Source of the DNA: a virus
Virus record (IMG/VR): IMGVR_UViG_3300009182_000153
Location: 1 to 37,667 of that record
Direction: 5' to 3' (one strand)
DNA length: 37,667 nucleotides
Part shown: positions 1-37,667 of the stretch, in pieces
How the letters are laid out: each line of letters starts with the position of its first letter
How positions within the stretch are numbered: the first letter of the stretch is position 1
The notes under the pieces: model-generated
What the model was told of the DNA's origin: nothing
Databases searched by the model: none
What the model saw: only the letters and a program-made list of their open reading frames with translations
Program-made: the position numbers and the translations under genes

Positions 1-679
1 AACCAGAACCACCAGTATTTGCTTTTGCGAACGCCGCATATGCCATGGCATTGGCAAGATTTGCTTGTATGTAAGAATTAGCAGCCAATGTATTAGCACT
101 ATTAGCTTGGATAAAAGCCGCATTTGCCTGAATATAGGAGTTTGCTGCCAACGTATTGGCTGAATTGGCTTGAATATATGAATTGGCTGCTAGCGTATTG
201 GCTGAATTTGCTTGAATGAAAGAAGAATTAGCCTGAATGTAAGAATTAGCAGCTAACGTATTTGCCGAGTTTGCTTGTATAAAAGAAGCATTAGCTTGAA
301 TATAAGAATTGGCTGCTAGCGTATTGGCTGAATTTGCTTGAATGAAAGCAGCGTTGGCTTGAAGAAAAGAAGCAACAACACTTGCGGCTCCAGCGTTGTT
401 GGCTGCATTAAATGCTGCTTGCGCCAATGAGTTTGCTGTATTGGCTTGTGTGAACGCACCGTTGGCATAAACACCTGCTGAGTTAGCAACATAACTTGGT
501 GTATTAGCCTGAATAAAAGCCGCATTAGCCTGTGCATATGCAACATTGGCTTTTGTAAAAGCACTTGCTGCTACATCTCTTGCTATTGTATCAGTTGATA
601 TCTGTGATGTTGTAACGACAGCTGGGCCTTGTTGATTACCGACTTGTACTTTAATTGTTGATATTGGTCCTGTGGCCAT
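1..679 (-). CDS. Tail fibre protein with ANxA heptad repeats, partial (3' end off the left edge)
   Basis: An open frame runs from ATG at 679 to the window edge (226 codons, no stop), so the C-terminus is missing. Residues 1-40 are a non-repetitive head (MATGPISTIKVQVGNQQGP...) that probably docks the fibre. From about residue 40 the chain is almost only Ala, Asn, Ser, Gln and aromatics in units of the type FIQANSANTLAANSYIQAN. Five copies of SANTLAANSYIQAN start at residues 117, 138, 159, 173 and 194, spaced 21, 21, 14 and 21, all multiples of seven, which fits a trimeric coiled-coil-like fibre shaft. Similar ANxA-rich shafts are common in T4-like phages of aquatic bacteria. The gene follows the 113-residue structural gene by 8 bases in the same direction. 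Function as a tail or side fibre is inferred from composition and context; the receptor-binding tip lies outside the window. Confidence 0.8.
   Translation of the reverse strand, partial: MATGPISTIKVQVGNQQGPAVVTTSQISTDTIARDVAASAFTKANVAYAQANAAFIQANTPSYVANSAGVYANGAFTQANTANSLAQAAFNAANNAGAASVVASFLQANAAFIQANSANTLAANSYIQANASFIQANSANTLAANSYIQANSSFIQANSANTLAANSYIQANSANTLAANSYIQANAAFIQANSANTLAANSYIQANLANAMAYAAFAKANTGGSG
59..331 (-). repeat. 63-base coding repeat (21 residues, three heptads) in the fibre shaft
   Basis: Five copies of a unit encoding SANTLAANSYIQAN plus a variable FIQAN stretch. Spacing is 63 bases, with one shortened 42-base unit, so the reading frame and the heptad phase are always kept. 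Copies differ at third codon positions, so they are diverged rather than freshly duplicated. Confidence 0.8.
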
Positions 680-687
680 ATTATTCC

Positions 688-1029
688 TTAAAATACAGTA
701 ACTTGCGGTAATACATTCACTATTCCTTCTAAAACTCTTGTAATTGTGTTTGCGGAATCTTTGATAGCCACATCATAGACATAACGACCTGCAGCAATAT
801 TGGCTGTGTTTGCAGATGCCAAAGACATATTCAATGTACCTGATGTTGGTGTATTGATTGTAATTGTGAATTGAGCAGTAGCACTGGTAGAATAATATGA
901 CTTTCTCATCTGACTCTTTGCGGTAAAGCCAGTAAGATTATATGGGTCACCATTCACATCATCTAAAGTGATTGATGTGGTGAAGTCTGTGCCTTGTTCT
1001 AAAAATAATTCTTGGTACCCAGCTGCCAT
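688..1029 (-). CDS. Small structural protein, baseplate/fibre-adaptor type
   Basis: 113 residues starting MAAGYQELFLEQGTDF. The N-terminal EQGTDF motif, then alternating beta strands (TSITLDDVNGDPYNLTGF) and the closing RYVYDVAIKD...ITRVLEGIVNV pattern, are typical of small beta-sandwich proteins seen next to tail-fibre genes in T4-like cyanophages, and recall the N-terminal module of siphophage upper baseplate proteins (BppU type). That likeness is from memory of the pattern, not from a search. It sits between a fibre-assembly-like gene and the heptad-repeat fibre. A role as an adaptor between baseplate and fibre is inferred. No signal peptide or membrane segment is visible. Confidence 0.65.
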   Translation of the reverse strand: MAAGYQELFLEQGTDFTTSITLDDVNGDPYNLTGFTAKSQMRKSYYSTSATAQFTITINTPTSGTLNMSLASANTANIAAGRYVYDVAIKDSANTITRVLEGIVNVLPQVTVF

Positions 1030-1072
1030 GGTGGTTTTTTCTTATGAGTTATTATGGTATTTAGTACTCGTT

Positions 1073-1360
1073 TTATCCTTTTGGATATTTAGCCTTGACT
1101 GCCCAGCAGTCTGCAATATACTTATCAATCTGTACTTGGTCACTCTTGACAACACCATCAAGGTAATCAGTGAATGGTGGATATTCACTTTGACGTTTTT
1201 GTGCATAAGTTAATGCAGCAAAAGCAGCTTCTTGTTGTTGTATTCTTAGAGCATCAGCTTCATCATCCGTGATTGGTGTACACTGAGGCAACCAAATTGA
1301 AGCATCATCACCTGCATCAAGCCAATATACTTTATTTTCTGAGTCTTTGAAATGTGGCAT
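1073..1360 (-). CDS. Tail fibre assembly-like small protein (second copy)
   Basis: 95 residues. It shares its plan with the 89-residue protein at 2702-2971: an N-terminal MxHxKxxxNxVxxLD strand, then PITDxEAxALR, LTYAQKRxxEYPP, and a C-terminal xAVKxKYPK. The LTYAQKR...EYPP...DxLD segment is widespread in small genes that follow tail-fibre genes, where they are usually annotated as fibre-assembly or hypothetical proteins. The start has a clear ribosome binding site, AAGGA, inside the stop region of the preceding fibre-tip gene. Expected to help fold or attach the tip protein encoded just upstream (1370-1723); this is inference from pairing. Confidence 0.7.
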   Translation of the reverse strand: MPHFKDSENKVYWLDAGDDASIWLPQCTPITDDEADALRIQQQEAAFAALTYAQKRQSEYPPFTDYLDGVVKSDQVQIDKYIADCWAVKAKYPKG

Positions 1361-1369
1361 GTTTTATCC

Positions 1370-1723
1370 TTAACGAAGTTCGTACCAAGCAGAAATGCCA
1401 CCGCCAGTCCCTGCGTATGTTGCGCTGTATGTAATTCCGGGGGGAACAATTCCAGCAACTGATTGAGATGCGTTAATATTTTGCGGATATGACTGAAAAA
1501 CAGCCAAACTATTGATATTCAAAGTTAAACTCGGTGGCGAACCAGATGACCTAATTGATACATAAATTGGTTTTGACGTACTGTTTGTATATGTTGTGCC
1601 CGCTGTACGTGACGAGGTCAAATCTTGCCACGTTTGTCCATAACCAATAGAATAAGTGTTTGAGCTGGAGTTCTGCACGGTAGCATCACTGAATGTGATT
1701 GTTCCGTCTAATATCATTGTCAT
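1370..1723 (-). CDS. Short tail fibre tip protein (paralogue of the 2981-3370 product)
   Basis: 117 residues. Starts MTMILDGTITFSDATVQ. The second half matches the 129-residue protein at 2981-3370: QTWQ...SRTAGTTY.N.T.KPI.VS.RS, then IVPPG..Y and a C-terminal W(S/Y)ELR. Such short beta-rich chains with a WxELR-type end are typical distal tips of phage fibres and collar-type proteins. It is followed at once by a fibre-assembly-like gene, the same pairing as in the paralogous locus. Probably a receptor-binding tip; specificity cannot be read from the sequence. Confidence 0.65.
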   Translation of the reverse strand: MTMILDGTITFSDATVQNSSSNTYSIGYGQTWQDLTSSRTAGTTYTNSTSKPIYVSIRSSGSPPSLTLNINSLAVFQSYPQNINASQSVAGIVPPGITYSATYAGTGGGISAWYELR

Positions 1724-1757
1724 GATTTATTTCCTTGTGTTTCTAATTTATATAAAT

Positions 1758-1988
1758 TCATGGTAAAACTGATTTAATTTCATCTACTGTTGTAGCAGAA
1801 TCAATTACTGACTGCATTACAGAATACTTTTCTCTGATTACTGCTCTTGCGGCTTCAGCAGCAGTTGTATCAGCACCAGGAATTTGTTTCATAATAACTT
1901 CATCGTATGGTTTAAATTCTTCTGTTCTTGCTGCACGGCGAATGTCATGAGCAATATCTTTTGCTTTAGTAATATTAATAGTAATCAT
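1758..1988 (-). CDS. Small helical protein in the fibre region
   Basis: 76 residues, mostly helical by composition: MITINITKAKDIAHDIRRAARTEEF at the N-terminus and VMQSVIDSATTVDEIKSVLP at the C-terminus. Small proteins of the form xITxxIxKAKxIxxDxxRxAR occur beside tail-fibre genes in many phages and have no settled function. It starts 2 bases after the stop of the 84-residue gene, with AAGGAATAAGC as ribosome binding region. May be a fibre-assembly helper or a piece of the tip complex. Function unknown. Confidence 0.6.
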   Translation of the reverse strand: MITINITKAKDIAHDIRRAARTEEFKPYDEVIMKQIPGADTTAAEAARAVIREKYSVMQSVIDSATTVDEIKSVLP

Positions 1989-1990
1989 GC

Positions 1991-2245
1991 TTATTCCTTA
2001 ACGGCTTGTTCGGCAAACCATGCTTTATGTCCAATGCCTTCTCCATCAGGATTTGAGAAGTCAGCCTCCCATGCCTCAAAAAACATATGTTCTTGTGGTA
2101 GTTGGTTTACATTAATAATATGATATGGTTTACCAGCTGGTACATCTTTGCGAGCTATTTCCTCAATAGATAAGCCGCATTCAGCGGCAGGGCTGACGAC
2201 TGATAACCAGCCTTCATCGTTTGGGTAAATGATTACTTGTGTCAT
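1991..2245 (-). CDS. Small conserved protein of tail-fibre loci
   Basis: 84 residues starting MTQVIIYPNDEGWLSVVSP. The order strand (VIIYPNDEG), IEEIARKDVPAGKPYHIINVNQLP, then FEAWEADFSNPDG is a recognisable pattern of small phage proteins encoded between fibre genes and usually left as hypothetical. It lies between a fibre-tip gene (2255-2698) and the 76-residue helical gene, with minimal spacing, so the three are probably translated as one unit. Molecular function unknown; the location suggests fibre assembly or decoration. Confidence 0.6.
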   Translation of the reverse strand: MTQVIIYPNDEGWLSVVSPAAECGLSIEEIARKDVPAGKPYHIINVNQLPQEHMFFEAWEADFSNPDGEGIGHKAWFAEQAVKE

Positions 2246-2254
2246 GGGTTTTCC

Positions 2255-2698
2255 TTATCTAAAGATTGCTACAGAAATAACGCCAACATCGTAGGGAACC
2301 CCTGTACTTGGAAGAGTAATATTTATCCCCATAGAACCTGTTGCGTATGTTCCTGTACTTGAGACTGCACCGCTTTGATTTATTTGCCCCGAATAATTTG
2401 TATCAGGCATTGCAGTTGTAAAGTTTACCGTATATATTCCAGTTGAAGCTTTTGTAACTGAAGTCACGTTACCCGAACCTCTTATTGTTGACGGTGTTGC
2501 AGTAGTACCGTTAAAGTTTACCCAAGCTCGACAGCCGTATGCAGTAGCGGCAGAACCATAGCCTGAGTTGAAGGCAAAGTCACCATTGGTAGCTGTTGAA
2601 GCTACTGTAGTACCGTTTGTTTGTAATTGTAATGCGCCGCTGGTGTCTGCGGATTGAATTAATCCAGCTGATGTAGAAGCATTTATTGTGACTGCCAT
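2255..2698 (-). CDS. Tail fibre tip protein
   Basis: 147 residues. The N-terminus (MAVTINASTSAGLIQSADTSGALQLQTNG) is a repetitive beta shaft of the kind ending many phage side fibres; the middle has GCRAWVNFNG, a motif common in fibre-tip domains; the C-terminus has YTVNFTTAMPDTNYSGQI and VGVISVAIFR. The RAWVNFNGT...VxxxGxYTVNFTTAMPDTNY combination is frequent in the distal part of environmental phage fibres. It sits between a fibre-assembly-like gene upstream and the 84-residue gene downstream. Likely a receptor-contacting tip with its own short shaft. Confidence 0.75.
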   Translation of the reverse strand: MAVTINASTSAGLIQSADTSGALQLQTNGTTVASTATNGDFAFNSGYGSAATAYGCRAWVNFNGTTATPSTIRGSGNVTSVTKASTGIYTVNFTTAMPDTNYSGQINQSGAVSSTGTYATGSMGINITLPSTGVPYDVGVISVAIFR

Positions 2699-2701
2699 TT
2701 T

Positions 2702-2971
2702 TTAAACCTTTGGATATTTAGATTTTACTGCTTGAACTTTTACCAACATTTCAGCGGCCGCATCGCCGCCTTTCCATAAGGCATCTAGTTGGTCACCTAT
2801 TGGTGGATATTCTGCGGCACGTTTCTGTGCATAAGTAAGTTCAGGTGGTTTTGGTCTTAATGCTTCTGCTTCTTCATCTGTGATTGGCACTGAGCCAGCA
2901 GGAAGTAGATAGAAGAACGAGTCATCATCAAGGAAGTGAACTGAGTTGTCGGGGGCTTTGTAATGTGTCAT
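2702..2971 (-). CDS. Tail fibre assembly-like small protein (first copy)
   Basis: 89 residues: MTHYKAPDNSVHFLDD..., then VPITDEEAEALR, LTYAQKRAAEYPPIGDQLDALWKGG and C-terminal VQAVKSKYPKV. The YPPIGDQLDALWKG segment is a hallmark of small proteins that follow tail-fibre genes in many environmental phages. It is a paralogue of the 1073-1360 product. Its ribosome binding site (AAGGA) overlaps the stop of the upstream fibre-tip gene. Probably an assembly factor or cap for the adjacent tip protein. Confidence 0.7.
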   Translation of the reverse strand: MTHYKAPDNSVHFLDDDSFFYLLPAGSVPITDEEAEALRPKPPELTYAQKRAAEYPPIGDQLDALWKGGDAAAEMLVKVQAVKSKYPKV

Positions 2972-2980
2972 TTGTTTTCC

Positions 2981-3370
2981 TTAACGAAGTTCTGACCAAG
3001 AGCCAGATAAATAAGAACCTGTTATAACATAAGACTGTCCGGGTGGAACAATTGTTACAAGTGGGCCTCTGTTTGATGGGCCTTGATCCGCCCAAACTGT
3101 CTGCACGCCATTAACAGTTATTACGCCGTTAACGCTTACATCTGACCTAACGGATACAAGAATTGGTTTTCCTGTTGTATTGTAGTAAGTTGTTCCAGTT
3201 GAACGACTTGCAGATACGTTTTGCCATGTTTGAGAGAATCCAAGTCCATCACTTTGTAATGCTAATGTTCCAGTATTAGCCTGTAGTGTAAGTGTAGTTG
3301 TGCCGGCCACGGCTGGTGCAGCCAATGTAACTGCGCCACTGGTGTCTCCTGAAATAATAAGTGAACTCAT
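2981..3370 (-). CDS. Short tail fibre tip protein
   Basis: 129 residues. An N-terminal shaft-like stretch (IISGDTSGAVTLAAPAVAG, TTTLTLQANTGTLAL) is followed by a C-terminal domain with FSQTWQNV, GTTYYNTTGKPILVSVRS, IVPPGQSY and the ending GSWSELR. The GDTSGAVTLAAPAVAGTTTL shaft is common in fibre proteins of aquatic phages, and the Q-T-W...SRxxGTTYxNxTxKPI pattern marks a small tip domain shared with the 1370-1723 product. Likely a receptor-binding tip paired with the assembly-like gene downstream at 2702-2971. Confidence 0.7.
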   Translation of the reverse strand: MSSLIISGDTSGAVTLAAPAVAGTTTLTLQANTGTLALQSDGLGFSQTWQNVSASRSTGTTYYNTTGKPILVSVRSDVSVNGVITVNGVQTVWADQGPSNRGPLVTIVPPGQSYVITGSYLSGSWSELR

Positions 3371-3380
3371 AATTTTCCTT

Positions 3381-3638
3381 TTATAGAATAATCCAACGAG
3401 AACCTGTTGGTAAAGTCACAGTTACACCAGTATTTATTGTTATAGGTCCAGCTGACATACCGGATCTACCAGCAGTCATAGTATAATTTGAACTTATTGT
3501 ACCTACAGATTCATATACAGCACCACCACCATAAGCTATGGTAGATGGCAAAAGTGTTCCTGATACATTTGCTGTTGGTATATAACCAGTAGAAGTTGCT
3601 GCTTGTCCTAGTGTTGAAAGGTTTCTTGCTAAACTCAT
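3381..3638 (-). CDS. Short fibre-like protein sharing an N-terminal tag with the collar protein
   Basis: 85 residues. The start MSLARNLSTLGQAATSTGYI resembles MTIVRNFATMAANVSSSGVL of the collar-domain protein at 4874-5452, and both genes start inside the same 48-base repeat at the end of an S74 fibre gene. The rest (TISSNYTMTAGRSGMSAGPITI, then TVTLPTGSRWIIL) is a small beta domain seen at fibre ends. ATG overlaps the TGA stop of the upstream fibre gene (ATGA). Probably a minor tip or spacer attached by the shared N-terminal tag; function is inferred. Confidence 0.65.
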   Translation of the reverse strand: MSLARNLSTLGQAATSTGYIPTANVSGTLLPSTIAYGGGAVYESVGTISSNYTMTAGRSGMSAGPITINTGVTVTLPTGSRWIIL

Positions 3639-3682
3639 TTAATTTGTCCTTTTAATATTTCTACTTCTGATTTTAATTCTTT
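3635..3682 (-). repeat. 48-base direct repeat at a fibre gene junction, copy A
   Basis: Identical over 48 bases to 5449-5496. It encodes the last residues of the S74 domain (KELKSEVEILKGQIK), the TGA stop, the overlapping ATG of the next gene, and its ribosome binding site (AAAAGGA). Because it carries both the end of one fibre and the translation start of the next, it would let fibre-tip genes be exchanged without breaking either. Confidence 0.9.
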
Positions 3683-4861
3683 GATAGCTGCAAAAGCCAA
3701 AGCACAAAGTTTTTCATAGTCAACTGCTAATGAACCATCAGTTCTTGTTCTTGTGGCCAATGGAAATACTGATTGAACATCTTGAGCAATAACACCAAAG
3801 TCAGATTTTTGTATGAAATAACCATCTTCACCACCATGTTCTTGTATATATTCGTCAGTCCAATCAAATAATTTACCACCAATTGCATCAACTTTTTCTA
3901 GTGCATTTGGTATATCTTGTACATTCTCTTTGAATTTCTTATCAGATGAATAGTAAGCAGTAATGTTATTTGTTGCACGAATTTCACCGTTTGCGGATGA
4001 TGCAGCAGTACCAACACCAAGTGAATATATTTGAGTGTTGCCTGTTTGAGTATTAGCTGCTGAAATTGTACCAACAGTAATATTAGGTGTATTGGTTAAA
4101 TTGTTGGCTGTATTAACTGCTAGTGAACCTGGATTAACCCATGTTGGTGCACCAGAACCATTACTTTGTAGTAAATAAGTTGTTGTGCCTACTGCCGTAT
4201 TAGAAGTAGTATTGGCTGCTGATTGATATAACACGGTACCACCTGCACCACCTTGACCACCAGCATATGATGGTGATACATTGTTAACTAATGTTACAGA
4301 ATATGCAAGGAATTCAATAATGTCACCAATTCTTCCAGCTACATTCAAAGTAACACTTGTTCCATCCAAAGCACTGTAATCATCTGAAGGAAGTAAAACG
4401 CCATTGTGATAAACTTGTAGATAACCCAATGTATATGATACAGTAAATACTGATGTAACTGCAGCTAATGTAAATGTTGTTCTTGTGTATGTTGTTGCAC
4501 CAATACCAGCAGAACCACCAGTAATCAACGTAGAAGATACACCAACAATTCTACCATACTTATCTAAGGTAAAAACTGGTGTATGTGTACCATCACCAAT
4601 TGGATTTATAATAGCTGAATCAGAAAGAACGGTCGCCAATCCTAATGAAACAACACCAACAGATGCGTTAGCTGTTAATTGACCAGTATTTGCGTATATA
4701 GATGTGCTTGTAACTGTAACATTTGCAGCTGAAGTTAATCTACCTTGTTGGTCAACTGCAATAACTGGAACTTGATGGCTAGACGATGTAACGCCACCGC
4801 CATATGTTCCTGGTGTTACCGCTGTGTTTGCTAATACCGAGGTACTTACTCTTGTTGTCAT
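3635..4861 (-). CDS. Tail fibre with C-terminal S74 intramolecular chaperone (second copy)
   Basis: 408 residues. A beta-rich fibre body (residues 1-300) is followed by a peptidase S74 (endosialidase-type) chaperone domain at about 306-408. The conserved Ser-Asp is in SSDKKFKEN (Ser306-Asp307), followed by FGVIAQDVQSVFPL and a C-terminal helix ending KELKSEVEILKGQIK. In this family the domain trimerises and folds the fibre, then cuts itself off at that Ser-Asp. The body aligns with residues about 465-901 of the 901-residue fibre (shared GGGVTxSxHQVP, TxTSTSxYAN, TGGSAGIGATTY, YAGGQGGAGG blocks), but it lacks that protein's N-terminal baseplate-binding part. So this looks like a duplicated distal half. 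Attachment may be through the collar protein encoded just upstream. Confidence 0.88.
   Translation of the reverse strand: MTTRVSTSVLANTAVTPGTYGGGVTSSSHQVPVIAVDQQGRLTSAANVTVTSTSIYANTGQLTANASVGVVSLGLATVLSDSAIINPIGDGTHTPVFTLDKYGRIVGVSSTLITGGSAGIGATTYTRTTFTLAAVTSVFTVSYTLGYLQVYHNGVLLPSDDYSALDGTSVTLNVAGRIGDIIEFLAYSVTLVNNVSPSYAGGQGGAGGTVLYQSAANTTSNTAVGTTTYLLQSNGSGAPTWVNPGSLAVNTANNLTNTPNITVGTISAANTQTGNTQIYSLGVGTAASSANGEIRATNNITAYYSSDKKFKENVQDIPNALEKVDAIGGKLFDWTDEYIQEHGGEDGYFIQKSDFGVIAQDVQSVFPLATRTRTDGSLAVDYEKLCALAFAAIKELKSEVEILKGQIK
4124..4294 (-). repeat. 171-base fibre repeat, diverged copy in the second S74 fibre
   Basis: Third, more diverged copy of the unit found twice at 5881-6222. It encodes VSPSYAGGQGGAGGTVLYQS, an AANTTSNTAVG stretch and LLQSNGSGAPTWVNPGS. 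It shows that the two fibre genes share DNA-level ancestry beyond their chaperone domains. Confidence 0.8.
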
Positions 4862-4873
4862 TTAAATTCCTTC

Positions 4874-5452
4874 TTATAGACCGGTTCTAATAATAAAGTG
4901 TATGCCAATATATGGAGGCAAATTTGCATTTGTACCACTTACACCAGCTGTTGCAACAGCTGTGCTTGTGGCAACAGTAATGCCTGTGGTATTTGTACTT
5001 GTGACCGTTAAGTTGTCATTATCAACGTTTCCAACACCAGTGCTACTACCGCCACCGTATCTAGCCGCCGTGTGACTGTGTCCAGGGTCTGTAACAGTTG
5101 ATGTTGATGTGGCTGAGTGGCTGTGGCTTACAACAACCGCATCAGCAGAACCACCAGTTGTATTGGCACTGTATGTGGCACCTGCACCAATAGGCATTCT
5201 ATCTCTAAAACTTGGTAACTTAAATGTGGTTGAACCGTCACCAGCACCAAATGTATCACCAATTACAGAGTACAGTAAAGCATATGTTGTTCTAGATACA
5301 AGAGAACCATCACACAACAAATAACCAGTTGGTGCTGTGCCTGTAGCCCACATTTTTACTTCACCAGTAATGGTTCCTCCATTGAGACCAGAAAGCACAC
5401 CAGATGAACTGACATTGGCTGCCATTGTAGCAAAATTTCTAACTATGGTCAT
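4874..5452 (-). CDS. Tail collar domain protein (gp12-like short-fibre tip)
   Basis: 192 residues. Residues about 28-90 form a phage tail collar domain: GEVKMWATGTAPTGYLLCDG, then YALLYSVIGDTFGAGDGSTTFKLPSFRDRMPIGAG. Two HxH motifs follow, His110-Ser-His112 and His125-Ser-His127, in the same place as the metal-binding histidines of T4 gp12-type receptor domains; the chain ends LPPYIGIHFIIRTGL, as usual in this family. In T4, gp12 binds cell-surface lipopolysaccharide after baseplate rearrangement. Here only the collar and a short N-terminal tag are present, so it is far shorter than T4 gp12 (527 residues) and must attach through another fibre. It overlaps the stop of the 901-residue fibre by four bases (ATGA). 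Confidence 0.9.
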   Translation of the reverse strand: MTIVRNFATMAANVSSSGVLSGLNGGTITGEVKMWATGTAPTGYLLCDGSLVSRTTYALLYSVIGDTFGAGDGSTTFKLPSFRDRMPIGAGATYSANTTGGSADAVVVSHSHSATSTSTVTDPGHSHTAARYGGGSSTGVGNVDNDNLTVTSTNTTGITVATSTAVATAGVSGTNANLPPYIGIHFIIRTGL

Positions 5453-5496
5453 TTAATTTGTCCTTTTAATATTTCTACTTCTGATTTTAATTCTTT
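5449..5496 (-). repeat. 48-base direct repeat at a fibre gene junction, copy B
   Basis: Identical to 3635-3682. It covers the C-terminal helix and TGA stop of the 901-residue fibre plus the ATG and ribosome binding site of the collar gene. Sequence beyond the repeat diverges on both sides at DNA level (GTTAC-type codons differ in the preceding helix), so identity is confined to the junction. Confidence 0.9.
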
Positions 5497-8154
5497 AATG
5501 GCTTCAACTAATAAAGGAATCAATCTATCATAATGAACTGTTAGGTACTTATCATTAATTGGTGCAGGTACCACAACTTCAGGCAATACTTTCTGTACTT
5601 CTTGTGCAGAGACACCAACCTGTTTTGATGGTGTGTAACCTAAGTCTAATGCTAGTTGACTTGGTTCATAATAGAAACCATTCAATGTCATTAATTTATC
5701 TAAAGCATTATCAATGTTACCGAGTTTTGTTTTTAATTGGTCATCAGAGTAACCTGCGGTGATTGTACCAGTTGCACGAATTTCACCATTAGATGTTGAT
5801 GCAGCAGTACCAACACCAATTGAGAAGAATTGTGTATTTGATGTTGTAGTTGAAAGTGTATTGGCTGTATTAACTGCTAATGAACCTGGATTAACCCATG
5901 TTGGTGCACCAGAACCATTACTTTGTAATAGGTATGTTGCTGTACCAACAGCAGTATTTGCAGTAGTGTTGGCTGCTGATTGATACAATACTTGACCAGC
6001 TGCACCACCCTGACCACCAGCATATGTTGGTGATACGTTATTAACCAATAATGAACCTGGATTGACCCATGTTGGTGCAGCAGAACCATTACTTTGTAAT
6101 AGATAAGTTGCTGTACCAACAGCAGTATTTGCAGTAGTATTGGCTGCTGATTGATATAACACGGTACCACCTGCACCACCTTGACCACCAGCATATGTTG
6201 GTGATACGTTGTTAACTAATGTAACTGTATAAGCAAATGATTCTACAATATCACCAGCTGATGCTGCGGCACCCAATACAAATGTTGTGCCGTTTGATGC
6301 AGTATAATCTGAAGCATTTAACAAAACACCATTTAGATATACTAGTAAATAACCAACTGTGTAACCAGAAGTAACAGTGAATGTTGTTTGTGCTGCTGAA
6401 GCAGTGTATGATTGTCTATTATATGTTGTTGCACCAATACCAGCAGAACCACCAGTAATTGTTGTTGCTTGTATACTTACAATTCTACCATAAGCATCAA
6501 CAACAATTTGTGGAGTTTGTGTGCCGGAACCAAATGTAGTACCGGCTTGACCTGATGTAAGTACTGGTAATCCTAATGCAACTACACCAACAGAAGCATT
6601 AGCTGTTAATTGAGTACTATTTGCATACACAGAAGTACTTGTAACTGTTACGTTAGATGCTTGTGTAACTTTACCTTGTGCATTAATTGTAAGAATTGGA
6701 ACTTGGTGATTTGATGCAGTGACACCACCACCATATATGCCCGCAGTAACACCTGATGCATATGAGTTGACTGATTGTACGTAAGCTGTTGTTGCAAATG
6801 CAGTGTTACTTACACTTGGATCCGATACTGTAATGCCAGTTACAACGTTACTGAAAGCTGCACCAGACAAGGCTGCTTTTCTAGTCTCTAAAGATTGAAT
6901 TGCTAATTGAATTGTGTTTGAAGAATCGGTAATTTCACCAAATGGTGTAGTGAATCCAATGTTGTTTGCATAGTATGGATTGTAAACATATCCATCAACT
7001 TCAATTAAAATATTATCACCATTTGGTGGTGTTGTAGTAAATGAAATTGTATTTGCTGATTGGTTTAAATTATACTCTGATTCAAACTGTCTTACACCAT
7101 TAATGTATGCTCTGACTTGTGTTGTAGATGAGAACACCGGAGTGGTAAAAGAATTACCACTATATCCCGAAACACCGTTTGCAATATATGATAGACGAGT
7201 TGAATTGATTGTGGTGCCTGGTGTTGCACCTCCACCACCGCCTGTTCCACCTGCAGCCCAATAGTAATTACCTGGACCGCCAGTTGCTAATACATAACCA
7301 GCAATAGATGCATTTGGTAGACCAGAAGTCAATGCTGACAATGCACCTGATGCTGATATTGCACCTGTACCACCTTCATTTATTGGTAATGGAATTTCTT
7401 TAGACCACAAAATACGGTAATATGCTGCACCATCTACATCCAACATTTCCCAATATTTTAAATTTTCATTCCAACGGATACTTGCCGCACGTCCAGAACT
7501 ACCACGGTCAACGTTGTAATAACTGTTGAGTGCAGTATTTACACCAGAACTTAATAAGAATGTGTTTGCAGCATATACAGTTTGGCCCGTCAATACAAAA
7601 TTACCACTAACAGTTAATCCATCTGAACCAACCACTACACCTTTTACATAAGCTGTTGCATTGTTGGCATAAATTTTTGAGTTTGCGGTTATATTTGTTG
7701 CGTATACATCAACAGTAGATACAGAAGTATTTGCCTGTAGTTTGTCAGTTACTGTATTGTATTTTATATTGGTATTTCCACCAACATATGCATTATTGGC
7801 AACAGAGATACCATAGTTTGCACCGTTTACAATAACAGGTCCGTTAAGGTTTGCTTGACCTGCGTGTGTTAAACCATATGCTGTATTGGTAAAATATATT
7901 TGACCACCAACAAACAAATTGGTATAGATGTTAGCAGAAGAACCTGTACCTTGAACACGAAGTTCTTTCTGTACAACCAAACTACCATTGGCCTGTAATG
8001 AGTTCTGAGTTGTTTCGTTTAAATAAAGAGTACCAGAATCTTTTGTGTAATCACTTTTGGCCAATGTATTGTTTTCTGCAATTAGACCCTGAGTGGCAAC
8101 AACCCATTCACCAAACGTATTGGCATAACTTAAAGTTGAAACTGTATTAGCCAT
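5449..8154 (-). CDS. Major tail fibre with C-terminal S74 intramolecular chaperone
   Basis: 901 residues. The N-terminus (MANTVSTLSYANTFGEWVVATQGLIAENN) is the baseplate-attachment type seen in fibres of T4-like aquatic phages. A beta-rich shaft follows, with a Gly-rich linker near residue 300 and a tandem 57-residue repeat (VSPTYAGGQGGAxGxVLYQS...TWVNPGSL) at about 645-760. The last 98 residues are an S74 chaperone domain with Ser803-Asp804 in GYSDDQLKTK, then QVGVSAQEVQKVLPEVV and the helix KELKSEVEILKGQIK. By family knowledge the domain trimerises the fibre and is released by cleavage at Ser-Asp. The ATG overlaps the preceding stop by one base (TAATG). It is likely the main host-recognition fibre; the downstream collar protein may form its tip. 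Confidence 0.9.
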   Translation of the reverse strand: MANTVSTLSYANTFGEWVVATQGLIAENNTLAKSDYTKDSGTLYLNETTQNSLQANGSLVVQKELRVQGTGSSANIYTNLFVGGQIYFTNTAYGLTHAGQANLNGPVIVNGANYGISVANNAYVGGNTNIKYNTVTDKLQANTSVSTVDVYATNITANSKIYANNATAYVKGVVVGSDGLTVSGNFVLTGQTVYAANTFLLSSGVNTALNSYYNVDRGSSGRAASIRWNENLKYWEMLDVDGAAYYRILWSKEIPLPINEGGTGAISASGALSALTSGLPNASIAGYVLATGGPGNYYWAAGGTGGGGGATPGTTINSTRLSYIANGVSGYSGNSFTTPVFSSTTQVRAYINGVRQFESEYNLNQSANTISFTTTPPNGDNILIEVDGYVYNPYYANNIGFTTPFGEITDSSNTIQLAIQSLETRKAALSGAAFSNVVTGITVSDPSVSNTAFATTAYVQSVNSYASGVTAGIYGGGVTASNHQVPILTINAQGKVTQASNVTVTSTSVYANSTQLTANASVGVVALGLPVLTSGQAGTTFGSGTQTPQIVVDAYGRIVSIQATTITGGSAGIGATTYNRQSYTASAAQTTFTVTSGYTVGYLLVYLNGVLLNASDYTASNGTTFVLGAAASAGDIVESFAYTVTLVNNVSPTYAGGQGGAGGTVLYQSAANTTANTAVGTATYLLQSNGSAAPTWVNPGSLLVNNVSPTYAGGQGGAAGQVLYQSAANTTANTAVGTATYLLQSNGSGAPTWVNPGSLAVNTANTLSTTTSNTQFFSIGVGTAASTSNGEIRATGTITAGYSDDQLKTKLGNIDNALDKLMTLNGFYYEPSQLALDLGYTPSKQVGVSAQEVQKVLPEVVVPAPINDKYLTVHYDRLIPLLVEAIKELKSEVEILKGQIK
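5881..6222 (-). repeat. Two tandem 171-base copies inside the major fibre gene
   Basis: Copies at 5881-6051 and 6052-6222, each 57 codons, encoding VNNVSPTYAGGQGGAxG, VLYQSAANTTANTAVG and TYLLQSNGSxAPTWVNPGSL. They are highly similar but not identical, with scattered synonymous changes. Length variation by unequal recombination would keep the frame. Confidence 0.85.
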
Positions 8155-8378
8155 TAATTAACCTTTTCCATTAGTTTGAGCATCATTTGTTTTATTTCTG
8201 AAACATCACTTTTGATGCTTTCCATTTCTGATTTTACTTTATTTATTTCTTGTTTTTGGACATTTAATAATTTAGATTTCATTAAGTACTCATTTCTAGC
8301 TGACTCATCAGTATTCATTATGACCATACTAGAAGTATCTCTGACCATAGAAGAACCTTCTATTTTTACCAAAGTCAT
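8154..8378 (-). CDS. Small coiled-coil protein
   Basis: 74 residues. The C-terminal half is a heptad-patterned helix rich in Lys, Glu, Met and Ile (LNVQKQEINKVKSEMESIKS, then DVSEIKQMMLKLMEKV). The N-terminus contains MVRDTSSMVIMNTDESARNEYL. Translation signals are good: AGGA about 8 bases upstream of ATG, and its stop overlaps the start of the major fibre gene. Placed directly before the fibre gene it may be a fibre-attachment clamp or assembly factor, but no family was recognised. Confidence 0.6.
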   Translation of the reverse strand: MTLVKIEGSSMVRDTSSMVIMNTDESARNEYLMKSKLLNVQKQEINKVKSEMESIKSDVSEIKQMMLKLMEKVN

Positions 8379-8379
8379 A

Positions 8380-10587
8380 TTATAGTCCTGTTCCAGTTGG
8401 TAATGCTAATGCACGAATGTCTTGAATCGTTGGAACTTGTGTGTTGTCATCAGTAGCCATAACAACCTTAATTGCAAATTGGCTGAATGATGTATATGTT
8501 TTACCATCAGAACCAACATATGAAATATAATTGTCAGCTTGATTATTTGTTCCTGGTGCATATTCAAATTCAATCATATCATTTCTGGATTGTGTTGAAT
8601 ATACATTAGAATTTCCTACCTGTGTCATCAAATGCCATGGTGCATTATCAAAGTTTTGTGTATCTTGGCGACTTAATACTTTGTAATATACATAGATGCC
8701 TGTACCTAATGGTTTCCATGCAGTCAAGTACACTCTCAAGTCACCTGAATCATTCTCTGGTGTCAATGTAACTTTCTTAGTAAAGTATCTTGCATAAGAA
8801 TTACCACCACTAGAAGAAGTTTCACCTGAAACCAATACAGTAACACCAGTTCCTGGTGTTGTATTTGAATCACTAATTGTAACTGTTGGTGTAGTTATAT
8901 AACCTGAACCAGGATAAATTGCATAAACAGTATCAATAGTTCCTGATGTGGTGTTACATGTATAACCTAAAGAAGCAACATCAGAACCAACATCAGGATT
9001 ACTTATTGTAATTGATATTGTATTTGCGTTGTAATAACCAGAACCAGAATTAATTAATGCAATAACGTTGTTTTGAATACCCATATTATTGATGATGTAT
9101 TCTATATTATATAGTGTCACACCATCATCTGAAATAATAGGACTCAAATTAGGATCCGTAGATGACAATGTGGCTGTCAATTGGAATGAATTGTTTGAAG
9201 TTGTCAATAATATACGTTCACCTTTACCATCATTGTAGTAGATGTTCTCAGGTGTGGGTACTCCATATTTACCTGGATTAATACTAAATGAACCATAAGG
9301 AAGATTTCCGTTGGCTAAAGTAGATGTATATTCATAAGATATACCAGTTCCAGTTGGTGTAAAGTCTGTTGTTGTCACATTGATTGCATCTGATACCATA
9401 TCTTTGTAGAAGTTTGCATGAGAGTTTTGTATCAAATTTGGATCAAGATAATGTTGAATATCATTTTGACCAAATTTTCTAGATGGCAAACCTTGTGGTG
9501 TAACAAATTGTATTTGTGCTGATGTAGTATCAAAATAACATCTATCAATAACAAACATCAAAGACTTTGTTTGATCCACTGTCCATGTTTGGCCATTTTG
9601 TGATTCAAATATACCACCAATATATGGTGAAGAACCGACTTTTGATGGATTTGTAGGGTTAGTATCAGATGGATTGGCTTTTGCTGTAGAAGGAACGGCA
9701 ATTTGGTTTTGCTGAGCATAATAAACTTGATAGTCAGCAGAATTGGTTTCAATCAGTACAGCATGTAAAACACCAGGTTGTATATAAATTGGTGCATCAA
9801 ACATAAATTCTGTGTATGTTGATGAGTCCAAATAATGTGGTGTTGATGATGTTACAACTTGGTCAGAAGTCAACATCTTTTCTGAGTAGTCTAATTTTTT
9901 ACCATCAGGATATCCATTTTTAGTACCAACAATTGAAACTTTAATTGGTACATTCTTTGATGGCTTAGAATAGAAAAATAATTTTACAGAATTAATAAAA
10001 ATACCATTTGGAAAATTATCTTTTTCTACAATAAATGTTTGTGCAATTGGATCACCATAACTTCTAACACCAATATTTGCAATCAATTGACTGCTTTGTT
10101 GATTGTCTTGTATGAAGTTATTAACTGAAGAATCTATTGCAGGTGAAAAACTTGTTTGTGATGCTTTAGTAAATAGACCCTGTGCAGTGAAAGTGGCTTC
10201 AGCCCAAGTGGTAGCTGAAGTAGGATCGGTTGAAACTGAACGATTGTCTACACGAAATACTCTTTGACCAGCTTGAAACTTATCTCCAGGCACGTTAAAG
10301 ATACCAACAAAATTACCAGATTCATCAGTAGATAATTTAGGTAGACCTGTACCATCATGTATAGTTTGCGCTACACTTGTTGTATTGCCTTTTAAGGTAT
10401 ATGTACTGTTGATTAAAGTACCAAGAGATGTTGAATCTGGTTTATTTAAACCAAGAGAGATATCTACCTTTTGAGTATCAGCTAACGTTGCTATCTTTGT
10501 TGTACCATCATATGCAATAATAGTTGATGTGTACGTATACAAATCAGGAAAAATTATTGTCGGAGATTTGGTTATATTATATCCCAT
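8380..10587 (-). CDS. Large tail/baseplate structural protein
   Basis: 735 residues. The central segment (about 175-290: RSYGDPIAQTFIVEKDNFPNG, then VKLFFYSKP, PIKVSIVGTKNGYPDG, and IYIQPGVLHAVLIETNSADYQVYYA) is a beta-sandwich module usually found at the C-terminal side of DUF4815 proteins in T4-like cyanophages. Here it is a separate gene right after the DUF4815 gene, so the two products probably act together. Residues 503-590 hold two copies of the G-x-G-Y...PTVTIS module also present in gp6, gp8 and the gp7-position protein. In T4 this position holds gp9-gp11, but direct homology to those cannot be claimed. Probably baseplate periphery or fibre attachment. Confidence 0.7.
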   Translation of the reverse strand: MGYNITKSPTIIFPDLYTYTSTIIAYDGTTKIATLADTQKVDISLGLNKPDSTSLGTLINSTYTLKGNTTSVAQTIHDGTGLPKLSTDESGNFVGIFNVPGDKFQAGQRVFRVDNRSVSTDPTSATTWAEATFTAQGLFTKASQTSFSPAIDSSVNNFIQDNQQSSQLIANIGVRSYGDPIAQTFIVEKDNFPNGIFINSVKLFFYSKPSKNVPIKVSIVGTKNGYPDGKKLDYSEKMLTSDQVVTSSTPHYLDSSTYTEFMFDAPIYIQPGVLHAVLIETNSADYQVYYAQQNQIAVPSTAKANPSDTNPTNPSKVGSSPYIGGIFESQNGQTWTVDQTKSLMFVIDRCYFDTTSAQIQFVTPQGLPSRKFGQNDIQHYLDPNLIQNSHANFYKDMVSDAINVTTTDFTPTGTGISYEYTSTLANGNLPYGSFSINPGKYGVPTPENIYYNDGKGERILLTTSNNSFQLTATLSSTDPNLSPIISDDGVTLYNIEYIINNMGIQNNVIALINSGSGYYNANTISITISNPDVGSDVASLGYTCNTTSGTIDTVYAIYPGSGYITTPTVTISDSNTTPGTGVTVLVSGETSSSGGNSYARYFTKKVTLTPENDSGDLRVYLTAWKPLGTGIYVYYKVLSRQDTQNFDNAPWHLMTQVGNSNVYSTQSRNDMIEFEYAPGTNNQADNYISYVGSDGKTYTSFSQFAIKVVMATDDNTQVPTIQDIRALALPTGTGL

Positions 10588-10609
10588 TTATTTTCTCGCT
10601 AAGTTTTGT

Positions 10610-13600
10610 TTATTTATTTTTAAAAAACCAGGCCACTCGGCCAACAACACCAAATAAGGAATTAAATGTTGCTTGCAATGGTTTATAACTGTCACTGGTT
10701 CTATAGATAGCAGCCATTGTCTTATTGACAATACCAACATTCAATTTACCAAATAATTTGTTAAACAAATATGCACCATATACAACGTTCTTACCCTTTT
10801 CAGTGAACATAATCAACAATTCAGATGCTCTATCAGCAGTAATTTCTCCTGCTTCATATGCCAATCTAATTATACCACCATCATCAATGATAGATGTTGT
10901 ACCATAACCGTTTACTGTATATGTTCCATCACCATCGGTCCACAAATTGTAAACGATATCGCCTTTTGGTTCAGCAACATTAACGGGAATAAGTTTCTCA
11001 TTCTTATTTAACCATGGATACATTTCATAATTTAAATCTGGGTCAAGTGCATGTAATTTACCATCAATATACAATGGGTGATTTGCAGTTGCAAAAGATT
11101 CAAATTTATCGGATGGAGAATATAAGAGTTTAAAGTTTTCATCCGATATTTTTTCCACAAACATAACTTTGTTTGTAGATGTTCCATCAAAGTTCATAAC
11201 TTCTTCACCAACAGTTATCTTTGAAATCTTTTTCTTTTTGCCGTTGGCCATTGTAACCATTGTATCAGCAGTGAAACAACCACCACCACAACTACTATTA
11301 CTTGGTGGTGGTGGTGGTACATAAGTAGCAGTTGTAGTTGTTGATGATACCATAAATTTGGATGTAACCTGAATTGTTGCACCAACATAATAGTCATTAA
11401 CACTAGATGCTTGTTGGTCTAGTTTAATCTTTGTTACACCAGTGAACCATGCACCACCACCAGGTTGTAATATTTCTTGGTCTACACTATCATAGTTACA
11501 ATTAGGTGGATTAGTTGATTCAAATACAACAGCGCCAGCTGAATTTTTAACAAGAACAGCAATACCGTTTAATGGTAAAGATGCATTGCCTGTTACACTC
11601 CAAGAAATTGTATGTGTACCTTTTGTTAATGTTTTACTAAACACATCAACATTGGTTGGACCAGTTATTGTACCAATAGAAACACCATCAATGAATACAA
11701 GATTTGTTCCAGTTTTTGTTGAAGATATTTGAATTACATATGTATCAGCTGGAATAACACCAGTAGAAAATGATCCTGTGTATGCGGTAGAACTATATGT
11801 AGTAGTGCTACCCCATACACCATATTGATTTAAGAATGTACACCAATCATTTGGGTTTTGTACTTTATAAATTTGATATGTGCCTGAACCACCGACTGGA
11901 GTATAACTACCACCAACACCTGTTACTGAACCTGAAAGTAGAATAGAAGTTGTTGTGTCATTCAGTGTACCTGTACCTGTTGCTGAATTTGGTATGTATG
12001 TTCCTGTTGCATCAATTTTACCATTTTGAATTGTTTGTGATGAAATATATGGCACTGCACCTAAAACTGGTGCAACATACAAACGAACATTAGTTGAATT
12101 TGGATATTTGTATACAGAAGCTACACGAGCAGTTGGATAAAATCTAGCTGCTGATGAAAGATAGAAACCAATAATATCATCTTCTTTAAATGTACCGGTA
12201 ACATTCTTTAATTCTACTGTACTTGCTGGTTGAATATACTTGTCAACATTTTTTCCATCAAACCATGTAGAAACTGGTGTGTTAACCAACATACCTTTTG
12301 TTCTAACCAATAGTTGTTGTGGTCTAATGAAAGGTAATAAATGAACAGAATCATCAGTTGTTTTATTAACCAATGAATTAAAATCACCACTGTTGGTGTA
12401 ATTCAAGCCCTGTTGGTCTTGTCTCTGTTGTAATTTATCATCAGTAACCAAAATTGTTGGTGCTGTTCTAGTATCAACCCAATTGTCCATGGATGGACTT
12501 AATCTTGCAACACCTTGTGCTACAGATAGTGAGAATGGATTCAAACTCAATGTGCTTGTTGCCAAAGGTTGTACGATTGTATTTGCTTTGGTATATGGAA
12601 GTGTGAATACGTTTGTTTCAGTTCCATGGATACTAGAAATAGCAAACGTATTAGTATTTCTCAGAGTACCTAAACTGTTTAATACTATAGGATTTTGAAG
12701 TTGGAAATTGCTAACAAGTGTCAACGGTGTTAATGTTTTGTTTCTTGTGTTGATGTTTGCAAAGTAATCTTTGTTATAAGTATCAGCAGTCAAGTATGAT
12801 GAGAAGTCATCTACCAAAATACCATTTTTAAAACGATTCAGACCATTTACATCAGGCACTTGTAGTGATGCAGCCTTTTGTTCCAGTAGATTCAAAGCTT
12901 GGTAGTATTCAAGGTTGTTAACTCTTGTTTGTAGGTCAGTGATATCTTTTTTGATCCAACGTTTGTAGATAACTCTATCAATAGAAAGATTTGGTTTAGA
13001 TAGAGTTGTTTTTCCTGAGAACATTTCTTCACCAGGAATTATAGCTGTATATGGATCATGTGTAATATTTGCAACCACCAATGAACCATCTGGTTGGTCT
13101 GGTGCAATTGGTGTTGTTGATGGTGCACCTTCAATTATTTTAAAACTTCTATCTTTACTTAGAATCAGTTTATCTTTTCTACCCAAATAGTAAGCATAAT
13201 CATTTGTGAATTCGGATAGATTTGTTGGTATCAATGCACCTGCATCTGTGTTCACTGATAAGTCTAATGTGAAAGTAGACACACCATTTTTTCTAGTTGG
13301 TCTGAAGTCTAATGAATCGGATAACTTATATGTGGTACGACCTGAACTTGTGTAACTTGGAATGTCTGAGTATGTTTCAGGTGAAGTTGACACACCACCA
13401 CTAGATGCAGCCAAATAAGATAGTACACTAAAGTAACCATCACCACCTGAGTGTTGGTAATAATCAAAAACAAATAACAATTTGCCTAATGGTTTGTTTG
13501 CACCAGCCACCAAAGAAACTGTTGCATGGTCATAGTAACCATCTCTTTGTCCATTATCTAACCTGAAAAGGTTTGTAACATCATATGTAGATGATGCCAT

Positions 13601-15919
13601 CATAGCGTCTGTTACATGAGCTGATGCACTACCACTTGCAACAACCTTTGTTAATTTTTTAACATCTGAAACATACAAAGACATATTGCCTGTAGTTATA
13701 TCACCACCAGTAATATAAACTTGGCCTTTTGTTGTGTTAACGTAGGTATTATTAATCAATGTGCCACTTAATGCGGACATATTTGTTGTGTTACCAACTA
13801 AAAGATTTTTAGCCTTCAGAACATAGGATGTGCCATCCGCATTAGAAATAGAAACAGTTGCAATAACATCAACAGTTTTACCAGCATATGTAGCTGAAGT
13901 GAATGTTACTGAATCGCGGCCAGAAGTTACTACAACTGTATTTCCAGATGTGGTAAAATCTAATACTGTATTGCTTGACTTGTCAATAACAATATAATTT
14001 TGTTTGATTACATCAGAAGATAGTGTTCCTGTTCCTAAGAATCTTAATGGATTTCCACTACCAGAAGTCAAAGTGATTTGATACCCACCGCCAAATGTTT
14101 TACTTCTGAATACTCTTGTAGAGATGTAACTTGAGTCAGCAATGTTGGCAACATATGGATAACCAACTTGGAACAATAACTCAGGTGCATTTGATGTATA
14201 GAATACAGTATCTTCTAATGGTACTCCATTCTTTTTACCATTAAGTGTATTGATATTTGCTGAAGTAATTGGATAATATGTTGAGTTGGCAACAACAATA
14301 GATTCTACTTGTTTTGAATTGAATTGTATTGAGAAGTTTGTTGTTGCATCTGGTGTTAATGTAAATGCAGGGTCTACAACAATAGATTTTGTTGTTGAAT
14401 TATAGGAAGAAATTTTTCTGGAATCTCCAACACTTGTACCAGATGTAATTGTTACTATTGCACCATAGTAAGCATTGGCTGTTGTTGAAAACTTACCTGT
14501 CGTGTCGTAAACTACCAATGTATTGGCAGTAGAACTGCTTCTAGCATTTGATGTTAATGTGTTTGATGTTATGTCAGTAACATAAGATTTGTAAACATAT
14601 GTTTGTGTATTAGAATCCGATGTACTTGAAACATAACTTAGGTTTCTAATCTTTGTTTTACCAACCAATGTGGATTGATAAGTTGCTGCATTAGAACGAT
14701 TGATACTTTCTGGTCCTATACAGTGTAAATCCACAGTAGGTAATGTTGTATAGTCAAATGTACCTTTAAGAGTATCAACATAGAAATAGTTTCCATAATC
14801 AATAAAGGTTGAATTATTATTAATAAAATTAGTTGTTCTTGCACGATTACTTGTTAATAAAACATCGCCTTGATTTTCAATTCTATAACCACGAACATAG
14901 GCAATACCTTTACCTATTTTTAGGTCATATGTTGTTGAGTTGTTTGTGTTTGCAGCTGGTGTTAATTTGAAATCTTCAACGATGTAATCACCATTGGTTT
15001 CATAATCACGTTTTGCAAAGTAATCATCAATAACAGAGTAAACGGTACCATCAACTTGTTTAACAACAGAACCGTTTTGTACTTTTAATAATTCAATAAA
15101 TGCACCATCATTTCCTAACTCCAATGGAAGTGAAGTCAATGATAGAACAATTTGGTATCTGTCAGCACCTGGTGCTTGATAGTTTGAAGCACCAATAGCA
15201 GGATCCAATAGAGAAGAATCTGCAATATAATCTACAATACTTTCTGTTATAGAAAGACCAACTCTATATGATGGTGTATTGCTGTACTTGTCTAAAATAA
15301 CTGTCTGTGGTTGTACTGAAACAAAATTACCAATAGAATAATTTGAATATGTACCATCAGTATTTTGTGTGGCTGAAATAGAATGGCCATTTACAACATA
15401 GAAAACACCATTAGATATTGAGGCAGTAGAAGAAAGACCTGTACTTCCTGAAGTAATTGTTGTTGCAATAATATTAGGATTATCCACAACAGATACAACC
15501 ATATTATTGGTGAACTGAACACCTGATAGGTAAGAAACAATTAATGTTGGTGGATCGCCAGCTTGTGTATCAGTACCAGTCTTTTCAGCAGTTGCAATAA
15601 CCTTAGCGATAACTGTTCCTGATGTGTCTTGAATAATCTTGTTTAAGAAATTGCCAGCAACAACGTCAGAATTATTATATTTTAAATTTAATTTAAGGTA
15701 GTAACATTTAAAATTTGTTGATATTTTACCACCAGTAACTGGTGTATTTTGTGTGAAAATGTTGTCAGCAAATTTGGAAATCTGGTCTTGTAGGATTGTT
15801 TGAGATTGAGTCAGTTCTCTGGCCTGTACGGCCACACCAGGCTTAAACAATACACGATGGAAATTTTTTGACGGATCAAAATCATCGTAGTACGGATCAA
15901 CATTAAAATTTAGAGCCAT
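10610..15919 (-). CDS. Giant DUF4815 tail protein with C-terminal Hint domain
   Basis: 1769 residues, the longest gene in the window. The N-terminus (MALNFNVDPYYDDFDPSKNF, then HRVLFKPGVAVQARELTQSQ and ILQDQISKFADNIF) is the DUF4815 signature of large structural proteins of T4-like aquatic phages. A coiled-coil stretch (KKDITDLQTRVNNLEYYQALNLLEQKAASL) lies about two-thirds along. Near residue 1540 a proline run and a SCGGG linker lead into a Hint-type domain (residues 1548-1690) followed by a tail of about 80 residues. The gene is followed by the 735-residue protein whose module is often fused to DUF4815 proteins elsewhere. Likely function: baseplate periphery or long fibre base. The Hint domain suggests self-cleavage or covalent linkage. 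ATG has a plain upstream run of A with AAAAGGA. Confidence 0.85.
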   Translation of the reverse strand: MALNFNVDPYYDDFDPSKNFHRVLFKPGVAVQARELTQSQTILQDQISKFADNIFTQNTPVTGGKISTNFKCYYLKLNLKYNNSDVVAGNFLNKIIQDTSGTVIAKVIATAEKTGTDTQAGDPPTLIVSYLSGVQFTNNMVVSVVDNPNIIATTITSGSTGLSSTASISNGVFYVVNGHSISATQNTDGTYSNYSIGNFVSVQPQTVILDKYSNTPSYRVGLSITESIVDYIADSSLLDPAIGASNYQAPGADRYQIVLSLTSLPLELGNDGAFIELLKVQNGSVVKQVDGTVYSVIDDYFAKRDYETNGDYIVEDFKLTPAANTNNSTTYDLKIGKGIAYVRGYRIENQGDVLLTSNRARTTNFINNNSTFIDYGNYFYVDTLKGTFDYTTLPTVDLHCIGPESINRSNAATYQSTLVGKTKIRNLSYVSSTSDSNTQTYVYKSYVTDITSNTLTSNARSSSTANTLVVYDTTGKFSTTANAYYGAIVTITSGTSVGDSRKISSYNSTTKSIVVDPAFTLTPDATTNFSIQFNSKQVESIVVANSTYYPITSANINTLNGKKNGVPLEDTVFYTSNAPELLFQVGYPYVANIADSSYISTRVFRSKTFGGGYQITLTSGSGNPLRFLGTGTLSSDVIKQNYIVIDKSSNTVLDFTTSGNTVVVTSGRDSVTFTSATYAGKTVDVIATVSISNADGTSYVLKAKNLLVGNTTNMSALSGTLINNTYVNTTKGQVYITGGDITTGNMSLYVSDVKKLTKVVASGSASAHVTDAMMASSTYDVTNLFRLDNGQRDGYYDHATVSLVAGANKPLGKLLFVFDYYQHSGGDGYFSVLSYLAASSGGVSTSPETYSDIPSYTSSGRTTYKLSDSLDFRPTRKNGVSTFTLDLSVNTDAGALIPTNLSEFTNDYAYYLGRKDKLILSKDRSFKIIEGAPSTTPIAPDQPDGSLVVANITHDPYTAIIPGEEMFSGKTTLSKPNLSIDRVIYKRWIKKDITDLQTRVNNLEYYQALNLLEQKAASLQVPDVNGLNRFKNGILVDDFSSYLTADTYNKDYFANINTRNKTLTPLTLVSNFQLQNPIVLNSLGTLRNTNTFAISSIHGTETNVFTLPYTKANTIVQPLATSTLSLNPFSLSVAQGVARLSPSMDNWVDTRTAPTILVTDDKLQQRQDQQGLNYTNSGDFNSLVNKTTDDSVHLLPFIRPQQLLVRTKGMLVNTPVSTWFDGKNVDKYIQPASTVELKNVTGTFKEDDIIGFYLSSAARFYPTARVASVYKYPNSTNVRLYVAPVLGAVPYISSQTIQNGKIDATGTYIPNSATGTGTLNDTTTSILLSGSVTGVGGSYTPVGGSGTYQIYKVQNPNDWCTFLNQYGVWGSTTTYSSTAYTGSFSTGVIPADTYVIQISSTKTGTNLVFIDGVSIGTITGPTNVDVFSKTLTKGTHTISWSVTGNASLPLNGIAVLVKNSAGAVVFESTNPPNCNYDSVDQEILQPGGGAWFTGVTKIKLDQQASSVNDYYVGATIQVTSKFMVSSTTTTATYVPPPPPSNSSCGGGCFTADTMVTMANGKKKKISKITVGEEVMNFDGTSTNKVMFVEKISDENFKLLYSPSDKFESFATANHPLYIDGKLHALDPDLNYEMYPWLNKNEKLIPVNVAEPKGDIVYNLWTDGDGTYTVNGYGTTSIIDDGGIIRLAYEAGEITADRASELLIMFTEKGKNVVYGAYLFNKLFGKLNVGIVNKTMAAIYRTSDSYKPLQATFNSLFGVVGRVAWFFKNK
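10767..11278 (-). other. Hint (hedgehog/intein-type) domain in the DUF4815 protein
   Basis: Residues 1548 to about 1717. Block A is CFTADTMVTMANGKKKKISK followed by ITVGEEVMNFDG, with the candidate nucleophile Cys1548. Block B is FATANHPLYIDG, the T-x-x-H motif with its His. The C-terminal block is IVYNLWTDGDGTYTVNGYGT, the usual Y-N-L...TYxVNG strand pair, but it lacks the terminal His-Asn of splicing inteins. No endonuclease insert is present. This is the make-up of a non-splicing Hint or bacterial intein-like domain, capable in principle of N-to-S acyl shift and cleavage before Cys1548. Confidence 0.8.
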
Positions 15920-15929
15920 TTTTTTCCTT

Positions 15930-17297
15930 TTAATAACCTAAGACAAATCGGAATTGTTCTATTCCATCTGTACTTCTTTGGACGCCTGTTCTGTTTTCAA
16001 TAGAGAGAATATTACCAGAAGATAAAACAAATTTTGGAGTGCTATATGACAATAATGTTCTTGTAGTGCCTGAAGAATTTCCAAAAAGTGGAGCATTTGT
16101 TGTCAAGGTACCCGTAGTATTTAGAATCTTAACCACATTACCTACTGCATCAAAACTCAAAACTGTGCCAATAAATGTACTATTTTCTGTACTTGTACCT
16201 TGATAAACATATTCATCATTTAGATATGCACCAAAACCTGGTGCCACAACTAAATCTGTTGTTGTGGAATACACTGAGCCGTTTGCAAAACTTGGTGTGG
16301 TATCTAATGCCAATGGATTACTTATCAAACCAATTTGGTGATAATCAATGTCGGTAGGAATAAGTCCGTTTTCAGACCCATTAAACTGAGATGTATACAT
16401 TACATGAGTACACCCCAGTTCTGACATAGGATCGTATCCATGACCACCAATTGGTGAGGTTGGTGCAATCGCTACAGCACCAGAACCTTGTGTGGAGGTG
16501 ATAGCCACATTAGCGTAAGTATAACCACTACCATATGATGTAACAACAATATCTTTAATGGAACCACTAACAACATTGGCAGATGCTGCGGCACCTGTAC
16601 CATCACCAGTAATAGTAATTGTGATGGCAGCATTTACTGGATTATAACTTGAACCACCATTTGTTACATTAATAACATCAATACTACCAACACCTGCATC
16701 AGAATATAATGGGTTTGGTGTACCTGCCTTAACGATGATTGGCATCCATGTAGAGTCCATGAATTTTAATTTTGAACCAGTGTCAATGGTATACATATAT
16801 TTCCATTTGTACCCATCAGAACCAATGAAAATATTATTTGTGTCATAAGAACCAGGTTCAAAGAAAGGTTCTACAATAGATTGTGAACCATTATAATTCC
16901 ATAGACATTTGAATACTTGGTCGTATTTGTTCTTTACATAATAATTATATACTTTAAGTCCGTTAGTATCTTGTGCAAACATATCGGTATCATCACGATA
17001 ATAATCATATACTGTACCTGAATTCCAATCTATACGTTGAATAACAGGAGATATATCAGATGAATTTAATAGTTTGGTTGCAAATATATTTTTGAATACT
17101 TTTTTGATTGACTTTTGGTCCTGTGTTGGCGCAGTGGGATTGCCTTCATCTGGCCAAGGATCAACCTTAGATAAAAAACAATATGTTACTGCAACCGATT
17201 TGGTTGAGTCGGATTTAAGTACTAATGTCGGTGAGTAATAGGCCTGTTTGACCTGTGCTACCTTAGAACCGTATACTAAAAGATTTTTATTTGCCAT
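15930..17297 (-). CDS. gp8: Baseplate wedge protein gp8
   Basis: 455 residues. Residues 1-190 carry the gp8 pattern: SVAVTYCFLSKVDPWPDEGNP, YRDDTDMFAQD, LKVYNYYVKNKYDQVFKCLWN, SIVEPFFEPGS and DGYKWKYMYTID. gp8 forms a dimer in each T4 baseplate wedge and contacts gp6, gp7 and gp10. T4 gp8 has 334 residues; much of the excess here is the inserted G-x-GY / TITITGDGTGA module at about 203-280 and a following loop. The C-terminus ends SIENRTGVQRSTDGIEQFRFVLGY. It follows the 729-residue fibre-like gene by 13 bases and precedes the DUF4815 gene by 10, in the wedge operon order 25-6-7-8. Confidence 0.88.
   Translation of the reverse strand: MANKNLLVYGSKVAQVKQAYYSPTLVLKSDSTKSVAVTYCFLSKVDPWPDEGNPTAPTQDQKSIKKVFKNIFATKLLNSSDISPVIQRIDWNSGTVYDYYRDDTDMFAQDTNGLKVYNYYVKNKYDQVFKCLWNYNGSQSIVEPFFEPGSYDTNNIFIGSDGYKWKYMYTIDTGSKLKFMDSTWMPIIVKAGTPNPLYSDAGVGSIDVINVTNGGSSYNPVNAAITITITGDGTGAAASANVVSGSIKDIVVTSYGSGYTYANVAITSTQGSGAVAIAPTSPIGGHGYDPMSELGCTHVMYTSQFNGSENGLIPTDIDYHQIGLISNPLALDTTPSFANGSVYSTTTDLVVAPGFGAYLNDEYVYQGTSTENSTFIGTVLSFDAVGNVVKILNTTGTLTTNAPLFGNSSGTTRTLLSYSTPKFVLSSGNILSIENRTGVQRSTDGIEQFRFVLGY
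16458..16691 (-). repeat. Gly/Tyr beta module in gp8
   Basis: Residues about 203-280: VGSIDVINVTNGGSSYNP, ITITITGDGTGAAASA, GSIKDIVVTSYGSGYTYANV. Two half-repeats, each an I-x-x-I-x-V strand, a G-S-G-Y turn and a T-x-T-I strand. Same plan as modules in gp6, the gp7-position protein and the 735-residue protein. Confidence 0.75.
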
Positions 17298-17310
17298 AGT
17301 GTTTTATTTA

Positions 17311-19500
17311 TTAAGCGTGTGTAATTGCTACAAAAGTATTTGCCAAGGTATTATCTATACACATATATCTTACCAAAATTGATGATGTTCCTGGTATATT
17401 GTAAGTAGTTGAATTGGTTGTTGAATTCAATGCACTCAAACCATGTGTAAATGTTTGATTTGTTCCTGCCGCATTAACAACCCATAGAACTGTTTCTTTG
17501 CCTGCCAATAAATTAGAAAGAGTTACAACCAAACCGGCTGTTGTATTGGCTTTTGTGACAGCTGTGTTTGCAACATCAATTGTAATGGCTGTCTGAGCAC
17601 CTGGATATTGTGTTGGTGTATAAATGAATCCTTTTACTGGCGCCACAGTACCAGTAATTGTTACGTTGCCTTGGACATTTAAATTATCTGCATTGATAAA
17701 CTGACTATATGAAATTGCGTTTAGTGATGTACCACCAAAAGTAGAGTTTGCTTTATCATAGACAGAATGAAGAATAGAATAAAATCCACCAAAACTATTT
17801 CTTGATACATTTGTTAAATCTGGTATCAGTGTCTGAGAATTGTTTAATGTTAATACCGATCCTGCACTTTGTGTTATAGCATTAGCTGTATTAGTAGCAG
17901 AATAAACAAGCGTATCGGAAAGTTGTAGTGTTCCTGCTGTAAGGGTTATTGGACCCATACTAATAACTGCTTTAGCCAAAACTGCAGCAGACGCATTATT
18001 TACCGTAAAGGTATAATAATTACCACCATTCAACACAACTGTACCAGCGCCAGTAATGCTTAGTGTAGATGTGGATAAGTCGCATCCTCTAAAATTTGTA
18101 TATGCTGTTGATGTTTTTGTTGCCGCAGTCGTTACTGTACAACCAATAATATCAACCGAACCATTTGCAGAAGTTCCTGAGATAACAAGATTGTTTATCT
18201 TGAGACCATCAACGGTACAACCTGTTGTAAGAGTTAAAGTACCAGAAAGAGTTGTGCTTTTACCTATTAACTCATGTGTGGTTAAAACGGTATACTGAGT
18301 ATTAATTGTTACATTTTCAGGATAATCACCTGGATGTAAAATGATTGTTTTTCTTTGACCAGCACCAGTAGTTTCAAATGCAGGAGTTATTAGTTCTATT
18401 GCTCGAGCAATTGTTTTTACTGGATCACCAATTGTACCTTTACCACTATCATTAAATGCCACGGGACTTACATGAATTTCTGAACTATATCCTGTAATAT
18501 AAGGACTAGATGCATCAGGCGTGCTAGAGTAAGTAAGTGCTTTTGAAAGAGGATTGTATTCTACAAGATACTTTGCTGCGTATGTTGATGTATTTCCGTT
18601 AGCAGTAAGAGTTGGAATTAATGTTCCGTTGATTGTTGCAGTATTACTAATTATTAAATTACCAGTTACTGTCAAGTTACCAGCAAATGTTCCTGTTGTA
18701 TTAGCAAGTGCATTGTTTGCCTTATCAAACGATGCATTGGCCAAAGTTGTTGCTGAGTTAGCAGTACCGATACCTGCCAATGCCAGCGCATATGCCGCAT
18801 TAGCCTGTAAGAATGATGCGTTTGATTGTGTATATGCAAATGGTGCTGTGTTAGCTAAATCATAAATTGTATTTGTATATGCAAATGGTGCTGCTGCCGT
18901 ATTCTGTGTAGTATTATCATTAAAATATATTGGGTAACCATTAACCATCTTAAAACCATTGGCAGTTATTTTAGCCACGATGTTGCTAGAATTATAACCA
19001 CCAGCAATAAATTTAATTTCAGTGGCTGTTGATGTACTACCAATAACCAAGTTACCACCATTGGCTCTTGCATTTCCTACACCATTACCTTGTGTGTAGA
19101 TATAACCATCAAGCGGATAGATTGCAGTGCCAAGGTTATTAAATTCTAAACCAGGTGTTACATTAGCGTTTGCAAAACCTACGTCAATAAAGTAAGTTGA
19201 GTCTGTACCGGTGTTAGCAGTAACTACAATATCAGCCGTACCACCATTGTCTATATTAACTAAATTAGTTTGAATATATGATGCACCAGAAGCAGCAAAC
19301 TGTGCAACGGTATTAGGTAATGTTATTTGATTGTTACCTACATTCAATACTTCATTTGAATATAATCCTTGTGCAAGTGTACGACCAGTAAACTTACCGG
19401 TTACACCTGAGGGTACATCAACCGCAACAAACAAAGTGTTCTGTGTGTTTGCATTAAGTTTTGTAATTAAATTTAATTGTGATATTTTTACTGAGCTCAT
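17311..19500 (-). CDS. Fibre-like structural protein with parallel beta-helix segment
   Basis: 729 residues. The N-terminus (SSVKISQLNLITKLNANTQN, then TLFVAVDVPSGVTGKFTG) is of the type used by T4-like aquatic phages to mount fibre-like proteins on the baseplate. Residues about 205-270 hold ANxA-type repeats like the fibre at the left edge (SFLQANAAYALALAG, TLANASFDKANNALAN). Residues about 340-545 look like a right-handed parallel beta-helix: GDPVKTIARAIELITPAF, RKTIILHPGDYPENVTI, then rungs rich in single-turn strands. The C-terminus is a small beta domain ending TFVAITHA. It lies between the gp7-position gene and gp8, a spot without a T4 counterpart. Catalytic residues for polysaccharide cleavage were not identified. 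Confidence 0.7.
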   Translation of the reverse strand: MSSVKISQLNLITKLNANTQNTLFVAVDVPSGVTGKFTGRTLAQGLYSNEVLNVGNNQITLPNTVAQFAASGASYIQTNLVNIDNGGTADIVVTANTGTDSTYFIDVGFANANVTPGLEFNNLGTAIYPLDGYIYTQGNGVGNARANGGNLVIGSTSTATEIKFIAGGYNSSNIVAKITANGFKMVNGYPIYFNDNTTQNTAAAPFAYTNTIYDLANTAPFAYTQSNASFLQANAAYALALAGIGTANSATTLANASFDKANNALANTTGTFAGNLTVTGNLIISNTATINGTLIPTLTANGNTSTYAAKYLVEYNPLSKALTYSSTPDASSPYITGYSSEIHVSPVAFNDSGKGTIGDPVKTIARAIELITPAFETTGAGQRKTIILHPGDYPENVTINTQYTVLTTHELIGKSTTLSGTLTLTTGCTVDGLKINNLVISGTSANGSVDIIGCTVTTAATKTSTAYTNFRGCDLSTSTLSITGAGTVVLNGGNYYTFTVNNASAAVLAKAVISMGPITLTAGTLQLSDTLVYSATNTANAITQSAGSVLTLNNSQTLIPDLTNVSRNSFGGFYSILHSVYDKANSTFGGTSLNAISYSQFINADNLNVQGNVTITGTVAPVKGFIYTPTQYPGAQTAITIDVANTAVTKANTTAGLVVTLSNLLAGKETVLWVVNAAGTNQTFTHGLSALNSTTNSTTYNIPGTSSILVRYMCIDNTLANTFVAITHA

Positions 19501-19508
19501 TTATTTTT

Positions 19509-22466
19509 TTACCCCAAAAGTATTATGTTTCCGGCTTCTGTTACCAATGTATTTCCATCTTCTGTTATCAACTCAGGAATGTATTGTATTCCAGTAGGAC
19601 CATAAATCTTTACGTCTGTTGCAACGAATGTTCTGTTGACCGTCAAATAAGAATTTGCATTTGCTATAAAATTACTTGCTACAACTATTTTACGATTAAC
19701 ATAATCAACTGATGTGACTAAGTTACTTCCGTTGTTATCAATTAAAACATAGTCGCCAGCAAATACAATGTCTTTTAATGGATATGCGGTGTTACTATAA
19801 ACACCATTGTTTATAATGTCATACTTACCAGTCAATGATTTTATATTTATGACGTTAGAACCAGAATTGGCCGTCACGATAGCAACATTTGGATATGTTA
19901 ACCAATAAGTATCATCTAAAGTAATTGTATCAGATCCTTGAGCCATCAAGTCTTCAGTACTACTTTCAAGCATCAAATCTACTGTGACACCATCTATCAT
20001 TAAATCTTCAATGGATGAACCAGATACATCAATAACATCCGATATTACTTGGTAACCATTTCTATCAGTTAAAGAAACAGTGCTGCTAGTTGTTATGAAA
20101 TTTTCTATGTTTGCGCCAAGTAAACTATAGAATTGAACAACACTGGTACCTTTATTTGTAAAATCTGTTGACATTAAACCAAATGAACCTGGATATCCAG
20201 TGTAATGTGACAATGTGAAACCAGTTCTTAGACCAGATGATGCAGTTGTTGTGTATGAACCATTTGATTTTAATGTATAACGGCCAATTACTTTTGTTCC
20301 AGCTGGATGTAATAAGTTATATAATACATCTCTGTATTTTGCAATTTCTTTATTTGCAGTTATCTGATATGTAAAGTTATTGTAATTGCTACTCTGTAGA
20401 ATGTCATAAGAACTTGGTTGTCCCTGTGAATTCAAATATTGACCTTGACTGATAACCAATCCGTTTAAGAATGATGCAGTACCTTTTGCACTACCATCAC
20501 CATATGTAATCACACCACTACTGTCATATGTTCTTGTGTATGGTTGTCCGTCACTGTTGAGTGTGCCACTGTATGTATAAACATATTGAGGCAAAGCGGA
20601 ATTAACCATGGTCAAGTTAATTTCATTACCATCTTTTAATGGTAAAGTACCGTTTAAAGCACCATTATAATCATAGACTCTTAAATTATAAACACTCAAC
20701 AAAGGATTATTATCAGTAGATAGTTTTGTTATGGAGTCTACTGTTGCTGTGTATGATGCAACATTAATATTTGTGCCTTGATATATTGTATCTCCTTTTT
20801 GCGGCAAATTCAATATTGACACATTAGATACAGCAATATCTTGTACCTTTATAGAAACATTTGGTGTTGTAACGTAATCTTCACCAGCATTTGTTAGTTT
20901 TATTGTTGAAATTGAACCAACTCTATCTACAACCACAGAGAATGTAGCACCTTCACCTAATATACCAGGAACATATAGGCTTGCACCACCTGCCTGTGTG
21001 TTGGCTGAATTTACAGAAAGTGTAGGTAGATTGGATGATTTGTAACCCATACCACCCAAAGGATATATTCCTGAGGTACTATAAACGTATGATACACCAG
21101 TAATTGCACCAGTTCCACTAACTGAAGTTACATTTGCAGCTGCACCTGAACCAGGTCCACCAGAGAAAACAATCTTATCATTTGCTTGATATCCGTGGCC
21201 GCCATTTGCAATTTGTATTGGTGCCAATATACCAAGTGCTGCCAAGTATACTGTATTTGCGGATGTTTCACCTTGATATACTGCTGCAGCACTTACAGAA
21301 GGTACTGATGATATGCCACCACCACTCTTAGTTACTGCAACAGATGAAATTGGATATGTGGTGAAAGAAGTAAAAGAAAATGCATTAACTAATGTGGTGT
21401 TGAGATTAGCAACAGCAATATTTGCAAAAGAATAGTTTGCATCATTAATTTTTATAAACTTTTTAAGTGCAATACTATCAATCGGAATCAATGCAACGTT
21501 GGCTTGTCCTATTGGATTTAATGTTGCTACACTGGCAGTAGCCCCACCATCATTAGTAATTGTTATAATAGTATTTGGATCGGCTCTGTATCCATAACCA
21601 CCATTTATCACATTTAAACGTTGTATAGAACCCGTTGTGGTTGTTGATACTAATGATGATGCACCAAGACCTGTATTAGAATTTAATCCACCATGAATGA
21701 TAACCGGATCACCAGGTTGATATAACAATCCTCTATTGTTCGGATCAATATTAACTTGACTGATTTGACCAACAATCTTTGCACGTAATGGTTCGCCATC
21801 AAATAAAACAGTTTGATTTTTATTGTCAACAACACGTACAAATTCACCTGATTGGAATAGTCGTTCAATATCTGAAATGAAAACTTCAGTCTTTGAACCT
21901 GCAAGTAGAGATGATTCTACTGTTGCTAGTGACTTTGTTGTTTCACCAAACAATTTGAGTCTTGCAATTTTTAAAAAATTAGAATCAGTTGTAGATAACT
22001 TTAAACTTTTTGCAACATACCATTTACCATCAGATGCCTTTAGAATCGCATCTTTTGTATTGAAATAATCAAAGTCAGAATTGTATAGTATCTTAAAAAG
22101 AAATCGATAAGATGCTGGTGTACCTTTAGACTGGTATAATTGCCTTGCAAATTTTACCGCTTCTCTTTTATCTACCAATATATCTTTTGGAAAATATGGT
22201 AGAAAATCATTCGTGTAATAGTCAATGAAACCATCAATGGTTGCATCTATATCTGAATAATTTGATAGATTCTTTGATGCATATACAACACCTTGATTAT
22301 TTGTATTAGCTGTACCGATAGAGGAGTTTGCTGCATTAGCCAATTCCATCCATTCATAGTATGCTTTAAGAAATAAGGAAAAGTTTTGATACTCAGGATT
22401 ATCTCGAACAAATTCTGGTAGTTGTGAGTCTACCAGAAGTGAAGTTTTTTTATCTTCTACTATCAT
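19509..22466 (-). CDS. Baseplate wedge protein in the gp7 position
   Basis: 985 residues (T4 gp7 has 1032). The N-terminal helical part (PEYQNFSLFLKAYYEWMELA, then FIDYYTNDFLPYFPKDILVD, RQLYQSKGTPASYRFLFKIL) is highly characteristic of a large wedge protein in T4-like aquatic phages. Residues about 240-545 contain several G-x-GY modules (LNVINGGYGYRADP, IQIANGGHGYQAND, IKLTNAGEDYVTTP). The C-terminal part (about 850-985) is beta-rich and ends with a duplicated TEDGNTLVTEAGNIILLG. Gene order 25-6-this-8 matches T4 25-6-7-8, so assignment as the gp7 equivalent rests mostly on position and size. The start overlaps nothing and lies 2 bases from the gp6 stop. Confidence 0.7.
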   Translation of the reverse strand: MIVEDKKTSLLVDSQLPEFVRDNPEYQNFSLFLKAYYEWMELANAANSSIGTANTNNQGVVYASKNLSNYSDIDATIDGFIDYYTNDFLPYFPKDILVDKREAVKFARQLYQSKGTPASYRFLFKILYNSDFDYFNTKDAILKASDGKWYVAKSLKLSTTDSNFLKIARLKLFGETTKSLATVESSLLAGSKTEVFISDIERLFQSGEFVRVVDNKNQTVLFDGEPLRAKIVGQISQVNIDPNNRGLLYQPGDPVIIHGGLNSNTGLGASSLVSTTTTGSIQRLNVINGGYGYRADPNTIITITNDGGATASVATLNPIGQANVALIPIDSIALKKFIKINDANYSFANIAVANLNTTLVNAFSFTSFTTYPISSVAVTKSGGGISSVPSVSAAAVYQGETSANTVYLAALGILAPIQIANGGHGYQANDKIVFSGGPGSGAAANVTSVSGTGAITGVSYVYSTSGIYPLGGMGYKSSNLPTLSVNSANTQAGGASLYVPGILGEGATFSVVVDRVGSISTIKLTNAGEDYVTTPNVSIKVQDIAVSNVSILNLPQKGDTIYQGTNINVASYTATVDSITKLSTDNNPLLSVYNLRVYDYNGALNGTLPLKDGNEINLTMVNSALPQYVYTYSGTLNSDGQPYTRTYDSSGVITYGDGSAKGTASFLNGLVISQGQYLNSQGQPSSYDILQSSNYNNFTYQITANKEIAKYRDVLYNLLHPAGTKVIGRYTLKSNGSYTTTASSGLRTGFTLSHYTGYPGSFGLMSTDFTNKGTSVVQFYSLLGANIENFITTSSTVSLTDRNGYQVISDVIDVSGSSIEDLMIDGVTVDLMLESSTEDLMAQGSDTITLDDTYWLTYPNVAIVTANSGSNVINIKSLTGKYDIINNGVYSNTAYPLKDIVFAGDYVLIDNNGSNLVTSVDYVNRKIVVASNFIANANSYLTVNRTFVATDVKIYGPTGIQYIPELITEDGNTLVTEAGNIILLG
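20832..21749 (-). repeat. Array of Gly/Tyr beta modules in the gp7-position protein
   Basis: Residues about 240-545 hold at least four related units with the plan I-x-x-(I/L)-x-(V/L)-x-N-(G/A)-G-x-(G/D)-Y followed by a P-x-x-x-I strand: LNVINGGYGYRADP, IQIANGGHGYQAND, GMGYKSSNLPTLSV and IKLTNAGEDYVTTPNVSI. It is the largest set in the window. Confidence 0.7.
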
Positions 22467-22468
22467 TT

Positions 22469-24544
22469 TTATTTGGCGGTAACGTTAACAACAATCGCAC
22501 CTGGATCATTAGGATCTAATGTAATAATTCTATTCAAAGATGATGATAGTATAGTTGTTGTTGGATTTACAGAAATTGTTAGTTGTCCTAAATCATTATC
22601 TACTTGTATTGGTCCAAAAGAATTCAATGTTACAATACCATTGTTGTAATCAATTGTTCCTACATTAGAATTGTAAATCGTTTTAACGTTGTTTGTATTA
22701 TTATAATATGTTCTTAATGTACCATATTGACCTGCAAGATTCACAATAGCCGCACCTAAATTACCAGTAACATCACCAGATACTGGTGTGATAGTTGCAA
22801 TTGCACTGGTATAATTATTACCAGATGATGTAACATCAATACGTTTAATAGTTCCGTCAGCATTTAATACTGCTGATGCAGTTGCACCTGCACCATCACC
22901 TGAAATTGTAACTGTTGGTGTATATTGATATCCATAACCATGGTTAATAACTGTAACAGAATCTACACCACCAGTTGATGATGGAACTTCTTCAATATAA
23001 ATTCCATCAATAATATTTGTAATAGTTACTGTGTCTCTAAATTGGACCGCAGGTGAACTATTAACACCACTCAAAAACATACCTTTTTTCAATGGTACAC
23101 CATAATATAGGTTGTATGTTGTTGGTGCAGCTAACTTAGGATAAAATTTCTTTTGAATTTGTATACTAATTTCATTTGTTATGATTGATTGTTCGGCACT
23201 ATTAATTGCGTTTGTAAAATCTGTGGCCACAAATATAGAATTAAAAGTATTCAAAGATGTTTGTGCCAAATTATAAATTGCTGTCTTAACAGTTTCTTTA
23301 ATTTGACCAGGCGTCAATGTTGTTTTCTTTGGATCATACAAAACGTTTGTAGTAATCTGAATGTAAGTATAATCAGGATCAACCAATGTTGGAACAACTG
23401 TCAACATAGAAATTGGTTTGATAACTTCTTCAACTATTTTTTGTTTTTGTGTTTGTGTTAAGTTGTATGAACCAGATGGTTTAATTGAAGCAAACACTTG
23501 ACCGTAGATTGGAGGGTCATTCTCTTGTCCACCCCAAACGTTAACGGCATCAAAGGAATAACCTAAAGTATTCTGTTGTATTGCAGTGATGTAATCTTCT
23601 TTTGTTACCGCACGGCCTTGTGCTGAATAATTTTTAGGTGCTTGGAATTTAATTGAACTGATACTTTCTTTAGAGGAACCTTGTGATGCCGATGTAACCG
23701 ATTCTACCATATTGTTGGAGTAACCTGATATCTGGTCCATCAATATGAAATTGTTTGCACCTTCGGCCAATGTGCCTGAAGTTTTAATGTATGATGTTTT
23801 TACTATATTACCATCAGTTAATTTTTTACCAAGAATACCATTACCAAAATATATTTCATAGAGTCCGTTCAGACCTTCTTGTAGGAAATAAACAAGAGAA
23901 TCACTATTAAGTGTCAAATAATTTGATGCTTCAGTGTATATTTGATACGAACTATTTGAAGAAGATTCTTGTACAAGAACCTGTAATGTGGTCGTATCTA
24001 TATCAGCATCATTTATTTTAAATGTGAATTTTGGATTGGTTGTTGTATTTACCAGATATGATGATGATGTTGGCGTACCTTGTTTGATAGAAACACCTTC
24101 AAATACTGCTTGATTATTTGAAACTGTAACTGTTTTTGAATCTGTTGTCACAAAGTTATAATTTATACCATCAATACCTTCTGACAAAAAATTTGTATAC
24201 TTAGGTAAAGTCAATGACGAATCAGTAACCTGGTTCATTGTCAAATTGATTGAGGCTTCTGGTGCAATTGTTGATTTTGGTACATAGCCTAACAATTTTG
24301 AATGAGAAACAACTGAATTTCTTACCAATGCGGTATCTAAGAACATCTCATTTGCAACCATATTCAAATAATATGAATTATATTGCGTGTTATATGCCAA
24401 AACATCTAAAAGAATGTTTAGTGCAGCACCATCATAGTTGTAATCTTTTAGAACATCTTGTGATTGTAGAAATGTTTTCAGATTGTTTTTAATATTATTA
24501 AAATCCAATTCTGTAATCTGAATATTTGAATTAGCACCTGCCAT
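22469..24544 (-). CDS. gp6: Baseplate wedge protein gp6
   Basis: 691 residues (T4 gp6 has 660). The N-terminus matches the family: ITELDFNNIKNNLKTFLQSQ, LKDYNYDGAALNILLDVLAY, NTQYNSYYLNMVANEMFLDT, ALVRNSVVSHSKLLGYVPKS. The middle carries YFGNGILGKKLTDGNIVKTS, SAQGRAVTKEDYITAIQQN and an SIKPSGSYNLT region typical of gp6/J-type wedge proteins. gp6 dimers form the continuous ring that ties the six wedges together around the hub. Residues about 527-590 carry the G-x-GY / PTVTISGDGAGATASA module inserted near the C-terminal domain. The stop lies 2 bases before the next start, and gp25 lies immediately upstream, as in T4. Confidence 0.93.
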   Translation of the reverse strand: MAGANSNIQITELDFNNIKNNLKTFLQSQDVLKDYNYDGAALNILLDVLAYNTQYNSYYLNMVANEMFLDTALVRNSVVSHSKLLGYVPKSTIAPEASINLTMNQVTDSSLTLPKYTNFLSEGIDGINYNFVTTDSKTVTVSNNQAVFEGVSIKQGTPTSSSYLVNTTTNPKFTFKINDADIDTTTLQVLVQESSSNSSYQIYTEASNYLTLNSDSLVYFLQEGLNGLYEIYFGNGILGKKLTDGNIVKTSYIKTSGTLAEGANNFILMDQISGYSNNMVESVTSASQGSSKESISSIKFQAPKNYSAQGRAVTKEDYITAIQQNTLGYSFDAVNVWGGQENDPPIYGQVFASIKPSGSYNLTQTQKQKIVEEVIKPISMLTVVPTLVDPDYTYIQITTNVLYDPKKTTLTPGQIKETVKTAIYNLAQTSLNTFNSIFVATDFTNAINSAEQSIITNEISIQIQKKFYPKLAAPTTYNLYYGVPLKKGMFLSGVNSSPAVQFRDTVTITNIIDGIYIEEVPSSTGGVDSVTVINHGYGYQYTPTVTISGDGAGATASAVLNADGTIKRIDVTSSGNNYTSAIATITPVSGDVTGNLGAAIVNLAGQYGTLRTYYNNTNNVKTIYNSNVGTIDYNNGIVTLNSFGPIQVDNDLGQLTISVNPTTTILSSSLNRIITLDPNDPGAIVVNVTAK
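22775..22966 (-). repeat. Gly/Tyr beta module in gp6
   Basis: Residues about 527-590: VTVINHGYGYQYTPTVTISG, DGAGATASAVLNADGTIKRI, DVTSSGNNYTSAIATITP. Two half-repeats, the clearest form of the module shared with gp8, the gp7-position protein and the 735-residue protein. Confidence 0.78.
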
Positions 24545-24545
24545 T

Positions 24546-24938
24546 TTATCTATTTCTCTCTAAAAGAAGTGTTATTGTTGTTGGTGAGGTTGCATTTTCC
24601 AAGAAAAAACTTAAATATAGATTATATGCGTTTTTATCTGGTAGTGGTGTAACTACCACCTCTTTTACAATAGCTCTTGGTTCATAATTTTCAATTAACG
24701 CTTTTATTTCGTACCTTAATGCATCTGCCGTAGTTGGATTAATCAATTCAAACAATAATCCATTGACATTTGACCCCAAATCCGGATTCCAAAGTCTTTC
24801 GTAGTGATTGGTTAGAATCAAATTTCTAATTGAACGAATGACCGCTTGTGCATCATAACTCAGGGCAATATCAGCCGACCCAGGTTTTTTGGTGAACATG
24901 AAGTCTATATCTGAGTAAAGTTTTGTTAAGGTTGCCAT
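24546..24938 (-). CDS. gp25: Baseplate wedge protein gp25
   Basis: 130 residues (T4 gp25 has 132). The family pattern is clear: YSDIDFMFTKKPGSADIALS at the start, AVIRSIRNLILTNHYERLW, GSNVNGLLFELINP, then the hallmark E-P-R motif at NYEPRAIVKEV (residues 84-94). gp25 has a lysozyme-like fold without activity; it sits at the junction of wedge and sheath and starts sheath assembly, a role conserved in R-type pyocins and type VI secretion (TssE). It is encoded directly before gp6, the universal pairing. Upstream lies an 89-base gap, the longest gene-free stretch on this strand, holding only AT-rich sequence with short imperfect inverted repeats. Confidence 0.95.
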   Translation of the reverse strand: MATLTKLYSDIDFMFTKKPGSADIALSYDAQAVIRSIRNLILTNHYERLWNPDLGSNVNGLLFELINPTTADALRYEIKALIENYEPRAIVKEVVVTPLPDKNAYNLYLSFFLENATSPTTITLLLERNR

Positions 24939-25027
24939 TCTTTATTTATCGTAAAAGTAAAACGCTTTTTTGGACTTTTGAAGCTGTCGGAGAAAATTCT
25001 TGGGCCGGAACGAAAAAAATCGAATTT

Positions 25028-25903
25028 TTAGGTATTTGCATTTAGGCGTGAAAGTAGTTTAGGTGTGCCTATTCGTTCCTGTATCAATTGATTCTCAGTT
25101 TGACCGATACTGTTAAATTGTGTAGCTTTAGTGTAATCACTCAAAACCGCACGTGAATTTTGATAAAATGATGTATCACTGGTTCTTGACCTTTTCATTG
25201 TATTTAATATACCACTCATATTAGTGTCCAGACTCTGTGCATTTGATAGACTAATATTAGAAGTGTAAGATTCTGAGTATGGAGATGCAATCACTGTATG
25301 ATTTATACTATTTTTCAATATAACCAACAAAGGATTAGTATTTGCAACAAGTGAATCCAATGTATCCTGTGTATATAAACTGGTGAAACAACCTATCATA
25401 GGTGAATTATTTTGAATTCCATCTGATTGATTTGTAATATAAGCCATCATCTTACCAGTGCCAATTGCTGTTTCGTAATGTGGTACATTGGTATTTGAAT
25501 CCATATCTACCACATTTGACAAACGATTGGTGATATAGAGAAAATTATCATATTCAGAAGTAATTGACAGTTGTGTATTTGAATAACCAATACTATATGC
25601 ATTATTCATCGTATTGGCCAACAAATTTGTAATGGTTGTAGTGCTTCCAGTTATTGGCACATTATTTCCAACCATATTCATCATGGTATTTGCAACAACA
25701 TAAACGTTTGATAATGTAGAAACTAGTGGATTTTGAAAATAACCACTTGTGTTTGCTTCCGCAACGTCTTTTGTCTGCCACTCATTCAACCATGTTGGTA
25801 TTAATGCCAATTGAGAATTGACATTTGCATCATAGTTTTGTACTGCTGCATTTGCTATTGGATTTGTTGAATCAAATCCAAGTCTTCCGTATATACTCGC
25901 CAT
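25028..25903 (-). CDS. Conserved structural protein of unknown function
   Basis: 291 residues, rich in Asn, Ser, Thr and Tyr, with no membrane segment or known motif. Segments that look structured are MASIYGRLGFDSTNPIANAA at the start, WLNEWQTKDV near residue 40, YDNFLYITNRLSNVVDMDSN, then HYETAIGTGKMMAYITNQSD. It lies between the spike C-terminal gene and gp25, inside the hub-wedge operon, so a virion role such as a hub-wedge linker is likely. I could not match it to a T4 protein; T4 has no gene in this place. Function unknown. Confidence 0.6.
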   Translation of the reverse strand: MASIYGRLGFDSTNPIANAAVQNYDANVNSQLALIPTWLNEWQTKDVAEANTSGYFQNPLVSTLSNVYVVANTMMNMVGNNVPITGSTTTITNLLANTMNNAYSIGYSNTQLSITSEYDNFLYITNRLSNVVDMDSNTNVPHYETAIGTGKMMAYITNQSDGIQNNSPMIGCFTSLYTQDTLDSLVANTNPLLVILKNSINHTVIASPYSESYTSNISLSNAQSLDTNMSGILNTMKRSRTSDTSFYQNSRAVLSDYTKATQFNSIGQTENQLIQERIGTPKLLSRLNANT

Positions 25904-25923
25904 ATTAAAATCCTATTATATTT

Positions 25924-26829
25924 TTAAGGTCCACTTACATCTACCTCAGAATTCAACGGTGGACTTGTCGTTCCTAACGGTGCTATATGCGTATGTATTT
26001 GTCTCATTAATTTATTGACAATATCACTTGCTATAACTGAACCACTTAATACAGAACTCATATATGGTGCCGACATTGAAGTAAAAGAGTTGATTGGTCC
26101 AACACAAGTAATAAAACCTGGAACTGCAACTCCTGTATTAACACCTATTCCGCCACCATTGTGGATAACTAGTCCAGCTGGTGGAAATCCTGCTGCAGCC
26201 GCAGCTGCTGAAGCAATACCAGCACCAATACTCATACCAGAACCAGCATCTACACGTGATATAGCTGTAAGTTTATCACAAGTAATCTCACCAGCGACTG
26301 CCAAGTCAGCAGAAAAGACAACTGAGTCTGGTGTGTTTATCTCTAATGTTCCAGTTACTGTTGAACCAGCATTAATCACCATATCACCAAAAGAAGTTAT
26401 TGTAGACGTTTTATTGACAGTCTGTGTATAGTGTCCTTTGACATGCTGTTCAAAATTACCATCAATTTCTTCAATTTTATCACCTTTGACATTCATATAA
26501 ACATCGCCATATACAGTAATATTCAATTTCTTGGCAAGTTTACCATCATCTACACCAATAGATATATTGTGGTCTCCTGCAATAATTGTGTATCCGTCAC
26601 GTACAATTTTGTGTACTTCATCACCATTAGGATGCATTTCAATGAAAGTGCCTTTACCATGTTGTAGACGAACACGTTCTCTTGTGGGTGTGTCATCCAT
26701 CTCAAAATGGTGACCTGCCTTAGTTTGAGTTATATTATTGTATGGATATACAGGTTGATAATTAGTATTTGCTGCTGATTCTGGTTCGGTCCAAGCCGTT
26801 ACAAAGTCCGGTTTTTCTACTGTTGCCAT
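25924..26829 (-). CDS. gp5: Spike beta-helix protein, equivalent of the gp5 C-terminal domain
   Basis: 301 residues. Residues about 35-105 resemble the linker of VgrG/gp5 spikes (GHHFEMDDTPTRERVRLQHG, then IEMHPNGDEVHKIVRDGYTI). Residues 106-137 are four perfect octads of the form VxGxxxxx (VYGDVYMN, VKGDKIEE, IDGNFEQH, VKGHYTQT), the exact repeat that builds the T4 gp5 triple-stranded beta-helix needle. A second beta stretch runs to about 200. Near the C-terminus HTHIAPLGTTSPP (His279-Thr-His281) resembles the HxH metal site at the tip of other contractile-tail spikes. T4 gp5 is one 575-residue chain with OB-fold, lysozyme and needle; here the needle is a separate gene without lysozyme. Confidence 0.88.
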   Translation of the reverse strand: MATVEKPDFVTAWTEPESAANTNYQPVYPYNNITQTKAGHHFEMDDTPTRERVRLQHGKGTFIEMHPNGDEVHKIVRDGYTIIAGDHNISIGVDDGKLAKKLNITVYGDVYMNVKGDKIEEIDGNFEQHVKGHYTQTVNKTSTITSFGDMVINAGSTVTGTLEINTPDSVVFSADLAVAGEITCDKLTAISRVDAGSGMSIGAGIASAAAAAAGFPPAGLVIHNGGGIGVNTGVAVPGFITCVGPINSFTSMSAPYMSSVLSGSVIASDIVNKLMRQIHTHIAPLGTTSPPLNSEVDVSGP

Positions 26830-26841
26830 TATATTATTCCT

Positions 26842-27741
26842 TTAAGGTCCTTTTGTATTGGCCGTTTTAGATGATGTAGATTGTGAGTTAACTTCTTCAG
26901 CTGAAGGTGTATTGTCAACTATGTATTGTTGTATTGCAACACTGTGGTCCTCTAGTGGTTGATTAAATGCTTGAGTAACTGCATCTGGAATAGAACTACT
27001 AGATTGAGATGTTGTCGCTGCATCTAAAGTTAATTTCGCTGCAGCCGTAAATTCGGAAGCAATACTGGTAATTTGTGTTTGCGTTAGACTTGTTATTTGG
27101 TCAGGTATAGACTTTATTTGTGTGGCAACTTGTTTTATGGAATTACCAAATTGTGTCAAACAATCCTTTAACATCTGTTGCAATTTGGCAGGTAATGATT
27201 TCACCCAATTGATTAGTTGTACGATTTGTTGAGCCAAAAATACCCATTCCAAAACAGATTCAACAATCATAGCAATTTTTTTAGTTATTGCATTAATCTG
27301 TCTGACAATTTTCTTCAACAAACTGAAATTAAAAGAAATAATTCCTGTTGCATCAAATCCTAGGCCAGTGATAACAGCATCCAGTACAGTTCTTAGACTT
27401 GAAATGATAGTCTGTATCATTGACCTTAGTCTATTTGTAGCTTTTAGTTTTGCATTTTTAATTGCATCTTGTATAGCTGCAACTGGACTTAGTAATCCAA
27501 GGTCACCAATTATAGATGACAAACTTGGAAAGATGAATTTAAAATCACAAACATGAGATAGATTACCATTCAACAAATCAATGATTGAACCTTTTACATA
27601 ACCTCTGGCCAGTCCAGGTGTTGTCTGAACTCCAGCTGTGTTGAGTAGTTGACCAAAAATTGAATTCGGTGGTGAATTCTCAACTATTTTGAAATTAATT
27701 ATACCAAATTCACCTAAATTTACTGTTGTATTTTCTGCCAT
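26842..27741 (-). CDS. Helical protein encoded between the two spike halves
   Basis: 299 residues. A short beta-like head (LGEFGIINFKIVENSPPNS) leads to a long, mostly helical region (about 75-245) with amphipathic stretches: AIQDAIKNAKLKATNRLRSM, LLKKIVRQINAITKKIAMIV, LNWVKSLP-type segments and GNSIKQVATQIKSIPDQITS. Some stretches are hydrophobic enough for membrane contact (SVLEWVFLAQQIVQLINWV). The C-terminal 50 residues are Ser/Thr/Gln-rich and probably disordered. No homologue was recognised. Its position between the OB-fold and needle genes suggests that it joins the spike or acts in its assembly, or fills the tail lumen above the spike. Confidence 0.55.
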   Translation of the reverse strand: MAENTTVNLGEFGIINFKIVENSPPNSIFGQLLNTAGVQTTPGLARGYVKGSIIDLLNGNLSHVCDFKFIFPSLSSIIGDLGLLSPVAAIQDAIKNAKLKATNRLRSMIQTIISSLRTVLDAVITGLGFDATGIISFNFSLLKKIVRQINAITKKIAMIVESVLEWVFLAQQIVQLINWVKSLPAKLQQMLKDCLTQFGNSIKQVATQIKSIPDQITSLTQTQITSIASEFTAAAKLTLDAATTSQSSSSIPDAVTQAFNQPLEDHSVAIQQYIVDNTPSAEEVNSQSTSSKTANTKGP

Positions 27742-27749
27742 TTATGACC

Positions 27750-28070
27750 TCAAGACTTTGTTGGTGGTTGTGCAAAACCAGGTAAAATGCCCATCATAAT
27801 TGGAAATTGACCAGATTCGCCATCCATAAAAAATCCCATCACCCAATCGCCTAATTCAGGTGCAGAAAAATTATTGCGAGAATTAAGTGGTAATAAAGGT
27901 GTTGCCCAAGGAAGTTCAGTTACAGGTATTTTCATTTTTGATGCTTCTGTTCCATCTGTATGCCATCCAAAAATACGAACTTGACAACGACCTATGCCAA
28001 TAGGATCCATTCTATTTTCTATTACACCTATCCACCAAATAAAACCATCTTTACCTAAAAAATTTTGCAT
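27750..28070 (-). CDS. gp5: Spike OB-fold protein, equivalent of the gp5 N-terminal domain
   Basis: 106 residues. The sequence GKDGFIWWIGVIENRMDPIG, IGRCQVRIFGWHT and the later LPWATPLLPLNSRN, ELGDWVMGFFMDGESGQFPI, MMGILPG is the classical OB-fold of T4 gp5 and related VgrG/gpV proteins. In T4 this domain binds the gp27 hub and holds the spike. The chain stops just after this domain: neither the lysozyme domain nor the beta-helix follows. The gp27-like hub gene lies 12 bases upstream, which supports the pairing. The needle half is encoded two genes downstream. Confidence 0.92.
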   Translation of the reverse strand: MQNFLGKDGFIWWIGVIENRMDPIGIGRCQVRIFGWHTDGTEASKMKIPVTELPWATPLLPLNSRNNFSAPELGDWVMGFFMDGESGQFPIMMGILPGFAQPPTKS

Positions 28071-28082
28071 TATAATATCACC

Positions 28083-29384
28083 TTAGTATGATTGTGCGTT
28101 ACTATCTTTAGCTAACTCTAAGACCGTTTGATAGATACCTGGAGACTGTACGATATGTCTTACTGCTGTCACTAGATATTTACCTGAATAAAATTTATCT
28201 AAATCTTTTGTTCCAGCATTTAATGATGGTAAATTAAAAACAACTACCTTACCAACAGTAATAAATGAATCGCCTGGAATTTTAATTTTGACAACTGTGT
28301 AATTGGCCAAAGACAGTTGTGCTGTTCTGTTTGGTACAAATGTCTCTAAGAAAATATCATGCGATACAGAACCTTGTGATACTCCTGATTTTTTACTTTG
28401 ATTCGCATTAGTCACACTCATTTTTATACGACTATTATAGGCCATATTTTGTGTTAAATTTAAAGGATTTTTTGTTGTTACTAAAGGATTTCCTGGATTT
28501 AAAGTGAGGCTAATGTCAGTATCATGATTAAAAGTTGTTGTACATGCTGTTCTTGTCAAAGGATCCAGAGAAATCAACTTATTTGCATAAGAACCTGCAT
28601 TTATTCCATTTAAAACATCAAACGTTTTAACAAATTCATAATCCAAAATAGAAATTACATCTTCTGACATTGGTTCTGTTGATGATGTAATGTTCTGTTG
28701 TTGATATTTATAGGTTGCATAAACAGGATCAGAATACATAGAAGATAAAGATTTAAAAATAAATCCATCTTTCGTTTGAAAAAACAACATATCTGCTAAT
28801 TTCGTATTATTTGCAGCCGGTCTTGCATAATTCGACAACCAACTGATGGCTTCAAAAGGTTTTATTGTTGGAATATTAAAGTCATATACACCGGTTGTTG
28901 GTTGTATAATATATCTTTTTGATGAAGGTATACCAAGACCATAGGCCATTATATCATCAACCATATCAGATATTTGCATACCCTTATATGATTTTGTAAA
29001 TTTTGTTTGTTCTGATGTTATTAATTCTTCCGAACAAAAATTTAGTTTCAAATATTCAGTTGATAAGTTTCCAACTGGTTTTCTTTTAGGTATTGAGTGT
29101 AGTTTAAATTTAAGTGGTGCATCACCGTAGGCATTAGATTTACCAAAAGCAATTGTGATAGTTTCAAACCCACTAAGTTTCATTTTTTCCACAAGACCAA
29201 CACTGTCCTTAAGGAGAATATAACCAGACATAGAAAAGCTGTAGATATCCTCATAAATGGACATATCTACCATTAAATATTTTAACTCATATTTTGATCC
29301 ACTATTTGTTGTTATACTCAATTCATCAATTGCAACATCTTGTGGATAGTATATAGCATTGCTTTGTGCTAGTGTTTTTGCCAT
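28083..29384 (-). CDS. gp27: Baseplate hub protein, gp27-like
   Basis: 433 residues (T4 gp27 has 391). The hub-type pattern includes IDELSITTNSGSKYELKYLM, VDMSIYEDIYSFSMSGYILL, DSVGLVEKMKLSGFETITIA, and later KGMQISDMVDDIMAYGLGIP, KPFEAISWLSNYARPAAN, DGFIFKSLSSMYSD. This is the layout of two tube-like beta-barrels with a helical insertion found in gp27 and VgrG hub domains. The trimer adapts the six-fold tube to the three-fold spike. The C-terminal part holds VVKIKIPGDSFITVGKVVVF and FYSGKYLVTAVRHIV, typical of hub proteins. The neighbours are the OB-fold spike gene and gp53. Assignment is by pattern and context. Confidence 0.85.
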   Translation of the reverse strand: MAKTLAQSNAIYYPQDVAIDELSITTNSGSKYELKYLMVDMSIYEDIYSFSMSGYILLKDSVGLVEKMKLSGFETITIAFGKSNAYGDAPLKFKLHSIPKRKPVGNLSTEYLKLNFCSEELITSEQTKFTKSYKGMQISDMVDDIMAYGLGIPSSKRYIIQPTTGVYDFNIPTIKPFEAISWLSNYARPAANNTKLADMLFFQTKDGFIFKSLSSMYSDPVYATYKYQQQNITSSTEPMSEDVISILDYEFVKTFDVLNGINAGSYANKLISLDPLTRTACTTTFNHDTDISLTLNPGNPLVTTKNPLNLTQNMAYNSRIKMSVTNANQSKKSGVSQGSVSHDIFLETFVPNRTAQLSLANYTVVKIKIPGDSFITVGKVVVFNLPSLNAGTKDLDKFYSGKYLVTAVRHIVQSPGIYQTVLELAKDSNAQSY

Positions 29385-29385
29385 A

Positions 29386-29979
29386 TTAGGTGCTCATCAA
29401 TTTGAATAATTCAGATTCAATTTTTGTGACATATGTTTTGTTTAATAATTTTATGCTTCTTTTAGATTCATTTAACTGATACTCATATGTATAATTATCG
29501 ACAATTTTTTTAGTTATTTGTATAGTTACTGGTCCTGTTATTGTATTGAATGTATTTGATGATTCTAATAAATCATTGTAAGTATCTTCATCTATGGTAA
29601 TAGATTGTGTTGTGATTATTAAAGAATTAGCGTGTGTCTGTGTTATCACTTTTTCAAAATGATGTAACATAGATTGTTCTGTGAGAGAATATTTATTATT
29701 GATATAACTATCAAAGACTCTGTTTGACATTGGCCAGTCCCATTGTGGGTCGAGAAATTGATTGGAAATTAAAACAATCCAAAATCTTTCTACACTTTCA
29801 TAATATTTGTGTGCAATAATTTCTGGTGTATCTGTGTCTTTTATGTCATATTCGTAAAATAACAAAGGATCATTTATCAAACTAGAGATGATACTAGCTC
29901 TAGCTAAAATATTGGTAACAATTTGAGAAGTATGATTTCCAGTTACTAATAATTTTGGTAAAGTTTTAAAGTATTCCAT
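29386..29979 (-). CDS. gp53: Baseplate wedge protein gp53
   Basis: 197 residues (T4 gp53 has 196). The N-terminal part carries the family signature: MEYFKTLPKLLVTG, ILARASIISSLINDPLLFYE, YDIKDTDTPEIIAHKYYESV, ERFWIVLISNQFLDPQWDWP, the segment related to LysM domains (the D-T-P...A...Y core). gp53 clamps neighbouring wedges in the T4 baseplate. The C-terminal half is more variable. It starts 2 bases after the stop of gp48 and its stop is one base before the hub gene start, so it is translationally linked to both. Confidence 0.92.
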   Translation of the reverse strand: MEYFKTLPKLLVTGNHTSQIVTNILARASIISSLINDPLLFYEYDIKDTDTPEIIAHKYYESVERFWIVLISNQFLDPQWDWPMSNRVFDSYINNKYSLTEQSMLHHFEKVITQTHANSLIITTQSITIDEDTYNDLLESSNTFNTITGPVTIQITKKIVDNYTYEYQLNESKRSIKLLNKTYVTKIESELFKLMST

Positions 29980-29981
29980 TT

Positions 29982-30992
29982 TTAATAACCACCAGTTTCA
30001 ATTGAATTTCTGTCAACAAGTTCTATTTCTTTGAAACTTAAAGTAAGAGCTGTTTGTACAGGAGAACCATCTTCGTATGTAGACCATGTACCATTTGGTG
30101 CATAATTTACTGTAACATCCGTAAGAACACAAGGTTTTATTTTGTTTATATTTTTATTTTCTTTGCCATCATACAAAAATGTTATGTTAAACACTGATGG
30201 TGGTGTAAAAAAGAAGCCAGCTCCACCTGTTTGTATGGTTGGTGCTGCATTTTTTCTAAAAGATTTAATGATATCTCTTATTTCTTTGGCCTCTGAAGAA
30301 GAATAAGGTGTAAGAGTAAATGACATACTAAATGTTCTAAATTCTATACCTTCAAACAAAACTTGTTCTTGTGGGTTAAAAACATAACCAAAAGAATTTA
30401 GTGCTACTTTAGCCGCACTGTTTTGAAAAGCAGACAATGCCATTGATGGTACTTTACCAAGAAAAGGAATTGAACTGGCGGCTTCTAATATACCTATTTG
30501 ATTATAGTTTGCACCTTGACTGAATTCTGCATTATCTGGCATATACAAAGTTATTGTGTCTCCAGATTTTGAATATGGAGTTTTTGTTGAACCAATTATT
30601 TTTTTTACTTGTTCATTTGCAGTACCGCTAGTAATTGCATTAAGTCCATCTTGAAAAAGAGTACCGGCAATCGCCCCTGGTATTTCTGTGATAGTTTTAT
30701 TATCAGTTACTGCAGCAAGTTTAGCTTGCTCTTCTTTAAATGCATCAGTTACTGCATTTGTTTTATCTGTAAAAGATTTTTGTACATCTCCCCATGTTGC
30801 AGCTACCACTTCAGTTGCTTGAAATTTAACTGAATGTAATTTTTTTGGACTGTTTAAATCACTTGGATAGGTAAGTTTTATTGGTGCATATAGATTTCTT
30901 TCTAAAGATTTCAATGGACCATTATCAAGATTTTCACCTGATTCTCCTGATGTAGTCGCATTTTGTTGTATTACTGGATCGCCTATAGCCAT
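29982..30992 (-). CDS. gp48: Baseplate tail tube cap gp48
   Basis: 336 residues (T4 gp48 has 364). The C-terminal half has the conserved tube-like pattern: FNPQEQVLFEGIEFRTFSMS, FTLTPYSSSEAKEIRDIIKS, FFFTPPSVFNITFLYDG, KPCVLTDVTVNYAPNGTWST, YEDGSPVQTALTLSFKEIEL. gp48 with gp54 forms the platform from which the tail tube polymerises. The N-terminal half has a hydrophobic Ala/Gly stretch (AIAGTLFQDGLNAITSG) and LYMPDNAEFSQGANYNQIG. It is the first gene of the leftward operon, with a clear AGGA ribosome binding site 7 bases before ATG. No separate gp54 gene was found in the window. Confidence 0.9.
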   Translation of the reverse strand: MAIGDPVIQQNATTSGESGENLDNGPLKSLERNLYAPIKLTYPSDLNSPKKLHSVKFQATEVVAATWGDVQKSFTDKTNAVTDAFKEEQAKLAAVTDNKTITEIPGAIAGTLFQDGLNAITSGTANEQVKKIIGSTKTPYSKSGDTITLYMPDNAEFSQGANYNQIGILEAASSIPFLGKVPSMALSAFQNSAAKVALNSFGYVFNPQEQVLFEGIEFRTFSMSFTLTPYSSSEAKEIRDIIKSFRKNAAPTIQTGGAGFFFTPPSVFNITFLYDGKENKNINKIKPCVLTDVTVNYAPNGTWSTYEDGSPVQTALTLSFKEIELVDRNSIETGGY

Positions 30993-31031
30993 TTTTTTCC
31001 TATATTCTAAAAAGATGTATATATATTATTT
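30993..31031. promoter_or_regulatory. Divergent intergenic region, probable back-to-back late promoters
   Basis: This 39-base gap separates the leftward gp48 operon from the rightward gp4 operon and must start both, unless transcription enters from outside. It holds an alternating TATATATATT run (31018-31027) that reads as a T4-late-like octamer on either strand (six of eight matches to TATAAATA), plus an AGGA for gp48. There is no Shine-Dalgarno before gp4. The promoter call is an inference from layout and AT content. Confidence 0.45.
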
Positions 31032-31466
31032 ATGGCATATTCAGGACAATTTAAACCTTCAAACCCTCAAAAATACATTGGGGACTACAAAAACATCATA
31101 TATCGCTCAAGTTGGGAAGCAAGAGTGATGACTTGGCTCGACAAAAATCCAAGTATTGTGTCTTGGTCGTCAGAGGAAGTTGTCGTACCATATATTTCTC
31201 CTGTTGATGGAAGATGGCACCGATACTTTCCTGATTTCGTGGTCAAGGTCAAGGATAAGAATGGTACATTGAAAACCATGATGTTGGAAGTCAAACCAAA
31301 GAAACAAACACAAGAACCAATTATACAAAGACGAGTTACCAAAAGGTATATCACCGAAGTTACCACATGGGGTGTCAATCAAGCCAAATGGAAGGCTGCA
31401 ACTGAATACTGTTTAGACCGTAATTGGGAATTTAAGCTTATCACTGAGGACCATCTAGGCCTGTAA
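31032..31466 (+). CDS. gp4: Head completion nuclease-like protein gp4
   Basis: 144 residues (T4 gp4 has 150). The start FKPSNPQKYIGDYKNIIYRS followed by SWEARVMTWLDKN is the family signature. A PD-(D/E)xK nuclease core can be seen: Glu29 (SWEARV), Asp68 in YFPDFV, and Glu86-x-Lys88 in LEVKPK. In T4, gp4 is needed to make filled heads ready for tail joining. Related folds include TnsA-type endonucleases. The start at 31032 is set by homology; the gene has no visible ribosome binding site and lies about 14 bases after the TATATATA run. It is the first gene of the rightward set. Confidence 0.9.
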   Translation: MAYSGQFKPSNPQKYIGDYKNIIYRSSWEARVMTWLDKNPSIVSWSSEEVVVPYISPVDGRWHRYFPDFVVKVKDKNGTLKTMMLEVKPKKQTQEPIIQRRVTKRYITEVTTWGVNQAKWKAATEYCLDRNWEFKLITEDHLGL

Positions 31467-31477
31467 CTAAATAAGGC

Positions 31478-32116
31478 ATGGATAAAAAACCCTCACTCCT
31501 TACTACTCTTGCTGAACAGAAGTCTGCCGCAGAATTGCAGACAATGAGCCGTGAGTCATTGAAATGGTTGACTCAAAAAGTTGCAACACTTAAAAATCCA
31601 AGAGCAATTTCTGTTGCAATAACCAGAGAAAAGAACAGGTTTGTACCAAGGGGTCTCAAACCACAACCAAATGTTACCAAAAGATTCAGAATTGGCAGTA
31701 TGTATTTCTTTGTATATGATCCAAAAGGCAAAAACCAACTGGATTATTATGATAGATTCCCTCTGGTGATACCACTTGAATCTTATTCTGATGGTTTCCT
31801 AGGATTAAACCTACATTACCTACCAATGCGGTATAGAGTGTATTTTATGCGAAAGTTGATGCCACGTGCAGTCCTGAACGATGATAATGAAATTATGCGT
31901 CTGCGTATATCATATGAAATCCTAGACGCCTCCAGAAAATATAAAGAGTTTAGGCCGTGCCTCAAACGATACTTATACTCACATATAAGGTCTAGAATAC
32001 TTGCCGTTGAACCAGAAGAATGGGATATTGCAATGTATTTACCAGTTCAACAATTCAAAAAAGCACCAGTATCTCAAGTTTGGAAAGAATCCGTAGAAGA
32101 AATAAGGAATTCATAA
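31478..32116 (+). CDS. Conserved T4-like virion or packaging protein, possibly gp2-like
   Basis: 212 residues. Strongly conserved-looking core: FRIGSMYFFVYDPKGKNQLD, YYDRFPLVIPLESYSDGFLG, LNLHYLPMRYRVYFMRKLMP, then RLRISYEILDASRKYKEFRP, LKRYLYSHIRSRILAVEPEE and WDIAMYLPVQQFKKA. This Y-D-P...YYDxFPLVIPL...GLNLHYLP pattern recurs in T4-like phages next to head-completion genes. In T4, gene 4 neighbours gene 2 (DNA end protector), so a gp2-type role is possible, but I cannot confirm the match from sequence alone. Basic overall. It has an AAGG site 5 bases before ATG and is followed directly (TAA-ATG) by the tube gene. Confidence 0.75.
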   Translation: MDKKPSLLTTLAEQKSAAELQTMSRESLKWLTQKVATLKNPRAISVAITREKNRFVPRGLKPQPNVTKRFRIGSMYFFVYDPKGKNQLDYYDRFPLVIPLESYSDGFLGLNLHYLPMRYRVYFMRKLMPRAVLNDDNEIMRLRISYEILDASRKYKEFRPCLKRYLYSHIRSRILAVEPEEWDIAMYLPVQQFKKAPVSQVWKESVEEIRNS

Positions 32117-32647
32117 ATGGCAGGTTTACAAAATTTCATACACAGTTTCACAACTGATTTGGCCAGACCAAATCGTTTTGATGTACTTTTGAATTTACCC
32201 GATGCATTGCTTGGTAGTACTGGAATACCATCAAATTATAAAGATGGAATGAGATATCGTTGTGAAGTGGCGCAATTACCAGGTAAAACCTTTGACACGG
32301 TAGAACAGAAAACATATGGTCCGATAGAAAAATTTCCTAATCTTGTTACATATACTGATATTGATTTGACATTTATTGTTGATGATACTATGGGTGTAAA
32401 GACTACGTTTGATATGTGGTTGACTTATATCAATTCAAGAACAACAAACAATTTTAAATATAAATCAGATTATGTCTCAGATATAAAAATTTATCAATAT
32501 AGTCTAGCAAATAAATTTACATATGGTGTGAATTTGATTAATGCTTATCCAATATCAATGAATCAAATGGATTTGGACTGGAGTTCGGATGGTTATCACA
32601 AATTAACTGTGACTTTTGCTTATACCTATTGGGAACAAGTGTATTAA
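32117..32647 (+). CDS. gp19: Tail tube protein, gp19-like
   Basis: 176 residues (T4 gp19 has 163). The pattern fits the T4 tube family: LARPNRFDVLLNLPDAL near the start, MRYRCEVAQLPGKTFDTVEQ, YGPIEKFPNLVTYTDIDLTF and IVDDTMGVKTTFDMWLTYIN, ending MNQMDLDWSSDGYHKLTVTF and AYTYWEQVY. Hexameric rings of this protein stack to form the DNA conduit inside the sheath. It precedes the gp26-like gene and the tape-measure-like genes, the usual tube-chaperone-tape order of long tails. A short gp54-type tube initiator is the alternative, since no other gp54 candidate is seen. Confidence 0.85.
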   Translation: MAGLQNFIHSFTTDLARPNRFDVLLNLPDALLGSTGIPSNYKDGMRYRCEVAQLPGKTFDTVEQKTYGPIEKFPNLVTYTDIDLTFIVDDTMGVKTTFDMWLTYINSRTTNNFKYKSDYVSDIKIYQYSLANKFTYGVNLINAYPISMNQMDLDWSSDGYHKLTVTFAYTYWEQVY

Positions 32648-32668
32648 TATTATTTTTAAGGAGTTATT

Positions 32669-33394
32669 ATGGCTTTACCAAAAATTGATGTGCCAACATA
32701 TGAAATTGAATTACCACTTTCTAAAAAGAAAATCAGATATCGTCCATTTCTAGTTAAAGAACAAAGAAACTTATTGATGGCCATGGAATCTAGCGAATCT
32801 AGTTCTGTACATGATTCCATTAGAGACATTCTTCATAATTGTACTTTGACAGAAGATATTGATATTGACAAATTGCCAATTATTGATATTGAATATTACT
32901 TTATTAACCTGAGAGCTAAATCTGTTGGTGAAGTAGTCGAATCAAAGTATCGTTGCAATAATGAGGTCGATGGCCAAGAATGTAACAACATTATGGAACA
33001 TAACATTAATTTGTTGAATATTAAAGTAGGTATGGATAATACAATATCACCAGAAATTCAACTGACCGATAAACTTTCTATCAAAATGAAATATCCAGAA
33101 TTTGGTATCATTAAAGATTCTGTCAATATTATCAATGAAACGGAACTTACATTCAATATGTTGGCCCGTAGTATTGAATACATTTATGATGGCGAACAAT
33201 TTTATTATGCAAATGAAACACCAATTTCAGAGTTGATAGAATTTGTTGAAAATTTAAATCAAACACAGTTTGAAAAGATTGAGAATTTTTTTAACAATCT
33301 ACCAAAGATGAAAGAGAAAATTGAAATGACTTGTAGTAAATGTGGTTTTCACCATTCATTTAAATTAGAAGGACTTGAAAGTTTTTTCGTATAA
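32669..33394 (+). CDS. gp26: gp26-like baseplate/tail assembly protein
   Basis: 241 residues in the zero frame (T4 gp26 has 208). The start VPTYEIELPLSKKKIRYRPF, then LVKEQRNLLMAMES and IIDIEYYFINLRAKSVGEVV, is the T4 gp26 family signature (T4 baseplate assembly protein). Four cysteines form two pairs, Cys96/Cys105 and Cys222-x-x-Cys225 (CSKCGFHH), and could bind zinc. It has a strong ribosome binding site, AAGGAG. The last codons AGT TTT TTC GTA TAA include a TTTTTTC slippery site leading into an overlapping -1 frame; see the next two entries. Placed between tube and tape measure genes, it fits a tape measure chaperone as well as the classical hub-assembly role. Confidence 0.88.
   Translation: MALPKIDVPTYEIELPLSKKKIRYRPFLVKEQRNLLMAMESSESSSVHDSIRDILHNCTLTEDIDIDKLPIIDIEYYFINLRAKSVGEVVESKYRCNNEVDGQECNNIMEHNINLLNIKVGMDNTISPEIQLTDKLSIKMKYPEFGIIKDSVNIINETELTFNMLARSIEYIYDGEQFYYANETPISELIEFVENLNQTQFEKIENFFNNLPKMKEKIEMTCSKCGFHHSFKLEGLESFFV
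33369..33388 (+). promoter_or_regulatory. Candidate programmed -1 ribosomal frameshift site
   Basis: The zero frame reads T TTT TTC at 33382-33388, a fitting X-XXY-YYZ heptamer, two codons before the TAA stop. An internal Shine-Dalgarno-like AAGGA lies at 33369-33373, 8 bases upstream, as at dnaX-type sites where it promotes backward slipping. A 7-bp inverted repeat (33414-33420 with 33434-33440) lies 25 bases downstream, probably too far to matter. After slipping, the -1 frame stays open to 33576. Confidence 0.7.
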
Positions 33395-33576
33395 CCTTTC
33401 GCCATGACAATTTGAGAAATCATTATAAAACAAATTTCTCGTTGATGCAACATCATAAGTATAGTTTGACTGAATTGGACAATATGATGCCATGGGAAAG
33501 GGACATATACATTGCGATGTTAGTCCAATATATTGAGCAGGAAAACCAAAGAATAAAAGAGAGAATAAAGAAATAA
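33382..33576 (+). CDS. -1 frame extension of the gp26-like protein (tail assembly chaperone C-terminal part)
   Basis: Open from a TGA at 33376-33378 to the TAA at 33574-33576, with no ATG near its beginning. Translated from the slip site it adds 62 residues after Phe240, giving a 302-residue fusion. The extension reads RITFRHDNLRNHYKTNFSLM, QHHKYSLTELDNMMPWERDI, then YIAMLVQYIEQENQRIKERI. It is coherent, amphipathic and protein-like, with the (M/L)xPWERxIYxxML type motif of small phage assembly factors, and it fills the whole space to the next gene. An internal ATG (33445) would give only 43 residues and has no Shine-Dalgarno. T4 has gene 51 here (26-51), so this may be the gp51 counterpart, or a lambda GT-like extension. 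Confidence 0.7.
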   Translation, partial: FFRITFRHDNLRNHYKTNFSLMQHHKYSLTELDNMMPWERDIYIAMLVQYIEQENQRIKERIKK

Positions 33577-33577
33577 A

Positions 33578-35314
33578 ATGGCAGAACCAGCAGTAGAGAC
33601 AAAAGATACCGTTAAAAAATTATCCTTTGGTGGTGTTGGCAAGTCTTTACTCGGCGGTGCCAAAAAATCCGTAATTAAAACTGTTGATTTTTTACATAAA
33701 AAGTTTGGTTCGACCAAACACATTGATGAAGGTAAAAAACTATCAAATACGGAATGTCTTGGTGAAATCTACAAGATGATGAAAATTATGGATGAGGATA
33801 AAAAACTTCGCCGTGAAATTGCTATTAATAATTCGGAACAAGAACAACATGAAAAAGACCAAAGAAATAAAGAAATAATATCCGCTTTAACTGGTAAAAA
33901 ATTTAAGAAAACTAAATTTAAACCTAAAAGGAAAATTAAAACCAAAAAGAAAGTTAAAGCAACAAAAATTTCTGAATCTGCCGGCTTTTCTCTTGGTGAC
34001 CTTGGTACTATAACTTTAGGCACTGCTGCTGTCATTGGTACTGGTGCGTTAATGACTGCACCAACATCTGCTTTTGCGAATACTATGAAAATGGAACAAG
34101 GCGCTAAAAGCCGTGAAGAAGCTTTAAAGAAAGCTCATAAATCAGTAAAAGATAGAGATAATTCTCTATCTTATGGTGTCATTAGTCTATCATCAATAAG
34201 AACAGAAGGCAAAGATAATTCAAGTTTAGATTCATTTATCAAAGATAATCCACAATTTAAACTTCCTGATCCTGGCCAAGGCGGAAAAAATCCAAATTTT
34301 ATAGAACAATGGAATAAAATTCCATCTGAAGAATTGCTTGATGCTCAAGAGAAATGGTATCAAACTCATGTTTTTAATCCAGCAACAAGATTACTAGAAT
34401 CTTCAGGTGTGGATCCTAAAATATCTTCTGATGAAAGAGTTCGTGCTTTTATGGCAGACAGAGGAAACCAAGTTGGTACAGCTGGTTCCGAAAAAGCAAT
34501 TAAAAAATCCAAAGCCAATGAAGCAAAAACACCAGAAGAATTTATAGATAAAATGACTGAATATGATGTAGCTAATGTAGAAGAACAATTTCCAAAATAC
34601 TTAGCACAATATCCAGACCGCAAAGATGCTTTAATTAGAAGAATGATTAATAGAAAAAATCTTTCTCTTAAAATTGAAAGTAAAGGTGCAACCAGTTCCA
34701 ATATTACAATAAAACCACCCGCTTTACCAACTCATCATACACCAGAACAGGATGCAAAACAAGACAAAACAATTGTAGTTCAAGAAAATAAAAATACATC
34801 AACAGATGATGAACTTGAAAAACAAAGGTTAAAATACGAAAAAGATTTTGAAAATTTTGTAGATATGGGTTTAGATACCAAACAACCACCCGTTGTATCG
34901 AAACCACAATTGTGGAAATCCATGACTTCTCTGTATGAAAATGACAACATCTTATACACAGAACAGGAAAAATTATATGTAGAAAGACAAAAACAAAAAC
35001 TTGCAGAAGTTTATGGTTTTAAAAGTTGGGCTGAATATGAAAGAGTTTCGGAAGAAAGAATTGCAAAAAGACATGAAATTTTAGATGCACAACAAAGAGA
35101 ATATGAAGAAAATCAAAGAAAAATTCAGGAAAAATTATTAGAATCTGTAAATAATACCACAAATATTAGTACAATTGTGCAAGAGTCAACGGAAATAAAA
35201 AAAGAAACTGGTAATGAAGTGCCTTTATTGATATTGAAAATGGAAGAAATTACTAATAAATTAAAGGTACCTCTAGAAGAAGGAATATACAGTCCGTATA
35301 TCTATAATGAATAA
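33578..35314 (+). CDS. Tape-measure/hub-like protein with a candidate wall-degrading domain
   Basis: 578 residues, close to T4 gp29 tape measure (590). Domains: an N-terminal Gly-rich basic part (KKLSFGGVGKSLLGGAKKSV), a charged helix (about 55-105), a very basic Lys run (105-130), a hydrophobic Gly/Ala/Thr stretch (139-161) and a globular part at about 170-366. The latter shows MEQG (Glu173), LSYGVISLSS (198-206), DSFIKDNPQF, FIEQWNKIPSEELLDAQEKW, YQTHVFNPATRLLESSGVD and TPEEFIDKMTEYD, a plan like the VgrG-related/tail muramidase domains that read SYGxYQxSS...FI...HY.P. The rest is coiled coil and Gln/Lys-rich. Together with the next gene it probably forms the tail core that sets length and opens the cell wall. 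The catalytic claim is inference. Confidence 0.65.
   Translation: MAEPAVETKDTVKKLSFGGVGKSLLGGAKKSVIKTVDFLHKKFGSTKHIDEGKKLSNTECLGEIYKMMKIMDEDKKLRREIAINNSEQEQHEKDQRNKEIISALTGKKFKKTKFKPKRKIKTKKKVKATKISESAGFSLGDLGTITLGTAAVIGTGALMTAPTSAFANTMKMEQGAKSREEALKKAHKSVKDRDNSLSYGVISLSSIRTEGKDNSSLDSFIKDNPQFKLPDPGQGGKNPNFIEQWNKIPSEELLDAQEKWYQTHVFNPATRLLESSGVDPKISSDERVRAFMADRGNQVGTAGSEKAIKKSKANEAKTPEEFIDKMTEYDVANVEEQFPKYLAQYPDRKDALIRRMINRKNLSLKIESKGATSSNITIKPPALPTHHTPEQDAKQDKTIVVQENKNTSTDDELEKQRLKYEKDFENFVDMGLDTKQPPVVSKPQLWKSMTSLYENDNILYTEQEKLYVERQKQKLAEVYGFKSWAEYERVSEERIAKRHEILDAQQREYEENQRKIQEKLLESVNNTTNISTIVQESTEIKKETGNEVPLLILKMEEITNKLKVPLEEGIYSPYIYNE
34085..34675 (+). other. Candidate peptidoglycan-degrading (VgrG-related type) domain
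   Basis: Residues about 170-366 of the first tape-measure-like protein. Glu173 in KMEQG stands where a catalytic Glu (E-S-G-G type) stands in related domains; SYGVISLSS matches the SYGxYQxSS loop; AQEKWYQTHVFNPATRLLESSGVD matches the helix-HYxP-G-D part; ISSDERVRAFMADRGNQVG resembles the following RSxAVxDVxxSTAVQHG helix. Recognition is by remembered pattern only. Confidence 0.45.
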
Positions 35315-35325
35315 GAGAACTAAAA

Positions 35326-37014
35326 ATGGATAATAAGTTAAACTACCAACAAGCCAGAAGTGTAAGGTCTCAATCACTTAAAGATGTGATTGCTGATGAA
35401 TTGATTCGTGGTAAAGGTTTAGGATCTTCTATCACAGGTGCTATAAGTCTGAAAACACAAGCCAGAATGAAAGGAATCAAAGAAAAATTTGATCCACTTA
35501 ATATTATTAAGTTTTTGACATTTGGTTCTCGTTTAGGTCCTGCTTTGTATGGCAAACTCTTTGGTCGTTCACAAAAAGATATTGAATATTTTGCTGGTCG
35601 TGCAAAACCAATTGGTCGTGGTAAACAAAAACTGGTTAAAGATAGAACAGATGATGGTGATGAAGATACCAGTGGAATGAAAACAGTACTGAATCAGATG
35701 CTTACTTTTATGAAAAAAAGCCGTGAAGATGATTTATTGATGTATGAAAAAGAAAATAATCTAAAAGAAAGTAATAAATTACATGAAGAAAAAAGACACA
35801 AAGATTTATTAAAAGCATTAGGTGCAAGAACTACTGAAGTACCTACAGCCACTATTGAAAAACCAAAAGAAGATAATGGATTTTTAAATGGATTGATGGA
35901 TTCTATCAAAAAATTGATTGAAGGCATGGAAGCAAAGATAAGAGATGTTATAGAATCTGTAAAAAATATTTCTAAAATGTTAGGTAGTATAAACAATATT
36001 GCTAAACTAATTCAAAATGTTGCTTGGTTACTACGAGTAGTAAGAACGCCGACAATATTGTTTCTTGCTGGTCTGGCGTTGTTTGAATTCGACAAATGGG
36101 TATCTAAAAAAGTAGATGATGCTATGGATGTTGCTGAAAAAGAAGCAATTGAACGTGGCGATGTTACATCATTACGAAAACATTTGGAAAATAGAAATAA
36201 GAAAAATCTTGATAAAGCTGCTCGAACTGGTGATGCGCTGGATGCTGGAGTGTATACCGATCCAATGACTATAGGTAATATAATGGTAAATCCAGCTGAA
36301 ATAAGAAAAAAAACAAAAGAATCATTTGAATTTGCCGCCAAAACAGAAACGGATCAATTAAAAAGACAAAAGGCTATTAATGCTTTACAAGAAATTGAAG
36401 CTGATACACAAAGTAGGAAATTGGAGTATTTGAAAAAAAATAATATTGATGTTAAATCAGCAACACCTCAACAATTGCAGGCCGCACAAGATTATGCTGA
36501 TGAGAAAATTGATATAAAAGGACTTCCTACTTGGGTAAAACCAGCAATACCAGCAAAAGTAGTTACTCCATTAAGTAAAACAGATAAAGAAACTCTAACA
36601 ACTGTACAAGATATTCCTGCTAACTTTTGGAAATGGTACCAACAACCAGACGCAACAGCAAATACAGAAGATGCGAAGATGTATCAAAAAATGTCTAAGG
36701 TGATTGCAGATAATCCACTTGGACCTTGGGAATTTGACAAAAAAATTCCTGGTTATAATGAATGGAATAGAACAGTACCTAAACCTATGCCTGCGGCCGG
36801 TAAACAAAGTTCTCTAAATGATTTGATACAGGATAATATAGATTTAAAATTAATTGACAGTACTTCTTCAATTCAAAAGAATAAAGCAGCACAAGAGAAA
36901 ATTAATTCGGCAAGTACCAAAGTTGCATCAAGTCAAAGTATTCCTATGCCACTTTCAAGGAATCAAGATTCCACTTATAACAGAATGTTGTATAATTCCA
37001 TTAGGGTCGTATAA
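35326..37014 (+). CDS. Second tape-measure/hub-like protein
   Basis: 562 residues. Layout parallels the preceding protein: a basic N-terminal part (ARSVRSQSLKDVIADELIRG, LNIIKFLTFGSRLGPALYGK), a long charged helix (about 118-165: VLNQMLTFMKKSREDDLLMY, EKENNLKESNKLHEEKRHKD, LLKALG), then an amphipathic helix and a hydrophobic segment at about 230-254 (NVAWLLRVVRTPTILFLAGL). The C-terminal half has helical parts with ATPQQLQAAQDYADEKIDIK, and low-complexity linkers. No catalytic motif was found. Long helices plus a membrane-like segment suit a tape measure that is ejected ahead of the DNA and enters the inner membrane. It ends 3 bases before the A-tract of the terminator hairpin. Spacing from the upstream gene is 11 bases. 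Confidence 0.65.
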   Translation: MDNKLNYQQARSVRSQSLKDVIADELIRGKGLGSSITGAISLKTQARMKGIKEKFDPLNIIKFLTFGSRLGPALYGKLFGRSQKDIEYFAGRAKPIGRGKQKLVKDRTDDGDEDTSGMKTVLNQMLTFMKKSREDDLLMYEKENNLKESNKLHEEKRHKDLLKALGARTTEVPTATIEKPKEDNGFLNGLMDSIKKLIEGMEAKIRDVIESVKNISKMLGSINNIAKLIQNVAWLLRVVRTPTILFLAGLALFEFDKWVSKKVDDAMDVAEKEAIERGDVTSLRKHLENRNKKNLDKAARTGDALDAGVYTDPMTIGNIMVNPAEIRKKTKESFEFAAKTETDQLKRQKAINALQEIEADTQSRKLEYLKKNNIDVKSATPQQLQAAQDYADEKIDIKGLPTWVKPAIPAKVVTPLSKTDKETLTTVQDIPANFWKWYQQPDATANTEDAKMYQKMSKVIADNPLGPWEFDKKIPGYNEWNRTVPKPMPAAGKQSSLNDLIQDNIDLKLIDSTSSIQKNKAAQEKINSASTKVASSQSIPMPLSRNQDSTYNRMLYNSIRVV

Positions 37015-37036
37015 AAAACCCCGCACTAGGCGGGGT
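37013..37036 (-). terminator. Rho-independent terminator for gp32, between convergent genes
   Basis: A perfect 7-bp stem, ACCCCGC (37018-37024) with GCGGGGT (37030-37036), encloses a 5-base loop. Read on the minus strand it is followed by six T (37018-37013), the normal intrinsic terminator form. It lies 31 bases past the gp32 stop. On the plus strand the same stem follows the end of the second tape-measure-like gene but lacks a T tract, so termination there would be weaker. Confidence 0.9.
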
Positions 37037-37067
37037 CTAAACAAAGTTCTGAGAAAGGAACTTTTGT

Positions 37068-37667
37068 TTAATCTTGTGCCAACTTGGCAAAATATGCCAT
37101 GTCATCTTCATCGGCCATTTCCATTTCAGGTTCAGCCACAGGTTTCTTAGGTGCAGATTTCATCTGTTCAACTGTAGTCTTAGTAACAGGTTTCTCACCA
37201 TTCAAGCCTAGGACCTTTTCCAGACGGTCTTTCAACGCATCATAGGTCTTGAATTCTTTATCAGCAACCAACTCTGATAAAGCGTGTTCTGATTTCCAAA
37301 CCTTTTCAAGTTCATCATCGTCATCCAACAATGCTGATGGAGATTCAAATTCGGACTTGTCATAGTTTTGGTAACCCTCAACTTTACGAATCTTCAACTT
37401 GAAGTTAGCACCTTTCCACAAATCAAATGGATTGATTGCTTGTTCATCAGCGAACTGAGGATTCATTGCTTCTGTAATCTTATCAAAGATTTTCTTACCA
37501 AATTTGAACAACATTACTTTGCCTTCATTTTCAGGATGTTTTGGATCGCTGACAATGTATACGTTAGCAACATAATTCAATTTACGCTTTTGTTTGCGTA
37601 CAATTTCTTTGTTAGCTTCAATGCCTGAATTCCACAAAGTAGAATTGTGTTCACACACAGGACATTG
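37068..37667 (-). CDS. gp32: Single-stranded DNA-binding protein gp32, partial (5' end off the right edge)
   Basis: The frame is open to the right edge (199 codons visible). It begins inside the core domain with QCPVCEHNS, the CxxC half of the zinc site (Cys87-Cys90 in T4), so a start at the GTG of that motif would be artificial. Then follow KRKLNYVANVYIVSDPKHPE, NEGKVMLFKFGKKIFDKITE, PFDLWKGANFKLKIRKVEGY and QNYDKSEFESPSALLDDDDE, the T4 gp32 OB-fold core. The C-terminus is acidic (EPEMEMADEDDMAYFAKLAQ), the tail that recruits replication partners and controls binding. gp32 coats ssDNA during replication, recombination and repair. It points toward the structural genes and ends at its own terminator. 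Confidence 0.95.
   Translation of the reverse strand, partial: QCPVCEHNSTLWNSGIEANKEIVRKQKRKLNYVANVYIVSDPKHPENEGKVMLFKFGKKIFDKITEAMNPQFADEQAINPFDLWKGANFKLKIRKVEGYQNYDKSEFESPSALLDDDDELEKVWKSEHALSELVADKEFKTYDALKDRLEKVLGLNGEKPVTKTTVEQMKSAPKKPVAEPEMEMADEDDMAYFAKLAQD

Follow-up and report, generated by a model that had tools for sequence, protein, structure and literature searches.

The window, by which we mean the whole 37,667-nucleotide stretch of viral DNA that was analyzed (IMG/VR record IMGVR_UViG_3300009182_000153), carries a tail tube protein gene followed by a gp26-type gene, a -1-frame extension of the latter, and two long open reading frames (ORFs), all arranged on the same strand (Table 1). 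An earlier note, made from the letters of this DNA, had proposed that a -1 frameshift near the end of the gp26-type gene fuses its product to the extension, and the features on which it relied were readily located. From position 33368, the zero-frame codons of the window read GAA GGA CTT GAA AGT TTT TTC GTA TAA, which includes both the proposed heptamer T TTT TTC, in the zero frame and separated from the stop by a single sense codon (GTA), and the AAGGA run described as lying 8 bases 5' of it. From position 33388, the -1 frame translates as RITFRHDNLRNHYKTNFSLMQHHKYSLTELDNMMPWERDIYIAMLVQYIEQENQRIKERIKK and ends with a stop at 33574-33576, while the next ATG (33578) is two bases on, exactly as expected from the claim of an open 62-codon frame filling the gap to the next gene. 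The extension also contains a TTG (33412) and an ATG (33445).

Table 1. Features of the gp26-type locus and its neighbors, with positions in the window
Feature	Position	Strand	Basis or remark
Tail tube protein gene, upstream of the gp26-type gene	32117..32647	+	PHROG_45, E=2e-37
gp26-type gene, short tail assembly chaperone (TAC-N), 241 aa	32669..33394	+	PF12322, PHROG_150, AlphaFold2 model
Internal control T TTT TTT (Phe-Phe) inside the gp26-type gene	33286..33292	+	-1 frame open for just 2 codons
AAGGA purine run resembling a Shine-Dalgarno sequence, 8 nt before the heptamer; may act as a stimulator	33369..33373	+	
Slippery heptamer T TTT TTC, zero frame	33382..33388	+	conservation in relatives
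Zero-frame TAA stop of the short product	33392..33394	+	sequence
-1-frame extension, 62 residues + stop (TAC-C, the C-terminal domain of T4 gp51)	33388..33576	+	PHROG_634
Predicted long product, 302 aa	join(32669..33388, 33388..33576)	+	
Downstream ORF 1, 578 aa, tape-measure candidate	33578..35314	+	position only
Downstream ORF 2, 562 aa, hydrophobic segment, tape-measure candidate	35326..37014	+	position only

The gp26-type protein matched the PF12322 T4_baseplate profile with 197 bits against a cut-off of 24.5 (E=4e-58) and PHROG_150 with E=1e-64, and its AlphaFold2 model had a pLDDT of 86. Judging from these profile matches, the gene is a homologue of T4 gene 26. The extension matched PHROG_634, 'baseplate hub assembly catalyst' (gp51), with E=2e-27, as well as the C-terminal end of PHROG_150 and, weakly, that of PHROG_23772 (E=0.011), which suggests that some database proteins have the extension in frame. 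A tblastn search found it in 577 phage records, mostly cyanophages, with the others including KVP40-type Vibrio, Aeromonas, Sinorhizobium, Caulobacter, and Pseudomonas phages. The locus had also been placed between the tube gene and two tape-measure-like genes. The first of these neighbors was confirmed by its PHROG_45 match, while the latter two are tape-measure candidates by position only. Neither downstream ORF had a significant PHROG or Pfam family match, the first having weak coiled-coil-type Pfam matches below the cut-off, and phmmer detected no similarity of either ORF to T4 gp29 or the corresponding genes of relatives. The second ORF had no solved-structure match. Each of the two encodes one hydrophobic stretch. 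Elsewhere in the window, the minus strand encodes a 299-residue protein (26842-27741) that weakly matches tape-measure PHROGs (E about 1e-5), perhaps through coiled-coil similarity alone. The same strand carries, within the baseplate region, a very long ORF (10610-15919, 1769 aa).

Conservation of the slippery site

The sequence TTTTTTY is not rare in this A+T-rich window, as it was found 37 times compared with 55 expected occurrences. Only three of these are in frame within predicted genes, and the site at 33382 is the lone example that adjoins the stop of its own gene and opens a long new frame. It is the conservation of the heptamer, rather than its mere presence, that goes beyond chance. 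The earlier note had proposed checking related gp26 loci for a conserved heptamer and a missing start in the -1 frame, and our comparison set comprised 215 fetched relatives plus the window (216 records). The extension was absent from the gp26 locus of two of these, T4 and Aes012, and was in the -1 frame in all of the others (214/214). The heptamer, in the form T TTT TTY/G, was kept in 194 of these 214 (T TTT TTC in 189, T TTT TTT in 4, and T TTT TTG in 1), while the 20 without it were Ackermannviridae and Vibrio phage D503. Among the nearest IMG/VR relatives, 80 out of 80 had AGT or AAT (NNT) followed by TTT TTC, a GNN codon, and then the stop. In one relative (L194), 3 sense codons, rather than 1, separate the heptamer from the gp26 stop, and the -1 extension is kept; this junction looks as if the stop moved while the slip site stayed. 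A split gene of this kind could in principle also arise through an assembly error or a recent frameshift mutation, and T4-type gp51 is indeed an in-frame, full-length version. However, the same junction is present in >190 contigs and isolate genomes from several families, so the relatives refute this explanation and we regard its probability as negligible.

Conservation was also assessed using a codon-usage null, which takes the protein as given together with each phage's own codon usage and tests the T that precedes the first Phe codon as well as the TTT. This yielded a log10 P of -8.0 for 13 clusters at 50% identity and -22 for 53 clusters at 80%, the latter figure being overstated because the null treats clusters as independent. 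The GC-rich phages PhiW-14, pf16, RL2RES, and phiN3 all kept the heptamer even though TTT constitutes just 16-29% of their Phe codons. Among 63 distinct genes of the window lineage, neither Phe codon of the heptamer varied, whereas nine other conserved Phe columns all did. The Phe codons of the control T TTT TTT at 33286 were variable in relatives as well (TTT27/TTC36 and TTT55/TTC8). The site, with its 6 or 7 consecutive T, might alternatively support transcriptional slippage, in which case the fusion would already exist in the mRNA. Polymerase slippage generally needs runs longer than T6-T7, and the other T run in the gp26-type gene is not conserved. At the slip site, the run keeps its T6-T7 length and its zero-frame phasing over tandem Phe codons, mostly with a terminal C, all of which fits slippage of tandem tRNAs; a transcriptional origin of the fusion is accordingly extremely improbable.

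The extension as coding sequence

Among 60 distinct relatives, the -1 frame had no stops over 60 codons in every case (60/60), compared to 3-12 stops in the other frames, and 65% of the differences fell at codon position 3 of the -1 frame. The identity of the -1-frame protein was 0.52 ahead of the slip and rose to 0.88 directly past it. By these measures, the extension is a genuine coding domain. It might nonetheless be a separate small gene (gp51) having its own or a coupled start just past the gp26 stop, which is how most GenBank records annotate it (~56-58 aa in cyanophages and Vibrio phages, starting just past gp26). KVP40-type phages, Cr30, phiN3, and PhiW-14 have TAATG or TGATG overlaps that would suit such a gene, and an in-frame ATG is present ≤30 nt past the gp26 stop in 22 of 57 clusters, where independent or coupled initiation is possible. 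However, there is no ATG just past the gp26 stop in the window or in 35 of the 57 clusters, and the phages with an ATG keep the heptamer too, except for D503 and LIMEstone-type Ackermannviridae. Moreover, the cyanophage ATG sits in or beside the 5' arm of a hairpin, and conservation of the extension starts at the slip, upstream of any start. In the 60 relatives, the position of the window TTG (+20) was TTG in 19 and CTG, TTA, or CTA in 41, which amounts to replacement in two thirds of them, and the first ATG was 18-32 codons into the extension. Initiation at the window ATG (33445) would lose the conserved first 19 residues. An upstream start also has no room in nearly all of the window lineage, where the -1 frame meets a stop 16-37 nt 5' of the gp26 stop. 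The claim of a missing start was therefore upheld in that relatives have no conserved start before codon 18, though it was too strict for the window itself, given the TTG and ATG found there. The variable TTG, late ATG, and upstream -1 stop together make independent initiation unlikely in the window lineage, and we consider a separate gp51 gene to be a very improbable explanation of the locus.

Possible stimulatory elements and a variant junction

Many cyanophages have a strong hairpin that starts ~6-10 nt 3' of the heptamer. The hairpin z was -9.2 for S-PM2, -3.5 for P-SSM2, and -4.3 for Cr30, and it fell below -2 in 24 of 57 clusters. The stem sequence and register of the cyanophage hairpins differ between clades. 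Relatives with a hairpin include L082, L083, L143, L120, L147, and L096, and the ATG annotated for gp51 in several cyanophages falls in or beside the 5' arm. The window lineage has neither a stable hairpin 3' of the heptamer (z -0.65) nor a consensus structure downstream of it, and any stimulator there is therefore uncertain. The cyanophage hairpins and their absence from the window lineage are possibly unreported. We also considered AAGGA as a required element, which was not convincing. It is absent in some relatives (e.g., TCG GGA, TCT GGA, or GTG GGA) and is lost when the Glu is replaced, indicating that the run is largely dictated by conserved Glu-Gly codons.

In the Ackermannviridae and D503 (L090, L199-L216, L095, and L227), the -1 extension is kept but, of the two Phe codons in the heptamer, just the second is left. 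The variant junctions read GAR ATT TTC AT[T/C] TAA, CAC GTT TTT CGC TAATG, and TCA CTT TTC AAG TAATG, several of them having TAATG where others have TAATT, while that of Vi01 (Ackermannviridae) is GAAATTTTCATTTAA. With a single Phe codon left and TAATG in several junctions, either reinitiation or P-site slippage of a single tRNA is possible in these phages. This half-heptamer variant is possibly unreported.

Discussion

The frameshift observation made in the earlier note is strongly supported by these results, and a programmed -1 frameshift that yields a short (gp26) and a long (gp26 plus gp51 domain) tail assembly chaperone is, on the comparative sequence evidence, very probably the correct reading of the locus. 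The sequences establish the arrangement, its conservation, the coding character of the extension, and the gp26/gp51 homology, from which the slippage itself, its efficiency, and the binding partners of the products are set apart as inferred. Most ribosomes would terminate at the gp26 TAA (33392) and release the 241-residue short form. On T TTT TTC, a minority would shift by -1, both tRNA-Phe pairing anew with TTT TTT, and would then translate 62 further codons to complete the 302-residue long form. If lambda gpG/gpGT is a guide, the N-terminal part common to both forms may bind the tape measure protein, while the -1-encoded domain may recruit tail tube subunits. We also tentatively suggest that the signal could be modular and vary by lineage, with a heptamer and hairpin in cyanophages, a heptamer and Shine-Dalgarno-like run in the window lineage, a second Phe codon with P-site slippage or reinitiation in the Ackermannviridae, and gene duplication in T4.

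Frameshifting is reportedly conserved in several T4-like groups, with T4 said to use genes 26 and 51, according to the abstract of Vladimirov 2022. A 2016 recoding review described the G-T frameshift as widely conserved 'except T4' (PMC5009743). As relayed by later papers, Vladimirov, Gautam and Davidson (2022) reported that some T4-like phages have a short gene and a fused long gene with no frameshifting (PMC10885494), and the same study is cited for poly-T frameshift signals in the TAC-N genes of T4-like phages (PMC12846349). The equivalence with lambda G/GT that had been proposed for the window agrees with published work (via PMC10885494 and PMC12846349), and the arrangement is not new; a frameshifted chaperone in T4-like phages is already described there, and the window is an environmental addition. 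We found no open-access papers on cyanophage gp26/gp51 frameshifting. With the window, an abundant environmental T4-like lineage would join the phages having frameshifted tail chaperones, and many of the 'gp51' genes or gaps in database records of cyanophages and Vibrio, Caulobacter, and Sinorhizobium phages are more likely to be the second half of a frameshift product.

Comparison with known systems

The earlier note had suggested that gp51 may be made by frameshifting in this lineage, and the end-to-end alignment of T4 gp51 with the predicted fusion supports this view. Using hhalign, the T4-type gp51 profile was colinear with the fusion profile along its entire length (probability 99.8, E=1.6e-29), whereas T4 gp26 matched only the N part of the fusion (E=1.6e-34). 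The gp51 and T4 gp26 alignment itself had E=9e-21. AlphaFold2 models of the window gp26 and T4-type gp51 were largely alike in the order of their elements, apart from additional helices at the C-terminus of gp51, and the gp51 model retrieved gp26-type proteins from a viral structure library. On these alignments, T4 gp26 is the short form, resembling that of the window, and T4 gp51 is an in-frame long form resembling the whole fusion, with two genes replacing the frameshift. T4 differs in having two genes on opposite strands, as does Aes012, as well as in having no slippery site (T4 gp26 ends GAG TTC TTT GAG). The long form in T4-like phages without the 26/51 pair would come from frameshifting. 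T4 is a clear natural case of recoding replaced by a duplicated gene pair, a conclusion that is already published.

The slip site of lambda G/GT is GGGAAAG, as opposed to TTTTTTC in the window. Among the few highest-probability Foldseek matches of the window gp26 model was the HK97 chaperone 2ob9 (HK97 gp13), at E=1.7 and a probability of 0.38, and no significant sequence or fold similarity to lambda-type chaperones was evident. Likewise, no significant solved-structure relative was found for gp26 by sequence or for T4-type gp51 by fold. The two systems are alike in having a short and a frameshift-extended form, a shift close to where the first gene ends, and a location adjoining the tail tube gene (PMC5009743). 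The chaperones of Vandenendeviridae and Andersonviridae similarly use a -1 shift on a T-rich site, with an extension annotated as a separate gene or left intergenic, though their motif is the shorter GTTTTT and they belong to other phage families (PMC12846349).
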